The notes beneath the pieces are model-generated. The model was not told the origin of the DNA, ran no database searches, and saw only the letters and a list, made by a program, of their open reading frames with translations. From Propionimicrobium sp. PCR01-08-3 (GTDB taxonomy: Bacteria > Actinomycetota > Actinomycetes > Propionibacteriales > Propionibacteriaceae): DNA of 64,000 bases. Location: NCBI RefSeq assembly GCF_030286045.1, contig NZ_CP127390.1, forward strand, positions 434,001 to 498,000, given 5' to 3'. Within the stretch, counting starts at the first letter, position 1. Each line of letters opens with the position of its first letter. This document shows, in pieces, positions 1 through 64,000 of this stretch. The translations under genes were made by a program, and so were the position numbers.

Positions 1-1
1 G

Positions 2-1222
2 GCCGGCGCGCTGCGTCCGGTCAAGGCGCTCGACACCAGCGTCTACGGACGTAGCCTCGCGGTGGACGCCGTCAGCGAATCCGGTGAGGTCGTGGTGCCT
101 GCGGGTACCGACCTCGGCGAGGTCGAGATCTCCGCGATGATCGCCGCCGGTATCGACACCTGCAAGGTGCGTTCGGTGCTCACCTGTGATGCTGCTTCCG
201 GCACCTGCGCGATGTGCTACGGACGCTCGCTGGCCGGCGGCAAGCTGGTCGATGTCGGCGAGGCGGTCGGTATTCAGGCCGCGCAGTCGATCGGTGAGCC
301 CGGCACCCAGCTGACGATGCGTACCTTCCACACCGGTGGTGTGGCGGGCGACGACATCACGTTGGGTCTGCCCCGCGTGGTCGAGCTTTTCGAGGCTCGT
401 ACCCCGAAGGGCAAGGCGCCGATCGCCGAGGCCGATGGCCGCGTCAAGATCGAGGACGGGGACCGTGGCCGCAAGCTGGTCATCGTCCGCGACGACGGCC
501 AGGCCGATGTCGAGTACGTGGTGCCGCGTCGTGCCCGGTTGGAGTTCGACGACCATAACGGTGTGCACAAGGTGGTTTCCGACGGAGACCATGTCAACAT
601 CGGCGATCAGCTGACTGCCGGCACGATCGATCCGCAAGACGTGCTGCGCGTCCAGGGCGTGCGCAAGGTGCAGGAGCACCTAGTGGCCGAGGTGCAGAAG
701 GTCTATGCGACTCAGGGTGCCCCGATCCACGACAAGCACATCGAGATCATCATCCGCCAGATGCTGCGCCGGGTGACGGTCATCGACTCGGGCGACACCG
801 ACATGATGCCCGGCGACCTGTTCGACCGTCAGACCTACGAGCAGGCCAACCGCAAGGCGCTCACCGAGGGTGGACGCCCGGCCGAGGGGCGTCCGGTGTT
901 GATGGGCATCACCAAGGCCTCGCTGGCAACCGATTCGTGGCTGTCGGCGGCGTCCTTCCAGGAGACCACCAAGGTGCTCACCGATGCTGCGATCAACGGC
1001 AAGTCCGATCACCTGATCGGTCTGAAGGAGAACGTCATCCTCGGCAAGCTGATCCCGGCCGGCACCGGTCTGGAGCGTTACCGCAACATCCGGGTCGAGC
1101 CGACCGCGGATGCCAGGGCGAACGCGTACACGCTCAGCTACGACGCCTTCGACTACGACTTCGGGTCGGGCACCGGAGCTGCGGTGCCGCTGGACGACAT
1201 GGATTACCGCGATCTGCGGTGA
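2..1222 (+). CDS. rpoC: RNA polymerase beta' subunit, C-terminal part (5' end outside window)
   Basis: Catalytic largest subunit of RNA polymerase; only the last 406 codons are present, open at the left edge in frame 2. The segment [11 protein letters not shown] carries three cysteines of the second zinc site. The trigger-loop block [16 protein letters not shown] follows at once. The C-terminal region with [22 protein letters not shown] and the LIPAGTG motif is intact, and the gene ends with the usual acidic actinobacterial tail. A strong hairpin terminator follows at 1278-1310, so rpoBC transcription probably stops before the surface-protein genes. Identification is certain; the missing N-terminal two thirds cannot be judged. 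Confidence 0.98.
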
Positions 1223-1277
1223 TTTCTTGAAGCCGGCTTGAGTGTCCGATTGAGGCACTGATCGGTTGAAACGTGGA

Positions 1278-1310
1278 AGGGGCGTTCGAGGGCAAACCTC
1301 GGGCGCCCCT
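1278..1310 (+). terminator. Rho-independent-type terminator after rpoC
   Basis: A 14-bp stem (1278-1291 with 1297-1310, two G-T wobbles) has a 5-nt GCAAA loop. The tail TTACCCG has only a weak T run, as is common in high-GC actinomycetes. It lies 56 bp after the rpoC stop. Confidence 0.8.
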
Positions 1311-1451
1311 TACCCGTGTTCGCGTGTTTGGTGGCCGGTCCGCGCGATGGCGTGGCAGCGATCCACCTGCGGTTCGCCTCCGACGCCAGGCCCGCCGTCA
1401 GGCGTAGTTGCGGGCGTCCGACGTAGTGCCCAGGGAGTATCCGGCAGTTCC

Positions 1452-1502
1452 CGGCAACCGGGTTGCCGTGCTAGCAGCACCCGTGGTGTACTTCACGGGT
1501 GC
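1452..1502. other. Two hairpins in the rpoC - surface-protein gap (1223-1574)
   Basis: Besides the terminator, this 352-bp gap holds CGGCAAC/GTTGCCG (1452-1458 and 1462-1468, 3-nt loop). It also holds GCACCCGTG/CACGGGTGC (1477-1485 and 1494-1502, 8-nt loop), 73 bp before the first LPKTG gene. They could be operators or leader structures; function unknown. No gene is evident in the gap. Confidence 0.5.
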
Positions 1503-1574
1503 ACCCGGACGCTCTGGCCGACGATGGCCGTATGCCCTGGTTGAGTTGATTTGTGTCGATGTGAAAGAGGTCCG

Positions 1575-2534
1575 ATGAGAACATCACAGAAGGTAGCCGC
1601 AGGACTCGGTGCCCTCGCATTGGCCGGATCGTTGAGCTTCGGGACAGTGAGTTTCGCCCGTGCCGCAATCGAGCCGATGCTCACGATCGCGTCTGTTGAA
1701 GTTGACGAGGATGACGTTCCTGTTCTGACCGATGCCCCCTGGATCGATGCGACGGTTTCCGGCTGCTCCGAAGCAGATGGGGTAGTGAGCATCTATGCAC
1801 AGCTAAGCTCCAGCGATCTTGATGGCCATGTCGTCTGGGAGGACACCTATGATGCGCCGGAAAGTGGAGATTTGCAGATTCAGTCGGTGACCCCGCTACC
1901 GGGCATCTTCTATGACTTTGATATCTCCTGTATGGAGGCGGCAGATGATGATCCCGCTGACGGCCACCCGGACTCGGCCCTGTTCAGGTCCGGCACGGGA
2001 TACCTTGATCTGACGGGACCGGAGGCCGGCGGCTCGTGGGCGACCGACGACGAGGTCGCAATCTCCAGCCGGGCCTTCCCGGACAGCGGTGCGTACTTCC
2101 CGGAGGAGGAGCACGCTTTCACTCCTGGTAGCGAGGTCGTCGTAAGCGTGAGCGATCCCGATGGCACCGTGACCGAGATCGGCACTTTCACTGCGGACGA
2201 GAACGGTGATCTTTCGGAAAGCTCGGTACTTCCCTACACAGTGGAAGGCATCTACACCGTTACCGCCACCGGGACCAGGGTTTCCGATGATCAAACGTCG
2301 GACATCGTGCTGCTCAATCAGTATCAGCAGGTCGCTTCCGAGGAACCAGCAGAGCCGAGTGATCCCGAGACTCCGGCCGAACCGTCCGATCCTGAAACTC
2401 CGACAAATCCTGAGCGTCCGACCGAACTGCCGAAGACGGGCAGCGAGGAACTCGGAATGACCTCGGCCGCAGCGGTGATCAGCATCGCGATGGGCGCGGT
2501 AGCGGTCGTGCTGAAATCTCGCAAGCACGACTGA
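1575..2534 (+). CDS. LPXTG cell-wall-anchored surface protein (first of tandem pair)
   Basis: 319-aa secreted protein predicted to be linked to peptidoglycan by a sortase. It has an N-terminal signal peptide (MRTSQKVAAGLGALALAGSL, cleavage near AXA), a beta-rich body with two cysteines (SGC and ISC), and a repeated proline/acidic spacer (EPSDPETPAEPSDPETP). The sorting signal is ELPKTG, then a hydrophobic helix and the basic tail KSRKHD. ATG at 1575 is preferred because AAAGAGG precedes it and the signal peptide starts there; an upstream in-frame start would add eight poor residues. The gene at 2734 is a paralogue with the same layout. No sortase gene lies in the window. Ligand or role unknown. 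Confidence 0.85.
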   Translation: MRTSQKVAAGLGALALAGSLSFGTVSFARAAIEPMLTIASVEVDEDDVPVLTDAPWIDATVSGCSEADGVVSIYAQLSSSDLDGHVVWEDTYDAPESGDLQIQSVTPLPGIFYDFDISCMEAADDDPADGHPDSALFRSGTGYLDLTGPEAGGSWATDDEVAISSRAFPDSGAYFPEEEHAFTPGSEVVVSVSDPDGTVTEIGTFTADENGDLSESSVLPYTVEGIYTVTATGTRVSDDQTSDIVLLNQYQQVASEEPAEPSDPETPAEPSDPETPTNPERPTELPKTGSEELGMTSAAAVISIAMGAVAVVLKSRKHD

Positions 2535-2733
2535 CCGGTGCGCACTCGGGGAAGTTTCGCTAGTCACAGGTGAATCGACGAAGGCAGTCGACATTGGCAT
2601 CTGCATTTCGGGATGAATTATGAGAATAACCTGTGAATGTGTTGTAATGCGCCTAGGAACGGTGGTCGCCGGAACTTTGGGTGCTCGTGACCATCTGACC
2701 CCGACCAATCAGATGATTACAGGGAGAAACCCC

Positions 2734-3747
2734 ATGACTTTCTCGAGAAAAGCGATCGCCGCTCTCGGCGCGGTCGCGCTGGCCGGCGGCCTCAGCTTGT
2801 CGGCGACTTCAATCGCGTTTGCCGAAGAGGCAGGTGCTGAGGGCAGCGCGGATTACAACGCTTCGTCGCAGGGAACTCCGGCGCCACGTGGCGTTGAACC
2901 CCAGGCCGACGAGTCGGAGGGGGACACCCAGGCTGCTCCCGACGCCGTCGTCGTGCTGACCGATGGCAGTGGGCCCGTTGTGACGGCAACCTTGTCCGGC
3001 TGCTCGGTCGAAGATGAGGTCAGCACCATCGAAGCGGTTCTGTACGACAACGACCTTGGCATGGAATTCGGTGGTGAGATCTACGACGCTCCGGCCAGCG
3101 GCGATATCGCCATCTCGGTCGTTGCCCCGTTGCCTAACAATTACTACCTGGATGCCTATTGTTTCGGGCCCGATGATGCCTCGTCCGATGACGATGACAA
3201 GATCCTGATGGATGAGCCCTTCCAGGTGCAGCGTGCGCTGCTGAATCTGACAGGCGATCAAGCAGATGGCACCTGGCAGGTCGGCGATCCTACGACTATT
3301 AACAGCGTCGCCGTCGAGACCGAAGAGCCGACTGCCTTCGCGCATGCCTTCGACCCGAGCAGCACTGTGACCATCACGGTTACCGATCCCGCCGGTAACT
3401 CTTATGATGTGGCCGAGTTCAACGAGCATGCACCTTATGTTGCCGACGAAAATGGCGATCTGAGCCTGCTGGCCTTCTTGCCCTTTACCGTTGACGGCAC
3501 CTACGAGATCACCGCTACCGGCGCTCGTGAGGGCCAGCCCGTGGTGCTGTTCAACACCTACACCCAGGTTGTGCCGGAGGAGCCGGCTCCTGAGCCGAGC
3601 GAGCCTGCGCCCAGCGACCCGGCACCCGAGAAGCCTGCTGAGTTGCCGAAGACCGGCGGCGAGGGTGTCGATCCTGCTCCGATCGCTTTGCTGGTCGGGG
3701 TGGCCGCGGCTGCCGGTGCTGCAGCTTTGCGTTCGCGTAAGCACTGA
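2734..3747 (+). CDS. LPXTG cell-wall-anchored surface protein (second of tandem pair)
   Basis: 337-aa paralogue of the preceding gene: signal peptide (MTFSRKAIAALGAVALAGGL), an acidic linker, then a core sharing the blocks SGC..., YDAP.SGD, PLP, ENGDLS and the VDGTYEITATG strand. A Pro/Glu/Ala spacer is followed by ELPKTGG, a hydrophobic segment and RSRKH. ATG 2734 has AGGGAGA upstream; the longer in-frame extension is not signal-peptide-like. The two copies are diverged, so the duplication is not recent. Sited between rpoC and rpsL, where actinomycetes usually have no surface genes. A strong terminator follows. Confidence 0.85.
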   Translation: MTFSRKAIAALGAVALAGGLSLSATSIAFAEEAGAEGSADYNASSQGTPAPRGVEPQADESEGDTQAAPDAVVVLTDGSGPVVTATLSGCSVEDEVSTIEAVLYDNDLGMEFGGEIYDAPASGDIAISVVAPLPNNYYLDAYCFGPDDASSDDDDKILMDEPFQVQRALLNLTGDQADGTWQVGDPTTINSVAVETEEPTAFAHAFDPSSTVTITVTDPAGNSYDVAEFNEHAPYVADENGDLSLLAFLPFTVDGTYEITATGAREGQPVVLFNTYTQVVPEEPAPEPSEPAPSDPAPEKPAELPKTGGEGVDPAPIALLVGVAAAAGAAALRSRKH

Positions 3748-3771
3748 CCAGTCGGGTAACTGACTGAATTC

Positions 3772-3820
3772 AAGCGGTCGTCCGTTCGTCCATTCAAGAT
3801 GAACGGACGACCGCTTTGTG
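3772..3820 (+). terminator. Strong hairpin terminator after the LPXTG pair
   Basis: A perfect 16-bp stem (3772-3787 with 3801-3816), a 13-nt loop and a TTTGTG tail. It separates the surface-protein pair from the rpsL promoter. Confidence 0.9.
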
Positions 3821-3918
3821 TCAGGGCTAACGCGGATCTGGACAGCAGCGAGCGGCCGATGAATCGAAGCGGGAATAGCTCACGAAGCCATGGTGTTGCC
3901 TAGAAGGCAAGCAAGATT

Positions 3919-3947
3919 TTGACCGGTCCTTGACCGCCTAGTAGACT
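3919..3947 (+). promoter_or_regulatory. Promoter of the rpsL-rpsG(-fusA) operon
   Basis: TTGACC (3919-3924), a 17-bp spacer, then TAGACT (3942-3947): a textbook housekeeping-sigma match. It leaves a leader of about 235 nt before rpsL. The rest of the 3748-4186 gap shows no gene. Confidence 0.75.
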
Positions 3948-4186
3948 GCACAGTTGTGTCCGGTCTGTCCGGCACCATGTGCGTACCCTGGCGGTTGAGC
4001 TGGGCACCTAAACGTTGCGAGGAGCCTAGGACAAGTGCGGAGTTCGCACGGCGGCTCCCACGCGTCCAAGGAATATCGGTGGTTTCTTGTGCGTAGTGAC
4101 GTGCCGCAGCCAGGGAAGTAGACAACGAGCGGTGTGCGCCGCCTCAACCAAGGCGCGCGCCACATGACGGAAAGAGATACCAGCAG

Positions 4187-4558
4187 GTGCCCACCATCCA
4201 GCAGCTGGTCCGCAAGGGCCGCACTGACAAGGTCAGCAAGAACAAGACGCCCGCGCTCAAGGGTTCGCCCCAGCGCCGCGGCGTGTGCACGCGTGTTTAC
4301 ACCACTACCCCCAAGAAGCCGAACTCCGCGCTGCGCAAGGTCGCTCGTGTCCGTCTCAGCTCGGGCATCGAGGTTACCGCCTACATCCCGGGTGTCGGCC
4401 ATAACCTGCAGGAGCACTCGATGGTGCTCGTGCGTGGTGGTCGTGTGAAGGATTTGCCGGGTGTGCGCTACAAGGTCGTCCGCGGTGCTCTTGACACCCA
4501 GGGTGTCAAGAACCGCAAGCAGGCCCGCAGCCGCTACGGCGCGAAGAAGGAGAAGTAA
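4187..4558 (+). CDS. rpsL: 30S ribosomal protein S12
   Basis: 123-aa S12, decoding-centre protein of the small subunit. The conserved blocks [19 protein letters not shown] and [20 protein letters not shown] are complete. Lysine is present at both classical streptomycin-resistance positions, so the sequence looks like the wild-type, sensitive form. GTG start at 4187 gives the canonical N terminus [12 protein letters not shown]. The stop codon shares one base with the rpsG ATG (TAATG), implying translational coupling. First gene of the str operon, driven from the promoter at 3919-3947. Confidence 0.98.
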
Positions 4559-5028
4559 TGCCTCGTAAGGGTCCGGCGCCCAAGCGCCCCGTGATCATCG
4601 ACCCGGTCTACGGCTCTCCGCTGGTTTCCCAGCTGGTCAGCAAGATCCTGCTCGATGGCAAGAAGACCGTTGCACAAAGCATCGTCTACACCGCTCTCGA
4701 GGGAACTCGTGAGAAGACCGGTGTCGATCCCGTGCAGACGCTCAAGAAGGCACTCGACAACGTGCGCCCTGCCGTTGAGGTGCGCAGCCGCCGTGTCGGT
4801 GGCGCCACCTACCAGGTGCCGGTCGAGGTCAAGCCTGCTCGCTCCAACACGCTGGCCATGCGCTGGCTGGTCGGCTATGCCCGCGATCGTCGCGAGAAGA
4901 GCATGTCCGAGCGGCTGATGAACGAGATCCTGGACGCGTCGAATGGTCTGGGTGCCACGGTCAAGAAGCGTGAAGATACTCACAAGATGGCAGAGGCCAA
5001 TCGCGCCTTCGCTCACTACCGTTGGTGA
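4558..5028 (+). CDS. rpsG: 30S ribosomal protein S7
   Basis: 156-aa S7, which binds the 3' major domain of 16S rRNA and nucleates head assembly. N terminus [20 protein letters not shown] and the C-terminal [15 protein letters not shown] are typical for the family and of normal length. Overlaps rpsL by one base. A hairpin at about 5036-5066 follows, so expression of fusA may be partly uncoupled from S12/S7. Confidence 0.98.
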
Positions 5029-5035
5029 TCTGCTG

Positions 5036-5066
5036 AGGGTCGCCCTCTGGTAGGGGGCGACCTTTC
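5036..5066 (+). terminator. Hairpin between rpsG and fusA
   Basis: GGTCGCCC (5038-5045) pairs with GGGCGACC (5055-5062); TTT follows directly. Probably a partial terminator or a processing site inside the str operon. Confidence 0.65.
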
Positions 5067-5161
5067 GCATGTCCGGTCCGGGTTCGCTTGGGCCAACCGA
5101 CGATGTCGAACGACAACCATCACACTTATAGCCACAAAAACGACAAGAAATAGGGGATTTC

Positions 5162-7261
5162 GTGGCCCTCGACCTGCAAACCGACCTACACAAGGTACGC
5201 AATATCGGCATCATGGCTCACATCGATGCCGGCAAGACGACCACTACTGAGCGGATCCTGTTCTACACCGGCATCACCCACAAGATCGGTGAGGTGCACG
5301 ACGGCGCTGCCACCATGGACTGGATGGAGCAGGAACAGGAACGCGGCATCACCATCACTTCGGCAGCCACTACCTGCTTCTGGAAGGGCTACCAGATCAA
5401 CATCATCGACACCCCAGGCCACGTCGACTTCACCGTCGAGGTGGAGCGCTCGCTGCGCGTCCTGGACGGTGCGGTCGCCGTCTTCGACGGCGTCGCCGGT
5501 GTCGAACCGCAGTCCATGACCGTGTGGCGCCAGGCGTCCAAGTATGGCGTCCCGCGCATCTGCTACATCAACAAGCTGGACCGTACCGGTGCCTCCTTCG
5601 ACTACTGTGTGCAAACCATCAAGGATCGGCTGCATGTCGATCCGGTTCGCCTGCAGTTGCCGATCGGTGCCGAGCACGATTTCCTCGGTGTCATCGACCT
5701 GGTCGAGATGAATGCCAAGACCTGGCGTGGCGAGACCCAGATGGGCGAGGACTACGTCGTCGAGGAGATCCCGGCCGAACTCAAGGACGCCGCTGATGCG
5801 GCGCGGGCCGAGATGATCGAGGCCATCGCCGAACACGACGATGAGCTGATGGAGACCTACCTGGAGGGCGAAGAGCCCACCGTGGAGCAGATCAAGCGCG
5901 CCGTCCGCACCGGTGTGCTGAACAATGCCTTCACCGCGGTGGTCTGCGGCACCTCGTTCAAGAACAAGGGTGTGCAGCCGCTGTTGGACGCGGTCATCGA
6001 CTACCTGCCGGCTCCGGTTGACGTCCCGGCCATCCAGGGCTTCAAGCCCGGTGATGAGTCTGTGGTGATCGAGAGGCATGCCGACAAGACCGAGCCGCTC
6101 GCGGCACTGGCCTTCAAGATCGCCGCCGACCCGCACCTGGGCAGGCTGACCTTCGTGCGCGTCTACTCCGGCGTCCTGCAGTCAGGCAGCCAGGTGCTGA
6201 ACGCGGAAACCGGCAAGAAGGAGCGCATCGGCAAGATCTACCAGATGCACGCCAACAAGCGCCAGGAGGTCGACTTCATGCCCGCCGGCAATATCTGCGC
6301 GGTCATGGGGCTGAAGAACACCGGCACCGGTGACACCCTGTGCGATCCGTCGAACCCGGTCATGCTGGAGTCGATGGACTTTCCGAACCCGGTCATCGAA
6401 CAGGCCATCGAGCCGAAGTCGAAGGCCGACCAGGAGAAGCTGTCGATCGCCATTCAGCGCCTGGTGGAAGAGGACCCCACCTTCCAGGTGCATACCGACG
6501 AGGACACCGGCCAGACCATCATCGCAGGCATGGGCGAGTTGCACCTTGAAGTCTTCATCGACCGCATGAAGCGCGAGTTCCACGTCGAGGCGAATATCGG
6601 TCGGCCGCAGGTCGCCTACCGCGAGACCTTGCGCCGCCCGGTGCAGCACGTCGAATACACGCACAAGAAGCAGTCGGGTGGTTCGGGCCAATACGCAAAG
6701 GTCATCATCGACCTGGAGCCGACCGAAGCGGGCTCGGGCTACGAGTTCGTCAACGCCGTCACCGGTGGACGTATCCCCAAGGAATACATCCCCGCCGTGG
6801 ACGCAGGCGTCAAGGAAGCCATGCAGTTCGGTGTGCTGGCCGGCTACCCGGTCGAGGACATCAAGGTGACCTTGACCGATGGCGCCTACCACGACGTCGA
6901 CTCCTCCGAACTGGCGTTCAAGATCGCCGGCGCGATGGTCTTCAAGGAGGCCGCCCGCAAGGCGAGCCCCGCCCTGCTGGAGCCGCTGATGGCCGTCGAG
7001 GTGACCACTCCGGACAACTACCTCGGCACCGTCATCGGCGACCTGAACGGACGCCGTGGCCAAGTGCAGTCGATGAACGAGGAACACGGCAACCAGGTCG
7101 TGAAGGCTCTGGTGCCGCTGTCGGAGATGTTCGGTTACGTCGGTGACCTGCGTTCGAAGACCTCGGGCCAGGCGACCTACACCATGGAGTTCCACTCCTA
7201 CGGTGAGGTGCCCAAGAGCCTTTCCGACGAGATCGTCGCCAAGGCACGCGGCGAGATCTGA
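5162..7261 (+). CDS. fusA: Translation elongation factor G
   Basis: 699-aa GTPase that drives ribosomal translocation and, with RRF, ribosome recycling. All G motifs are intact: P-loop [15 protein letters not shown], switch [20 protein letters not shown] with the catalytic histidine, and NKLD. Domains II to V follow at normal length. GTG at 5162 is the start ([24 protein letters not shown]), preceded by AGGGG. This is the housekeeping EF-G; a second, divergent EF-G-like protein is encoded at 58664-60760. Confidence 0.98.
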
Positions 7262-7279
7262 TCGTCCCAGATAGAACCA

Positions 7280-7313
7280 CTGCTAGCGGGCATATTAAGA
7301 TGTCTGCTAGCAG
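7280..7313. promoter_or_regulatory. Palindromic element in the fusA-tuf gap
   Basis: CTGCTAGC (7280-7287) and GCTAGCAG (7306-7313) form an inverted repeat with an 18-nt AT-richer centre, 19 bp after the fusA stop. Each arm contains the palindrome GCTAGC. It may be an operator or a weak terminator. Further downstream TTGACT (7376) and TTGGAC (7383) are possible -35 boxes for tuf, with TAAGGT (7408) as a poor -10. The 278-bp gap has no gene. Confidence 0.4.
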
Positions 7314-7539
7314 CAGGTCGCCCGGGTATCCAAACTGGCTCGCGGTCAGTTCGCTTTCAGCGCTGCCCAACCGGTTTGACTCTTGGACCGCGGGCGACGA
7401 GAATTACTAAGGTTCGTGGGTGAACGCCCGCGGCCCTGAAGCTAAAGCAAATCAGGACAATGGAGCTGCGGGGTCCTCCCACAGCCACGAAACAGGTGTG
7501 CCACGCAACCAGCGTGGCGACTAACCAGAAGGAGCCCAA

Positions 7540-8730
7540 GTGGCAAAGGCCAAGTTCGAGCGGACCAAGCCGCACTGTAACATCGGCACCATCGGCCACG
7601 TCGACCACGGCAAGACCACGCTGACGGCGGCGATCACCAAGGTGCTGCACGAGAAGTACCCCGAGTTGAATGCGGAGTCCGCTTTCGACCAGATCGACAA
7701 GGCGCCGGAAGAGCGCCAGCGCGGTATCACCATCTCCATCGCGCACGTCGAGTACCAGACGGAGAAGCGTCACTACGCGCACGTTGACTGCCCCGGTCAC
7801 GCTGACTACGTCAAGAACATGATCACCGGTGCTGCCCAGATGGACGGCGCAATCCTGGTTGTCGCCGCGACTGATGGCCCGATGGCTCAGACCCGTGAGC
7901 ACATCCTGCTGGCCCGCCAGGTCGGCGTGCCCGCCATCGTCGTTGCCCTGAACAAGTGCGACATGGTGGACGACGAGGAGCTCATCGAGCTCGTCGAGAT
8001 GGAGGTCCGCGAGGCGCTGTCCGAGCAGGACTTCGATGGCGACAACTGCCCGGTCGTCCGGGTGGCCGCGTTCCCGGCCATGAACGGCGACCCGAAGTGG
8101 ACCCCGTCGATCCTCGAGCTCATGGACGCCGTGGATGAGTACATCCCGCAGCCGGCCCGTGAGCTGGACAAGCCCTTCCTGATGCCCGTCGAGGATGTCT
8201 TCACCATCACCGGCCGCGGCACCGTGGTGACCGGCCGTATCGAGCGCGGTCACATCAAGACCGGCTCGACCGTCGAGCTCGTCGGCTTGGCCCCGACCCA
8301 GACCACCACCGTCACCGGTGTCGAGATGTTCCGCAAGATCTTGGACGAGGGCGAGGCGGGCGACAACGTCGGTCTGCTGCTCCGCGGCACCAAGAAGGAA
8401 GACGTGGAGCGCGGCATGGTCGTCGTGGAGCCGGGTTCGACCACTCCGCACACCGAGTTCCAGGGCAACGTCTACGTGCTGACCAAGGAGGAGGGTGGCC
8501 GTCACAAGCCGTTCTTCTCGAACTACAGCCCGCAGTTCTACTTCCGCACCACCGATGTCACCGGCACCGTTTCGCTGCCGGAGGGCACCGAGATGGTGAT
8601 GCCCGGCGACAACACTGACATGAACGTCGTGCTGCAGAAGCCGATCGCCATGGAGCAGGGCCTCAAGTTCGCCATCCGCGAGGGTGGTCACACTGTGGGC
8701 GCCGGTCGCGTGACCAACATCGTTAAGTGA
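7540..8730 (+). CDS. tuf: Translation elongation factor Tu
   Basis: 396-aa GTPase that delivers aminoacyl-tRNA to the ribosome. [15 protein letters not shown]-loop, [32 protein letters not shown] and NKCD are all present, followed by beta-barrel domains 2 and 3. GTG start at 7540 has AGAAGGAG six bases upstream. A strong terminator at 8766-8808 ends the operon. Only tuf copy in the window. Confidence 0.99.
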
Positions 8731-8765
8731 TCTGAAGTAGGCATTGGCGCATAGCTGCCAACTGG

Positions 8766-8808
8766 TTGTGGTCCGTTCCCGAAAGGGAGCGGGCCACAAT
8801 TGTGTTTA
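8766..8808 (+). terminator. Terminator after tuf
   Basis: A 15-bp stem (8766-8780 with 8785-8799, two G-T pairs), a GAAA tetraloop and a TTGTGTTT tail. Confidence 0.92.
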
Positions 8809-8983
8809 GGAGGAGTCGGGTTGAGCCAGAAACCTGCCGGTTCGCTCAGCTGTTTTTCAGATTCATAGCCGACTGTTTGCGCGACGCGCGGGTGAGGTTC
8901 TGGACCTTTTGGTAGCAACTGCTTTACGTTCTGTTGAGCGGTGTCTGATTGCGACCCGTGTATACAACAGAAAGCAGGACAAC

Positions 8984-10345
8984 GTGATTCGGGATCTTCC
9001 CCGTTACTCGAATTCGGCTGTCCGATCCACTCGGCGCACCTGGCGATGCATCGTCCAGGCAATTGTTGGCGCCGGCGTCGCTGTGGCGCTGTCGATCGGA
9101 CCGGCGACGGCGAACGTTCATGCCGATGAGCTGGACGACCAGTACGAGCAGGTGCAAGCGCAGGTCGATGCCCAGGCGGCCGAAGTTGGCGGGCATCAAA
9201 GCGAGTGGGACGCAGCAAATGGCGTGCTGCAACAGTCGCAGTCAGAGCTGGCCGATGCCCAGGCGGTGTTGGCGAGCGCGCAGTCCGCGGAGGCGTCCGC
9301 CCAGCAGAAGTCGACGGAAGCGGCACAGGCGCTGCAGACCGCGACCGAGAATCTCACGGCGGCGCAGTCCGATGTGGATGATGCTCAGGTGGCGGTCGAC
9401 GAGCAGCAGAAGAAGGTCGGACTCGCTGTCCAACAGGAAACCCAGCAGAATAAGTCGCTGACGGCGGTTGGGCTGCTGTTCAGCAATATGAGCACCAGCG
9501 ATCTGAACAATCAGCTGCAGTGGACGAACAACGCGATGAACTCGATCCAGAACGAACTGGACGTGCTCAACGCAGCGTTGGATGATCTGGAGGTCAAGCG
9601 CGATGCGATGGCCTCAGCCCAGCAGGACGCGCAGCTGGCCAGGGACACCGCGGTGGCCCAATTCGAGGAGGCCCAGCAGACGTCGCTGACGGCCTTGGAC
9701 GCGGCAAATCAGGTCGCGGAGAAGGTGGCCGCCAGCCAGTCCGCATTGGATGCGGTGCAGCAGATCTTGGACCAGGCGCTGGCCCAGGACTCCGAGCTTC
9801 GCCAGCGGGCCTCCGACCTGGCCGGGCAGATTCAGGCCAGGGACGACGCGGCGGCAGCAGCTGCTGCGGCGGCGGCAGGAGCGTCGGCGGCGGGTTGGGT
9901 GGCCGCCCAGTCGTCTTGGGTAACGGCGAACATCGCGCCCGGCCAGATCCAGCCCTTTAGTGTCGAGCAGGCGGTGGCGCAGGCCGAGGCCATGAACGGC
10001 AACATGAATTACGGGGACATGTGCCTGGCGCTGGTGGCGGCCTTCTACGGCTATTCGAGTTCGGGCGTCAACAGCGCCACCGATGCCGCCAACATCGTGG
10101 CCAACGCGGGCCAAATGCAGTACGACACATCGGCCATCCCGGTGGGGGCGCTGGTGTTCTACGACGGAACTCCGGCCGGAAACCCGTTCGGCCATATCGC
10201 GATGTATGCCGGCAACGGGATGATCTACTCCAATGGCGCCGCCAACGGCGGGGTCGGAATGATCTCGCTCGACACCCCGTCGTCCGGCTGGGGAGAGCCG
10301 CTGATCGGCTGGTCGAGCGTCTGGTTGCCCTACGCGACGGCGTGA
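8984..10345 (+). CDS. Secreted coiled-coil cell-wall hydrolase with C-terminal NlpC/P60- or CHAP-like cysteine peptidase domain
   Basis: 453-aa secreted protein. A basic N terminus and hydrophobic helix (AIVGAGVAVALSIGPATANV) form the signal peptide. A Gln/Ala-rich coiled coil fills residues about 45-290, then an alanine-rich linker. The C-terminal domain has YGDMCLALV (Cys347), IPVGALVFYDG and GHIAMYAGNGMIYSNG (His404): the Cys-His layout of papain-like peptidoglycan endopeptidases. The architecture resembles PcsB/RipA-type division hydrolases, whose coiled coil holds the enzyme inactive until activated; that role is inferred. GTG 8984 (AGCAGGA upstream) is preferred over TTG 8909. The 8809-8983 leader shows no riboswitch that I can recognise. 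Confidence 0.75.
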   Translation: MIRDLPRYSNSAVRSTRRTWRCIVQAIVGAGVAVALSIGPATANVHADELDDQYEQVQAQVDAQAAEVGGHQSEWDAANGVLQQSQSELADAQAVLASAQSAEASAQQKSTEAAQALQTATENLTAAQSDVDDAQVAVDEQQKKVGLAVQQETQQNKSLTAVGLLFSNMSTSDLNNQLQWTNNAMNSIQNELDVLNAALDDLEVKRDAMASAQQDAQLARDTAVAQFEEAQQTSLTALDAANQVAEKVAASQSALDAVQQILDQALAQDSELRQRASDLAGQIQARDDAAAAAAAAAAGASAAGWVAAQSSWVTANIAPGQIQPFSVEQAVAQAEAMNGNMNYGDMCLALVAAFYGYSSSGVNSATDAANIVANAGQMQYDTSAIPVGALVFYDGTPAGNPFGHIAMYAGNGMIYSNGAANGGVGMISLDTPSSGWGEPLIGWSSVWLPYATA

Positions 10346-10458
10346 TTCCGCTTGCCAACGGATGCTTGCACGGTCGAGTCTTCATTGGAGTGCAGCCGCC
10401 AGCTCGAGGCGGAGTATCGCGTGCTCTGTTCGAGCGATCTCTACGTCGCGGGCATCCG

Positions 10459-10464
10459 TAGACT
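10459..10464 (+). promoter_or_regulatory. -10 box giving a leaderless transcript (DUF4112 gene)
   Basis: TAGACT lies six bases before the ATG at 10471, too close for a leader or Shine-Dalgarno site. No clear -35 is seen. Confidence 0.5.
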
Positions 10465-10470
10465 TGCGGT

Positions 10471-11001
10471 ATGTCCGAGCGTGATGAACCATGGAATGAC
10501 CCGGATGGGCCGACGCTCGAACCGGACGCAGTTCTGGACCCGGTACCCGGCGTCTCGCAGACCAGCAGGACGCTGACTCTCATCCTCGACGATCTGCTCC
10601 GGGTGCCCGGCACCGAGATCGGCATCGGCCTGGACGGTTTGGTGGGGCTCATCCCCGGCATCGGGGACGCCAGCACGACGGTGGTTGCCACCGCGATCCT
10701 GGCTGACGCCGTGCGCAACAGGGTGCCGATACCGGTGCTTGCCCGGATGGGATTCAATCTGGGGGTGGACGCGCTGCTGGGCCTGGTGCCCGGAGTGGGT
10801 GATCTGCTCGACATCGCGCACCGCGCGAACCGGAAGAACCTCCGCCTGCTGGAGGCCGCCGTGAACGATCGGCAGCGCACCAAGCAGCGTTCCACGGTCT
10901 ACCTGATATGCGCGATCGGGCTGGTCGCGAGCACGCTGATTGTTCTGCTCGCGGCCCTGATCTGGGGGATATGGCTGCTGTGGCGGCTGATCACGGGCTG
11001 A
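10471..11001 (+). CDS. DUF4112 membrane protein
   Basis: 176-aa protein with the two duplicated hydrophobic signatures GLDGLVGLIPGIGD and GVDALLGLVPGVGDLLD that define DUF4112. A positively charged loop (HRANRKNLR) and a C-terminal transmembrane helix (YLICAIGLVASTLIVLLAALI) follow. No biochemical function is established for the family. Starts at ATG 10471 without a Shine-Dalgarno site, consistent with leaderless expression from the TAGACT box. Converges with the CBS gene across a shared terminator. Confidence 0.8.
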   Translation: MSERDEPWNDPDGPTLEPDAVLDPVPGVSQTSRTLTLILDDLLRVPGTEIGIGLDGLVGLIPGIGDASTTVVATAILADAVRNRVPIPVLARMGFNLGVDALLGLVPGVGDLLDIAHRANRKNLRLLEAAVNDRQRTKQRSTVYLICAIGLVASTLIVLLAALIWGIWLLWRLITG

Positions 11002-11032
11002 TCGCCATACATCAGATAATCGGACAAACAGT

Positions 11033-11070
11033 GAGGGCGCCCGGTCTCCCGGACGCCCTCAATAGTTTTC
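11033..11070. terminator. Bidirectional terminator between DUF4112 and CBS genes
   Basis: GAGGGCGCCCGG (11033-11044) pairs with CCGGACGCCCTC (11049-11060) with one mismatch, followed by AATAGTTTTC on the plus strand. Suitable for both convergent genes. Confidence 0.75.
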
Positions 11071-11130
11071 TACGCCATGTCAGCTATCTCGTCGGCGGCA
11101 CGCCACCTGTACCCGCAGACGGCACACTCG

Positions 11131-11559
11131 CTATTGCTGTACGTAGTTGATCAGATGATCTCGCTCGTCGGTGAGAGAGTCGAGGCGAGCCTTGACCACG
11201 TCACCGATGCTGACGATCGCAAGCAGCGAGCCGTCGTCTGAGACGACGGGCAGGTGGCGAATACGGAACTCCGTCATGACCGCCGCGAGGTCGGCGGTGT
11301 CGTCGTCCAGGCCGGCGACGTGCAGGTCGGTGTCCATCACCTCGCTGACCGGGTGTTGACGCACATCATCGTCGGCCTGGGCCAAGGCACTGATGATGTT
11401 GCGTTCGGCGACGAGCCCGATGGGCCGTCCATTGTCAACAACCACTACTGACCCGATGCGGTTGGTGACGAGCAACTGCAGCAGATCGGCCACAGTGGCG
11501 TCCGGGGAGACCACGACCACGTCGTGGCCCTTTCTCTTCAGTACGTCATGGACTCGCAT
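11131..11559 (-). CDS. Tandem CBS-domain protein
   Basis: 142-aa soluble protein made of two CBS motifs: about residues 8-60 (VSPDATVADLLQLLVTNRIGSVVVVD) and 75-130 (DDTADLAAVMTEFRIRHLPVVSDDG). Stand-alone CBS pairs usually bind adenine nucleotides and sense energy state; the partner here is unknown. ATG at 11559 (MRVHDVLKRKG) is chosen over a 64-residue longer reading because the family starts there. On the minus strand TACTGT lies six bases before it, so the mRNA is probably leaderless. Divergent from gltX. Confidence 0.85.
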   Translation of the reverse strand: MRVHDVLKRKGHDVVVVSPDATVADLLQLLVTNRIGSVVVVDNGRPIGLVAERNIISALAQADDDVRQHPVSEVMDTDLHVAGLDDDTADLAAVMTEFRIRHLPVVSDDGSLLAIVSIGDVVKARLDSLTDERDHLINYVQQ

Positions 11560-11675
11560 GCCCACACAGTAGCCGTGTGCGGGGCATCGCGGGAAGACTT
11601 TCGAAGTCATCTGATTTCTTCTTGCAGCGTTCGGCGATGGCCGCCTGCTGAGTTCGGCACCCGGCGACGAAACGG

Positions 11676-11681
11676 TAGGCT
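11676..11681 (+). promoter_or_regulatory. -10 box of gltX (leaderless)
   Basis: TAGGCT ends eight bases before the GTG at 11690; there is no Shine-Dalgarno sequence in between. Confidence 0.55.
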
Positions 11682-11689
11682 GAGGGATT

Positions 11690-13153
11690 GTGACCACACC
11701 AGCTCGTACCCGTGTCGCCCCCAGTCCCACCGGTGATCCGCATGTCGGCACCGCCTATATGGCCTTGTTCGACAAGGCTTGGGCGCGCAAGACCGGGGGC
11801 CGGTTCGTCCTTCGTATCGAAGACACCGATCGCAACCGGTTGGTCGAAGGCTCCGAACAGCAGATCTACGATTCGCTCGCCTGGCTGGGGCTCGATGCGG
11901 ACGAAAGCCCCGAGCTCGGCGGGCCCTACGCGCCGTACAAGCAATCGGAGCGGCTGGACACCTATCGTCCGTTCGTCGACAAACTGATCGAGGACGGTCA
12001 CGCCTACTACTGCTGGTGTTCGGGCGAGCGGTTGGCGCAGATGCGCAAGGAGCAGCAGGAATCCAAGCAGTCGAATACCGGCTACGACCGATTGTGCCTG
12101 GGCATGACCCGCGAGGAGCGGGCCAAGCTGCCCGGGTTCAGCGAGACGCCGGTGGTGCGGATGCTTGTTCCCGACGATGTGACGCTGAGTTTCCATGATC
12201 TGATTCGCGGTGAGGTGAAAGCCCCTCGTCCCGACGATCAGGTGATCTTGAAGGCAGACGGTTTCCCGACCTACCACCTGGCCGTCGTGGTGGACGATCA
12301 CCTGATGGGCATCACCACGGTGGTGCGTGGCGAGGAGTGGATCTCATCGACGCCGAAACATCTGCTGCTGTACCGGTGGCTTGGCTGGGACGCACCGGAT
12401 TTCGCGCACATGCCGCTGCTGCGCAATACCGACAAGTCGAAGATCTCGAAGCGCAAGAATCCGGCTGCGCGCCTGATGTGGTTCCGCGAACAGGGCTATC
12501 TGCCCGAGGCACTACGCAATTTTCTGCAGCTGTTGGCCTATCCGCCGGCCGAGGGCGAGCAGGAAGTTTCTTCGTTCGACGAGTTCGTCGAGGGGTTCGA
12601 CTGGGGCAAGATCAGCACCGTCGGCCCGATCTTCGACGTCAAGAAGCTGGATTGGCTGAACGGCGTGTACATTCGCTCGCTGCCCACCCACGAGCTGGCC
12701 GATCGCATCGTTTCGTATGCGTTGGAGTCGGGGCAGTGGTCCTCGGTGCCCGAGGGCGGACGCGAGACCGTACTGGCGGCGACGCCGCTGATCTCGGAGC
12801 GGCTGGTGACACTGGCCGAAGCGCTGCCGAAGCTGCAGTTCCTTTTCGATTCGGACTATGACCTGTCGATCAATCCGGCCTCGGTTGCGAAGCTGAAGGA
12901 CAACGCCGGCGAGGTGTTGGCTGTGGCCGAGACAACGTTGAAGGATCTGGGGGAGTGGACGACGGGTGCCATTCATCAGGCGCTCAATGTCGCGTTGGTG
13001 GAAGGTATGGAGTTGAAGCCGAAGTTCGCCTTCGCGCCGATCCGGGTGGCGATCACCGGCGAACAGGTCTCACCCCCGCTCTTCGAATCGATGGAGATCC
13101 TGGGCAAGGATTCGAGCCTGGCCCGGATAGCGCGTCTGGCCCAGGAGCTATAG
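11690..13153 (+). CDS. gltX: Glutamyl-tRNA synthetase
   Basis: 487-aa class I synthetase that charges tRNA with glutamate. The HIGH-type signature APSPTGDPHVGT is at residues 10-21 and the KMSKS-type loop KISKRK at 251-256. FVLRIEDTDRNR and the alpha-helical anticodon domain (EWTTGAIHQALN, ending ARLAQEL) are complete. GTG start 11690 follows a TAGGCT -10 box directly. The last two codons overlap the convergent HNH gene by 6 bp. A second, decayed copy of the gltX 3' end lies at 15352-15537. Confidence 0.97.
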   Translation: MTTPARTRVAPSPTGDPHVGTAYMALFDKAWARKTGGRFVLRIEDTDRNRLVEGSEQQIYDSLAWLGLDADESPELGGPYAPYKQSERLDTYRPFVDKLIEDGHAYYCWCSGERLAQMRKEQQESKQSNTGYDRLCLGMTREERAKLPGFSETPVVRMLVPDDVTLSFHDLIRGEVKAPRPDDQVILKADGFPTYHLAVVVDDHLMGITTVVRGEEWISSTPKHLLLYRWLGWDAPDFAHMPLLRNTDKSKISKRKNPAARLMWFREQGYLPEALRNFLQLLAYPPAEGEQEVSSFDEFVEGFDWGKISTVGPIFDVKKLDWLNGVYIRSLPTHELADRIVSYALESGQWSSVPEGGRETVLAATPLISERLVTLAEALPKLQFLFDSDYDLSINPASVAKLKDNAGEVLAVAETTLKDLGEWTTGAIHQALNVALVEGMELKPKFAFAPIRVAITGEQVSPPLFESMEILGKDSSLARIARLAQEL

Positions 13154-15271
13154 GCCGCGTCGCGCGGGCACGTGAATGCGGGTCGTGCCTCCCGGGCTGA
13201 CCTGGTAGCAGTACCCGAGTTTTGAAGTCCAAATAAAGGTGCCGGGGGACGGTTGCTGGAGTTGCCAGCCGCCGTTGGTTTTCGCTCGGTGTGCCTTTCG
13301 GGAGAGCGGGCCGAGGTTGGCGGGGTTGGTCTGGCCGGTCGGCTGGTTTTCGCCTCGGTGAAACGGCATCGTGTGGTCCTGGTCGCAATAGCGGGACGCA
13401 GTGGTGCCGTAGGGGAATACGTCGACCGGATTGCGTTGCTCGATGACGAACCGCATCTTCTCGGGAACCTGGTATGCGTTGGTCGGTTTGATGTCTGTGG
13501 GGTTGATAACCGGTCGGACGACGACTGCCGAGTCTTTCAGAAATTCGGGTAGCTGGCTGACAAGAATCGGCCCCCAATCTTCAATCCGGGCTATGCCGGT
13601 CGGCGGCAGCTGAGGTTGGTAACAGGTGATCCGCCGCTGGTTTTCTGTCGGGTTACGGGCTGATTCACAACCGGCTGGTTCTGCATTTCCGGCGCCTGCC
13701 GCAGGGTCGTGGGCGGCTCCGTGCGGTTCGTCATCTCCGCTTTGACGATTCACCGTCGAGGCACTGTCTCCGGAGTTATGGTCCCCCTTGTCATCGATCG
13801 ATGACGGACCGGCTGCTGGGGTAGCGAATGCGAGATTATCGGCGTTGATATGCACGATCAGGGTGTGGGTCGGCATAGTGGTGCGGCGGGATGTTTGTGC
13901 GCAGCTCCCTTGCGTCTCCCGGTCGTAGCTCATCTCGCGCGCTTTCCGATCTTGTTGGTCGGGTGTCTGCTGTGGCCATGATGCTGCTGGGACCGGGAGT
14001 CTGCTTGTGTCGTCGGTCTTGCCGATGCTTGTGCTGTCATGATTGTCGAGCTGATGTGACTCGGCCCGTCGGCAGGCGTCCGACACAGAGCTGGCTGTCG
14101 CTTGACCTGCCTGGCCGTCGGCCCGCGTGTTGACTTCTTGGTGGGTGCGGCAGACGATACCGAGGGCTTGGGCGCGTCGCCGGTCGTGGTCATCGAATGA
14201 ATCACAGTCGGGGTCGGCGGGGATCAGTGCGGCGACTTGCTTCAAGATCGAATCGAACAAGATGCCGTCGCGAGCGTCAACGACGCCGTAGATCGTGACG
14301 TGCCCGTCCTCAATGGGAGAGACCCGGATAAACCGCGCCTTGCGGGCGGCTTCGTGCCGTTGCTGGGCGAGTTGGGGGTCGGCGGCGATGATCCATTCGT
14401 CCATGCGTTTCATGGCCAGGGTGAACGGCAGTAGCCGTAGCGCGTGGGCGAGCTGTTCGTCCACACGATGGGCGGCTTCGAGGGGGAGGTGATGGCATCG
14501 GGCACAGGCCTTCTTGGCTTGCCATACGCGGATGTTTCCGGCCATAACTTTTTGCAGAGTGAGGGGGAATCGGTAGCCCAGATCCAGGGCTTCTCCGATC
14601 CGGGAGATCGCCGATCGTGCGGTGATACCGAGCAGAGGTCCGATTTCAAGGGCGAGATATTCGCCCAGGTGTGGAGTTCCGTCGTGTCCGTAGGCGGTGA
14701 GCTTTTCTCCGTGGGTGTCACGTTCGATGGCGGCGTCGACTGCCTCGGAGTTGACGTCCCAGACTTCGGCGGCGTGCAGGATGGCGATGAGTTCGGCTAC
14801 TTCTGCGGCGATCACTTGATGGTGAGCATGGTCGAGCGCGGTGAACGCTGTGGCGCGTTCGGCCGGTGTGGCCACGAACTCGGGATCGGCGACCATGATC
14901 CGCTTGTCGTCATCCGGCAGCACAGTCCTGGACGCCGCGGGAGCTCTCAGTCCTGGGTATGGAGGAAGGGCAGCCGCAGGAACCGATCGCGTAGAGACCC
15001 GGCAGTCTCCAGTCGCTGCGTTGCTGGCAAACGAAGGCACCGGATTCTTGCCGAGCAGTGCCGACGCTAGACCTGCATCTGTGGAGTCGGTTGGTGACGA
15101 AAGGATCGGCCGAGCGAAGGCGTCATCTGAAGATTGAGAACGACTGGATCGACCGGTCGTTGAGGCCCTGCACGTGAGACTGCTTGAACGAGCGCCCGCT
15201 CCCAGCAAGGACGGTTTTCCGACGGCGATTGCGCTGCCGGGTCCCCAATTGGTGGCCGTGGGAGTCTTCAT
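13148..15271 (-). CDS. 13E12-repeat-family DUF222/HNH endonuclease domain protein
   Basis: 707-aa protein of the 13E12/DUF222 family, common and multicopy in actinomycetes. The DUF222 helical region spans about residues 125-360 (FTALDHAHHQVIAAEVAELIA, RISRIGEALDLG-like blocks). A Ser/Asp-rich, low-complexity linker follows. The HNH nuclease at about 620-675 has YCDQDHTMPFHRG and NPANLGPLSRKAHRAKTNGG. The first 120 residues are low complexity, so a start at Met125 (MVADPEFVATPAER) is possible. A LexA-type box sits 66 bp upstream of the ATG, suggesting damage induction. It converges with gltX and is bounded on the other side by a gltX remnant, the layout expected of an inserted unit. Confidence 0.85.
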   Translation of the reverse strand: MKTPTATNWGPGSAIAVGKPSLLGAGARSSSLTCRASTTGRSSRSQSSDDAFARPILSSPTDSTDAGLASALLGKNPVPSFASNAATGDCRVSTRSVPAAALPPYPGLRAPAASRTVLPDDDKRIMVADPEFVATPAERATAFTALDHAHHQVIAAEVAELIAILHAAEVWDVNSEAVDAAIERDTHGEKLTAYGHDGTPHLGEYLALEIGPLLGITARSAISRIGEALDLGYRFPLTLQKVMAGNIRVWQAKKACARCHHLPLEAAHRVDEQLAHALRLLPFTLAMKRMDEWIIAADPQLAQQRHEAARKARFIRVSPIEDGHVTIYGVVDARDGILFDSILKQVAALIPADPDCDSFDDHDRRRAQALGIVCRTHQEVNTRADGQAGQATASSVSDACRRAESHQLDNHDSTSIGKTDDTSRLPVPAASWPQQTPDQQDRKAREMSYDRETQGSCAQTSRRTTMPTHTLIVHINADNLAFATPAAGPSSIDDKGDHNSGDSASTVNRQSGDDEPHGAAHDPAAGAGNAEPAGCESARNPTENQRRITCYQPQLPPTGIARIEDWGPILVSQLPEFLKDSAVVVRPVINPTDIKPTNAYQVPEKMRFVIEQRNPVDVFPYGTTASRYCDQDHTMPFHRGENQPTGQTNPANLGPLSRKAHRAKTNGGWQLQQPSPGTFIWTSKLGYCYQVSPGGTTRIHVPARRGL

Positions 15272-15336
15272 GAAACAAACAATACTCGAACAGAAGATCG
15301 GATACTAGACCCTAACCGCACATACTGGATATATTA

Positions 15337-15352
15337 TCGAACAATAGTTCGA
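15337..15352 (-). promoter_or_regulatory. LexA (SOS) box upstream of the 13E12/HNH gene
   Basis: TCGAACAATAGTTCGA is a perfect match to the actinobacterial LexA operator TCGAAC-N4-GTTCGA; the palindrome extends to 15336-15353. It lies 66 bp upstream of the HNH ATG on the minus strand. An AT-rich TAATATAT stretch next to it and a TATTGT seven bases before the ATG are possible -10 boxes. 13E12-family genes of M. tuberculosis are known LexA targets. Confidence 0.8.
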
Positions 15353-15537
15353 TGTTGAAAGCGTTCGGAGCGGCGACGTGGCCGCGAGCCGCATCGTTCA
15401 TCGCTGATGCGATGACGTCACCGAGTTCGGGCAGCGATCATCGGCAAGTAGACCTCGCTTCCCCTTGTTCGAGTCGATGGAGATCTTCGGTAAGCAACCA
15501 GGCCCAGGTTCTGACCTGCCTCGCGGGGGAGCTATAG
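15352..15537 (+). pseudogene. Decayed copy of the gltX 3' end
   Basis: From GTTGAAAG at 15353 to CTATAG at 15537 this stretch aligns with the last part of gltX. It shares the 12-mer TCGATGGAGATC (13088-13099 versus 15474-15485) and the final GGAGCTATAGG (13144-13154 versus 15528-15538) at corresponding spacing. Small indels frameshift it, and a segment of about 60-70 bp is missing near 15415. Its last codons read LAGEL-stop versus LAQEL-stop in gltX. Identity over the last 105 bp is roughly two thirds by eye. It is read as a footprint of insertion or allelic replacement at the gltX 3' end. The rest of 15272-15663 holds the SOS box and a candidate promoter (TTGACC 15593, GAAACT 15616) for the lipoprotein. 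Confidence 0.7.
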
Positions 15538-15663
15538 GTCAGAGTCCCGATTCCTGACGTCGCTGAGTTGTCCACAGAACAACTGACCTGGCTTGACCCT
15601 GCTCAGGAGATGGCTGAAACTGTGGGTACTTGTCAGTGCTGACTTGAGCCCCAGGAGTTTCAG

Positions 15664-16239
15664 ATGCGTGGACGCATGGGTGTAGTGGCGGTTGGTTTAT
15701 CGGTTGTGCTCGTTTTCGGGGCGTGCACTCCGGGCGGTGCGGAGCCGAGTGGAGGTGGCGCTTCGTCGGCTACTCCGATGGCTTCGGTGTCTGCGGCGCC
15801 GTCGTCGGATGCTGAGATGGACGCACTGTATGCGGAAGCCGAGCAGGTCTTTCGCCGGTCAATGGAATTACGCAACCAATTCGAAGGGTCCGGAGATTAC
15901 AGCGAGTTTCCTGCCGAGCTCAATGAACTATTGGCGGATCCGTACCTTGATTCGGTCCATCAGCTGTTCGACTTTGGGCGCGAGAACGGTCTCCACGGTC
16001 CTGCTGGAGTTGGCCCGGCTTTGACCGTCGCCCGCTACCCGGGCGTTAGCAAAGGAGGCTCGGAAGTCGCGTTACGCGCTTGTCTTGACTCAAGAGACGC
16101 GCCTGCGCTTGATGCGGATGGGGAAGTGTTTTCTGAAGGTGGCCTCTTTCACATGAAATTGTTCTTCAAGCATTTTGAGGGCTCGCTCAAGCTCTTCGAT
16201 GGCACCACAGGGAGTGTGGACGAATGCCCATTTGGCTGA
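15664..16239 (+). CDS. Secreted lipoprotein of unknown function
   Basis: 191-aa protein with a type II signal peptide: MRGRMGVVAVGLSVVLVFGAC with lipobox VFGAC, then a Gly/Ser/Ala-rich linker. The globular part, from about residue 50, has no motif I recognise; two cysteines (ACLDS, DECPFG) may form a disulfide. AGGAG lies eight bases before the ATG. The 3' end overlaps the next gene by 16 bp in another frame, so the two are probably cotranslated and may act together at the cell surface. Confidence 0.7.
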   Translation: MRGRMGVVAVGLSVVLVFGACTPGGAEPSGGGASSATPMASVSAAPSSDAEMDALYAEAEQVFRRSMELRNQFEGSGDYSEFPAELNELLADPYLDSVHQLFDFGRENGLHGPAGVGPALTVARYPGVSKGGSEVALRACLDSRDAPALDADGEVFSEGGLFHMKLFFKHFEGSLKLFDGTTGSVDECPFG

Positions 16240-17072
16240 GATCAGTATTCGCAGCTTGGCTGTGCATTGTGCTATCGCTGACTGCGCAGGTAACAGCGGC
16301 CAACGCTCATTGTTCTGATGTTCAGGGGCAATACGGCACTATCCAAACTTGCTCTGGCGACTCGTCACTCGAGATTACGGCTGGGGAGACGCAGCCTGGT
16401 TCCGCTGGGGTGGTGGCGGATTCGGGTTGGTCTGTGGTGGATGGTGTCGCTGGTGGTTCTGGTGGCGGTGAGGATGTGCCGGTGGTGGTGTGTGATTTGT
16501 TCTCCCATGTGGCGGCGGAGGGTGCTTCGGGGTTGAAGTGTCCGAATGGCGGGAGGTTGTTGCCGGGCGCGGCGCCGGCGGCGGATGTTGCTGATGCTCC
16601 GGTGGTGGATGTGGGTGCTGTTGCCCGGTCTGCTGTTGCGTCTCTTGGTGTTCCTGCGCCGCGGGTTCGGTTGTCTCCGGAGCCTCAGGATAATGAGTGG
16701 GGTGCTTTGGGTGTGGGGTTGCCGATTTGGGGTTGGGTGGATGATCCCGGCTCATTGACTCAGTCGGCCAGTGCGGAGGGGATTGATATTTCGTTGACGG
16801 CGTCGCGGGGCACCGTGAGGTTTGATTGGGGTGATGGCACGGTTTCGGAGTGCACGCAGATGTCGGAGCGTCCGGCGGGTGTGGATCCGTTGACGCCGTC
16901 TCCGACGTGTGGGCATACGTATCTCAAGCGTGGCGATTACACGATTACTGTGACGGCAGAGTGGTCGGTGGCGTGGTCGGCGTTGGGTCAGCAGGGTGAG
17001 GTGCCGTTGGTCTCGAATACCGTGACCTATGAGATGCCGATCCGCGAATTCGTCACCGTCGTCATCGGCTGA
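16224..17072 (+). CDS. Secreted protein with PKD-like domain
   Basis: 282-aa exported protein: signal peptide MPIWLRSVFAAWLCIVLSLTAQ... ending near ANA, a cysteine-containing N-terminal region, then a PKD-like fold at about residues 180-275. That fold carries TVRFDWGDGTVSECT and CGHTYLKRGDYTITVTAEWSV, with no membrane anchor. The coding strand is strikingly G/T-rich between about 16390 and 17040, with many GGT, GTG and GTT codons unlike the C-ending codons of neighbours. This suggests a different origin. Starts inside the upstream lipoprotein gene. Function unknown; PKD modules mostly mediate protein or carbohydrate contacts. Confidence 0.7.
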   Translation: MPIWLRSVFAAWLCIVLSLTAQVTAANAHCSDVQGQYGTIQTCSGDSSLEITAGETQPGSAGVVADSGWSVVDGVAGGSGGGEDVPVVVCDLFSHVAAEGASGLKCPNGGRLLPGAAPAADVADAPVVDVGAVARSAVASLGVPAPRVRLSPEPQDNEWGALGVGLPIWGWVDDPGSLTQSASAEGIDISLTASRGTVRFDWGDGTVSECTQMSERPAGVDPLTPSPTCGHTYLKRGDYTITVTAEWSVAWSALGQQGEVPLVSNTVTYEMPIREFVTVVIG

Positions 17073-17074
17073 CC

Positions 17075-17308
17075 ATGTGGCGAAATATCGAGAGAGCAGC
17101 CGAGCTAGCTGGCAAGCCAGTGGCAGCTTTGGCGCGGACGGACGCCGAGGAGCGGGCTGGCCGGATCCCGCGCGAGCATGGGGCAACGACCATTGTCCCC
17201 TCCGAGTTCTTCGATGAATTGATTGCCGCGTTCGAGGACCCTGCGTGTCCGAATCAGATACTCGCGGAGGCTGCCGCGCACCTGCACGAGACGATTGATC
17301 GTGACTGA
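17075..17308 (+). pseudogene. DUF1778/TacA-type antitoxin fragment, N-terminally truncated
   Basis: 77 codons reading MWRNIERAAELAGKP... then ATTIVPSEFFDELIAAFEDP, PNQILAEAAAHLHETI. This matches my memory of the middle and C-terminal, toxin-neutralising part of DUF1778 antitoxins (helix, IVLS-type loop, F..AL..P..PN.AL). The N-terminal ribbon-helix-helix DNA-binding strand is missing. No acetyltransferase toxin follows; the next 110 bp hold nothing recognisable. It begins two bases after the PKD gene stop. It is probably a relic, though a short functional protein cannot be excluded. Confidence 0.5.
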
Positions 17309-17422
17309 GCGCCACCGGTCGCAACGATTGGATCGGTACAGGTGCGATGTGATTGGTTAGCCTACGAAGCTTGCCCGGATCTGTCGTCGTCAACTGCCTT
17401 TACCGATACTGTGAATGGATAG

Positions 17423-17728
17423 TCACGGTACGCGGATGTCTGAGGGGTATGGGCCAATGGGTGGGACTGAGCTTTTGATCATCGCCCTGGAGGTGAAGAC
17501 GGCAGCTTCCCCCAGCAGCGTCTCGCGTGGTTTGAGGCCTTCGATCACCAAATAGGCGACATCCGATTCGGGGTCACCCAGATCAGCCGCGGAGAATTGG
17601 TAGGCATTCCGGTCGGTCGCCGCTTGGCCTGGAGCCACCCGGGCGCGATAGGTCTTCGAGCGGTCCTCGGCGGCGTCCAATGCGCGGAGCAGCCGTCCGG
17701 GAGAGATTGAAGACTCAATTGTTGGCAT
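17423..17728 (-). CDS. Hypothetical protein
   Basis: 101-aa protein MPTIESSISPGRLLRALDAAEDRS..., with QFSAADLGDPESDVAYLVIEGLKPRE in the centre and a Pro-rich end. No family recognised, no signal peptide or membrane segment. ATG 17728 is chosen because TATGGT lies seven bases upstream on the minus strand, as in the other leaderless genes here. An ATG at 17740 is in frame too. The ORF could be spurious; support is its codon pattern and the promoter-like box only. Confidence 0.4.
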   Translation of the reverse strand: MPTIESSISPGRLLRALDAAEDRSKTYRARVAPGQAATDRNAYQFSAADLGDPESDVAYLVIEGLKPRETLLGEAAVFTSRAMIKSSVPPIGPYPSDIRVP

Positions 17729-18171
17729 GGACGACACCATAAGCCATCAACCGGCGGCAACCTTCGGGCAGCAAACAGACCACCCGATTTGAATCCGGGG
17801 CCCACTTCGTGCGATTATTTACAGGTTGCTCCTTTGGGGCCCACGTGTGCGCGCCGCGGATAAGGCAGTAAAGCTGCCGAGGCCGGACGAGTGGACAGGT
17901 CTCGGAGCGAAGGCTTCTGATGGTTGGCGCAGCCGCCAGGGGAAGCCGCACCAGCTGGACGTGGGCATGGCCCACTGCGCCGGCGATCGCCTTCGGGTGG
18001 ACGCCGCGGGCTGGCAAGCATATGAACAGAGGGCTTGTGGTAGTGCGGTGAACCAGGTGCGACACGCCCGACCGCGGGGGTCGAGCAATACGGCATTGAC
18101 AAGCGATGTTGGACGGGATTTGGGCTGATTTCAGGTTCAGATCACAGCAGGGACGAGTAGAAGGAACAACC
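17729..18171. other. Gene-free region upstream of the S10 operon
   Basis: 443 bp without a convincing gene; overlapping ORFs on both strands lack family features. GGGGCCCAC occurs twice about 40 bp apart (near 17797 and 17837). TTGACA at 18096-18101 is the best -35 candidate for rpsJ, but the matching -10 is weak (TGGGCT at 18121-18126, 19-bp spacer). A ribosome-binding site AGAAGGA precedes the rpsJ GTG. Confidence 0.4.
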
Positions 18172-18483
18172 GTGGCGGGACAAAAGATCCGCATCAGGCT
18201 TCGGGCCTATGACCATGAGGTCATCGACTCGTCGGCGCGCAAGATCGTCGACACCGTCACCCGGACGGGTGCCAAGGTCGCCGGCCCAGTGCCGCTGCCG
18301 ACCGAGAAGAACGTGTGGTGCGTTATTCGCTCCCCACACAAGTACAAGGACAGCCGCGAGCATTTCGAGATGCGTACACACAAGCGGCTCATCGACATCC
18401 TCGACCCGACCCCGAAGACGGTTGATTCGCTGATGCGGCTCGACCTTCCGGCAGGCGTCGACATCGAGATCAAGCTCCCGTGA
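18172..18483 (+). CDS. rpsJ: 30S ribosomal protein S10
   Basis: 103-aa S10 of the small-subunit head, also a partner of NusB in antitermination in other bacteria. Canonical sequence from [19 protein letters not shown] to [15 protein letters not shown] at 18172 is the family start and has AGAAGGA upstream; the in-frame extension to 18106 is non-coding leader. First gene of the S10 operon; rplC begins 11 bp after the stop. Confidence 0.97.
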
Positions 18484-18494
18484 GGTCGATTGAA

Positions 18495-19151
18495 ATGACA
18501 GAACGCAAAGCAAAAGGCCTAGCGGGCTACAAGCTGGGCATGACCCAGTTGTGGGACGAGAACAACCGCGTCGTCCCCGTGACAGTTATTCAGGCCGGCC
18601 CCTGTGTGGTTACCCAGGTGCGCACTCCCGAAGCCGACGGCTACTCGGCCGTGCAGTTCGGCTTCGGTGCCATCCGCGCCAAGTCGGTGACCAAGCCGCA
18701 GGCCGGCCAGTTCGAGAAGGCGGGTGTGACTCCCCGTAAGCATCTGGTCGAGTTGCGCACCAGCGACGCCACCGAGTACGCCGTCGGACAGGAAATCACT
18801 GCCGATGTGTTCGCCGACGGTGACTTCGTCGACGTGACCGGCGTCACCAAGGGCAAGGGCACCGCAGGTGTCGTCAAGCGCCACGGCTTCAAGGGCCTGC
18901 GCGCCAGCCATGGTGTGCACCGCAAGCACCGTTCGCCGGGCTCCATCGGCGGATGCTCGACCCCAGGCAAGGTCTTCAAGGGAATGCGGATGGCCGGCCG
19001 GATGGGCGGCGAGAACTCCACAGTCCAGAATCTGAAGGTGCACGCAGTTGACCCCGAGAAGGGTCTGCTGCTGGTGACCGGTGCGATCCCCGGCAACAAG
19101 GGCTCGCTCGTGGTCGTCCGCAGCGCAGCCAAGAAGGGTGATGCCAAGTGA
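18495..19151 (+). CDS. rplC: 50S ribosomal protein L3
   Basis: 218-aa L3, an early-assembly large-subunit protein whose loop reaches toward the peptidyl-transferase centre. Blocks [11 protein letters not shown] and [20 protein letters not shown] are present. The glutamine that PrmB methylates in E. coli is replaced by Gly/Cys, as is usual in actinomycetes. ATG 18495 with GAGG upstream is chosen over an earlier in-frame start. Ends in GTGA, overlapping rplD by 4 bp. Confidence 0.97.
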
Positions 19152-19846
19152 GCGAATCGCGAAGCGTTGACGTCCTCGGCGCAGACGGGAAGAAGGCCGG
19201 AACTGCCGAGCTTCCCGCCGAGCTGTTCGATGTCACGACGAATGTCCCATTGATCCACCAGGTGGTGGTTGCTCAGCAGGCCGCGGCCCGCCAGGGCACC
19301 CACTCCACCAAGACCCGTTCGACCGTGTCGGGCACCGGCAAGAAGCCGTTCCGCCAGAAGGGCACCGGCCGGGCACGTCAGGGTTCGTTGGTCGGCCCGC
19401 ATTACACCGGTGGCGCGATCGCGCACGGCCCGCAGCCTCGCAGCTACGCGCAGCGCACGCCCAAGAAGATGATTCAGGGTGCTCTTCGTGGTGCCTTGAG
19501 CGACCGTGCTCGTGAGGGCCTGGTCTTCGTCGTCGATCAGTTCGGCTTCGGCGAGACCCCGTCCACCAAGCAGGCGGTCAAGCGCCTGCAGGCCCTCGGC
19601 GACTACGTCCGCTACCTGATCGTCCTCGACCGTAGTGACGAGATCAGTTGGCTGAGCTTGCGCAACCTGCCCGGTGTCGCGGTGCTCGCCGTCGATCAGC
19701 TGAACGCCTACGACGTCGTCTGTTCGGACGCGGTGGTGTTCACCCAGGCAGCCCTCGAGGCGTTCGTTGCCGGGCCTGCAAAGGGCAAGTCCGTCAAGGC
19801 CGTGGCCACCGAATCCGAGGCCGCAGCGCAGGAGGATGAGAAGTGA
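19148..19846 (+). CDS. rplD: 50S ribosomal protein L4
   Basis: 232-aa L4, part of the polypeptide exit tunnel wall and, in E. coli, autoregulator of the S10 operon. The tunnel loop is clear ([15 protein letters not shown], ...[14 protein letters not shown]). A GTG start overlaps the rplC stop by 4 bp, and the 3' end overlaps rplW the same way. A short Ala/Glu-rich C-terminal tail is lineage-typical. Confidence 0.97.
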
Positions 19847-20151
19847 GCGACGTCAAGATCCCCGACCCCCGCGACATTTTGATCGCGCCGGTCGTCTCAG
19901 AGAAGAGCTACGGGCTCCTCGACGAGAACAAGTACACGTTCATCGTTGACCCGCGCGCCAACAAGACCCAGATCAAGATCGCCGCAGAGCAGATCTTCGG
20001 CGTCAAGGTGCTGTCGGTCAACACGATCAACCGGCAGGGCAAGGCGCGTCGTACCCGTTATGGGACCGGCCGCCGCTCGAGCACCAAGCGCGCCATCATC
20101 AGCGTTGCGCCCGGTGACCGGATCGATATCTTCCAGGGCCCGACGGCCTGA
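19843..20151 (+). CDS. rplW: 50S ribosomal protein L23
   Basis: 102-aa L23 at the tunnel exit, the docking site for SRP and trigger factor. [19 protein letters not shown] and [16 protein letters not shown] are family landmarks. GTG start within the rplD stop (4-bp overlap); rplB follows after 23 bp. Confidence 0.97.
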
Positions 20152-20174
20152 CGACAACAAGGACGACGAGACAG

Positions 20175-21011
<837 letters not shown>

Positions 21012-21026
21012 CAGGGAGTTTAGGTA

Positions 21027-21308
21027 ATGCCACGCAGCCTGAAGAAGGGCCCCTTCGTCGACGAGCACCTGGCCAAGAAGGTCGATGCCCAGAACGAGAA
21101 GGGCACGAAGAACGTTATCAAGACCTGGTCACGACGCTCCATGGTCGTGCCCGACATGCTCGGTCACACGATCGCCGTGCACGACGGTCGCAAGCATGTC
21201 CCGGTATTCATCACCGAGGCCATGATCGGTCACAAGCTCGGAGAGTTCGCCCCCACGCGTACCTTCCGCGGCCATGTGAAGGACGACAAGAAGAGCCGTC
21301 GGCGCTGA
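21027..21308 (+). CDS. rpsS: 30S ribosomal protein S19
   Basis: 93-aa S19, a head protein contacting S13 and the A-site tRNA. Complete: [35 protein letters not shown] and [23 protein letters not shown] precedes the ATG. Confidence 0.98.
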
Positions 21309-21337
21309 CGCCTGGGAGACAAGGAACTGATTCGACA

Positions 21338-21757
21338 ATGAGCAACAACAACGAGCGACCCAGCCGTCGCCTTGCCCTGCTCGGCGATCGGCCTGGCTCA
21401 TATGCCATCGCGCGTCACGTGCGGATGAGCCCGACAAAGGTACGCCGAGTGGTTGACCTGGTACGCGGCATGGACGTCAACGACGCCCTGTCGACACTGC
21501 GGTTCGCGCCGCAGGCCGCCAGCGAGCCGGTCTACAAGGTGGTGGCCTCCGCGGTCGCCAACGCCGAGAACACCGAATCCCTGCGTGCGGACGATCTATT
21601 CGTCTCGCAGGCCTTCGTGGACGAGGGCGTCACCATGCGCCGCATTCGCCCCCGGGCCAAGGGATCGGCAAGCCGCATCTACAAGCGTGCCGCCCACATC
21701 ACCGTGGTGGTCGAGCCCAAGGCCCCAAAGGCCGCTAACACCAAGAAGGAGGCCTGA
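21338..21757 (+). CDS. rplV: 50S ribosomal protein L22
   Basis: 139-aa L22, which with L4 forms the tunnel constriction. [19 protein letters not shown] opens the core; the beta-hairpin [18 protein letters not shown] is intact (site of macrolide-resistance changes in other species). A 14-residue N-terminal extension and a Lys/Ala tail are actinobacterial traits. Two bases before rpsC. Confidence 0.97.
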
Positions 21758-21759
21758 GC

Positions 21760-22584
21760 ATGGGACAGAAGATCAACCCGATCGGCTTCCGCCTGGGTGT
21801 GACCACCGACCACACCGCACGTTGGTACGCCGACAAGCAGTACGCCGAGTTCGTGGGCGAGGACGACAAGATCCGCAAGTATCTGACCGGCAATCTGGAA
21901 CGCGCCGGCATCTCGCAGATCGAGATCGAGCGCCGCTCCGAACGGGTGACCATCTTCTTGCACGCTGCCCGCCCGGGCATCGTCATCGGCCGTAACGGTG
22001 CCGAGGCGGAGCGGGTGCGCGGTGCGCTGGAGAAGCTCACCGGCAAGCAGGTGCAGCTCAACATTCTCGAGGTGCGCAACCCGGAGACTGATGCCCAGCT
22101 GGTTGCCCAGGGCATCGCCGAGCAGCTTGGCGCCCGCGTGGCCTTCCGCCGCGCGATGCGCAAGGCCCAGCAGACCGCGATGCGCTCGGGTGCCAAGGGC
22201 ATCCGGGTGAAGTGCTCCGGACGTCTGGGCGGCGCCGAGATGAGCCGTTCCGAGGGCTACCGCGATGGACGCGTGCCGCTGCACACTCTGCGTGCCGATA
22301 TCGATTACGGCTTCTACGAGGCCAAGACCACCTTCGGCCGTATCGGTGTGAAGGTCTGGATCTACAAGGGCGATGTCATCGGCACTCGTGCCGAGCGCGC
22401 CGCTCAGAAGGCGGCCCGGCAGGCCGCTCCGTCACGTGGTCAGCGTTCCAACCGTCGTCCGGGTCGTGGTGAAGGCCGCGGTCCGCGCCGCAACCGGGCA
22501 GAAGAGGCTCGCGCCGAGGCTCCCGCTGCCGCCGCTGATCAGGGCGCCCCGAGCGCCCCCGCAACTGAGAACGCAGGAGCCTGA
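21760..22584 (+). CDS. rpsC: 30S ribosomal protein S3
   Basis: 274-aa S3 at the mRNA entry channel, with helicase activity together with S4. [15 protein letters not shown] start, KH domain with [15 protein letters not shown], and the C-terminal domain. Beyond about residue 215 there is an extended tail, first Arg-rich ([20 protein letters not shown]) then Ala/Glu/Pro-rich, longer than the E. coli protein. Confidence 0.97.
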
Positions 22585-22586
22585 GC

Positions 22587-23003
22587 ATGCTGATTCCTCG
22601 TCGTGTGAAGCACCGCAAGCAGCATCGTCCGCATCGCGACGGTCTGGCCAAGGGCGGCACCGAGCTGGCCTTCGGTGATTTCGGCATCCAAGCGCTGGAG
22701 TCGTCCTACCTGACGAACCGGCAGATCGAGGCCGCACGTATCGCCATGACCCGCCATATCAAGCGTGGTGGCAAGGTGTGGATCAACGTCTACCCGGATC
22801 GTCCGCTGACCAAGCACCCGGCCGAGTCCCGGATGGGTTCCGGCAAGGGTTCCCCCGAATTCTGGGTCGCCAACGTCAAGCCCGGACGTGTGCTGTTCGA
22901 GCTGGCCGGCGTTACCGAGGACGTGGCCCGCGAAGCCATGCGTCTCGCTATTCATAAGCTGCCTTTCAAGGCCCGCTTTATCAAGCGCGAAGAGGTGAAC
23001 TGA
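22587..23003 (+). CDS. rplP: 50S ribosomal protein L16
   Basis: 138-aa L16, which helps organise the A-site region of the large subunit. [17 protein letters not shown] and [18 protein letters not shown] are diagnostic. Starts two bases after rpsC and ends one base before the rpmC ATG (TGAGATGG). Confidence 0.97.
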
Positions 23004-23004
23004 G

Positions 23005-23250
23005 ATGGCTGATACCAAGGCACGCAATGCCACCGAGCTACGCGGTCTGTCCGGTAAGGAGCTCAACGACCAGGTGCTGGCGCTGAAGGAAGAGCTGTTC
23101 AACCTGCGCTTCCAGTCCGCTACCGGTCAGTTGGAGTCCACCGCTCGGCTGCGCGAGGTTCGCAAGGACATCGCACGTATCTACACGGTGCTGCAGGAGC
23201 GCAACCTCGGCATCATCGAAGACCCTGATCAGAAGGCTGACGAAGAATGA
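23005..23250 (+). CDS. rpmC: 50S ribosomal protein L29
   Basis: 81-aa L29 near the tunnel exit. [27 protein letters not shown] and [17 protein letters not shown] mark the family; an acidic C-terminal tail makes it slightly long. Overlaps rpsQ by 4 bp (ATGA). Confidence 0.95.
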
Positions 23251-23522
23251 GCGAGACGAACACCGAGGCCCGCCGTCCCAGCCGCAAGGTCCGCGAGGGC
23301 GTTGTGGTCTCCGACAAGATGGACAAGACCATCGTGGTGGCCGTCGCCGACCGGGTCAAGCACCCGCTGTACGGCAAGGTGATGAGCCAGACCACGAAGC
23401 TCAATGCGCATGACGAACAGAACCAGGCCGGCATCGGCGACCGCGTTCGCGTCATGGAGACCCGTCCGCTGTCGGCCACCAAGCGCTGGCGGCTGGTCGA
23501 GATCATCGAGAAGGCCCGCTAA
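23247..23522 (+). CDS. rpsQ: 30S ribosomal protein S17
   Basis: 91-aa S17, an OB-fold 16S rRNA-binding protein. [18 protein letters not shown] and [12 protein letters not shown] are typical. The next gene starts only after 153 bp, the largest gap inside the S10/spc block, so this is the likely end of the S10 operon. Confidence 0.97.
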
Positions 23523-23535
23523 ACAACATCGATGC

Positions 23536-23579
23536 GTCTTCGTCATCCGGCCGAGCAAACCTCGGGCGGACGAGAAGAC
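23536..23579 (+). promoter_or_regulatory. Structured spacer between rpsQ and rplN
   Basis: GTCTTCGTC (23536-23544) can pair with GACGAGAAGAC (23569-23579, two-base bulge), enclosing CCGAG/CTCGG (23551-23555 and 23561-23565). This may be an S10-operon terminator or an spc-operon leader structure. No T run and no convincing promoter. Confidence 0.4.
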
Positions 23580-23675
23580 CAGCGGGAACCCGAAACTGTC
23601 CTGGCAAAATCCAGGTCAACCAACAAGTTCCACAAGGCCCTGTGACCAGGGAACCGGTGGGGCGAAGGAGAAGAA

Positions 23676-24044
23676 ATGATCCAGCAGGAGACGCGACTGA
23701 GAGTCGCCGACAACACTGGTGCCAAGGAGATCTTGTGCATCCGTGTGCTCGGCGGTACCAAGCGTCGCTACGCCGGTCTCGGGGACACGATCGTGGCCAC
23801 CGTGAAGGACGCCATCCCCGGCGGCAACGTGAAGAAGGGCGACGTGGTCAAGGCTGTCGTCGTCCGCACCGCCAAGGAGCACCGTCGTGTCGACGGCTCC
23901 TACATCAAATTCGACGAGAACGCGGCTGTCATCCTGAAGAACGACGGGGAACCTCGCGGTACCCGCATCTTCGGTCCGGTCGCCCGCGAGTTGCGTGACA
24001 AGAGGTTCATGCGCATCGTGTCGCTGGCCCCGGAGGTGATCTGA
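23676..24044 (+). CDS. rplN: 50S ribosomal protein L14
   Basis: 122-aa L14, forming an intersubunit bridge. [18 protein letters not shown] and [15 protein letters not shown] are canonical. GAAGGAGAAG precedes the ATG. First gene of the spc operon; rplX begins at the next base after its stop. Confidence 0.98.
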
Positions 24045-24413
24045 GTGAAGCTCAAGAAGGGTGACCGCGTCAAGGTCATCGCTGGTAAGGACAAGGGTGC
24101 GGTCGGCGAGATCATGGCCGTCTACGCAGCCGACAATCGCGTCCTGGTGCAGGGCGTGAACATTATGAAGCGCCACGTGCGCGATCAAGCCGATCCGAGC
24201 ACCGGACGCACCACCAAGGGTGGCGTGATCAGCTCCGAGGCGCCGATCCATGCGTCCAATGTGCAGTTGGTCGTCAAGGACGACAACGGCAACGAGGTGG
24301 TGACCCGCGTGGGCTCGAAGCGCAACGAGGTGACCAAGACCCGCCCCGACGGTTCTGAGTACACCGGCACCCGTGGGGTGCGTATCGCCCGCAAGACCGG
24401 GAAGGAGATCTGA
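24045..24413 (+). CDS. rplX: 50S ribosomal protein L24
   Basis: 122-aa L24, an assembly initiator with a KOW motif ([21 protein letters not shown]). GTG start directly abuts the rplN stop. The last stop base is the first base of the rplE ATG. Slightly longer than the E. coli protein at the C terminus. Confidence 0.96.
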
Positions 24414-25096
24414 TGGCCCGCAAGTCTGAGACGCTCGAAAAGCCGGCCGAGGTGGCTGTTGCATCCGCGGCGACCACCCCGCGACTGAAGAAGCGCTACA
24501 CCGACGAAATCGCGCCAGCCTTGAACGAGGAGTTCACGTACGCCAACGTGATGCAGATTCCCGGACTGGTCAAGATCGTGGTCAACATGGGTGTCGGCGA
24601 TGCTGCGCATGACTCCAAGGTGCTGGACGGCGCCATCCGTGACATCACCGCGATCACCGGCCAGAAGCCGCAGGTGACCAAGGCCCGCAAGTCCATCGCA
24701 CAGTTCAAACTGCGTGAGGGACAGGCGATCGGCTGCCACGTCACCCTGCGCGGTGACCGCATGTGGGAGTTCGCCGACCGGCTGCTCACCACCGCGTTGC
24801 CCCGTATCCGCGACTTCCGCGGATTGAACGGCAACCAGTTCGACGGCCGGGGTAATTACACCTTCGGACTGAGCGAACAGGTCATGTTCCACGAGATCGA
24901 TCAGGACAAGATCGACCGGGTGCGCGGCATGGACATCACCTTCGTCACCTCGGCCACCACCGATGTGGAAGGCCGTGCGCTGCTCAAGCACCTCGGCTTC
25001 CCGTTCAAGGCGGTCGACGATGCGAAGGCCGCCCGCGGCGTGAAGGTTCAATACAAGTCGAAGTCGGCCGCCAAGGCCGCGCTGAAGAGGAAGTGA
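24413..25096 (+). CDS. rplE: 50S ribosomal protein L5
   Basis: 227-aa L5, which binds 5S rRNA and contacts P-site tRNA. Core blocks [37 protein letters not shown] and [17 protein letters not shown]. About 30 extra residues at the N terminus and a basic C-terminal tail make it longer than the usual 180 residues. Confidence 0.97.
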
Positions 25097-25103
25097 GGCA
25101 CCG

Positions 25104-25289
25104 ATGGCTAAGACTGCGCTCAAGGTCAAGCAGGCCCGCAAGCCGAAGTTCAAGGTGCGCGCTTACACCCGTTGCCAGCGTTGCGGACGTCCGAAGTCGG
25201 TTTACCGCGCTTTCGGTCTGTGCCGTATCTGCCTGCGCGAGCTCGCCCATGCCGGCGCGCTGCCGGGTGTGACCAAGTCTTCCTGGTGA
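25104..25289 (+). CDS. rpsN: 30S ribosomal protein S14, zinc-binding type (type Z)
   Basis: 61-aa short S14 with the zinc ribbon [20 protein letters not shown] (two CxxC pairs). This is the standard zinc-replete form found in the spc operon of actinomycetes, not the zinc-independent paralogue. Seven bases after rplE. Confidence 0.97.
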
Positions 25290-25321
25290 GCCACTCACCG
25301 CTCCAATCCTGACGTGGCAGG

Positions 25322-25336
25322 TCCCCGGACCGGGGA
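25322..25336 (+). other. Small hairpin between rpsN and rpsH
   Basis: TCCCCG and CGGGGA with a GAC loop, 30 bp before rpsH; no T run follows. Possibly an mRNA processing or stability element. Confidence 0.35.
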
Positions 25337-25365
25337 AACCGCTGCGAGAAAGAGGCTAATAAGCC

Positions 25366-25773
25366 ATGACGATGACTGACCCGATCGCAGACATGCTGAC
25401 GCGTCTGCGCAATGCGAATCAGGCCTACCACGATTCGACATCGATGCCGCACTCGAAGATCAAGGCAGGAATTGCCGACATCCTCAAGCAAGAGGGCTAC
25501 ATCGAGTCGTACAAGGTGGCCGAGCCCACTGAAGGCGAGGTCGGCAAGACGCTGACCGTCACCTTGAAGTACGGCGATGATCGCACCCGCTCGCTTGCGG
25601 GGCTGCGGCGCATCAGCAAACCCGGTCTGCGGGTCTATGCAAAGGCGAACAACCTGCCCAAGGTGCTGGGTGGTCTGGGAATTGCGATTATTTCGACTTC
25701 TCAGGGCCTCATGACCGACAAGCAGGCACACCAGAAATCGGTAGGCGGGGAAGTCCTCGCCTACGTGTGGTGA
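25366..25773 (+). CDS. rpsH: 30S ribosomal protein S8
   Basis: 135-aa S8, central-domain 16S binder and, in E. coli, translational repressor of the spc operon. [21 protein letters not shown] and the C-terminal [20 protein letters not shown] are canonical. Start at 25366 (AAGAGG upstream); ATG 25372 is an in-frame alternative. Confidence 0.97.
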
Positions 25774-25802
25774 CCCGACGAGGTTGAGAAGGAGGAACTG
25801 AC

Positions 25803-26345
25803 ATGTCACGAATTGGCAAGCTCCCGATCACCGTACCGTCCGGTGTCGAGGTGACCATCGATGGTCGCGACGTCGCAGTACAGGGACCGAAGGGATCCCT
25901 GAACCGTACGATCGCCGCCCCCATCACTATTGAGAAGAACGACGAAGGCCAGTTGGTGGTTGCCCGTCCGGATGACGAGCGCACCTCGCGCTCGCTGCAC
26001 GGGCTGACTCGTACCCTGGTGAACAACATGGTCATCGGTGTCACCGATGGCTACCAGAAAACGCTCGAGATCGTCGGCGTCGGCTACCGCGTGGTGCAGA
26101 AGACCCCGACCCAGGTCGAATTCGCCCTGGGCTTCAGCCACCCGGTGATCGTCGACGCCCCCGAAGGCATCACCTTCGAGGTCGAGACCCCGCAACGAAT
26201 GCACATCCGCGGAATCGACAAGCAGATCGTCGGCGAGGTCGCTGCGAATATCCGCAAGATCCGCAAGCCCGAGCCGTACAAGGGCAAGGGCGTGCGCTAC
26301 CAGGGCGAGCACGTGCGCCGCAAGGCTGGAAAGGCTGGTAAGTGA
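25803..26345 (+). CDS. rplF: 50S ribosomal protein L6
   Basis: 180-aa L6 near the factor-binding site. Two homologous domains; [19 protein letters not shown], then [41 protein letters not shown] precedes the ATG. Normal length. Confidence 0.98.
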
Positions 26346-26347
26346 TC

Positions 26348-26731
26348 ATGGCTATCTCGCTGCGTACGAGCAAGCACACCGCCACGAAGACGGCGTCCCT
26401 CAAGCGTCGGGCCGTTCGTGGACGCAAGAGGATCTTCGGATACCCCGAGCGTCCTCGTTTGGTGGTCACCAAGAGCGCCAAGCACACCCTGGTTCAGGTC
26501 GTGGACGACGTTGCCGGTCACACGCTGGCTTCGGCGTCCACCATGGAGCCCGAGCTTCGGGCTCTGGACGGCGACAAGACCGCCAAGGCCATCAAGGTGG
26601 GCGAGTTGATCGCCCAGCGCGCGAAGGACGCGGGTGTCACGCAGGTCGTCTTCGACCGCGCGGGGCACCAGTACCACGGTCGGATCGCGGCGCTGGCTGA
26701 TGCCGCCCGCAAGGCCGGCCTCGGGCTCTGA
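26348..26731 (+). CDS. rplR: 50S ribosomal protein L18
   Basis: 127-aa L18, 5S rRNA-binding. [21 protein letters not shown] and [21 protein letters not shown] are diagnostic. ATG 26348 is chosen; a GTG at 26342 overlapping the rplF stop would add only two residues. Confidence 0.96.
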
Positions 26732-26755
26732 GACACGACGAAAGGTAAATGAGCG

Positions 26756-27367
26756 ATGAGTGAAACCCAGCGCGGCAGCGGCCGCCAGGGCCAGCGTCGC
26801 GGCCGTGATGATCGTCGTGGCCGTGACCAGAACAACGATCGCGATAAGAAGGATCAGTACCTCGAGCGGGTAGTGTCCATCAATCGCGTGGCCAAGGTCG
26901 TCCAGGGTGGCCGCCGCTTCAGCTTCACCGCGCTGGTCGTGGTGGGCGATGGCGAAGGCACCGTGGGCGTCGGCTATGGCAAGGCCAAGGAGGTGCCCGC
27001 GGCAATCGCCAAGGGCGTCGAGGAGGCCAAGAAGCATTTCTTCAAGGTGCCGATGGTGCAGCGCACCATTCCACACGAGGTCACCGGGGAGCGCGCGGCC
27101 GGCGTCGTGCTGCTGCGTCCGGCATCTCCCGGTACCGGTGTGATCGCCGGCGGGTCGGCTCGCGCGGTGCTGGAATGCGCAGGCATCCAGGACGTGCTCG
27201 CCAAGTCCCTCGGCTCGCCGAACTCGATCAACGTGGTGCACGCGACCGTTGCGGCTCTCCAGCAGTTGGAGGAGCCGGAGCAGATCGCCAGGCGCCGCGG
27301 CAAGTCCGTCGAGGAAGTTGCCCCGGCAGCTCTCCTGAAGGCCCGCAAGGAGGGCGCGAATGCCTGA
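26756..27367 (+). CDS. rpsE: 30S ribosomal protein S5
   Basis: 203-aa S5, involved in decoding fidelity at the mRNA entry. The core starts at about residue 40 ([23 protein letters not shown]) and contains [22 protein letters not shown] charged Arg/Asp/Gln N-terminal extension is typical of actinomycetes. Overlaps rpmD by 8 bp. Confidence 0.97.
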
Positions 27368-27542
27368 CATCAAGGTGATCCAGGTCAAGTCGGGCATCGG
27401 TGAGAAGCCCGCCGCTCGGCAGACGCTGCGAGCACTGGGCCTGCGCAAGATCGGTGACCAGGTGGTGCACGCCGACCGTCCCGAGATTCGGGGCATGGCT
27501 CGCGCGGTACGTCACCTGGTTGAAGTAGAAGAGGTGAAGTGA
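27360..27542 (+). CDS. rpmD: 50S ribosomal protein L30
   Basis: 60-aa L30: [28 protein letters not shown] and the [16 protein letters not shown]-type end. Begins 8 bp inside rpsE, so it depends on coupled translation. Confidence 0.95.
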
Positions 27543-27544
27543 CG

Positions 27545-27988
27545 ATGGCGCTGAAGGTACATCATCTGCGCCCCGCCCCCGGAGCCCACACCGACGCCAA
27601 GCGCGTCGGTCGCGGTGAGGGCGGCAAGGGCGGCAAGACCGCCGGCCGTGGCACCAAGGGCACTGGCGCACGCAAGAACGTCCCCGAGAATTTCGAGGGC
27701 GGCCAGATGCCGCTGCATATGCGTATTCCGAAGATGCGCGGCTTCCAGAATCCGTTCAAGGTGAGCTACCAGCCGGTGAACCTCTCCCGCATCGTGGAGT
27801 TGTTCCCCGAAGGCGGCGAGATCGGTGTCGATGACTTGGTGGCTGCCGGGGCCGTGCGTCCGGGCAAGCTGGTCAAGGTGCTCGGCAACGGCGAGACCAG
27901 TCTCGCACTGAGCATCACCGCGGACGCGTTCTCGGCTTCGGCCAAGCAGAAGATCGAGGCCGCCGGGGGCAGCGCCATCGAGCGCTGA
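27545..27988 (+). CDS. rplO: 50S ribosomal protein L15
   Basis: 147-aa L15: [20 protein letters not shown], Gly-rich [20 protein letters not shown] and [19 protein letters not shown] 27545 has GAGG ten bases upstream; GTG 27539, overlapping the rpmD stop, is an alternative that adds two residues. The hairpin at 28027 ends the spc operon here. Confidence 0.97.
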
Positions 27989-28026
27989 GCCAGCGGACAG
28001 GCCTTGACCTGATTCTGAGCAATTGA

Positions 28027-28056
28027 AACGGGCGATCCCTCCAGGGGTCGCCCGTT
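28027..28056 (+). terminator. Terminator after rplO
   Basis: A 14-bp stem AACGGGCGATCCCT (28027-28040) with AGGGGTCGCCCGTT (28043-28056), one wobble pair and a 2-nt nominal loop. It separates the spc operon from secY. Confidence 0.8.
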
Positions 28057-28061
28057 CCGCT

Positions 28062-28240
28062 GTTCCTACCCGAAGACGTCTGACAGCCGCGCCCGATATC
28101 TCCAGGCGCGCCAGGTATCTCGGGCGCGCGTGTCGATTTCGGGCGCAGCTGGGGCGTACGGCCGCCCTGGGGCGCGGCTGCCTCATCCATATGGCTCCGC
28201 TGGGGCTATCCGTGTGTCGCGGCTGCCTCATCCGTGTCCG
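28062..28240. repeat. Cluster of imperfect GC-rich repeats upstream of secY
   Basis: CGCGGCTGCCTCATCC occurs at 28173-28188 and 28218-28233 (45-bp period). Variants of TATCTCsGGCGCGC and GGGCGCAGCTGGGGC fill the preceding 80 bp. No gene is supported. It could be slipped-strand debris or a degenerate intergenic repeat family. Confidence 0.5.
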
Positions 28241-28302
28241 GCACAGCTGGGCCGTGGCGCAACCGTGATCCGATCTGAGTAGGGATCCGGCTGCCAACTT
28301 GG

Positions 28303-28308
28303 TAGGCT
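28303..28308 (+). promoter_or_regulatory. Candidate -10 box for secY-adk-map
   Basis: TAGGCT, the -10 variant used repeatedly in this window, lies 82 bp before the secY ATG and after the spc terminator. No good -35 was found. Confidence 0.45.
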
Positions 28309-28389
28309 ACAAGAGTTTGCGTGCCCTGTGCGCTTGGCGCACCCGTCCCCACGCCGATCCATCATCGAGTCAATGAAAGAGGGAACCGG

Positions 28390-29703
28390 ATGGTCTCCGC
28401 CTTCCTCAACGCGTTTAGGACGCCGGACCTTCGCAAGAAGATCCTGTTCACGTTGGGCATCATGGTCCTGCTGCGGCTGGGATCGACGATCCCCACCCCA
28501 AATGTGAACGCGGCGGCCATCCGCACATGCGCGACCGACGCCACCAGCGGCGAGGCCGCAGGCGTCTACTCGATGATCAACATGTTCTCCGGTGGGGCGT
28601 TGCTGCACCTGTCGATCTTCGCGCTCGGTGTGATGCCCTACATCACCAGTTCGATCATTCTGCAGTTGCTCACCGTGGTTATCCCCAGACTGGAGACCCT
28701 CAAGAAGGAGGGCGGCTCGGGCCAGCAGAAGATCACCCAGTACACCCGCTGGCTGACCATCGTGCTGGCGGTCCTGCAGGCCACCTCGTTCACCATGCTC
28801 GCGGTGAACGGCAATTTGTTCACCACCTGCTCGCTGGACATCGTGTACTCGAACGACATCTTCCCGATCGTCGTGATGATCCTGACGATGACCGCCGGTA
28901 CGTCGGTCATCATGTGGTTCGGTGAACTCATCACCGATCGTGGTGTCGGCAACGGCATGTCGGTGATCATCTTCACCCAGATCGCAGCGCGGTTCCCGGC
29001 GTCCATGTGGAATATCCGCAACGGGCAGCCCGACCCGAATCGTGGCCTGCTGGTGATGTTGTTGGTGATCGCCGTCGGCCTGCTGGTGATGGCCGGCGTG
29101 GTCTACGTCGAGCAGGCGCAGCGCCGGATTCCCGTGCAATACGCGAAACGGATGGTCGGCAACCGGCTGCTGGGCGGGTCGTCCACCTACATTCCGCTGA
29201 AGGTCAACCAGGCGGGCGTCATCCCCGTCATCTTCGCCAGCTCCATCCTTTATCTACCCGTGCTGTTCACGATGTTCTCGCCGACCGGCAAGGTCGCCGA
29301 ATGGATCACCACGAACATGGCGACCGGTACCGGGCTTTGGTACAACATCATCTTCTTCGTGCTGATCGTCTTCTTCGCGTACTTCTACGTCTCGATCACC
29401 TTCAACCCGGTCGAGATCAGCGACAACATGAAAAAGTACGGCGGATTCATTCCCGGAATTCGCGCGGGACGGCCGACGGAACGGTATCTGGCCTATGTGC
29501 TCTCGCGCTTGACCGCCCCGGGCGCGCTTTACCTTGGTATCATCTCGCTCATCCCATCGGTGGCAATCCTGCTGTTCAATGCTGATCAGAACTTCCCGTT
29601 CGGCGGGACGAGCCTCCTCATCATGGTGGGTGTTGGCCTCGACACGGTGAAGCAGATCGAGAGCCAGCTGCACCAGCGACACTACGAAGGATTCCTCAAA
29701 TGA
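28390..29703 (+). CDS. secY: Protein translocase subunit SecY
   Basis: 437-aa polytopic membrane protein forming the SecYEG export channel. Ten transmembrane segments are visible; first [20 protein letters not shown], plug/TM2 region [28 protein letters not shown], and the cytosolic loop [18 protein letters not shown] 28390 has GAGGGA upstream; the 23-codon in-frame extension is leader. Ends in ATGA, overlapping adk by 4 bp. Confidence 0.98.
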
Positions 29704-30278
29704 GATTGATCATCATGGGGGCTCCGGGCGCAGGTAAAGGCACCCAGGCCCCGCACATCGCCGAGCACTTTGGCATTCCCGCGATCTCGACCGGCGACAT
29801 GTTCCGCGCGAACGTCAAGCAGAAGACACCGTTGGGCGTCAAGGTCGAGGCCATCTTGGCGGCGGGCGACTACGTGCCGGACGAACTCACCGAGCAGATC
29901 GTCGCGTCCCGCCTGGACGAGGACGACGCGGCCGGCGGGTTCCTGCTCGATGGTTTTCCGCGCACCATGCATCAGGTTGCTGCGCTGGACGATTACCTGG
30001 CGGCCCACGGCCAGCAGCTGGACGGTGTGCTGTCTCTCGAGGTCGATCGCGAGGCGTTGATCGCCCGGCTGTTGAATCGTGCCCAACTCGAAGGACGCGC
30101 GGACGACACCGAGGCCACCATCCGGCACCGGATGGAGGTCTACGAGCTCGACACCAAGCCGCTGCTCGACGAATATCGCGGTCGCGGGCTGTTGATCCAG
30201 GTCAACGGCGATGGCGAGGTCGATCAGGTGACCGAACGCGTGATCAAGGCACTGCCGCAGGCGGCCGACCAGAAGTGA
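29700..30278 (+). CDS. adk: Adenylate kinase
   Basis: 192-aa enzyme catalysing ATP + AMP = 2 ADP. P-loop [14 protein letters not shown]-binding STGDMFR, and [13 protein letters not shown]. It is the short form: the LID is a brief loop ([19 protein letters not shown]) with no zinc cysteines. Overlaps secY and map by 4 bp each. Confidence 0.97.
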
Positions 30279-31117
30279 GTTCGCACGGCATCGAAGTCAA
30301 AACAGCCGATCAGATCAAGGTCATGCGCCGAGCGGGACTGGTGGTGGCGAAGGCGCTGATCGCCATGGGCGAGGCGGTGCGTCCGAGAATACGGACCGCC
30401 GACCTCGATGTGATCGCCCGCAAGGTGCTGCAAGACAACGGTGCCACCAGCAATTTCTTGAACTACGGAGCCGAGTGGGGCATCCCGCCCTACCCGGCAA
30501 CCGTGTGCGTCTCGGTGGACGAGGTCATCGTGCACGGAATTCCCGGCGACCGGGTGCTCGAAGAAGGGGATATCGTCTCGGTCGACTTCGGCGCGATCGT
30601 GGACGGCTGGCATGGCGATGCCGCCCGTACTTTCATCGTCGGAGGCGGCACCAGCACCGAGGCTGCGGAGCTGGTCGAGATCACCCGCAAGGCCATGTGG
30701 GACGGTGTCGCCGCAGCGGCATCCGCAAAGCGGGTGGGTGACGTCAGTGCCGCCATCCAGGCCTCGGCCGACGGATCCGGACGCAGAGTTGGCATCGTCC
30801 GGGATTACACCGGGCACGGCATCGGCACCGAAATGCATCAGAACCCGGATGTGCCGAACTATGGTCGTCCACGCCGGGGTGCAAGGTTGGGTACCGGAAT
30901 GTGCCTGGCCATCGAGCCCATCTTCACGCTGGGTTCCCCCGGCACCGTCGAATTGGACGACGAGTGGACGGTGGTGACCGAGGACAACTCCTGGGCTGCC
31001 CACTGGGAGAACACGGTGGCGATCACCGAGGACGGCTTGTGGGTGCTGACCGAACTCGACGGTGGACGCGCAGAGCTCGCCGCCCGCGGTATCGACATCA
31101 ACGACCTTTCGCAGTAG
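30275..31117 (+). CDS. map: Type I methionine aminopeptidase
   Basis: 280-aa metallopeptidase removing N-terminal methionine from new proteins. Metal ligands are visible as Asp in SVDFGA, Asp in HGDAART, His in GHGIGTEMH, Glu in CLAIEP and Glu in HWENTVA. GTG start at 30275 overlaps the adk stop. In most actinomycetes infA follows map; here about 15 kb of accessory genes intervene. Confidence 0.97.
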
Positions 31118-31275
31118 GGCACCGCTGAGCAACCTCCTGAAGGGTCGTGTGTTTCAGGTTGGTAAATGATGTCCATCATTATGTGAGATAGCAGATCACT
31201 CTATGGGATCCGCGTACGCTCTGGTCTGATAGTTATCCGTTCAACGGTTTGTTTCGTCGACCTGAGGAGGCTCGC

Positions 31276-31974
31276 ATGCGGCTGGGATTCATCACGATCG
31301 GTCAGGCTCCGCGCGTGGACATGGTTCCTGAGATGCAGCAGTGGCTGCCCGCCATCGATACCCTCGAATACGGTGCGCTGGACGATCGGACAGCCGAGCA
31401 GGTTGCCGCGATGGCGCCGAACCCGGACGACGAGTTCCTCACAACCAAGCTGCGCGACGGTTCGAGCGTGGTGATCGGGCGTGAACACCTACTGCCTTTG
31501 ATGACCCGGTGCATCGCCTCCGCTGAGGCCGACGGTGCCGATGCGATTCTGATCGTATGCACGGGGGAGTTCCCGGCCTTCGACCACCGGCGTCCGCTTT
31601 ATACCGCCGACCATCTGCTCACCCACGCGGTAGCCGGTGTGACCGGGGCAGATCAGGTGGGCGTGCTCTCGCCGTTGGAGGAGCAGCGCGAGTCGTCCAA
31701 GAGTAAATTCTCGTTGGCCCATGTGGTGGCGACGGCCGCCGCGAGCCCCTACTCAGCTGATGCCGAGGACGAGATCGCGCAGGCCTGCCGCGAACTTGCC
31801 CAGGCAGGCGCCGGCTACATCGTCTTGGACTGCATGGGCTACACCGCGCGACACCGGGACAACGCGGCCCGTGCGAGCGGGGTGCCGGTGATCCTGGCCC
31901 GCGAAGGGGTGGCCCGGATGGCCGCGCTCGCAGTCTCCGCCGCAGCTGCCCAGGGCGAGAGGGAAGGAGCGTAG
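31276..31974 (+). CDS. AroM-family protein
   Basis: 232-aa protein of the AroM family, whose biochemical role is unproven despite its historical link to aroL in E. coli. MRLGFITIGQAPRVDMVPEM, IVCTGEFPAF and GYIVLDCMGYT are family blocks; the fold resembles the Asp/Glu racemase superfamily. ATG 31276 has an excellent GAGGAGG five bases upstream; an earlier in-frame start adds nine residues only. First gene of a four-gene plus-strand operon (racemase-like, OPT transporter, DUF917). Confidence 0.8.
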   Translation: MRLGFITIGQAPRVDMVPEMQQWLPAIDTLEYGALDDRTAEQVAAMAPNPDDEFLTTKLRDGSSVVIGREHLLPLMTRCIASAEADGADAILIVCTGEFPAFDHRRPLYTADHLLTHAVAGVTGADQVGVLSPLEEQRESSKSKFSLAHVVATAAASPYSADAEDEIAQACRELAQAGAGYIVLDCMGYTARHRDNAARASGVPVILAREGVARMAALAVSAAAAQGEREGA

Positions 31975-31976
31975 GT

Positions 31977-32627
31977 ATGGGTGTTGCCATCATTCGTGTG
32001 CTGACTCGTAATGATCAAGCGTTCCTCGACACCCACGGGGAGATCCTCCGCTCGACCTTCGGAGTCGATTACGTCACCCGGTGCATCCCCGGCCAGCCGA
32101 ACGGCATCCATTCGGACGAAACCTTCGCGCTTGCCGTCCCGAAGATCGTCGATCTCGGACGCGAAATGGCCGCTCTGCCCGGTGTTACTTCCGTCTTTGT
32201 CAGCTGCGCCGCTGATCCCGGGGTTCCCGAACTCAGGGAGTTTCTCGATATTCCGGTGGTCGGTGCTGGCAGCGCCGGCGCCGCGGTCGCGCTGGCGTCC
32301 GCGGACAAGGTCGGCGTGCTTGGCATTACTGAAGAGGTTCCAGCGGTGGTGCGAGCCATGCTCGGCTCCCGGCTGGTGGCCGATCTGGTGCCCGATGGCG
32401 TCCACAACACCACCGACCTGATGGCTCCGTCGGGTCGTGCATCCGCATTGCGGGGTGCCGAACAGCTCAAGATGCGTGGCGCGTCCGCTATCCTGTTCGC
32501 TTGCACAGGACTGACCACGATCGGGCTCCGCCCTGAGGTGGCGGAGCGGATCGGTCTACCCGTTATCGACGCCGTGCTGGCCGGTGGCTCGGTTCTGCAG
32601 CATCTCGAGGTCTTCTCCCGCGCCTGA
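31977..32627 (+). CDS. Hydantoin/Asp-Glu racemase-family protein
   Basis: 216-aa protein with the paired active-site cysteines of the Asp/Glu/hydantoin racemase superfamily: Cys77 in VFVSCAADPG and Cys176 in ILFACTGLTT. Such enzymes invert C-alpha configuration by a two-base mechanism without cofactor. The substrate here is unknown; a hydantoin or a racemised amino acid/dipeptide fits the neighbours. Begins two bases after the AroM gene. Confidence 0.75.
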   Translation: MGVAIIRVLTRNDQAFLDTHGEILRSTFGVDYVTRCIPGQPNGIHSDETFALAVPKIVDLGREMAALPGVTSVFVSCAADPGVPELREFLDIPVVGAGSAGAAVALASADKVGVLGITEEVPAVVRAMLGSRLVADLVPDGVHNTTDLMAPSGRASALRGAEQLKMRGASAILFACTGLTTIGLRPEVAERIGLPVIDAVLAGGSVLQHLEVFSRA

Positions 32628-32709
32628 GTTGCGGCTCAGGCCGTCGAATAGGCCATCCAGAAACATTTCTCACCACAGCTCAACCCGCAATCCTCAAGAA
32701 GGAGTAGCT

Positions 32710-34443
32710 ATGGCTAAAAAGTCGCCGCCAATGCCCAGGGACGCAAATCATCCCCGGGCATTGGCTCCACTTAACTTGATACTGATGATCTTTGCCTCTG
32801 CCTTTGGCGCCATCATCGGTATTCAGATCATTACGTCGTTGGGTGTTACCCCGAATACGGCTATTATCGGTGTGCTTGTCGCCATTGCGATCAGCCGCAT
32901 TCCGATTCAGGGATTGCACAAGCTCCGTAATGTGCATGCGCAAAACCTGATCCAGTCGAATATTTCGACCTCGACGTTCGCGGCGGCGAATTCGCTGCTC
33001 TTGCCAATCGGTATTCCGTTCATTCTCGGACGCCCCGAGCTGGTCTTCCCGATGCTCATCGGGGCGGCCGCGGCCATGCTGATCGACTTCTTCATGCTGT
33101 ATTGGATGTTCGATTCCAAGGTCTTCCCGGCCTCCAACCCGTGGCCGCCAGGGTTCGCGGCCGCCGAGGCCATCAAGGCCGGCGACAAAGGCGGACGACG
33201 GGCCATGCTGTTGGGCGCCGGAACCCTGGTCGGTATCGGTGGTTCCGCCATCGGTATCCCAATGTCGGCATTCGGCGTAGCCTTCATCGGCAACATGGTG
33301 GCCTTGGGCTCATTTGGTGTCGGTCAGCTGATCGGTGGCTATTCGACCAACTTGTTCGGATTCAAGCTCGGTGATCGCTATATTCCGCACGGCATGATGA
33401 TCGGAGCCGGCGTGGTCGCGCTGATCCAGGCCGTCGTGATCGTGGTTAGGGCCCGCAAGCAAAAGCCAGGTGCCACGACCGAAGAGGAACAACTCGCCGA
33501 AACCGTCGTCCAGGCCGGTGACCTGACCACCGAGGTCGCTCAGGCGGAGTTGGCTGCCGAGAAGGCGACTGACACAGCGGACGCCGACTACGGCGAGGGC
33601 TTCATCGGTGAGGAGCATTACACCCGTGACTCGAGTTTCGTCTCCAAGGCATTGACCCGGGGGATCATCCTCTACATCGTGGCGGCCCTGGCGCTCGCCC
33701 TGATCAGCGGAATCGTCACCGACATGTCCGGCGGCCAGTTGGTCGCCTGGGTGTTGTTCGCTTCTATCTCCTGCCTGATGGCCGAGTTCATCGTCGGCCT
33801 GTCTGCCATGCACTCCGGTTGGTTCCCGGCATTCGCGACCTCACTGATCTTCCTGACCATCGGCATGCTCGCCGGATTCCCACCGCTCGCAGTCGGCCTA
33901 CTCGTGGGGTTCGTCGCGGCCGGTGGCCCGGCATTCGCCGACGCCGGTTACGACTTCAAGGCCGGCTGGTTGCTGCGAAAGGGAGAAAGCGCGGCATTCG
34001 AGTTGGCCGGACGCAAGCAGCAGTTCATCGCCGGTTTGATCGGAATGGGTGTCGCGCTGGCGGTTGTCGCGCTGACCTATCACTCGTATTTCAATCAGGA
34101 TCTGTTTCCGCCGGTGGTCAGGGTTTACCAGTCCACGATCGAGGCGGGGTTGTCGGATGCCAGCATCTGGAAGCAACTGCTCATCTGGGCGGTGCCGGGT
34201 GCCATCATCCAGGCGATCGGCGGGGCAAATCGGCAGATCGGCATCATGCTGGCCACCGGCTTGTTGCTGTCGAATTCACTCGCCGGCTGGACGGTGCTCG
34301 CGGGGCTGCTACTGCGTTTCGTTTATGGCAAAATCCGTGGTGAACAGGCCGAGAGTGAAATGACGATTGCCGCTGCCGGATTCATCGCGGGAGACGCCTT
34401 GTGGGGATTCGGGTCGAATATCGTGAAGGCTTCGGTCAAGTAG
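32710..34443 (+). CDS. OPT-family oligopeptide transporter
   Basis: 577-aa integral membrane protein with about 14 predicted helices. NPWPPGFAAAEAIKAGD and the long charged loop (residues about 255-300, Glu/Ala-rich, between the two halves) are typical of OPT proteins, proton-coupled importers of small peptides or metal chelates. ATG 32710 has AAGGAG; upstream in-frame codons are leader. It is the probable uptake step of the cluster; the cargo cannot be read from sequence. Confidence 0.8.
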   Translation: MAKKSPPMPRDANHPRALAPLNLILMIFASAFGAIIGIQIITSLGVTPNTAIIGVLVAIAISRIPIQGLHKLRNVHAQNLIQSNISTSTFAAANSLLLPIGIPFILGRPELVFPMLIGAAAAMLIDFFMLYWMFDSKVFPASNPWPPGFAAAEAIKAGDKGGRRAMLLGAGTLVGIGGSAIGIPMSAFGVAFIGNMVALGSFGVGQLIGGYSTNLFGFKLGDRYIPHGMMIGAGVVALIQAVVIVVRARKQKPGATTEEEQLAETVVQAGDLTTEVAQAELAAEKATDTADADYGEGFIGEEHYTRDSSFVSKALTRGIILYIVAALALALISGIVTDMSGGQLVAWVLFASISCLMAEFIVGLSAMHSGWFPAFATSLIFLTIGMLAGFPPLAVGLLVGFVAAGGPAFADAGYDFKAGWLLRKGESAAFELAGRKQQFIAGLIGMGVALAVVALTYHSYFNQDLFPPVVRVYQSTIEAGLSDASIWKQLLIWAVPGAIIQAIGGANRQIGIMLATGLLLSNSLAGWTVLAGLLLRFVYGKIRGEQAESEMTIAAAGFIAGDALWGFGSNIVKASVK

Positions 34444-34560
34444 ATATTGCCGCGATGATCGGGATTCAGGGCTCGGCAGGGAATCGACGCATAACGCAGC
34501 GGAAATTCTCTGCCGGGTCCTTGTCCTGGTTCTCACGCGGAACTTAACAAGAAAGGTGTG

Positions 34561-35613
34561 GTGCGGCACATCATGCGCACATTGACCATGGACGACGTCG
34601 AGCCCGCTGTTTACGGTGGAGTCGTGCTGGGCGGCGGAGGCGGTGGCCGGGTGACCGATTCGCTTGCCAATGCCAGGCTGGCGCTGACCTATGGACCGGT
34701 GACACTAGCCGATCCCGCGGAGCTCGATCCGGATTCCACGGTGGCGGTGATGGCCGGGGTCGGAGCCCCGGCCGCTCCCGACCAGTACCTGGTTCCGGTG
34801 CAGCACGTGCGGGCACTGAATCTGCTACGCGAGGGGCTGGCGAAAGCAACCGGCTATCAGCCGCTCGCGGCGGTGGTGACCAACGAGAACGGCGCCATGG
34901 GCACCGTCAACGGCTGGGTGCAGGCCGCCGTCACCGGACTGCCGGTGATTGACGCCGCCTGTAACGGACGCGCTCACCCGACCGCGCTGATGGGGTCCTT
35001 GGGCCTGCACCGGGACCCGGATTATCTGGCCTGGGCCGGGTTCGCCGGAGGTACCGGAGCATATGAACTCGAAGGTCTGCTCCGTGGCAAACTGGCGCAC
35101 GTCTCGTCGATGATCCGTACTGCCTCGGTTGAGGCGGGCGGTCTGGTCGGGGTGGCCCGCAACCCCGTTCCGGTTTCGCGGCTGGTTCGCGACGGCGCCC
35201 CCGGGGCGATCTCCCAGGCCCTTGAGGTCGGTGCGGCGGTGCTGGCGGCGGGTGCCGCGGGAGTGTGCAAGGTATTGGGTGGCCAGATCGTGGCAAGCGG
35301 ACCGGTCAAAGGGCTCCGGTTGGAGCAGCGCGGTGGCTTCGATATCGGCGAGGTCAGCGTGGGCGATGTGCGGCTGTTGATCGCCAACGAATACATGGCC
35401 GCGGATCGGGCCGGCCAGCGAATTGCGCGATTCCCCGACCTGACGACCACTGTTTCGTCTGAGACGGGGATGCCGGTGACCTCCGCCGATCTGGTCGATG
35501 GCATGCCGGTCGATGTCGTGGTCGCGCCGCGTGAGGCACTCAAGTTGAGCGTGACGATGGACATGCCCGAGCTGTTGGTCTCTGTGGAGGCATTGATGGG
35601 GGAGAAGGTGTAG
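34561..35613 (+). CDS. DUF917 family protein (first copy)
   Basis: 350-aa protein with the N-terminal signature AVYGGVVLGGGGGGRVTDS and the family body (VTNENGAMGTVNGWVQAA, VIDAACNGRAHPTALMGSLG). DUF917 proteins are annotated as S-methyl-thiohydantoin desulfurase-related or hydantoinase-associated; activity of this member is unknown. GTG 34561 follows GAAAGG; ATG 34573 is also plausible and matches family starts. It diverges strongly from the second copy at 41084-42205. A hairpin terminator closes the operon. Confidence 0.7.
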   Translation: MRHIMRTLTMDDVEPAVYGGVVLGGGGGGRVTDSLANARLALTYGPVTLADPAELDPDSTVAVMAGVGAPAAPDQYLVPVQHVRALNLLREGLAKATGYQPLAAVVTNENGAMGTVNGWVQAAVTGLPVIDAACNGRAHPTALMGSLGLHRDPDYLAWAGFAGGTGAYELEGLLRGKLAHVSSMIRTASVEAGGLVGVARNPVPVSRLVRDGAPGAISQALEVGAAVLAAGAAGVCKVLGGQIVASGPVKGLRLEQRGGFDIGEVSVGDVRLLIANEYMAADRAGQRIARFPDLTTTVSSETGMPVTSADLVDGMPVDVVVAPREALKLSVTMDMPELLVSVEALMGEKV

Positions 35614-35624
35614 TTTCTTCCTCA

Positions 35625-35672
35625 AACGAACGGGGTCTTCGCCCGGGTAACCGGACGAGGACCCCATTCGTT
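35625..35672. terminator. Terminator between DUF917 and pepE
   Basis: AACGAACGGGGTC (35625-35637) pairs with GACCCCATTCGTT (35660-35672, one mismatch), ending in GTT. The genes converge, so it may serve both. The remaining 180 bp to pepE show nothing clear. Confidence 0.7.
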
Positions 35673-35853
35673 GTTAGCCGACTGCCTTGCGAGTCGCGTG
35701 ACGCCTAAGTCTGATGGCGCCGTGCCCAAGGGGTGTGGCTGCAGGAAGCGATCCTGCCCTTTCGGTCGGGCGAGCGAGAGCAACCAGGTCCTCGGGTGAC
35801 TCGGTACACGCGCCTTGCCCAGGATCGCTGAGGCGAGCTTTCTCCCGGCGCCT

Positions 35854-36573
35854 TCAGGCGATATCGAAATGCGGCGTCCGAGAGAGCAGTTCGGACAGAT
35901 TCGCGCCGGTGGTCAGCAGGATCGGATCCTTACCCCGGTCGAGCAGCACGGCACCGGTCGTCCCACCAAGCGTGGCCTGCTGCCCGCTGACCTTGAGCCA
36001 GGCCCCTTCGCGCAGGCCCAAAACCGTCACGTCGTTGCATTCGTGGAATTCGGCGATGCGCTTCTCGCGGGTCTCGCCCATGTGGGTGCTGGCGGGGTCG
36101 GCCGAGACGAAATGCGGGTTGATCTGGAACGGGATCAGGTCGAGTGCATCGAATCCGGCGGGCTGGACGATAGGCATGTCGTTGCTGGTGCGGATCGTTG
36201 GGCAGGCAACGTTCGATCCGGCGGATGCGCCCATATAGTGCGCGCCGTCGGCAACCGCCCCGGAGATGGTCTCGAGCAAGCCCCGCTCCTGCAACGACTT
36301 CAGCAGCCGGAACGAGTTGCCCCCACCCACGTAGACGGCTCCGGCATCGCGAATGGCGGTGCCGGGATCATCGACGGTGTGAATGCCGGTGATCTCGATT
36401 TCCATCGGCTCCAGAGCCCTGGAAACAGCGGCGGTGTAACCATCGAGATCGGCCATCGCGAACGGCACGAAGATGACCTTTTTCGACGGGAAATGCGCGG
36501 TGATCTCTTCGGCCGCATGCGAGAGCATCGGATGACCGAATTGGGTCGAATTCGACAGCAGAAGGAGTTCCAT
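35854..36573 (-). CDS. pepE: Dipeptidase E (alpha-aspartyl dipeptidase, family S51)
   Basis: 239-aa cytoplasmic serine peptidase that in characterised members hydrolyses dipeptides with N-terminal aspartate. Nucleophile Ser117 in MGASAGSNVA, then Asp132 and His154 (NPHFVS): the same spacing as the Salmonella Ser120/Asp135/His157 triad. YVGGGNSFRLLKSL is another landmark. AAGGAGTTCC lies at the start. Same strand and 36 bp downstream of the IclR regulator, probably one transcript. Confidence 0.88.
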   Translation of the reverse strand: MELLLLSNSTQFGHPMLSHAAEEITAHFPSKKVIFVPFAMADLDGYTAAVSRALEPMEIEITGIHTVDDPGTAIRDAGAVYVGGGNSFRLLKSLQERGLLETISGAVADGAHYMGASAGSNVACPTIRTSNDMPIVQPAGFDALDLIPFQINPHFVSADPASTHMGETREKRIAEFHECNDVTVLGLREGAWLKVSGQQATLGGTTGAVLLDRGKDPILLTTGANLSELLSRTPHFDIA

Positions 36574-36609
36574 GAGTGTCCCTTTCAGGTCAAATGTTGA
36601 ATGCTGCCA

Positions 36610-37416
36610 TCACAGAAACCGACGCCCTGCAAGACGCTCGCCGAGCTTGTCGGCGGCGGCGAGAAGGGCCGGCAGGTGGCCGTGCAGATCGTCCGGCTGC
36701 TCGGTCTTGCGCTCGCCGAGACTGAGCGAGCCGATGATGCTGGTACCGACTCGCACCGGTACGGCAAGCGCCCGGGTGGCGGGATCATACTCGCCATTCG
36801 AATAGGCGAAACCATCCTCGACAGTGGCGGCGAACAGCTGTTCCAGCTCTTCCTCGTCGGTGACGGTTAGATCGCCATAGCGAGCCTTCGGACGCCCGGC
36901 CAGCATCTGCCTGCGCAACGAGCGGTCGAGGAAGGCGAAGTAGGCGCGAGACGTCGCGCCGGCGTGCGCAGGATAGAGCTCGCCGACCAACGGGGTGATG
37001 CGCACCGAGCCCAAGCGACCGCTGACCTCGGCGATGCAGCGCACGTAAGCGCCATCAGGAATCGCGAAGACGATGTCTCGTCCCGACGCCTGCGCGAGCT
37101 CGGTCATGGTGGGAATTGCGAATTCGGCCAGGCCACCCGAGCGCTCCCAATCCTGGGCGAGCCGCCAGACCTGCGGACCGAGACTGTAGCGGCGGGTCAC
37201 CGGGTCGCTGATGAGAAAGCCTCGGGCCGCGAGGCTGGCGAGCAGCCGCTGCGCCGTCGACTTGTCCCAGCCAAAGCGGGCCGCCAACTCGGAGACTCCC
37301 CAGTCGTGTTGCGACGGGGTGAAACTGGCCAGAATCTGGAGCGCCCGATCGACCGTTTGCAACGGCGACGTGCGACTGGGCTGGGTGGTTGGGGCGGGCC
37401 CCGGTTCGGCCTTCAC
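36610..37416 (-). CDS. IclR-family transcriptional regulator
   Basis: 268-aa regulator. N-terminal winged helix-turn-helix about residues 20-80 (VDRALQILASF, WGVSELAARFGWDKSTAQRLLASLAARGFL), then the IclR effector domain (YVRCIAEVSGRLG, GELYPAHAGATSRAYFAFL). It is divergent from the DUF1177 gene across a 102-bp region with repeated motifs. It therefore most likely controls itself with pepE and the surrounding catabolic genes; effector unknown. Confidence 0.88.
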   Translation of the reverse strand: MKAEPGPAPTTQPSRTSPLQTVDRALQILASFTPSQHDWGVSELAARFGWDKSTAQRLLASLAARGFLISDPVTRRYSLGPQVWRLAQDWERSGGLAEFAIPTMTELAQASGRDIVFAIPDGAYVRCIAEVSGRLGSVRITPLVGELYPAHAGATSRAYFAFLDRSLRRQMLAGRPKARYGDLTVTDEEELEQLFAATVEDGFAYSNGEYDPATRALAVPVRVGTSIIGSLSLGERKTEQPDDLHGHLPALLAAADKLGERLAGRRFL

Positions 37417-37518
37417 AGCAACAGCTTATCGCCTCGTCTTTTGGATAGTCTGAGCCAACTTCCCAATGTCTGAGATACTGGCCTGGGTTCGGATAGTCAT
37501 AGCGATGAGGAGTGAATT
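37417..37518. promoter_or_regulatory. Divergent regulatory region with direct repeats
   Basis: GGATAGTC occurs at 37443-37450 and 37491-37498. GTCTGAG occurs at 37448-37454 and 37468-37474. These are the best candidate IclR operators between the regulator gene and the DUF1177 gene. Confidence 0.5.
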
Positions 37519-38457
37519 GTGCTGTATCAGGTGCTTCAACTGCTGGAGATTCTCGATTCGCCTACAGCAAACGGCCAGGCGGTCGTCGACTACTTGTCCG
37601 GACTCGGGGCTCACGACGCCGAGATCTCGACTAGCGAACTGGTCGGTCCCCGCGGCAGCACCGGTGTGGTGCGGATTTTTATTCCTGGTAGCCAGGGCAA
37701 GTCGTCCGGCGGCACGGCTCCGACCTTGCAGGTGGTCGGGCGTCTCGGTGGGCTGGGTGCTCGCCCCGAGCGCATCGGCTTCGTTTCCGACGGTGATGGA
37801 GCGCTCGCGGCCTTGTCGGCCGCTGCAAAGTTACTCAAGATGCATGCGCAGGACGATGTGTTGCCCGGCGACGTGATCTGCAGCACCCATGTCTGTCCCG
37901 ACGCTCCCACTCGTCCGCACGAGCCCGTCCCGTTCATGGACTCTCCGGTCGAGATGAGCCAGATGAATGAGGCCGAGGTCGACGACGCGGCGGACGCCAT
38001 CGTGTCGATCGACACCACCAAGGGCAACCGGGTGATCAATCACCGCGGCATCGCGATCTCGCCAACGGTGCAGCAGGGCTACATCATGAAGATCTCGGAC
38101 GATCTGGTACGCATCGTGGAGACGGTAACCGGCGAAGCCGCCGTGATCTTCGCCCTCTCCACCCAAGACATCACTCCCTATGAAAATGGGCTCTACCATC
38201 TGAACTCGATCCTGCAGCCCGCCACCGCGACCGACGCCCCGGTGGTCGGCGTTGCCTTGGTCACCGAGACCGCCGTTGCAGGATGTGCTACAGGTGCTAC
38301 CCATGAGACGGACGTAGCTGATGCGGCGAAGTTCGCGGTCGAGGTCGCCAAGGAGTTCGGTGCCGGCACCGCGAGTTTCGTGGACGCCCGCGAGTTCGAC
38401 CAGATGGTCTCACGCTACGGCTCGGCCAAGAAGCTGCAGACGGTCGGGGACGAGTGA
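37519..38457 (+). CDS. DUF1177 family protein
   Basis: 312-aa protein of DUF1177, a family of unknown activity that I recall near peptide-uptake and AroM-type genes. Recognisable blocks are HDAEISTSELVGPRGSTGVV, GRLGGLGARPERIGFVSDGDGAL, ICSTHVCPDAPTRPHEPVPFM and VSIDTTKGNRVINHRGIAISP. No signal peptide. GTG 37519 has GAGGAG six bases upstream. Only 3 bp separate its stop from the convergent amidase gene, so antisense interference is possible. Confidence 0.75.
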   Translation: MLYQVLQLLEILDSPTANGQAVVDYLSGLGAHDAEISTSELVGPRGSTGVVRIFIPGSQGKSSGGTAPTLQVVGRLGGLGARPERIGFVSDGDGALAALSAAAKLLKMHAQDDVLPGDVICSTHVCPDAPTRPHEPVPFMDSPVEMSQMNEAEVDDAADAIVSIDTTKGNRVINHRGIAISPTVQQGYIMKISDDLVRIVETVTGEAAVIFALSTQDITPYENGLYHLNSILQPATATDAPVVGVALVTETAVAGCATGATHETDVADAAKFAVEVAKEFGAGTASFVDAREFDQMVSRYGSAKKLQTVGDE

Positions 38458-38460
38458 GTC

Positions 38461-39288
38461 TCAAAGGCGCAGATCGGTGAGTGGGCCATAGCTCCATGGA
38501 CGTCGGGATCGCAGGTAAGGGATTTCGTCGCGGGCGGGCACTACGTCGTCCAGATCGACAGTGCCCACGACCAGGTCTTCGGCAAACCGTGCGCCCTCGG
38601 CGAGGGTCTGGCCGCGGGGCCCGGCGATCTTCGACTTGCCATGCATGGTCAGAGTCTCACCCTCGGTGCCGACCCTGTTGACGGCCGCCAAGAAGCAGCG
38701 ATTCTCAAGAGCGCGGCAGGCGATGTTGATATCCCAGATGTCCTCGTCCTCCTGGCACCAGGCGCTGGGCACGACGATGAGCTCGGCCCCTTGCAAGGTG
38801 AGAACCCGGGCGGTCTCCGGCAAGCCCATGTCGTAGCAGATCATGATGCCCAGGCGTCCGAAGTCGGTGTTGAACACGGGCATCTCGCGCCCGGGAGCGA
38901 AGTAGCGTCCTTCAGTGGAATATGCGTGGTTCTTGCGATATGAGCCGACGACCTCGCCATTTCGGTCGATCAAGACAACAGAGTTATAGGCCACACCCGC
39001 AACTGAGCTCGCCTCAATAAGCGGCAGCACCACCCACAAGCCCAGCTCGGCAGCCAGTTTGCCGATGCGTTGGGACGCTGGCCCCTCCGCCGACTCAGCC
39101 AGCGAATGGAGCTTGTCACCGAGCAGATCCTGCCTGTAGCCGGTGGTGCCGAGCTCAGGAAAAACAACCAGATCTGCGCTCAGGTCAGCGGCTTGGCGAA
39201 GATAGCGCTCAATTTTGGCCAGGTTCGCGTCCTTGTCACCGAGCACGCAGTCATGCTGGGCGAGGGCGATGGTCACTTGGCGCGTCAT
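38461..39288 (-). CDS. Carbon-nitrogen hydrolase (nitrilase superfamily amidase)
   Basis: 275-aa enzyme with the complete Glu-Lys-Cys triad: Glu45 (VVFPELGTTGY), Lys119 (GSYRKNHAYS) and Cys151 (IMICYDMGLPE). The fold hydrolyses amides, including N-carbamoyl amino acids, which would follow hydantoin ring opening. Substrate is inferred from the neighbours, not from sequence. Starts with MTRQVTIALAQHD. The 194 bp between it and hyuA upstream may hold its own promoter; no strong motif is seen. Confidence 0.85.
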   Translation of the reverse strand: MTRQVTIALAQHDCVLGDKDANLAKIERYLRQAADLSADLVVFPELGTTGYRQDLLGDKLHSLAESAEGPASQRIGKLAAELGLWVVLPLIEASSVAGVAYNSVVLIDRNGEVVGSYRKNHAYSTEGRYFAPGREMPVFNTDFGRLGIMICYDMGLPETARVLTLQGAELIVVPSAWCQEDEDIWDINIACRALENRCFLAAVNRVGTEGETLTMHGKSKIAGPRGQTLAEGARFAEDLVVGTVDLDDVVPARDEIPYLRSRRPWSYGPLTDLRL

Positions 39289-39482
39289 GATTGATCCTTC
39301 CTCGTAAACCGATGGTCAGTGTCATAACCGATGTACCGCTTCGGCTGTGCGCAGCTGCGACCACCCGCACACCCGATGACGATGGAGGGCGCTTGCGTGG
39401 CTGCGAACCTGGCCAATCAGCCGCCGGGCCGCTCCCGGGACGGTCGCTCGCCGACCTACCCGCCTGCGATCAGATCCTGGCA

Positions 39483-41084
39483 TCAGCGATCGGGATTCGA
39501 GCGATCGCGCACCACTTCTGGCGCCGTCGGCGTCAACTGCAGGCGCCCGGCGGCCTTCGCCCGGACCCTGGTTGCGTTGCCCGGCAGATAGGCCAGCGGC
39601 ACATCCTCCAGATCGACGATCTCCACCGACGCAGGTTCGGCACCGGCATCGATCGCGGCGTCCGTGGCCTGCTTCTTGGCGATGTCCATGGCCTCCGCCC
39701 TGGTCATCTCGTCCAAGGTGAAGATGCGTTCGACCTGCCCACTGACCTGGGCGATGGCAGCCCCGATGGCATTGGCCACCTCGAAATGCTCGGGTTTGAT
39801 CACCACCGACGCTCCGGGAATGTCATCGGGAATGATGATCGAGCCACCGCCGACGGCCATCACCGGACGGTCGGCGGCACTGGTTTTCACCTTGTCGATG
39901 GCGTCGGCGGCAAGTCGCTGAATCTCCTTCCAGGCGCCAGAAACCAGGTCCCGCCCGAGGTCCTTCACTCGCGAAGCGTCACCAAGATCGGCATGACCCG
40001 ACGCCACCGCGATATCGGTGGCAGTCAGCACGTCGCCGCCGAACACGAGAGCCTTCTCGGTGATCTCGTAGCCCACCGAATCGGGCCCGATGCTGACGCT
40101 GCCATCTGCGCGGCGCCGCACGATCGAACCGCCGCCCAGCCCGATCGAAACCAGGTCGGGCATCCGGAAGTTCGTCCGGACTCCGCCGATCTCGGCGGCC
40201 AGCGACGACTCCCGTGGGAAGCCCTTGACCAGCACTCCGACGTCGGTCGTGGTGCCGCCGACGTCGACGACGATCGCGTCGTGCTCGCGAGCGAGGAAGC
40301 TGGCGCCGCGGATGGAGTTCGTCGGGCCACAGGCAATCGTCAGAATCGGATAGCGCTGTGCGTATTCGACGCTCATCAGGGTGCCGTCATTCTGGCCGAG
40401 ATAGACCTTGGCATGAATGCCCTGGGACGCCAGCGATGCCACGAACCCGTCGACCGTCGCTCTCGCCACATCGACCAAGGCCGCGTTCAGCACCGTCGCG
40501 TTCTCGCGTTCCAGAAGCCCGATGCTGCCGATCTCGTTGGAAAGCGAGACCGGGAAGCCGGTGCCCAGTTCATCGCGCACAATCGCGGCGGCACGTTCTT
40601 CGTGCTCGGCGCTGACCGGTGAGAAGACCGAGGTGATCGCCGCCGAGGTCACGCGTCCGGCCACCTCGCGGGCGATCTGGCGGATACGGTGCTCATCCAG
40701 TGCGGTGATTTCGCGTCCGTCATATTCGGTGCCGCCGCGCACGAGGTAGCGCTGCTGCCCGATTGCCTCACGCAGGTCCTCCGGCCAGCCCGTGAGAGGC
40801 GGAATCGCCGCGGTCGCGGGAAGCCCGATACGGATGACGACCACCGAGTTGAGATGCTTGCGCTCCACCACGGCATTGGTGGCCTGTGTGGTGCCGAGCA
40901 TCGCGTAGCCGATCTCGGCAGGATCGATCTTCGACGACGCCAAGACCTCGGAGATCGCGCGTCCGATCCCCGCATCCACCGGACGAGTCGTCGGCGCCTT
41001 CGTGGTCGCGAGCGGCCGCAACTCTTCATCCAAGATGGCGGCGTCGGTGTTGGTGCCGCCGACATCGATACCAATGCGATACAT
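39483..41084 (-). CDS. Hydantoinase A/oxoprolinase-family protein, short form
   Basis: 533-aa protein of the HyuA/oxoprolinase ATPase-like family. MYRIGIDVGGTNTDAAILDEE (phosphate-1 loop), LGTTQATNAVVERK, VDVGGTTTDVGVLV and FGGDVLTATDIAVASG. Full HyuA proteins are near 690 residues; this lacks the C-terminal part and belongs to the short group that pairs with DUF917. ATG 41084 shares one base with the DUF917 stop (TGATG), so the two are translationally coupled. Likely ATP-dependent or metal-dependent cyclic-amide hydrolysis, substrate unknown. Confidence 0.82.
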   Translation of the reverse strand: MYRIGIDVGGTNTDAAILDEELRPLATTKAPTTRPVDAGIGRAISEVLASSKIDPAEIGYAMLGTTQATNAVVERKHLNSVVVIRIGLPATAAIPPLTGWPEDLREAIGQQRYLVRGGTEYDGREITALDEHRIRQIAREVAGRVTSAAITSVFSPVSAEHEERAAAIVRDELGTGFPVSLSNEIGSIGLLERENATVLNAALVDVARATVDGFVASLASQGIHAKVYLGQNDGTLMSVEYAQRYPILTIACGPTNSIRGASFLAREHDAIVVDVGGTTTDVGVLVKGFPRESSLAAEIGGVRTNFRMPDLVSIGLGGGSIVRRRADGSVSIGPDSVGYEITEKALVFGGDVLTATDIAVASGHADLGDASRVKDLGRDLVSGAWKEIQRLAADAIDKVKTSAADRPVMAVGGGSIIIPDDIPGASVVIKPEHFEVANAIGAAIAQVSGQVERIFTLDEMTRAEAMDIAKKQATDAAIDAGAEPASVEIVDLEDVPLAYLPGNATRVRAKAAGRLQLTPTAPEVVRDRSNPDR

Positions 41085-42205
41085 CACAACTCCTTGGCTT
41101 TCGCAGCGCGATCGGCCACGGCGCGGACGCGATCCTCCAGCGGGATGTAGTCGACGTCGTATCCGAAGTATCGGGGTCCGACGGTCTCGATTCCTTTCTG
41201 GGTGCGCCACTGGTCGTTCGCCCTGATACCGATCACGATGACGCGCGCACCGTAACGCAAGCCCTCGGTGGTGATCGGGTGGCCCGTCTCGACATCCAGG
41301 CTGACGATCAAATCAGGAGTGGTGGCCAGCACTGCGTCGTCGGTGCGGGCAATCAGGTTCTCGTTCTGGAATTCGAGCCGCATCCGCTGACCGTGATAGT
41401 CGTCGGAGCCGGTGATCGCTGCCATACCGCGCACGAATCCTCCGTCGGTACGCCGGACGATATCGGCAACCTTGCCACGGAACAGCTCGACGCCGCCGGT
41501 TACGTCGAGCACGGCTGCGATCGGATCGGAACCATCGTGCTTCGAACATCGCAACACGCGACCGATCTTCTCGGTGAGGGTGATGGTGCCATAGATACCG
41601 CCGCGGTGGAGTTCGGCACCGGTCATCGGGTAGATCGCGTCCATCACCGAACCACCCATCTGTACCGTGGCGGCGCGGGCCAGCCGCTCTGTCCAGACGT
41701 TGTCGATGGTGGTCAACAGCAAGGTGTTGCCCTTCTCATCGCTGAGCAGCATCGGTGTGGCCGATGTGCCGTGCAGATGGAATGTGACCTGCTGCAGCTC
41801 GGGGAACGCCCTGCCCATGCCGTCCGCGTCCACGATCGGCAGGCCCAAGGTTGCGGCGAGTGCGATCGGGAGCATGGAGTTGACACCGCCGGCTTCGATC
41901 GGCATGGTCGCGAACACCGGCTTGCCGAGATAGCGCTGAAGCTGATCGAAGGAGTGCAGGATCTCCTTGCCGGAAGGGATCTTCTCGATGATCACGGTCG
42001 GGGCACCCATCATCGCCGTGGGCACGACGAGGGCGTCATCTGGCACGTCGGAGGCGTCGATGAGTTTGGCTGGGCCGTGTTCTGCCACCGCCTGAAGTGC
42101 CATCAGTTTGCCGACGAACGGGTCGCCGCCGCCGCCGGTGCCCAGCAGTGCCGCACCCGTGGCGATATCTTCGATCTCTTGTGCACCGAGTAGCCGCACG
42201 CTCAC
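41084..42205 (-). CDS. DUF917 family protein (second copy, HyuA partner)
   Basis: 373-aa protein with IATGAALLGTGGGGDPFVGKLMA at the N terminus and GTITLTEKIGRVLR, GTSATPMLLSDEKG in the body. This is the classic DUF917 arrangement directly ahead of a short HyuA. GTG 42205 overlaps the permease stop by 4 bp (GTGA) and is preferred over an upstream extension running through the permease gene. Probably forms a functional unit with HyuA; activity unproven. Confidence 0.78.
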   Translation of the reverse strand: MSVRLLGAQEIEDIATGAALLGTGGGGDPFVGKLMALQAVAEHGPAKLIDASDVPDDALVVPTAMMGAPTVIIEKIPSGKEILHSFDQLQRYLGKPVFATMPIEAGGVNSMLPIALAATLGLPIVDADGMGRAFPELQQVTFHLHGTSATPMLLSDEKGNTLLLTTIDNVWTERLARAATVQMGGSVMDAIYPMTGAELHRGGIYGTITLTEKIGRVLRCSKHDGSDPIAAVLDVTGGVELFRGKVADIVRRTDGGFVRGMAAITGSDDYHGQRMRLEFQNENLIARTDDAVLATTPDLIVSLDVETGHPITTEGLRYGARVIVIGIRANDQWRTQKGIETVGPRYFGYDVDYIPLEDRVRAVADRAAKAKEL

Positions 42206-43518
42206 GCCACCATTTCTGTACGGGCGAATGTCGCCTCGCCGGATTTGCGGGTCTTCGCCACGACCTGCATCGCCACCCAATAGAGCACGCCGGCGCTGAC
42301 CAACGAATTGATGGCCGGAATGCCCAATCCGACGAACTGCCCGATAAGGAAGGCGGCAATCCACACCCCGATCGCCACCGGGTTCCAGGTGTCAACGCTG
42401 GTCGGCAGTTCCCCGCTGGCTCGAGACTCATCGAGCGCCGCCCGGTCACGCTTGAGCACGTAGTAGTCGACCACGATGATGCCCGCGATGGGCGGAATTG
42501 CCACACCGAGGACGGTCAAGAAGGTGGTGAAGTAGTTGATGATGCCGATCATCGACAAGGCGGTTCCGCCCAGCCCCAGCACCCAGGTGAGGGTCGTGCG
42601 CCCGATCCGGGCGTTGAACAGCGCGTTGATCATGGTCGCCAGCCCCAGACTGGACGAATACAGATTGACGTCGTTCAGTTTGACCGTCGAGAAGATCACG
42701 ATGGATGCGCCGATCCAGCCCGTGAGCGTCATCATGATGTCGACGATGCTGTCGGTTCCGGTGGCGTGGGCCAGCAGGACCGCGATCAGATTCATGCCCA
42801 ACTCGCCGACGAATGTGCCGATCAGAGTCATCCAGAAGACCTGTTTGCCGCCCCGCAGGTAGCGGGCGGTATCCGGAGTGGTCACCGCGCCTATCATGAA
42901 CCCGCCGGCGACCATGGTGGTGGCGGCTGCGAAGGTTAGTGCCGGCCCAGGAGGGGGAGTGCTGAGGTAGTCACCGATGCTGTGACCCGTCAGCATGACG
43001 ACAGCGGCGTAGATCACCGCGAGTATGAACAATGGCACGAAGACGGTGGCGACCTTACTGATCGCCTTGATGCCGAAGACCACCAGCACGGTGATGGCCA
43101 CCCCTGTGAGGCCTGCCCAGATCGGTACGTTGAGAGTCCCGGTGACCGCGTACATGCCCTCAGCAAAGACCGAGTTCTGGACACCGAACCAGCCGACCAA
43201 CGAGATGGCGATGATGCCGCCGATAACCGACGAACCGGTCTTACCGAAGCCCGCCCAGCGAGACAACAGGCTGGTTGACATGCCCTCCTTGGCAGCGGCA
43301 GTGCCGATCGCCCAGCTGACGACCTGTAATAGGACGCTGCCGACCATGGTCGCGCCGAGCGCGCCCCAGAAGGTCATCCCGTAGCCCAGTGCGGCTCCGA
43401 GCATCAGTTGGGATACGCAGGCGAGCGATCCGATGCGGATGACCAGAATCTCCCAGGTCGGCCGCTTCGCGTCTGCTGACACTCGTGCCAGCGCGAAATC
43501 ATCGCCGTGATTGGCCAT
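42202..43518 (-). CDS. NCS1-family (CodB-like) cytosine/purine/hydantoin permease
   Basis: 438-aa membrane protein with about 12 helices. WEILVIRIGSLACVSQLMLGAALGYGM, SWAIGTAAAKEGMSTSLLSRWAGFG and VDYYVLKRD are typical of CodB-type NCS1 carriers, which import nucleobases, hydantoins or allantoin with sodium or protons. GAGGAGATC precedes the ATG. First gene of the minus-strand operon permease-DUF917-hyuA(-amidase); it gives this operon an uptake system independent of the OPT transporter. Confidence 0.85.
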   Translation of the reverse strand: MANHGDDFALARVSADAKRPTWEILVIRIGSLACVSQLMLGAALGYGMTFWGALGATMVGSVLLQVVSWAIGTAAAKEGMSTSLLSRWAGFGKTGSSVIGGIIAISLVGWFGVQNSVFAEGMYAVTGTLNVPIWAGLTGVAITVLVVFGIKAISKVATVFVPLFILAVIYAAVVMLTGHSIGDYLSTPPPGPALTFAAATTMVAGGFMIGAVTTPDTARYLRGGKQVFWMTLIGTFVGELGMNLIAVLLAHATGTDSIVDIMMTLTGWIGASIVIFSTVKLNDVNLYSSSLGLATMINALFNARIGRTTLTWVLGLGGTALSMIGIINYFTTFLTVLGVAIPPIAGIIVVDYYVLKRDRAALDESRASGELPTSVDTWNPVAIGVWIAAFLIGQFVGLGIPAINSLVSAGVLYWVAMQVVAKTRKSGEATFARTEMVA

Positions 43519-43837
43519 GACGATCTCCTCGATGTTGAGGTGCGCCGTTCTGTGGCCGTCCAGTTGCTGTGAAGAGCTCTACGGAATCTCCGAAGAACCT
43601 ACGCTGATTCGTCATCAAGTCCTATTCGCAGCACACCTTGAGTAGGCGTCACCATCATCATGGGCAGTCCCTGTGGCGTGAGCCGAATGGTGACTAGGAC
43701 GACAGTAATGGCGATCGAGCGTCGCGGACACCGATCCCTATATGTGATACGTCGCGTTGGTATCTGATTCTCACGCACTTCCCGCATCGGGCCCCGACTG
43801 CATTGCAGTCGCGGCAGCCGGGGAATTCCTCGAGGCC
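43519..43837. other. Gap between permease and YciI genes
   Basis: 319 bp. CGACTGC/GCAGTCG (43795-43801 and 43805-43811) forms a tight hairpin 27 bp after the YciI stop and may terminate it. The permease promoter must lie in 43519-43790, but I see no convincing -35/-10 pair. No gene supported. Confidence 0.45.
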
Positions 43838-44125
43838 TCAGGAGGCGAAAACTCCCAGGATCGGGTTCCACTCGGTGACGGTGAACGATTCCAGAGCACC
43901 CTCGACCGACATCGGGTCGGCGGCGATCGCCTGCTTGACCTCCGCAGCGCTTCCGGCACAGAAGATCAGATTCGCGGAGTCCCGCTCGGTGCCGACATAA
44001 GGACCTGACGCCTTGAGCGTCCCCGCATCGACCAGGGTGCGAAGGTACGCACGGTGATCGGGACGTGTCTTCGCTACCAGATCGGCGTCGGTGACATAGA
44101 GATACTGCACAACGTAATAGGCCAT
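43838..44125 (-). CDS. YciI-family protein
   Basis: 95-aa protein of the YCII-related fold: HRAYLRTLVDAGTLKASGPYV contains the His/Asp-type active-site region, and DPMSVEGALESFTVTEWNPILG the C-terminal strand. Members are small dimeric enzymes of mostly unknown function. TAGGCT lies six bases before the ATG on the minus strand, so it is probably leaderless. Transcribed toward the permease gene but separated by a hairpin; no clear tie to the catabolic cluster. Confidence 0.8.
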   Translation of the reverse strand: MAYYVVQYLYVTDADLVAKTRPDHRAYLRTLVDAGTLKASGPYVGTERDSANLIFCAGSAAEVKQAIAADPMSVEGALESFTVTEWNPILGVFAS

Positions 44126-44374
44126 GCGAGAAGCCTAAAGTATCCACCTGCTCAGATGCACGGACGTGGTGTGACCGTCAAGACAGCCGCCCGACCACGT
44201 GCCCGGGGGGATCGCGACTATGGACGACGCATGTTTCGCGAGAACAGCCAGCACATCTGTCAGAGATGGCCGTACTCAGGGTCGCTTCGGTGCGGTTTCA
44301 GTTTGAGCCCGACCGATGCTGAGCCGGACTGGCTCGCCGCGAATGCGCACGTTCCATCGGCATCGCTCGCCATA

Positions 44375-44511
44375 GTTCATAGGAGCTCACGTTCGTGCAC
44401 GGTACTGATCCAAAGTGAGCCTGCTCGCGTTGCAGCGGTAGCGGGCTTGCTTTCGGTGAGCGTTGTGCACGGCGGTGAGCTCTTGAGGCTTAAGGCGAGC
44501 TAAGGGTGCGT
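44375..44511. repeat. Long imperfect direct repeat, copy A (with covarying hairpin)
   Basis: About 135 bp aligning with 45716-45848 at roughly 75 percent identity by eye. It contains a hairpin AGCCTGCT (44418-44425) / AGCGGGCT (44440-44447) with loop CGCGTTGCAGCGGT. It lies directly downstream of the AbiEi-type gene. The stretch 44126-44374 before it shows nothing recognisable. Confidence 0.65.
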
Positions 44512-44516
44512 TCTAG

Positions 44517-45413
44517 CTACGCCGCAGGCCCAGGCGCCATTGCCCATGCCTTGCGCATCAGGTCGTCCAGCAGCGACGGGGTGGAAGCTTCTCGCCAGCC
44601 CCAACGGACGATCCAGTATCCCAATTGCCGGATCTGCTCTTCACGCCGCTTCTCCGCCATGATCGCGTTCGCCGGCGAACGGCCCCGAAGCAAACCTTCT
44701 TGATACTTTATGCGACCGTCGCATTCACCGACCAGCCTTAGATCGGGCCATGCGAAGTCTGTTCGTGCGATGAACTCCGAGTCATCCCAGATCTCGAACT
44801 GTAGCTGCGGCGCAGGATAGCCGAGGCGCCTGAGCTGGACGCGACTCAGAGACTCCGCCGGTGATTCCGAACGCCCGTCTGCAAAATGTGCCGCGCCGCG
44901 CGCCTGGCTGATGCCTCGTCTGCTTGAGGCGCCGTTCAGCGCCTCTGCCAGTTCGATGGGATCCATGCCCTTGTGGAGCGCTGCATCCAGCATAATCACG
45001 GCCCACTCGTGGGGAAGCGTCCTGCCCAGATCGACGGCGGTGCGCGCGAGGTTCGTAGCTTGGAGTCCCTCCAGTATCGTGATCTCGGCCTCAACAATCC
45101 CCGCGTTTCGTAGGAAGAGTTCGCTCGTCCGTCGGCCGTGGCTTGGGCCGCACTTCGTGACGTTGACTTTGGCTAACTCGTCTGAATACAAGGGCAGCCC
45201 GTGCAGGGCAGCTGCCGTCATGTGGCTGAATACAGTGCCCGGAAGCAGTAACGGCGCGGATGCTCTTGCTCGGCGGATGTGCGAGGCGCGCTCATCCAGT
45301 GTTGCTGGAGCGCTGTACACGCCACGTCTGATCCTGGTCAGTTCGCGCGAATCGACCATTCGTCTCAAGTCGGAGCTATTCAAACCTTCGAGTTGCAACT
45401 CGGCTGTTGTCAT
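44517..45413 (-). CDS. AbiEi-antitoxin-type wHTH plus DUF559/Vsr-like nuclease-fold protein
   Basis: 298-aa protein of the common actinobacterial type: an N-terminal winged helix (LNSSDLRRMVDSRELTRIRRGVY, residues about 10-35), a middle AbiEi-like region (VFSHMTAAALHGLPLY, TNLARTAVDLGRTLPHEWAVI), and a C-terminal restriction-endonuclease-like fold (RTDFAWPDLRLVGECDGRIKYQEG). The last keeps the D..E-x-D pattern of DUF559/Vsr proteins. No AbiEii toxin is adjacent, so it is an orphan; DNA binding is likely, nuclease activity only possible. ATG 45413 chosen; GTG 45428 and TTG 45434 are alternatives near a TACTTT box. Flanked by long direct repeats. Confidence 0.75.
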   Translation of the reverse strand: MTTAELQLEGLNSSDLRRMVDSRELTRIRRGVYSAPATLDERASHIRRARASAPLLLPGTVFSHMTAAALHGLPLYSDELAKVNVTKCGPSHGRRTSELFLRNAGIVEAEITILEGLQATNLARTAVDLGRTLPHEWAVIMLDAALHKGMDPIELAEALNGASSRRGISQARGAAHFADGRSESPAESLSRVQLRRLGYPAPQLQFEIWDDSEFIARTDFAWPDLRLVGECDGRIKYQEGLLRGRSPANAIMAEKRREEQIRQLGYWIVRWGWREASTPSLLDDLMRKAWAMAPGPAA

Positions 45414-45715
45414 CAAGCTGGTTTCCACGTCCAAAGTATTGTCAATTGATTCGCGGGTCGTTCAAAAAAGCGCGTTCTGTGGATAACTTGTCGATGGCGA
45501 GTGTGGTTGGCGTGATCGTCCTGCGCGTGTGCATGTCAACACAGCGATGCTGTAAGACGGGAAATGGGCCGTGCAAGGGCAAATCTGTCAAGTGGCTTGC
45601 GGCCGGTCGGTCCCGTGGAACGAACTCTGGCATGCCATCCGCCACTCAATGTGGACGATCACCCGACACGGCGTCGATCTCAAAAGCTTGCCGGAACTCG
45701 TAAACGCTCGCAATC
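45414..45715. other. Upstream region of the AbiEi-type gene
   Basis: About 300 bp. A 62-codon plus-strand ORF (45571-45759) runs into repeat copy B but has no family signature and a poor start, so it is not called. TTGACA and TACTTT occur on the minus strand within 30 bp of the AbiEi start, overlapping each other. Nothing else recognisable. Confidence 0.35.
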
Positions 45716-45848
45716 GTTCGTTAGTGCTCGCGTTCGTGCACGGCGCTGAGCCAAAGTAAGTCCGCTCGCGTTGCAACGGTAGCGGACTTGTTTCCGGCGA
45801 GCACTGTGTAGGGCGGCGAGCCTTGGAAGCAGACGGCGAGCGATGCGC
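45716..45848. repeat. Long imperfect direct repeat, copy B (with covarying hairpin)
   Basis: Partner of 44375-44511 on the other side of the AbiEi-type gene. Hairpin AGTCCGCT (45759-45766) / AGCGGACT (45781-45788) is a perfect 8-bp stem around CGCGTTGCAACGGT. Relative to copy A, one pair has changed T-A to C-G on both arms and another C-G to T-G, so pairing is preserved. GGCGAGC recurs four times in its right half and flank. Confidence 0.65.
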
Positions 45849-45956
45849 TCGTATGGCGAGCCTCTCAGACATGCGGCCGTTCGATCGCTCGGCCGATGCG
45901 TCTACAGGCCATTCATGCCCGTTATCGGAATGGAGCACTTCGCCCACAGCACCGAT

Positions 45957-45986
45957 TTGGGCAAGCGGGGACGCAAAGGGTAGCAT
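45957..45986 (+). promoter_or_regulatory. Candidate promoter of the infA (alpha) operon
   Basis: TTGGGC (45957-45962), an 18-bp spacer, then TAGCAT (45981-45986), 82 bp before infA. Confidence 0.55.
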
Positions 45987-46068
45987 GGGTCGTCGGTCAT
46001 TGGATTCATCATGCCCTCAGTGTGTTGAATCGGGTGACGTGCGTCCCAATCATGCAGAGAGCAGGAGT

Positions 46069-46290
46069 ATGGCGAAGAAAGAAGGAGCACTCGAACTCGA
46101 GGGCACCGTGGTCGAGGCCCTGCCCAACGCGATGTTTCGTGTTGAGTTGGACAACGGTCACAAGGTGCTCGCCACGATCAGCGGCAAGATGCGTCAGCAC
46201 TACATTCGAATCCTCCCGCAGGACCGGGTGGTCGTCGAGTTGTCTCCGTACGATCTGACCCGCGGGCGTATCGTCTACCGCCACAAATAA
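46069..46290 (+). CDS. infA: Translation initiation factor IF-1
   Basis: 73-aa S1/OB-fold protein that occupies the A site during initiation. [27 protein letters not shown] and [25 protein letters not shown] are canonical. ATG 46069 is the family start; AGGAG sits unusually close (one base), with more purines upstream. It opens the alpha operon. Confidence 0.97.
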
Positions 46291-46305
46291 CAAGGAGAAG
46301 CTCGA

Positions 46306-46419
46306 ATGAAGGTTCAGCCGAGCGTCAAGAGGATCTGCGACAACTGCAAGGTGATTCGTCGCCGTGGTGTCGTCCGGGTTATTTGCACCAACCCGCGGCA
46401 CAAGCAGCGTCAAGGCTGA
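46306..46419 (+). CDS. rpmJ: 50S ribosomal protein L36 (zinc-binding)
   Basis: 37-aa protein [20 protein letters not shown], then [16 protein letters not shown]. The C-x2-C ... C-x4-H zinc ligand set marks the zinc-containing form. AAGGAG eight bases before the ATG, 15 bp after infA. A 210-bp spacer to rpsM follows, with CTCCGG/CCGGAG as a small hairpin and the decamer CCGGACGAAG repeated. Confidence 0.96.
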
Positions 46420-46629
46420 TCCGACGCGCACGACCACAACTGAATATCTCAGCAACGTGAGAGCAAGCTGACTCTTCGCGAGTTCAGTGCCCACCTCCGG
46501 ACGAAGGCCGGAGACCCGGACGAAGTATTCACTTCTGATCAGGCGATCCGGGAACGCCTCACGCCATACACCTTCGTGTCGACCGGCCCAACAAGCCGGG
46601 AGACGAATAATTTGAAAGGTAACCGCCAT

Positions 46630-47004
46630 ATGGCACGCCTCCAAGGTGTCGACCTTCCGCGCGAGAAGCGTCTGGAAGTCGCACTCACCTACATCTACGG
46701 CATCGGCAAGACCCGCGCCGCAGAGATCCTGGCAGCCACTGAGATCAGTGGAGACATCCGCGTGAAGGATCTGACCGACGAGCAGCTCGTCGCGATGCGT
46801 GACTTCATGGATGCGAATTACGAGGTCGAAGGCGACCTGCGGCGCTCGGTCGCTGCGGACATCCGCCGCAAGATCGAGATCGGCACCTACCAGGGCCGTC
46901 GGCACCGCGCCGGACTCCCGGTTCGCGGCCAGCGCACTCGCACCAACGCCCGTACCCGCAAGGGTAGGAAGAAGGCTGTTGCGGGCAAGAAGAAGGCTCG
47001 CTAA
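46630..47004 (+). CDS. rpsM: 30S ribosomal protein S13
   Basis: 124-aa S13 of the 30S head, contacting tRNA and the 50S subunit. [26 protein letters not shown] and [16 protein letters not shown] tail. ATG 46630 is the family start with AAAGG upstream; the ORF extension to 46576 is leader. Confidence 0.97.
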
Positions 47005-47057
47005 GCCCCACGGGGATAGCCCTCCACTAGACATCTGCCAAGGAGAACAACTTACTT

Positions 47058-47468
47058 ATGGCTACTGCAGGCCGAAAAGGTGCCGCTGCCAAGACCAAGG
47101 TGCGGCGCAAGGAAAAGAAGAATGTGGTTGCCGGACAGGCCCACATCAAATCCACGTTCAACAACACCATCATCACCATCACGGACGCCACCGGCGCAGT
47201 CATCGCCTGGGCCAGTTCGGGCACCGTGGGCTTCAAGGGTTCGCGCAAGTCGACCCCGTTCGCCGCTCAGATGGCCGCCGAGGCCGCAGGGCGTCGCGCG
47301 ATGGAGCACGGCATGAAGCGTGTTGACGTTTTCGTCAAGGGTCCTGGATCGGGACGCGAGACCGCGATTCGTTCGCTCGGTGGTATCGGGCTCGAGGTCG
47401 GCACCATTTCTGATGTCACCCCGATGCCGCACAACGGCTGCCGCCCGCCCAAGCGCCGTCGCGTCTAG
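47058..47468 (+). CDS. rpsK: 30S ribosomal protein S11
   Basis: 136-aa S11 at the platform near the E site. [39 protein letters not shown] and [13 protein letters not shown] are diagnostic. AAGGAGAACAAC precedes the ATG. Confidence 0.98.
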
Positions 47469-47500
47469 TCAACCCGAGCCTTAGAAAGGACTTAACAACC

Positions 47501-48106
47501 ATGGCCCGTTATACCGGACCCATTACCAAGAAGTCCCGTCGTCTCGGGACCGACCTCGTCGGCAACGACAAGGCATTCGAGCATCGCCCTTACCCCCCGG
47601 GCCAGCACGGACGCGGACGCACCAAGGATTCCGAGTACCTGCTGCAGCTCAAGGAGAAGCAGAAGGCCCGCTACGCCTACGGTGTGCTGGAGAAGCAGTT
47701 CCGCCGCTACTACGCCGAAGCCGACCGGCTGCCGGGCAAGACCGGCACCACGCTGCTCCAGATCCTGGAGTCGCGCCTCGACAACGTCGTGTACCGCGCG
47801 GGATTCGCGTCCACTCGCCGTCAGGCCCGCCAGATGGTCAGCCATGGCCACCTGCTGGTCAACGGCAAGCGAGTGACGATCCCCAGCTACCGGGTGAGCC
47901 CGCTGGACATCGTCGACGTCGCGCCGAAGTCGATCAACATGACGCCCTTCGTGATCGCCCGCGAGACCTGGGGCGAACGCGAGGTTCCGGGCTGGCTGAC
48001 CGTCAAGCCGAACCGGATGCGCGCGCTGGTGCACCAGCTGCCCACCCGCGAGCAGATCGCGATCGACGTCAACGAGCAGGCCATCGTCGAGCTCTACTCG
48101 AAGTAA
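47501..48106 (+). CDS. rpsD: 30S ribosomal protein S4
   Basis: 201-aa S4, a primary 16S rRNA binder with an S4 RNA-binding domain (SRLDNVVYRAGFASTRRQARQMVSHGHLLVNGKRV). It lacks the N-terminal zinc cysteines seen in some S4 proteins. In other bacteria S4 represses its operon; a structured region directly follows this gene. Confidence 0.98.
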   Translation: MARYTGPITKKSRRLGTDLVGNDKAFEHRPYPPGQHGRGRTKDSEYLLQLKEKQKARYAYGVLEKQFRRYYAEADRLPGKTGTTLLQILESRLDNVVYRAGFASTRRQARQMVSHGHLLVNGKRVTIPSYRVSPLDIVDVAPKSINMTPFVIARETWGEREVPGWLTVKPNRMRALVHQLPTREQIAIDVNEQAIVELYSK

Positions 48107-48112
48107 GAGATT

Positions 48113-48239
48113 GCGGGAGCAGGCCGGGCTGTGGGCAAGCGTGCCTGCCGCCGGCCTGGTTCCCGCGATTTCCAGAACCAACGGGACGCGGAAAGGTTCC
48201 GCGTCCCACCTATCGCACCGTCATATAGCGGTCGGTGCG
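48113..48239 (+). promoter_or_regulatory. Structured rpsD-rpoA intercistronic region
   Basis: Three nested or successive hairpins occupy the whole 146-bp spacer. These are GCGGGAGCAGGCCGG (48113-48127) with CCGGCCTGGTTCCCGC (48151-48166), GGGACGCGGAA/TTCCGCGTCCC (48183-48193 and 48197-48207, 3-nt loop), and CGCACCG/CGGTGCG (48214-48220 and 48233-48239). The second resembles a terminator without a T run. Likely attenuation, processing or translational control of rpoA. Confidence 0.6.
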
Positions 48240-48252
48240 GGAAGGACACCTT

Positions 48253-49278
48253 ATGCTCATCGCACAGCGCCCGACCCTTGTCGAAGAGGTCGTCGCCGAG
48301 AATCGTTCACGGTTCGTCATCGAACCGCTGGAGCCGGGCTTCGGGTACACCCTTGGTAACTCGCTGCGCCGCACGTTGCTGTCGTCCATTCCGGGCGCCG
48401 CGGTCACCAGCATCAAGATCGAGGGCAACCAACACGAGTTCAGCACTCTTCCCGGAGTGATGGAAGACGTCACCGAGATCATCCTCAACCTCAAGTCGTT
48501 GGTGCTCACCAGCGAAGAGGACGAGCCGGTCGCCATGTACCTGCGTAAGTCGGGCGCCGGGGCTGTCACTGCAGCCGATATCGCCGCACCGGCGGGCGTC
48601 GAGGTGCTCAATCCGGAGCTGCACATCGCCGAGCTGAACGAGAAGGGCGCCATCGAGATGGAGCTCATCGTCGAGCGTGGCCGCGGCTACGTCTCGGCTG
48701 CTCAAAACGATGATCCCGAGGCGGAGATCGGCCGTATCGCGGTCGACTCGATCTACTCGCCGGTCACCAAGGTCACCTACAAGGTCGAGGCCACTCGCGT
48801 CGAGACCCGCACCGACTTCGACCGGCTGATCCTTGATGTCGAGACCAAACCCGCCATCACGCCGCGTGATGCGGTGGCCAGCGCAGGCAAGACCCTGGTC
48901 GAGCTGTTCGGCCTGGCTCGCGAGTTGAACGTCGAGGCCGAGGGTATCGATATCGGCCCCAGCCCGGTGGACGAGCAGCTGGCAGCAGATTTGCAGCTGC
49001 CGGTCGAAGACCTGAATCTCACCGTCCGCTCCTACAACTGCCTCAAGCGCGAGGGCATCCACACCGTGGGTGAGTTGGTCGGACGCAGCGAACAGGATCT
49101 GCTCGACATCCGCAACTTCGGTTCGAAGTCGATCGACGAGGTCAAGCAGAAGCTCGCCGAGCTCGGCCTGTCGCTCAAGGACAGCGCTCCCGGCTTCGAT
49201 CCGCTGGCTGCAGCCGACCAGTTCTCCGATGCCGATGGCGACGAGGACGACGAGTTCATCGAGACCGAGCAGTACTGA
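48253..49278 (+). CDS. rpoA: RNA polymerase alpha subunit
   Basis: 341-aa subunit that nucleates polymerase assembly and contacts promoter UP elements and activators. N-terminal domain [30 protein letters not shown]-terminal domain with [21 protein letters not shown] and [22 protein letters not shown] 48253 (GAAGGA upstream) is the family start. Acidic C-terminal tail. Confidence 0.98.
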
Positions 49279-49307
49279 TCCCTCACTAATCACCTGGAGA
49301 ACGAATA

Positions 49308-49874
49308 ATGCCCAAGCCAACCAAGGGCCCCCGCCTCGGCGGCAGCCCTGCCCACGAGCGGATCATCCTGGCCAACCTGGCCAGCCAGCTGTTCGAGCAC
49401 GGCCGGATCACCACCACCGAGACCCGCGCCCGCCGGATGCAGCCGCTGGCCGAACGCCTGATCAGCAAGGCCAAGCGCGGTGACCTGCACAATCGCCGGA
49501 TCGTGCGCCAGACAATCACTAGCCCGGACGTACTGCACACGTTGTTCGCAGAGATCGCCCCCGCGATGGAAGGCCGCGACGGCGGATACACCCGGATCAC
49601 CAAGATCGGCCCGCGCAAGGGCGACAACGCCCCGATGGCGGTCATCGAACTGATCACCACCGCGCCGGTCGCTTCGAAGAATGCTGCTCCGGCCGCCTCG
49701 GACGTCAAGGACGCCATCGACCAGGCAGCGGACGAGGATCTGGCCGCCGACGTCGAAGAGGTGGCAGCCGCTGCCGACGAGGCGGAGATCGAAGCCGAGG
49801 TAGTGGCTGAAGAAGCCGCGACCGAGGCCGAAGAGGCCGATGAGCAGGCTCAGGAGAAGTCCGAAGAGGCCTGA
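49308..49874 (+). CDS. rplQ: 50S ribosomal protein L17 with long acidic C-terminal extension
   Basis: 188-aa L17. The first 120 residues are standard ([55 protein letters not shown]). The last 65 are an Ala/Glu/Asp-rich extension (such as [20 protein letters not shown]) absent from E. coli L17. Extensions are common in actinomycetes, but this one is long and acidic. Last gene of the alpha operon, followed by a double hairpin. Confidence 0.96.
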
Positions 49875-49897
49875 TCTCGATCGGCTGACCGCTCACA

Positions 49898-49966
49898 GGA
49901 CCCCTTGAGGGTCCATAGACTGCTGAAGACCGGTGGTGTCCTATTGGGGTGCCACCGGTCTTTTAT
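49898..49966 (+). terminator. Double terminator after rplQ
   Basis: GGACCC/GGGTCC (49898-49903 and 49909-49914) is followed by AAGACCGGTGG (49926-49936) pairing with CCACCGGTCTT (49952-49962), ending in TTTTAT. Strong end of the alpha operon. Confidence 0.92.
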
Positions 49967-50017
49967 GTTGCCTCGGATTTGTGCCGGCAACCGGCCGCGC
50001 CGGGGGCGCAGGGTGGG

Positions 50018-50023
50018 TAGGCT
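50018..50023 (+). promoter_or_regulatory. Candidate -10 box for the glycosyltransferase operon
   Basis: TAGGCT 27 bp before the ATG at 50051, with GGAGGGAGG as ribosome-binding site in between. Confidence 0.5.
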
Positions 50024-50050
50024 CGTCGGGTCGGCGATCGGAGGGAGGCC

Positions 50051-51232
50051 ATGGTGGCTGAGTTGCGCATCGCTCAACTCGCGAACTTCGTCGGCCCGAC
50101 GTCGGGCGGGATGAAGGTTGCCATCAACGAACTCGGTCGTGGCTATCTCGGCCACGGCGCTCGGCGGATGCTTATCATTCCCGGTCCGCGTGACCAGGTC
50201 ACCGAGTCCGACGACGGGATAGTTGCCGAGATCCGGGCGCCGAAGGTGTCGTCCGCCTACCGGATGATCGTCGAGCCCCGGCGCGCCTTCGAGCTGCTCG
50301 CGAAGTTCGCTCCCACATCGGTGGAATGCTCCGACAAATGGACGCTGTCGTCGGTGGGTGGCTGGGCGGCCCGGCGTGGCGTCGGCTCGGTGCTGTTCAG
50401 TCACGAGCGGCTGGACGACATGGCCTCGAACTGGCTGCGCAGCCGCCGGTTCGCGAAGCCTGTGGTGAAGGGCATGAACCGCCGTCTGGCCCGTGATTTC
50501 GATCGTGTGGTTGTGACCTCCGATTATTCGTCGGGGGAGTGGACGGGGTCAGACGCCGAGCTCCGCAAGGTGCCGCTCGGTGTCGATCTGGAGACCTTTC
50601 GTCCGGACCAACCGGCTGGTGCCGAGAGTTCGTTCCTGGGCTCCTCGCCTTTGGAAGGCGTCGGTGACGGTGAACCTGAGCGGGACCGGCCACTGCAGCT
50701 GTGCTACGCGGGGCGGATGTCGCACGAGAAACATCCGCAGCTCGCGGTGGCCGCCGCATGCGAGCTGCATCGGCGCGGCGCCGACTTCGAGCTGCACATG
50801 TATGGCACCGGCCCGGATCTGGAGAAGCTGCGCCAACAGGCCGGAAACGCGCCGATCTTTTTTGATGGCTTTCTGCCCGGACGGGCCGAGGTGGCCAGGG
50901 TGCTGGCCGGCTCCGACATCTCCCTTTCGGTGAGCCCGACCGAAACCTTCGGGCTGGCGGTTCTCGAGGCGTTGGCCTGCGGAACTCCGGTCGTCACCTC
51001 CGACCGCGGGGGCGCCCGCGAATTGATCACCAGCAGGTGCGGCGAATGGGGGACTCCTGATGCCCCGGGAATCGCGGACGCCATCGAGCGGCTGGCCTCA
51101 CGACTGGACGCAGGCGTCCGGTTGGCGGCGCGATCGCATGCCTGCGAATACGACTGGACGAGGCCGGTGTCACGCATGATGGAGATACACGAGCGGGCGA
51201 CGTGGACGACGAAAGGCAGGCGAACACGATGA
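50051..51232 (+). CDS. GT4-family glycosyltransferase
   Basis: 393-aa GT-B enzyme. N-terminal acceptor domain begins LRIAQLANFVGPTSGGMKVA. The donor domain has LCYAGRMSHEKHPQLAVAA, FELHMYGTGPDLEKLR and the E-x7-E element PTETFGLAVLEALACGTPVV. It resembles NDP-sugar (often GDP-mannose) retaining transferases for glycolipids or lipomannan; the acceptor is unknown. Overlaps the next gene in ATGA fashion. Confidence 0.85.
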   Translation: MVAELRIAQLANFVGPTSGGMKVAINELGRGYLGHGARRMLIIPGPRDQVTESDDGIVAEIRAPKVSSAYRMIVEPRRAFELLAKFAPTSVECSDKWTLSSVGGWAARRGVGSVLFSHERLDDMASNWLRSRRFAKPVVKGMNRRLARDFDRVVVTSDYSSGEWTGSDAELRKVPLGVDLETFRPDQPAGAESSFLGSSPLEGVGDGEPERDRPLQLCYAGRMSHEKHPQLAVAAACELHRRGADFELHMYGTGPDLEKLRQQAGNAPIFFDGFLPGRAEVARVLAGSDISLSVSPTETFGLAVLEALACGTPVVTSDRGGARELITSRCGEWGTPDAPGIADAIERLASRLDAGVRLAARSHACEYDWTRPVSRMMEIHERATWTTKGRRTR

Positions 51233-51873
51233 AGGGTAGTAAGGCGTGGTGGCTCGGGTTGTTGACCGGAGCGGCGGCGGTCGCGGTCGCTCCGGTGGTG
51301 ATACGGGCGCCAAAACCGGCACTGAACCTGCCGCGTGACATTCGTACCTTGGACGAGGCGCTCGGCGACTGTCTTGCGTCCGGCCAAGATGGCTGGGATC
51401 TGGTGGACTACGCGACACGGCTGGTGAACGAGAAGTTCACCCGGTATTCGGTCTGGCATCTATGGGAGAACTCCGGCCTAGCCTTCGCCAACAGCAGAGG
51501 ATTCTCCGAGCAGTACAACCTTGCGCTGGCCCGGATCCTTGCCGGTTTGGGATACGAGGTGCATGCCGTGCATGCCCGGCATGTGCGTTTCGATCCGGAG
51601 CGTCCCGGCAGTGCGCCCTGGCGCGACGGTCACACCTGGCTGAAGGTCGGCTATCAGGGCGAGACGCGCGACGTGTGTGCCTCCCGTGCACAGCACCGTG
51701 CCGGCCAGGTGAGTTTCACCGCCCAGAGCGCGACCAAGCCGGTGCGTTTTTGGACGGGAGCTGCGGTGCGGCTGGGGCTTGCGGGTCCGGTCGGCTATGA
51801 GGTGTGGAAGTCGCTGCTCGATCGGCGTCCCGTACCGCGCTGGGTCTTCCGGGGATTCCACGATCGCGGATGA
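51229..51873 (+). CDS. Transglutaminase-like membrane-anchored protein, catalytic Cys replaced by Ser
   Basis: 214-aa protein with an N-terminal membrane helix or uncleaved signal (AWWLGLLTGAAAVAVAPVVI). A transglutaminase/cysteine-protease-like core follows: GFSEQYNLALARILAGLGYEV, DGHTWLKVGYQGETRDVCAS. His135 and Asp148 occupy the second and third triad positions. The residue at the usual nucleophile position (G-x-C-x-[DEQ]-[YF]) is Ser93. It may be inactive or use serine. ATG 51229 overlaps the glycosyltransferase stop by 4 bp and has AAAGGCAGG upstream. Confidence 0.6.
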   Translation: MKGSKAWWLGLLTGAAAVAVAPVVIRAPKPALNLPRDIRTLDEALGDCLASGQDGWDLVDYATRLVNEKFTRYSVWHLWENSGLAFANSRGFSEQYNLALARILAGLGYEVHAVHARHVRFDPERPGSAPWRDGHTWLKVGYQGETRDVCASRAQHRAGQVSFTAQSATKPVRFWTGAAVRLGLAGPVGYEVWKSLLDRRPVPRWVFRGFHDRG

Positions 51874-51895
51874 GAAGAGCAAATCAATAAATGAG

Positions 51896-51925
51896 AGGGC
51901 CGCTGAGATGTCTCCCAGCGGCCCT
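51896..51925. terminator. Bidirectional terminator between transglutaminase-like and rpf genes
   Basis: A perfect 10-bp stem AGGGCCGCTG (51896-51905) with CAGCGGCCCT (51916-51925). On the minus strand it is followed by CTCATTTATTGATTT. Confidence 0.85.
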
Positions 51926-51954
51926 TCGCCGTATTACTTAACTTGCAGGAATGA

Positions 51955-53210
<1,256 letters not shown>

Positions 53211-54326
53211 CTAATACCAGCCGTTTGCGTAGGAGTGTGCGAGCGCCTGCTGCCAGCCGCCATAGCGCTCCTTCACATACTGATCGCCCCACTGGAGCGC
53301 GACAATCGGATCGTTCCAGCTGCCCCCCAACTTTGAGCAGGGCAGGGCCTGGGTCAGGCCGCAGGCTCCGCTGGACGCGTTCACTGCCGAGGGATTCCAA
53401 CCTGATTCGCGCTGTACGAGGATTTCGGCGGCCGACCAATCCGACTCGGCGATACCTGCCTGGGACATCCAGTCCGCGTGGCTGCCGGTGTAATCGGTCT
53501 GCTTGGTGCCGACGCTGATCTGTTCGTCGATGGGGTCGGTGGTGACTTCTTCGCTCACCACGGTCCGGGACTCCTCGGCCCCGTCGACCGTGGTCACCTG
53601 GTAGATGACGGTCTTTTCACCGTTGGTGCCCTCGGTGGTCACCTTGGTGGATCCCTTGGCCAGGGACGAATCGTCCGTGCGGTGCGATTGATAGTCGATC
53701 GCCACGTCTTCGGAGACCTCGCTGACCTCGACTCGCTGCACCGTGACCTCGGCGCCCTCACTCAAGGCGGCGGTGAGCTTGGGGCTCACCCGGTCGTTGC
53801 CGTCCAGCTGAATGCCGACCTCGTTGAGCAGGCTCTGGACGTCGGCAGCCGTGGTGGTCACCTCGGACCATTCACCGTCCGCCCAGATCCAGACATCCTT
53901 CGGGGTGCTGGCCGTGAAGGTCAGGCCGTCGCGTCCCAGAGGAGTCGAACGGTCCACCGACAGCCGGGTCGCCGGATCATGCAGGCCGATTTCTTCGAGT
54001 GCATCCTGCACCGTGGTCGCGGTCGTCCAGTAAGTCTCTTCCTCACCGTCGGTGATCACGGTCACCGGACGCACGTATTTCACGTCGACTTCGGTTCCGT
54101 CGTTGATCGGGGCATCGGCCGCGGGGCTGACCTCGTCGCGATCATTGAGCGCGATACCGCTGGCATTCAGCGCGTCCTGCACGGTGTGGCCCCAGATGTG
54201 AACGACCTGCTGCTCGCCATCGATGGTCAACTCGACCGCCTTGTTTGCTGCGCTGGCGGTGGCACCGGCGCCAAGTGACACCACGGTGACAACACCGGCG
54301 ATGGCTACGGTGAGTGATCGTCTCAT
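53211..54326 (-). CDS. DUF348-G5 secreted enzyme with lytic-transglycosylase-like C-terminal domain
   Basis: 371-aa paralogue of the Rpf gene. It shares the signal peptide, three DUF348 repeats and G5 domain, with near-identical stretches ([37 protein letters not shown]). The catalytic module differs: ESDWSAAEILVQRESGWNPSAVN, ACGLTQALPCSKLGG and WGDQYVKERYGGWQQALAHSYANGWY resemble a short SLT-type lysozyme fold with Glu in QRESGWNP. A duplicated scaffold with a swapped catalytic end. TTGATA and TAGGCT upstream on the minus strand form its likely promoter. Confidence 0.85.
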   Translation of the reverse strand: MRRSLTVAIAGVVTVVSLGAGATASAANKAVELTIDGEQQVVHIWGHTVQDALNASGIALNDRDEVSPAADAPINDGTEVDVKYVRPVTVITDGEEETYWTTATTVQDALEEIGLHDPATRLSVDRSTPLGRDGLTFTASTPKDVWIWADGEWSEVTTTAADVQSLLNEVGIQLDGNDRVSPKLTAALSEGAEVTVQRVEVSEVSEDVAIDYQSHRTDDSSLAKGSTKVTTEGTNGEKTVIYQVTTVDGAEESRTVVSEEVTTDPIDEQISVGTKQTDYTGSHADWMSQAGIAESDWSAAEILVQRESGWNPSAVNASSGACGLTQALPCSKLGGSWNDPIVALQWGDQYVKERYGGWQQALAHSYANGWY

Positions 54327-54369
54327 CGGTTCGTTTTCTCCAGTGCGCTAGGCGGCTCGTTCGATGAAT

Positions 54370-54410
54370 AGCCTAATCGAAACCTGAGAAATATCAAAGA
54401 AAACCTGAGA
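54370..54410 (-). promoter_or_regulatory. Promoter with paired direct repeats upstream of the DUF348-G5 gene
   Basis: Minus-strand TTGATA (54397-54392), a 16-bp spacer and TAGGCT (54375-54370). AACCTGAGA occurs on the plus strand at 54381-54389, within the spacer, and 54402-54410, just upstream of the -35. These are placed like activator or repressor sites. Confidence 0.5.
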
Positions 54411-54577
54411 GTATTACTGAAACACCTAGTCGCAGCCGGACAGTCCTTCTCAGGATCTCTCAGTCTTGGACGCTGACTGGTTGCTCGCTCGCCGAAAGGG
54501 GTCTGCTGCTGTTGCAGAGCGCGCGATATCTCCGGGTTGTGGCCAGGGGGTTGTGTTCAGGGGAGACCTGGCACAGC

Positions 54578-54611
54578 AAAGCGCCCTCGTCCGGATGGAC
54601 GAAGGCGCTTT
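54578..54611 (-). terminator. Terminator of sodA
   Basis: AAAGCGCCCTCGTCC (54578-54592) and GGACGAAGGCGCTTT (54597-54611); the single mismatch becomes a G-U pair in the minus-strand RNA. Loop GGAT. Confidence 0.88.
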
Positions 54612-54631
54612 GAGTAAGCGGAAAACGGGTA

Positions 54632-55234
54632 CTACTTGACCGAGGCCTTCGCGAAGCGCTCGGCAACGTCGTTCCAATTGACGACATGCCAGAAGGCGTC
54701 GACATAATCGGCCTTCACGTTCTTGTACTGAAGGTAGAAGGCGTGCTCCCACATGTCGAGCAGCAGCAGCGGAACCGAGCCGACCGGCAGGTTGTTCTGA
54801 TGATCGTAGAAGGACAGCGTGTTCAGGCGTCCCGCGAGCGGATCGTAGACCAGGGCGCCCCAGCCGGAGCCCTGAATCGACAGCGCCGCCTGGCCGAACT
54901 GCTTCTTGAAGGCGTCGAAGCTGTCGAAGTACTCATCGATGGCCGCAGCGAGGTCTCCCGAGGGCGCTTCGGGAGCGTTCGGCCCCAGGTTCTTCCAGAA
55001 CACGCTGTGGTTCTGATGCCCGGCGAGGTTGAACGCGAGATCCTTCTCCAGCTTGCTGATGGTTCCGAAATCGCCCTTGTCACGGGCCTCGGCGAGCTTG
55101 TCGAGCGCAGTATTCGCACCGTCCACATAGGTCTTGTGGTGCTTGTCGTGGTGCAACTGCATGATCTCCGCGCTGATGTAAGGCTCCAGCGCGCTGTAGT
55201 CATAATCAAGGTCAGGCAAAGTGTAAACAGCCAT
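54632..55234 (-). CDS. sodA: Fe/Mn superoxide dismutase
   Basis: 200-aa enzyme converting superoxide to oxygen and hydrogen peroxide. Metal ligands His28 ([11 protein letters not shown]), His76 (HQNHSVFW), Asp160 and His164 ([17 protein letters not shown]). FYDHQNNLP places His145 in the position linked with metal choice in actinobacterial enzymes, so Fe, Mn or cambialistic use cannot be settled. ATG 55234 has GAGAGGAAGAG upstream; the longer reading is leader. Own terminator downstream. Confidence 0.97.
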
Positions 55235-55460
55235 TGTCGCTTCTCTTCCTCTCCCGTGGGGGAATCGTGTCGTTCCCGGAAAGCAAAAACTGGAACCGGG
55301 CACCGTTGCCTTGTACAGCGGCGACCGCCCAGCTGTTTATTCCGGACTCGCCTACTTCTAAAGGTTTCACAGTCCTCCGTGACATCCAGGAGTCGTGTGT
55401 CGCGCGCCCGCGGGTGCAGCCGCTAGGTGTGCCCTTCAAAAGACGACGAGCCCAGTATTG

Positions 55461-55498
55461 GAGGTCGCCCGGATGGACCGTGCCTTCCGGGCGACCTC
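55461..55498 (-). terminator. Terminator of csbD
   Basis: A perfect 12-bp stem GAGGTCGCCCGG (55461-55472) with CCGGGCGACCTC (55487-55498), 11 bp after the csbD stop. Confidence 0.8.
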
Positions 55499-55508
55499 GT
55501 GATTGTGA

Positions 55509-55703
55509 TCAGCCCTTGATGTCATCGCCGGCATCCTTGACTGCGTCCTTGGCCTGCTCGCCGGCCTGCTTCAGCTTCGACTTCGCCTGATCGGCGTTGC
55601 CCTCGGCCTGCAGCTTCTGGTTGTCGGTTGCGTCTCCGACGCTTTCCTTGATCTTGCCGGCTGCCTCTTGGGCCTTGTTCTTGATGTCGTCGCCCAATCC
55701 CAT
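55509..55703 (-). CDS. CsbD-family stress protein
   Basis: 64-aa hydrophilic, Lys/Asp/Ala-rich helical protein MGLGDDIKNKAQEAAGKIKE..., with ATDNQKLQAEGNADQAKSKLKQAG: the CsbD signature. Homologues are general-stress proteins induced by alternative sigma factors in Bacillus; molecular role unknown. ATG 55703 with GGAGG upstream is preferred over an extension of 14 residues. Monocistronic. Confidence 0.88.
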   Translation of the reverse strand: MGLGDDIKNKAQEAAGKIKESVGDATDNQKLQAEGNADQAKSKLKQAGEQAKDAVKDAGDDIKG

Positions 55704-55757
55704 GGGTGGCCTCCTCTGCATATCGGGTGCGGTTTCAGTCCACACTAGGAGAATTGG

Positions 55758-56369
55758 CTAGCCACCGTGGCTGATTCGCTGCACGCGAAAGACCCGGAAC
55801 CCTTTGGCCGACGCGATCCGTTCGGCGTTCCAGCCCTGGGTGGCGAGCCAGACCTGTAAGGAGTCGGCCCCGAGGTTCTTGCCCACCACCAGAAATGCCG
55901 AGCCCCCCGGGCTCAGCCTGGGCAGCCAGGTCAGCAGGAGTTGATGCAGAGCTTGCTTGCCTATCCGGATGGGAGGGTTCGACCAGATTTCGTCATAGCG
56001 CGGTTCTTCGCTCAACAGCTCATCCGGACGCCTGGCCCGCACTCGATCGTCCACTCCGAGTGCCCGGGCGTTTTCGGTCGTCAGTTGCAGGGCGAGGTCG
56101 TTGACGTCGACGGCGTCCACTTGCGCGTTCTCGCATTCGCTGGCCAAGGCGATCGCTATCGGACCGAATCCACAGCCGAGGTCGAGCAGCCTGGTGGCAC
56201 CGTCGTCCGGCGGGGTGGCCGAGCGAAAGAGCACCCGGGTACCGATGTCGAGTTGGTGGGCGCTGAAGACCCCGGGCGCCGAATGGAATTCGTAATCGCG
56301 GTCCCAGATTCTCGCGTGCACCAGGTGTCTGGACGACCGGTCGGTTGGGGTCTCGAAATAGTGGCTCAT
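55758..56369 (-). CDS. RsmC-like class I SAM methyltransferase
   Basis: 203-aa methyltransferase of the small-domain (RsmC/RlmG) type. SAM site RLLDLGCGFGPIAIALA, acidic VDAVDVNDLALQLTTEN, and catalytic SNPPIRIGKQALHQLL (NPP motif for exocyclic amino groups of guanine). YFETPTDRSS at the N terminus and FSAHQLDIGTRVLF are family blocks. It is a single catalytic domain without the N-terminal pseudodomain of E. coli RsmC. ATG 56369 overlaps the truA stop by 4 bp. Confidence 0.82.
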   Translation of the reverse strand: MSHYFETPTDRSSRHLVHARIWDRDYEFHSAPGVFSAHQLDIGTRVLFRSATPPDDGATRLLDLGCGFGPIAIALASECENAQVDAVDVNDLALQLTTENARALGVDDRVRARRPDELLSEEPRYDEIWSNPPIRIGKQALHQLLLTWLPRLSPGGSAFLVVGKNLGADSLQVWLATQGWNAERIASAKGFRVFRVQRISHGG

Positions 56370-57214
56370 TGATCGATCTCCTGCGGTTTGCGAAAGGACC
56401 TCGCTTGGGCTGCCCGGGCGGCCAACTGATCGTCCGGCGGATAGCCGACTTCCTCCAGGCAAAGCCCGTGGGCGGGCATCACGTAGACATCGTTGTGCCG
56501 CACCGGATGGGCGGCGACCTTGCCGAGCCAAGCCTCGTCGCGTCGTCCGGCACCCACCGCCCACAGCGCCCCGACCAGAGAGCGCACCATCGAATGGCAG
56601 AAGGCATCGGCGGTGACGTGGCATTCGATCATGCCGGTTTCGTCATCTCGTCGCACGGCGTGAAGGTCGGTGAGATGTCTGATCGAGGTGCCGAAATCGT
56701 TGCGCCGGCAAAACGGGGCGAAATCGTGCAGCCCGATCAGCAGCGTGGCCGCCTGGTTCAGGGCGTCCAGATCGAGACGTTCGCGGACGCGGGCCACGTG
56801 GCCGCGCAGCAGCGGATCGGGCTGCGAGTCGGCGTCCCACAGCCGGTAAACGTAGTGTCGCCAGATCGCCGCGAACCTCGCATCGAAGCCTTCGGGGGCG
56901 CGTTGCACCTGGTGGACGACGACATCGTTCGGAATCACCTTGAGCAGCCGCGAAGCCAGATGGGTGGCGTCATATTCCCTGGCCAGATCCATATGGGCGA
57001 CTTGCCCGCGAGCATGCACGCCGGCATCGGTGCGCCCGGCAACCGTCAGCTGAACAGGATCGGTTGTGCGCAGCACCGTGCTGATCCATTCCTCCAGAGT
57101 TCCCTGAACGGTGCGGAGCCCTTCTTGGGACGCCCAGCCATGGAACCCCGATCCGTCATAGGCGATATCGAGGCGCCATCTCCTGGCGGGTTTGCCGGAC
57201 GCCTCGATGCTCAT
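56366..57214 (-). CDS. truA: tRNA pseudouridine synthase A
   Basis: 282-aa enzyme making pseudouridine 38-40 in the anticodon stem-loop. Catalytic Asp63 in GRTDAGVHARGQVAH; LDIAYDGSGFHGWASQ near the N terminus; FCHSMVRSLVGALWAVG near the C terminus. In many actinomycetes truA follows rplQ directly; here it is on the opposite strand, with glycosyltransferase, rpf and sod genes in between. It overlaps trmB and the methyltransferase by 4 bp each, forming a three-gene RNA-modification operon. Confidence 0.95.
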   Translation of the reverse strand: MSIEASGKPARRWRLDIAYDGSGFHGWASQEGLRTVQGTLEEWISTVLRTTDPVQLTVAGRTDAGVHARGQVAHMDLAREYDATHLASRLLKVIPNDVVVHQVQRAPEGFDARFAAIWRHYVYRLWDADSQPDPLLRGHVARVRERLDLDALNQAATLLIGLHDFAPFCRRNDFGTSIRHLTDLHAVRRDDETGMIECHVTADAFCHSMVRSLVGALWAVGAGRRDEAWLGKVAAHPVRHNDVYVMPAHGLCLEEVGYPPDDQLAARAAQARSFRKPQEIDQ

Positions 57215-58014
57215 GAGACCCTCCGGTAGGCCAGATCGGCGACGGGGCGCCCGACGTCCAGGCCGCGTCGCTCGAACTTGGTGATCGGACGCTCCGCCGG
57301 GCGCAGAGCCAGGCCGTTGCCGCCCGGATATAGGTTCGCCAGGCCACCAGTGGCGTCCAGTACCTCACGCATCTGGTCGGCGTAGTCGGGCCAGTCGGTG
57401 GCCAGCCACCACTCGCCGCCGATGGCGAGCCTGCCGGCGGCGAGCCGGGCGAACGTGGGGGAGACCAGCCGGCGCTTACGGTGCCGCTTCTTGGGCCACG
57501 GGTCGGGAAAGAAGGTGGAGATACGGGTGATCGAGCCTTCGGCGAACAGCGACTCGAGGCCCTGCACCGCGTCGGCCATCATCAGCCGCACATTGTGCAC
57601 GTCGGCGGCCGCGAGCTTCGACATCGTGCTCGCCAAGGCTCGCTCGTAGACCTCGAAGCCGATGATGCGGGCATCGGGGTGGGTCAGGGCGCAGGCAACC
57701 AGGGCGTCTCCGGTGCCCGACCCGATCTCGACGAATATCGGCGAATCCTCAGCGAATGCGGAACCGAACTGGACACCCCAGTCGACCCGTGTCCCAGGGG
57801 CGATCGACGTGCTGAGCGCGCCGTGCGGCAGCTCGATCAGGTATTCGCCCGCGAGCCGGTGCAGCGCCTTCTGCTGGCTGGCGTTCATTCGGGGGCTGCG
57901 GCGCACAAACGACACGACCCCCGGCAGTTCTCCGTGTGAACGCGCCGACGGGCCGCGATCTGCCGAAAAGGGGCCGGAGCCATCTGCACTGGCAATCAGG
58001 GGCGCGTCGGACAT
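57211..58014 (-). CDS. trmB: tRNA (guanine-N7)-methyltransferase
   Basis: 267-aa SAM enzyme methylating G46 in the tRNA variable loop. SAM site FVEIGSGTGDALVACAL, DARIIGFEVYERALAS, and the TrmB hallmark ISTFFPDPWPKKRHRKRRLV. About 50 N-terminal residues precede the core; internal starts such as Met43 (MNASQQKALHRL) are possible. First gene of the minus-strand trmB-truA-methyltransferase operon. Confidence 0.94.
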   Translation of the reverse strand: MSDAPLIASADGSGPFSADRGPSARSHGELPGVVSFVRRSPRMNASQQKALHRLAGEYLIELPHGALSTSIAPGTRVDWGVQFGSAFAEDSPIFVEIGSGTGDALVACALTHPDARIIGFEVYERALASTMSKLAAADVHNVRLMMADAVQGLESLFAEGSITRISTFFPDPWPKKRHRKRRLVSPTFARLAAGRLAIGGEWWLATDWPDYADQMREVLDATGGLANLYPGGNGLALRPAERPITKFERRGLDVGRPVADLAYRRVS

Positions 58015-58174
58015 GACTATCAGGATAGTTGGCCTCGGCGGCCCGGGATTCTCGTGCTGAATGATCCGCAGGGCGAGTCCGGCCGAGAATGAGCGGATAA
58101 TGTCGGCGGCTCCTCAGGGGAGATTCGACGCAGAATCGGTTGCCGTAGCAGAGGTGATCAAGCACGATTGACCC

Positions 58175-58591
58175 ATGCGAACTCTGCTCAATCTGATCTG
58201 GCTCGTCCTCGGTGGGATTTGGCTTGCCGCCGCCTACTTCATTGCCGGCATCATCGGCTGTCTGTTGATCGTGACGATTCCGGCGGGCATCGCCTCGTTC
58301 CGGATGGCGCGCTACGTCTTGTGGCCGTTCGGTGCCATCGTGGTGAAAAAGCCGAACGCCGGCGCCGGCTCGGCCGTGATGAACGTCGTCTGGTTCGTCA
58401 CCGTCGGCTGGATTCTGGTCGTGGTGCACATCATCACGGCGCTGACCCAGGCGGTGACGATCGTGGGCATCGCCAACGCCGTGGTGTCGATCATGATGAT
58501 CCCGGTGACCGCCTTCCCGTTCGGCAAGGACGTGCTCGACAAGGACGATCCCCGCGCCGCCTATCAGACCTCGCTGGTGCAGTGGCGGTAG
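58175..58591 (+). CDS. YccF-domain membrane protein
   Basis: 138-aa inner-membrane protein with two YccF (DUF307) repeats: LNLIWLVLGGIWLAAAYFIAG...IPAGIASFRMARYVLWPFG and a second copy from VWFVTVGWILVVVHIITAL to IPVTAFPFGK. Three to four helices. Function unknown. No Shine-Dalgarno site; divergent from trmB. Confidence 0.88.
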   Translation: MRTLLNLIWLVLGGIWLAAAYFIAGIIGCLLIVTIPAGIASFRMARYVLWPFGAIVVKKPNAGAGSAVMNVVWFVTVGWILVVVHIITALTQAVTIVGIANAVVSIMMIPVTAFPFGKDVLDKDDPRAAYQTSLVQWR

Positions 58592-58613
58592 GCAATGAGG
58601 CGCAGACAACGTA

Positions 58614-58638
58614 GAGGCTCACCGTAGCGGTGAACCTC
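58614..58638 (-). terminator. Terminator of the EF-G-like gene
   Basis: GAGGCTCACCG (58614-58624) and CGGTGAACCTC (58628-58638); the mismatch is a G-U pair in minus-strand RNA. Loop TAG. Confidence 0.65.
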
Positions 58639-58663
58639 CACGAAGCCCGTGCCAGGTGTGAAA

Positions 58664-60760
58664 CTACGCCTTGCGGTACTCCTGCATCAGATTTGTCGGC
58701 ATCAGCTCATAGCCGTGGAATGAACGGGTGAACGAGCCCGAGCCGCGGGCCAGACCGCGCAGATCGATTGCGTAACGGCTGAGTTCGCTCTGCGGCACCA
58801 GCGCCTTCACGATCGCCTGGCCCGAGGCATTGCTGTCGGTGCCCAGCACCTGGCCGCGCCTGTTGCTCAGATCGGTCATCACGGTGCCCAGGTATTCGTC
58901 CGAAACGGTGACGCTCACCTCGTCCATCGGCTCCAGGAGCGCCACCGTCGAATCGGAGGCCGCCTCTTTCAACGCCAGGGCGCCGGCCGACTGGAAGGCC
59001 ATATCGGACGAGTCGACCGAGTGCGCCTTGCCGTCATAGAGGGTCACCTTGACATCGACCATCGGGTAGCCGGTCAGCGTGCCCTTCTCCATCTGAGAGC
59101 GGACACCTTTTTCCACCGACGGAATGAACTGCCGGGGAACGGCACCGCCGACGACCTCGTCGATGAACTCGAAGCCGGCGCCGCGCTCGTTCGGCTCCAC
59201 CTTGATATCGCAGACCGCGTACTGGCCGTGCCCGCCCGACTGCTTGACGTGGCGTCCATGAGCGGTCACGGGCGCGATGAAGGTCTCGCGCAAGGCGGTG
59301 CGGATCTGGTCGGATTCGATGTTCACTCCGTACTTGTCCCACAGCCGGTTCATCAGCAGGTCTTGATGCGCCTGTCCCATCGTCCACAACAAGAGTTGGT
59401 CGGTGCCGGGAGCACGCTCCAGCCGGATGGTGATGTCTTCGACCTCGAGGCGCTGCAGGGCGCCGGCAAGCTTGTCCTCATCGTTGCGGCTGACCGCGCG
59501 GATGGCCACCGGCAGCAGCGGCTCGGGCAGCAGCCATGGCTCGACCACCACCGGCTTGTCCTGATCCGACAGCGTGTCGCCGGTCTCGGCAGTCGTCAGC
59601 TTGGCGATCATCACGACCTCGCCGGCCGTCGCCTGATCCTTGGGATACAGGTCGAGTCCGTTCGGCGCGCTCAGCAGACCGACGCGCTCCTCATCGTCGT
59701 GATCGGGGTGATGCTCGTTGACCACGCCCTGCAACTGCTCGCGGTGCCCGGCCACATGCACGGTGGCGTCCGGACGAAGCGTTCCACTGAACACCCGGAC
59801 CATCGATTGACGCCCCGCGTAGGGGTCGGAAGTCGTCCGGATCACCTGGGCCACCAGCGGACCGTCGGCATCCACCTCGGGAGGATCGATCGGGTCCCCG
59901 GAAAGATCAGCCATCATCGGCGGCTGGTAGCGCAGCGGGGTCGGGAAGCCACGGTCGATCACACCGAGAAGTTCTTCGGTGCCCACACCGGTGGTCGTCA
60001 CCGGGATCACCGGATGGAACTTGCCGTGATAGAGCGCCTTCATCATGTTGTTGACGACCTGGTCGACGGCCAGTTCTTCGCCCTCGAAGTAGCGCTCGAG
60101 CAGCTCGTCGTCCTCGGATTCGGTGATGATCGACTCCACGTAGTCGGTGCGGAAATCCTCGATCGCTGCCCGCTCAGAATCGCTGGCGGCACGCGCCACC
60201 CGCTCGCCGGACGAATAGTCGTGCACCTTCTGACTGAGCAGCGACAGGCTGCCCACGATCTGGTCGTCATCGCCGACGAACGGCAAATAGGCGGGGTGCA
60301 CGCCCGCCCCGAAGATTTCCTGGCAGCGCTGCACGGTCTGCTCGAAACTCGCATGCTCGGTGTCGAGCTTGGTGACCACGATCGCCCGCGGTACCCCGGC
60401 ACCCGCACATTCCGACCACAAGATCTGGGTGATGGCGTCGATGCCATCGGCGGCACTCACCACGAACAATGCGGCATCGGCGGCGCGCAGCCCTGCGCGC
60501 AACTCACCGACGTAATCCGGATTGCCCGGCGCGTCCAAGAGATTGATGACGGTGGACGCCCCGGTGGTGATGGTGGCCAGCGTCAGCGAGGCCGAGCGTT
60601 CCGCGTTTTCTTTCTCGCCGCGGTATCCGGGGATGCGGGTCCTTATCAGATTCTCGAACAACGTGGTCTTGCCCGAACCGGCCGATCCGACCAGGACCAC
60701 GTTTCGTATGTCTGCCGGGGAGTTCACCTTGGGTGCTTGTGTGCTCGTCTTTGAAGCCAT
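58664..60760 (-). CDS. Elongation factor G-like protein (EF-G2 / FusA2 type) with altered GTPase motifs
   Basis: 698-aa EF-G paralogue with all five domains. The G domain is atypical. The P-loop GSAGSGKTTL (residues 25-34) is fine, but DTPGH reads DAPGN, with Asn80 where translational GTPases carry the catalytic His. NKxD reads TKLD. Such EF-G-like proteins of actinomycetes are described as poor in ribosome-stimulated GTP hydrolysis; function is unsettled (stress or ribosome-associated). GNPDYVGELRAGLRAADAALFVVSAADGI and C-terminal EF-G IV/V blocks (QSGGHGQYAVCDIKVEP, RRGQVLGTDS) are present. Monocistronic. Confidence 0.85.
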   Translation of the reverse strand: MASKTSTQAPKVNSPADIRNVVLVGSAGSGKTTLFENLIRTRIPGYRGEKENAERSASLTLATITTGASTVINLLDAPGNPDYVGELRAGLRAADAALFVVSAADGIDAITQILWSECAGAGVPRAIVVTKLDTEHASFEQTVQRCQEIFGAGVHPAYLPFVGDDDQIVGSLSLLSQKVHDYSSGERVARAASDSERAAIEDFRTDYVESIITESEDDELLERYFEGEELAVDQVVNNMMKALYHGKFHPVIPVTTTGVGTEELLGVIDRGFPTPLRYQPPMMADLSGDPIDPPEVDADGPLVAQVIRTTSDPYAGRQSMVRVFSGTLRPDATVHVAGHREQLQGVVNEHHPDHDDEERVGLLSAPNGLDLYPKDQATAGEVVMIAKLTTAETGDTLSDQDKPVVVEPWLLPEPLLPVAIRAVSRNDEDKLAGALQRLEVEDITIRLERAPGTDQLLLWTMGQAHQDLLMNRLWDKYGVNIESDQIRTALRETFIAPVTAHGRHVKQSGGHGQYAVCDIKVEPNERGAGFEFIDEVVGGAVPRQFIPSVEKGVRSQMEKGTLTGYPMVDVKVTLYDGKAHSVDSSDMAFQSAGALALKEAASDSTVALLEPMDEVSVTVSDEYLGTVMTDLSNRRGQVLGTDSNASGQAIVKALVPQSELSRYAIDLRGLARGSGSFTRSFHGYELMPTNLMQEYRKA

Positions 60761-60980
60761 GACCTAACATTGCCGCGCCCGGCGATGTGCTGCAAGAAGT
60801 ACGGCGAATTAATCTATGGGCTCTGCTATGGATGGCGTCCAAGATAGTGGTATTTGTGCTTGTCAAACGTCTGGAATTCGTCGATTGGCCCGGTGCGTCG
60901 GATCCTGTGATTCGGGTGAATCGTGGGGACCGATGCGGCAGGTGCGCGCCGCCCGGGTTCGGCGGCGGGCCCATCGTTGG

Positions 60981-60986
60981 TACCCT
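60981..60986 (+). promoter_or_regulatory. -10 box giving a leaderless transcript (acyltransferase gene)
   Basis: TACCCT six bases before the GTG at 60993; no ribosome-binding site between. Confidence 0.45.
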
Positions 60987-60992
60987 CGCTGG

Positions 60993-63020
60993 GTGCCTGC
61001 ACGATCTACGACCACTTCTTTGTACTCCGGATTCCGGCCCGAAGTACAGGGTCTGCGTGCGGTGGCGGTGCTGATGGTGGTCGTCTATCACATCTTCATC
61101 GGGCGGGTTTCCGGCGGCGTCGACATCTTCTTGCTGATCTCGGCGTTCTTCATGACGCTGTCGTTCGTTCGCAAGTTCGACGATGGCCGCCCGCTGGCGA
61201 TCGGACGCTACTGGCTGCACACCTTCAAAAGGTTGTTGCCGGTCGCGATCGGCACGATCGGGATCACCTTGTTTGCGCTGGTGAAGTGGTTCCCGGAGTG
61301 GGCCTATTGGGCCTATCGCGGTGAGGCGTTGGCGTCCGTCTTCTACCTGGAGAACTGGCAGCTGGCGGCGAACCAGGCCGACTACTATGCCGCCGGTGAC
61401 TCGCTCGCCTCACCATTTCAGCATTTCTGGTCGCTGTCGGTGCAAGGCCAGGTCTTCTTGGCGTGGCCGTTGATCTTCGCGCTCACGGCCCTGATCTGCC
61501 GGAAAACGGGGCGCCGGCCGGTCAGGGTGCTGGCCTGGGTCTTCGGTTCCATCTTCGTCGCATCGTTGGTGTTCTCGATCTACCTGACGCACGCGAACCA
61601 GCAGCTCGCCTACTTCCACACCAGCGCCCGGGCATGGGAATTTGCTCTCGGATCGCTGTTGGCACTGGCGATTCCGTTCGTTCGTCCGGTCAAGTGGCGC
61701 AGAGTGGCCCTGGGCTGGATCGGTTTCGCCGGCATGATCTCGTGTGGAGCGGTGCTCGATGTACAGGGGGTCTTTCCCGGCTGGATAGCGCTGTGGCCGC
61801 TGGGTTCGGCAGCCGCGATCATGGCTGCCGGGCAGTCCGGCTCGCCGCTGGGAGTGGACCGGATCTTGTCGTGGCGTCCGGTGCAGAGGCTGGGCGACTC
61901 CGCCTACGCCTTATATCTGGTGCATTGGCCGATCCTGGCCACCTTCCGGGCCGTCACCGATCAAATACACGTGCCTCCGTTGGCAGGTCTGGTGCTGATC
62001 GCCGGCTCGATCGCGCTGGCGATCACGCTGACCAAGCTCGTGGACGAGCCGCTGCGCCGTTGGAAATGGTCCGAGGCCACCAATCGGCGGATGGCTATCG
62101 TCGTTGCCGGCTGGCTATGCATCGGCGCGGTGCCCAGCGGCATCTGGATCAACTACGACTCCCAGCGGTTGCGTGCCGAGACCGAACAAGCACGCATGCA
62201 ATTCGTCCGGAACAATCCCGGCGCCCAGTCGTTGATGAGCGACTTCGTCTACGAAGGCGAACCCGGCGCGCCCGTGCTGCCGAAGGTCGGCGAACTGAAC
62301 CGGCAATGGGTGAGCTTCCCCGAACAATGCTCGGCACGATTCGCCCCGCAAAACGACCTGGGTGCGGGCGAATGCTGGCAGACCCCCACTGCCTTTCTGC
62401 CGTCGCTCACGGTGGTGGTGGTCGGCAACTCCCACACCCAGCAGCTGCTCGGTACCCTGCAGCCGATCGCTGCAGAGCGCAACTGGCAGCTGGTGATCCT
62501 GCATTCTCCCGGATGCAGTTTCGGGCTGGGTGGGCCGGAGCCCTGTCAACAGACGAGCGCCGCCTTCTCGCAGTATCTGCTCGACGTCAATCCCGATGTG
62601 GTGATCACGCTCGCCACCCGCACAGAAGTGGAGAATGCGGCAGGGGAGCGGGTTCCCGATGGCTTCGCACAGGTCATCGACCCGCTGCTGGACGCAGGTA
62701 TCTCTGTGGTGGGTCTCCGCGACACGCCACGGTTCGCGAGCGCCCCGGTGGACTGCTTCGCGCGGGCGAACGAATCGTTGGACGAATGCAGCGTGCCCTT
62801 GGAACAGATGCAGGCGAGCGCGAATCCGGCGAGAGCCTGGGACGAGCGTCCCGGATTCAGCAATGTCGACCTGAGCGATCTGTACTGCCCGAAAGACGAG
62901 TGCCCCGTGGTGATCGGCAATGTTCTGGTCTGGATGGATCATGATCATCTGACCCAGGATTATGCCTCGACGATGGCGGTGCCGGCCCGCAATCGCATCG
63001 TGACTGCCGTCGAAGGCTGA
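60993..63020 (+). CDS. OatA-like acyltransferase: acyltransferase-3 membrane domain plus extracellular SGNH domain
   Basis: 675-aa protein. The first about 370 residues are an acyltransferase-3 domain with ten or so helices: FRPEVQGLRAVAVLMVVVYH carries the active-site His, HFWSLSVQGQVFLAWPL and YALYLVHWPIL are further landmarks. An SGNH-hydrolase-like domain follows (VVVVGNSHTQQLL, with the usual GDSH read as GNSH; C-terminal DLYCPKDECPVV and WMDHDHLTQDYA with Asp/His). It likely O-acetylates a surface glycan such as peptidoglycan or lipoglycan. GTG 60993 is selected by the -10 box and conserved start; an upstream 59-codon extension is not conserved-looking. Confidence 0.85.
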   Translation: MPARSTTTSLYSGFRPEVQGLRAVAVLMVVVYHIFIGRVSGGVDIFLLISAFFMTLSFVRKFDDGRPLAIGRYWLHTFKRLLPVAIGTIGITLFALVKWFPEWAYWAYRGEALASVFYLENWQLAANQADYYAAGDSLASPFQHFWSLSVQGQVFLAWPLIFALTALICRKTGRRPVRVLAWVFGSIFVASLVFSIYLTHANQQLAYFHTSARAWEFALGSLLALAIPFVRPVKWRRVALGWIGFAGMISCGAVLDVQGVFPGWIALWPLGSAAAIMAAGQSGSPLGVDRILSWRPVQRLGDSAYALYLVHWPILATFRAVTDQIHVPPLAGLVLIAGSIALAITLTKLVDEPLRRWKWSEATNRRMAIVVAGWLCIGAVPSGIWINYDSQRLRAETEQARMQFVRNNPGAQSLMSDFVYEGEPGAPVLPKVGELNRQWVSFPEQCSARFAPQNDLGAGECWQTPTAFLPSLTVVVVGNSHTQQLLGTLQPIAAERNWQLVILHSPGCSFGLGGPEPCQQTSAAFSQYLLDVNPDVVITLATRTEVENAAGERVPDGFAQVIDPLLDAGISVVGLRDTPRFASAPVDCFARANESLDECSVPLEQMQASANPARAWDERPGFSNVDLSDLYCPKDECPVVIGNVLVWMDHDHLTQDYASTMAVPARNRIVTAVEG

Positions 63021-63060
63021 CCTTCGCGGCCAATGAGCGCGAGGGCCGCAAGGGCTTGTT

Positions 63061-63089
63061 TTGACCGCGGCGACCCGACGAACTACAGT
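63061..63089 (+). promoter_or_regulatory. Promoter of rplM-rpsI
   Basis: TTGACC (63061-63066), a 17-bp spacer and TACAGT (63084-63089), 135 bp before rplM: the same -35 hexamer and spacing as the rpsL promoter. Confidence 0.75.
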
Positions 63090-63223
63090 TGCTTCCGGTC
63101 GTTCCCGCGCGGTGTCTTCGTGGCATCGGGTCCCAGGAAGAATGGGGGCGGCCATTGAAGCATGTTCACGCGGAGCATCAGCCCGTGTGTTCTGGACAAC
63201 CACGACGGGAAGATGCACTAACC

Positions 63224-63667
63224 GTGACTACTTACAGCCCGAAGCCTGGTGATCTCACCAGGAATTGGCTCGTGATCGATGCCACAGACGTCGTGCTGGG
63301 ACGCTTGGCCACCACGGTGGCCGGGCTACTGCGCGGCAAGAACAAGCCGACGTTCGCTCCCCATATGGACGGCGGTGACTTCGTGATCGTCGTCAACGCC
63401 TCCAAGGTGGCGCTGACCGGCAAGAAGTCGACCGACTCGAAGCGTTACACCGTCTCCGGACGCCCCGGCGGCCTGCGTACCTTCACCGCCGGCGAGCTTC
63501 GCGACAACGATCCCCGTGCCCTGGTCGAGAAGGCCGTGTGGGGCATGATGCCGAAGAACAAGCTGAGCCGTCAGCAGATGGGCAAGCTCAAGGTCTACTC
63601 CGGACCGGATCACCCGCATGCTGCGCAGCAGCCGCAGCCGTACGAGATCACCCAGATCGCGCAGTGA
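63224..63667 (+). CDS. rplM: 50S ribosomal protein L13
   Basis: 147-aa L13, an early assembly protein. [51 protein letters not shown] and [11 protein letters not shown] are canonical. GTG 63224 gives the expected N terminus; the ORF extension to 63089 runs back to the promoter and is leader. The stop overlaps a GTG of the rpsI frame. Confidence 0.97.
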
Positions 63668-63693
63668 GCGCGCACAACAACGAGGATTTGACC

Positions 63694-64000
63694 GTGTCCG
63701 AGACTCAGACCGAAGAAGTCGAAACCAATACCACCCCGTTCACCGATGAGCAGAACCGCGAGATCGCCTATCGTGCGGATTCGGCAGCAGGCGCCCAGGG
63801 TGCCTCCACGTCGCGTCCGTCGGTCATCGCTGCGGGCCAGGGCACCGGCCGCCGCAAGGAGGCCATCGCCCGCGTCCGCCTGGTGCCGGGCACTGGCAAG
63901 TGGTCGATCAATGGCCGCTCGCTGGAGGATTACTTCCCGAACAAGGTGCACCAGCAGTCGATCAACGAGCCCTTCGTCACCGCCGGTGTGGTGGGCTCCT
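63694..64000 (+). CDS. rpsI: 30S ribosomal protein S9 (3' end outside window)
   Basis: Open to the right edge. The S9 core starts with [21 protein letters not shown] and [12 protein letters not shown] about 60 residues in; the acidic N-terminal extension is actinobacterial. GTG 63694 has GAGG eight bases upstream. GTG 63664, inside the rplM stop, is in frame and would add ten residues. About 102 codons are visible. Confidence 0.95.

Follow-up and report, generated by a model that had tools for sequence, protein, structure and literature searches.

The gltX locus and its 13E12-type neighbour

The window, i.e., the whole stretch of 64,000 nt analyzed here, derives from Propionimicrobium sp. PCR01-08-3 (assembly GCF_030286045.1, contig NZ_CP127390.1, positions 434,001-498,000, forward strand), and window coordinates are used throughout. 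The features from gltX to the rpsJ leader are as follows:

11690-13153, + strand: gltX, intact, glutamate--tRNA ligase of 487 aa (Pfam tRNA-synt_1c 3.7e-93, Anticodon_2 1.4e-25)
13037-13154, + strand: gltX terminus, working copy of the repeat (alignment with 15421-15538)
13148-15271, - strand: DUF222-HNH (13E12-type) gene, 707 aa (Pfam DUF222 5.9e-10)
13154-13165, no strand: 12-base spacer from the gltX stop to the last HNH codon common to the paralogues (HNH 3'-end alignment, by eye)
15337-15352, no strand: SOS-box-like perfect palindrome TCGAAC-N4-GTTCGA, approximately 65 bases upstream of the HNH start
15421-15538, + strand: gltX 3' end, decayed second copy with its own stop codon at 15535-15537 (alignment, profile, sister comparison)
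15664-16239, + strand: lipoprotein-like gene (named by eye), the first of a lipoprotein-PKD pair at 15664-17072
16224-17072, + strand: PKD-domain gene (Pfam PKD 7.1e-06)
17423-17740, - strand: FhuF-like gene, probable fragment (33-base match of 17622-17654 to 14881-14913 of sister L046)
17783-18190, + strand: conserved rpsJ leader (82.7-85.1% identical to L046, L047, L003 and L004)

The gltX product additionally scored above the cut-off of NCBIfam TIGR00464, and the window gene was the only full-length gltX match in its own genome. As the original prediction held, the HNH gene ends inside the final codon of gltX, where bases 13148-13150 serve on the opposite strand as the HNH stop codon. In an alignment of HNH 3' ends inspected by eye, two paralogues carry a stop codon at the spacer point that the window gene lacks, and its frame therefore extends to the stop inside gltX. 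The probable FhuF-like fragment has a longer counterpart in sister L046, an ORF at 14190-14996 that separates gltX from the rpsJ leader and scores below the cut-off for Pfam FhuF (0.00029), and the rpsJ leader sits close behind gltX in relatives.

The 13E12/DUF222-HNH genes are common actinobacterial repeats, the spread of which is, to our knowledge, unexplained. The window protein matched PF02720 (DUF222) with 39.4 bits against a cut-off of 24.4. No HNH model in Pfam, NCBIfam or PHROGs was matched; a D-H...N...H pattern was recognized by eye in the C-terminal region common to the paralogues. Its own genome yielded 14 matching stretches in seven places, comprising, beyond the window gene, five long paralogues and one fragment, and the protein was matched at E 1e-30 in 79 of the 198 genomes of the family, its own among them. 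The palindrome at 15337-15352 is the sole CGAAC-N4-GTTCG within the 64 kb and, judged by the SOS/LexA-type box consensus, may represent a LexA site near the HNH start. Similar boxes with at most one mismatch were found near the HNH starts of 16 of 60 loci, as compared with 1 of 1200 mononucleotide shuffles. The window gene resembles the REP13E12/DUF222-HNH repeats of actinobacteria, such as the 13E12 genes of M. tuberculosis, in its DUF222 domain, in the several diverged copies per genome and in its SOS-type box; 13E12 genes are named in the RecA-LexA/SOS section of one paper (PMC4181829). These boxes suggest that HNH expression, and perhaps movement, may be tied to DNA damage.

No integrase or transposase was matched between 13154 and 17740 amongst the proteins tested, i.e., the HNH, lipoprotein and PKD products and those of 17075-17308 and 17423-17740, with not every product run against every library. 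None of 17 inverted pairs of at least 12 bases linked the two ends of the unit. A transposon with a short exact target duplication and terminal inverted repeats was rejected, given that the repeat spans 118 bases, is imperfect and comes with no end-joining inverted pair. Carriage of the HNH protein by phages or plasmids was likewise rejected, with a single weak phage match and a single plasmid match being found.

A decayed second copy of the gltX end

The last 118 bases of gltX (13037-13154) align with 15421-15538, such that the gltX end stands on both sides of the 2.2-kb 13E12/HNH unit, as had been predicted. The strict local score of this repeat was 45 compared with no more than 34 in 2000 dinucleotide shuffles. 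Its lenient score was 40.5, the highest values being 27 among 2000 shuffles and 32.5 when 958 comparisons were made with other segments of the window on both strands. Identical in both copies, as foreseen, are a 12-mer (13088-13099/15474-15485) and the final 11 bases with the stop codon (13144-13154/15528-15538). When the window was searched with a DNA profile combining its own gltX 3' end with those of 22 relatives, 15425-15499 was recovered at E 6.8e-10, directly below gltX, with the next site at E 0.0038. A search with the remnant of its own genome and 36 relatives gave 15 matches outside the own genome, nine of which were gltX 3' ends and six of which were short (E 9e-4 or weaker); the relatives thus offered nothing beyond these, in support of the prediction. 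Against the gltX ends of three relatives the remnant scored 48-59, with shuffles reaching at most 29 (200 each). With neither scoring scheme equalled in any of 2000 shuffles, and with no point found in its favour, a chance resemblance of 15421-15538 to the gltX end is hardly conceivable. The decayed second gltX end beside the HNH gene is therefore a real observation. Its extent was nevertheless overstated by the prediction that gltX-like sequence begins approximately 80 bp past the HNH start: firm homology starts approximately 150 bases past it (15421), and none is demonstrable in 15340-15420.

Over codons 440-480, the working gltX shows 84 and 89% identity to its two nearest sisters, and the remainder of the gene spans a range that includes these values (69-88% and 68-92%). 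Identity to the sisters drops to 67 and 60% in the final alignment block (columns 480-493), which is divergent in all nine relatives compared (37-67%). Within a 71-base core block, the working copy is identical to L046 at 62 and to L047 at 65 positions. The remnant, which contains indels, is in this core approximately 77% identical to its own gltX (55/71) and slightly nearer to sister L047 (57/71), and L048 as well as L047 score above the own gltX against the remnant, so that, on the core block, the remnant could have come from a near relative. It carries 10 private changes relative to both sisters, distributed 5/2/3 over codon positions 1/2/3, whereas all six differences between the working copy and L047 fall at position 3; the remnant thus changes free of coding constraint. 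In the 16-base tail, seven scored positions are common to both copies against both sisters, two of them in the TAG stop; the 30 bases between core and tail were left unscored because the alignment there is uncertain. Since the remnant has the tail and TAG stop of its lineage against both nearest sisters, duplication of the gltX terminus probably took place in this lineage itself, with entry of the 13E12 unit as the likeliest occasion.

The prediction of an insertion or exchange at the gltX 3' end accordingly fared unevenly. The repeated end and the existence of HNH-free relatives agree with it. A functional terminus exchanged in from elsewhere is not supported, because most of the working end diverges from the sisters like the rest of gltX and the tail is common to both copies.

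Origin of the repeat

The gltX loci lacking the HNH gene that were to be looked for exist: in five of eight genus genomes (G001, G003, G005, G006 and G007), gltX lies approximately 0.4-0.5 kb from rpsJ with no HNH match. The suggested search for other 13E12 genes abutting gltX gave no HNH match at 67 other gltX loci (tblastn with the window protein, E 1e-6), and gltX is not described as a 13E12 target in the titles and abstract openings of the literature searched.

We consider it probable that the HNH unit between a working and a decayed gltX end marks an old insertion. After the split from the known sisters, a 13E12-type unit consisting of the HNH gene and its SOS-type promoter, from approximately 13155 to a point within 15353-15420, would have been joined tail-to-tail to the gltX 3' end, so that 118 terminal gltX bases or more were left on both sides. 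Selection would have kept the left copy as the gltX end, with the right copy decaying for want of a function. Insertion and duplication would have been one event, presumably one in which a break close to the end of gltX was repaired with overlapping ends, perhaps with the aid of the HNH protein itself, rather than the work of a transposase or integrase. The repeat, the relatives lacking the unit, the evident pattern of decay and the lineage-specific tail in both copies have been demonstrated by sequence comparison. The second copy moreover ends (15538) at the same gltX point at which the first meets the HNH unit (13154), as expected for a duplicated target.

It is possible, but rather unlikely, that separate events were involved, with the gltX end being duplicated first, in tandem or when the lipoprotein-PKD pair arrived, whilst the HNH gene either settled between the copies later or is incidental. 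Homology of the lipoprotein-PKD block starts approximately 5-50 bases past the remnant, and another insertion could thus have caused the duplication. The pair was not found at the 67 other gltX loci, which means that the history of the site comprises more than one event, and the gltX-rpsJ interval also varies elsewhere (e.g., approximately 5.9 kb in L046 and 1.3 kb in L074). Against this, two or more events are required, and the gltX-HNH junction coincides with the end of the repeat.

A homing-type replacement, in which the HNH unit brought the gltX 3' end of another lineage and displaced the native one, is improbable. Fungal mitochondrial mobile-ORF hybrids (Allomyces atp6; Glomus atp6, atp9, cox2 and nad3; PMC3630166) have the same geometry, i.e., an endonuclease-type ORF between working and displaced termini, and at gltX the host terminus indeed occurs twice around such an ORF, with a DUF222-HNH gene and an SOS-type box being present. 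In those hybrids, however, it is the inserted terminus that is divergent, the displaced one resembling that of relatives, whereas in the window most of the working terminus has a native appearance and decay affects the displaced copy. In favour of a replacement, the final ten or so codons form the most divergent gltX block relative to both sisters, although this tail is divergent in all relatives compared. A foreign working terminus beside a native displaced one was rejected, since codons 440-480 are no more divergent from the sisters than the rest of gltX and both copies share the tail and stop codon. In a second HNH unit of the genome, which has a PKD-gene 3' end upstream of its HNH start, 30 bases at a gene stop codon recur (25/30) just past the HNH stop; 1.1% of 3306 non-self flank pairs from 58 loci score as high, making this a weak hint of a further duplicated terminus. 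Loci L109, L112, L113 and L114 show no clear trace of one. That DUF222-HNH units might be SOS-induced bacterial 3'-end homing elements, which would cut genes near the stop, enter antisense and leave a working and a displaced, decaying terminus, with scars at gltX and, less clearly, at the urease-transporter locus of this genome, is similarly doubtful.

Gene 3' ends are the usual targets of integrases, and the islands inserted there restore the gene, leaving a functional end on one side and a second copy on the other. The window shares this arrangement, and the two copies agree fully in their last 11 bases. A relic of a larger island, integrase-inserted at the gltX 3' end and shrunk to the HNH gene, is nonetheless quite improbable: in contrast to such islands, no integrase was matched amongst the proteins tested, the copies are diverged and relatives have no clear gltX-end repeat. 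Of 29 loci from relatives, five had a best self-repeat of the gltX end, downstream of gltX, that scored above all 20 shuffles (L052, L073 and L075 direct; L069 and L070 inverted), by 2-4 units as compared with 11 in the window. Furthermore, no phage record matched the gltX end at E 0.01, and a literature search on gltX as an integration (attB) site found nothing.

An old insertion of the HNH unit, preserved alongside HNH-free sister genomes, would offer one concrete case for study, albeit a single decayed locus, and adds a small variation to a repeat family already familiar. A review places the M. tuberculosis prophage phiRv1 within a REP13E12 repeat (PMC9317374); in the window, it is the HNH unit itself that abuts a host gene with a duplicated end.

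Gene ends beside other 13E12 genes

The 21 HNH loci of the genus include some orthologous pairs; the window and L084 were the sole ones to score more than two units above the best of 100 shuffles, as did 1 of 42 control genes over 60 shuffles. Four of 39 testable family loci exceeded all 100 shuffles (L180, L188, L169 and L198), one additional locus having too short a flank. L180 and L188 resemble dispersed palindromic repeats, similar sequences pairing L180 with L184 and L188 with L186; L169 exceeded shuffles by one unit; and L198 has a 22-mer on both sides, at least 345 bases from the HNH gene. When the flanks of the 58 loci were compared with each other, 2 of the 3306 non-self pairs scored as high as the window, which ranked third behind L180 and L188 and ahead of L198 and L084; the protein half of this comparison was set aside, since the X standing for stops seemed to raise its scores artificially. 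Terminal duplication as a general 13E12 rule was rejected, with few loci above shuffles, others resembling dispersed repeats and four compared sites lacking a clear trace.

The comparison of those four sites (L109, L112, L113 and L114) with HNH-free relatives, in which the score of L113 was marginal, counts against the insertion reading of the gltX locus.

HNH genes were convergent with the next gene in 41 of 53 cases versus 94 of 193 controls (Fisher p 0.00018), and in 38 of 56 versus 156 of 328 when a different home-made gene caller was used. The next gene lay within 30 bases in 14/53 versus 46/193 and, with the other caller, in 13/56 versus 74/328. Tail-to-tail targeting was rejected, since convergence is commoner than in controls but the neighbour is no nearer. 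These counts excluded, from the outset, L089 (fragment), L118 (contig end) and L119, L122 and L123 (duplicates of G005 copies); the 53-locus count drops genes with no neighbour within 1500 bases, and in the 56-locus count L190 has no call and L114 was entered twice.

A 3'-end-like fragment upstream of the HNH gene in L085 had no parent gene in 11 genomes, own included. A pair similar to the lipoprotein-PKD genes occurs at G000:C1:2310818-2312303, with two blocks 91 and 93% identical and the middle part unaligned. Breakpoints of such pairs precisely at stop codons were rejected as a signal, being accounted for by coding conservation. The post-stop sequences differ among the lipoprotein-PKD loci displayed, except that L097 resembles one L121 copy.

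The second gltX 3' end and its surroundings

The genome G000 (3.29 Mb, two contigs) is propionibacterial, and in it gltX and a 13E12-type DUF222-HNH gene lie tail-to-tail with overlapping ends.

Features of the gltX-rpsJ interval in G000 (window positions)
11690-13153, + strand: gltX
13148-15271, - strand: DUF222 gene, 13E12 type
15337-15352: perfect SOS-type palindrome, past the DUF222 gene start
15421-15538: degenerate gltX-end copy
15664-17072: lipoprotein-PKD gene pair
17075-17308: small ORF
Between small ORF and rpsJ leader: probable FhuF fragment
From 17783: rpsJ leader

The original prediction, that a decayed second gltX 3' end lies beyond the HNH gene and would align better than shuffled sequence, was borne out. 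The alignment of the working gltX end (13037-13154) with the remnant (15421-15538) outscored 2000 of 2000 dinucleotide shuffles under both scoring schemes, and under the lenient scheme reached 40.5, against a best of 32.5 among 958 comparisons with other window segments. By a gltX 3'-end DNA profile, the remnant ranked second after gltX in the window (E 6.8e-10; next place, E 0.0038). When the remnant was searched in its own genome, gltX was the second-best place (E 0.004; next 0.097). Extending the search to 36 relatives gave 16 matches at E up to 0.01; comparison with known gltX positions assigned nine of the 15 outside G000 to gltX 3' ends, the other six being short stretches. The gltX-end repeat is more than chance, with firm homology starting at 15421, ~150 bases past the HNH start.

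The gltX-to-rpsJ distance is ~0.4-0.5 kb in five of eight genus genomes (G001, G003, G005, G006, G007). Gaps are longer in G002 (1.3 kb), G000 (5.0 kb) and G004 (~5.9 kb; equated via identical match figures with L046, a nearest-sister gltX locus, and with rpsJ placed from the leader alignment since the contig ends there). The pre-rpsJ leader is conserved from 17783 onward, so that collinearity with these relatives is lost across 13154-17782. The L046 insert looks by eye like an iron-uptake cluster, whose FhuF-like protein, the only member tested, fell below the Pfam cut-off. A 33-base match and ORF resemblance between the window and the L046 FhuF-like gene suggest that the L046 cluster formerly occupied this interval as well. 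Relatives have sites lacking the unit: none of 67 gltX loci besides the own one (29 with up to 1.5 kb of flank, 38 with up to 8 kb, several genomes twice) matched the window HNH protein at E 1e-6, a search that could overlook diverged HNH genes.

The gltX-S10 operon interval holds differing genes across Propionibacteriaceae (amino acid permease, BioW fusion, MeaB, RNase T-like and others; window 13154-18180, L046, L049, L050, L052, L054, L057, L058, L061, L062, L074), a variable spot adjoining an essential operon.

Origin of the two gltX ends

Within a 71-base core block, remnant and working copy differ at 16 positions. Ten are the remnant's own when compared with the working copy and both nearest sisters (L046, L047), spread 5/2/3 over codon positions 1/2/3; at two, both third positions, it is the working copy that changed; at two the remnant agrees with L047 alone, and two are ambiguous. 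The working copy differs from L047 at six core positions, all third. Judged by these codon-position patterns, the remnant has apparently changed free of coding constraint. Over the 16-base tail there are three differences between the copies, while seven scored positions, including two of the TAG stop, are common to both copies and unlike both sisters (the 30 bases between core and tail were left out of scoring); gltX stops in 29 relatives are TGA in 28 and TAG in one. Because tail and stop are common to both copies as against the sisters, the duplication is best placed within the own lineage, after the split from them. The remnant's closeness to L047 and L048 counts against so simple a picture: in the core it shares slightly more positions with L047 (57/71) than with gltX of its own genome (55/71), and when gaps are allowed more freely, both L048 and L047 score above that gltX.

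The most probable course is that repair of a break near the gltX end captured the ~2.2 kb 13E12 unit and copied or retained the gltX end on both sides of it; the HNH protein may have made the break. The main rival is a separate, earlier gltX-end duplication, possibly tied to the lipoprotein-PKD pair. No inverted repeats were found at the HNH unit ends, and protein searches at the locus gave no integrase match. Weaker is the proposal that a foreign terminus was exchanged in, which was not supported. Codons 440-480 of gltX are 84% identical to L046 and 89% to L047, within the range found elsewhere in the gene (69-88% and 68-92%), and divergence is not raised. The last block (columns 480-493) drops to 67% and 60%, but this tail is divergent throughout, with 37-67% identity across all nine relatives examined; for these last codons alone a foreign origin is conceivable. 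Of the predicted 13E12 event at the gltX 3' end, insertion is supported in part and exchange is not. The locus resembles in geometry the mobile-ORF gene hybrids of fungal mitochondria, but their telling sign, a foreign working terminus (PMC3630166), was tested and not found at gltX. Taken together, the locus is an uncommon but modest scar.

Two similar lipoprotein-PKD pairs occur in G000 (15588-17072 and G000:C1:2310818-2312303, L120), at 91 and 93% in two blocks with the middle unaligned; the likeness goes no further than the PKD stop codon. About 11 kb from the second pair is a further HNH copy, with a PKD 3'-end fragment before its start.

The HNH unit and other HNH copies

Judged by eye, the HNH paralogues L087 and L088 read ...GTTRIQVP and ...GTTRIQAP before their stops; the window gene reads ...GTTRIHVP at 13166 and beyond, lacks the paralogue stop, and continues in frame through a 12-base spacer into the gltX end. 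Upstream, ~100 bases show partial similarity among L084, L085 and the window gene. Near HNH starts, 16 of 60 loci, some orthologous and so not all independent, carry an SOS-type box deviating at no more than one position, versus 1 of 1200 mononucleotide shuffles. These boxes (TCGAAC-N4-GTTCGA, one mismatch allowed) lie at 15337-15352 and near the HNH starts of L084, L108-L114, L117 and other Propionibacteriaceae DUF222-HNH loci. At L085, ~5960-6130 reads as a gene 3' end directed away from the HNH start; a search of 11 genomes gave no relative besides itself.

Terminus duplication is mostly not general for HNH copies. L084, in G000, has a transporter gene on one side and urease genes on the other, which adjoin in G005, G006 and G007; it has a PKD-gene 3' end before the HNH promoter and a 30-base repeat (25/30), one copy ending at the transporter stop and the other directly after the HNH stop. 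The repeat core is unique to these places in the genome at up to three mismatches, but the transporter tail is not conserved, and the score was reached by 1.1% of 3306 non-self flank pairs (58 loci tested). For four copies in G005, relatives free of HNH served as the comparison: both flanks were found in three relatives for L109 (with other DNA between), two for L113 and one for L114, and for L112 relatives show the convergent neighbour only. At all four, no clear trace of a displaced convergent-neighbour terminus was seen ahead of the HNH gene; of 13 comparisons, 11 were ordinary. L113 against its own neighbour was reached by 5/200 shuffles and L109 by 14/200, marginal scores that the ends of their relatives do not confirm. 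At L112 and L114, the spacing between the HNH gene and the preceding gene is below 90 bases.

HNH genes have a convergent neighbour in 41 of 53 cases versus 94 of 193 controls, a preference, not tight targeting. At L109 and L112 the HNH gene overlaps that neighbour, and homology to HNH-free relatives stops within ~10 bases of the neighbour's stop codon in 3/3 and 1/3 relatives, respectively. The HNH genes L180 and L188 carry similar ~40-54-base repeats on both flanks, at L188 of GTTGAGTAGCG...CGTATCGAAA type, which look like dispersed repeats.
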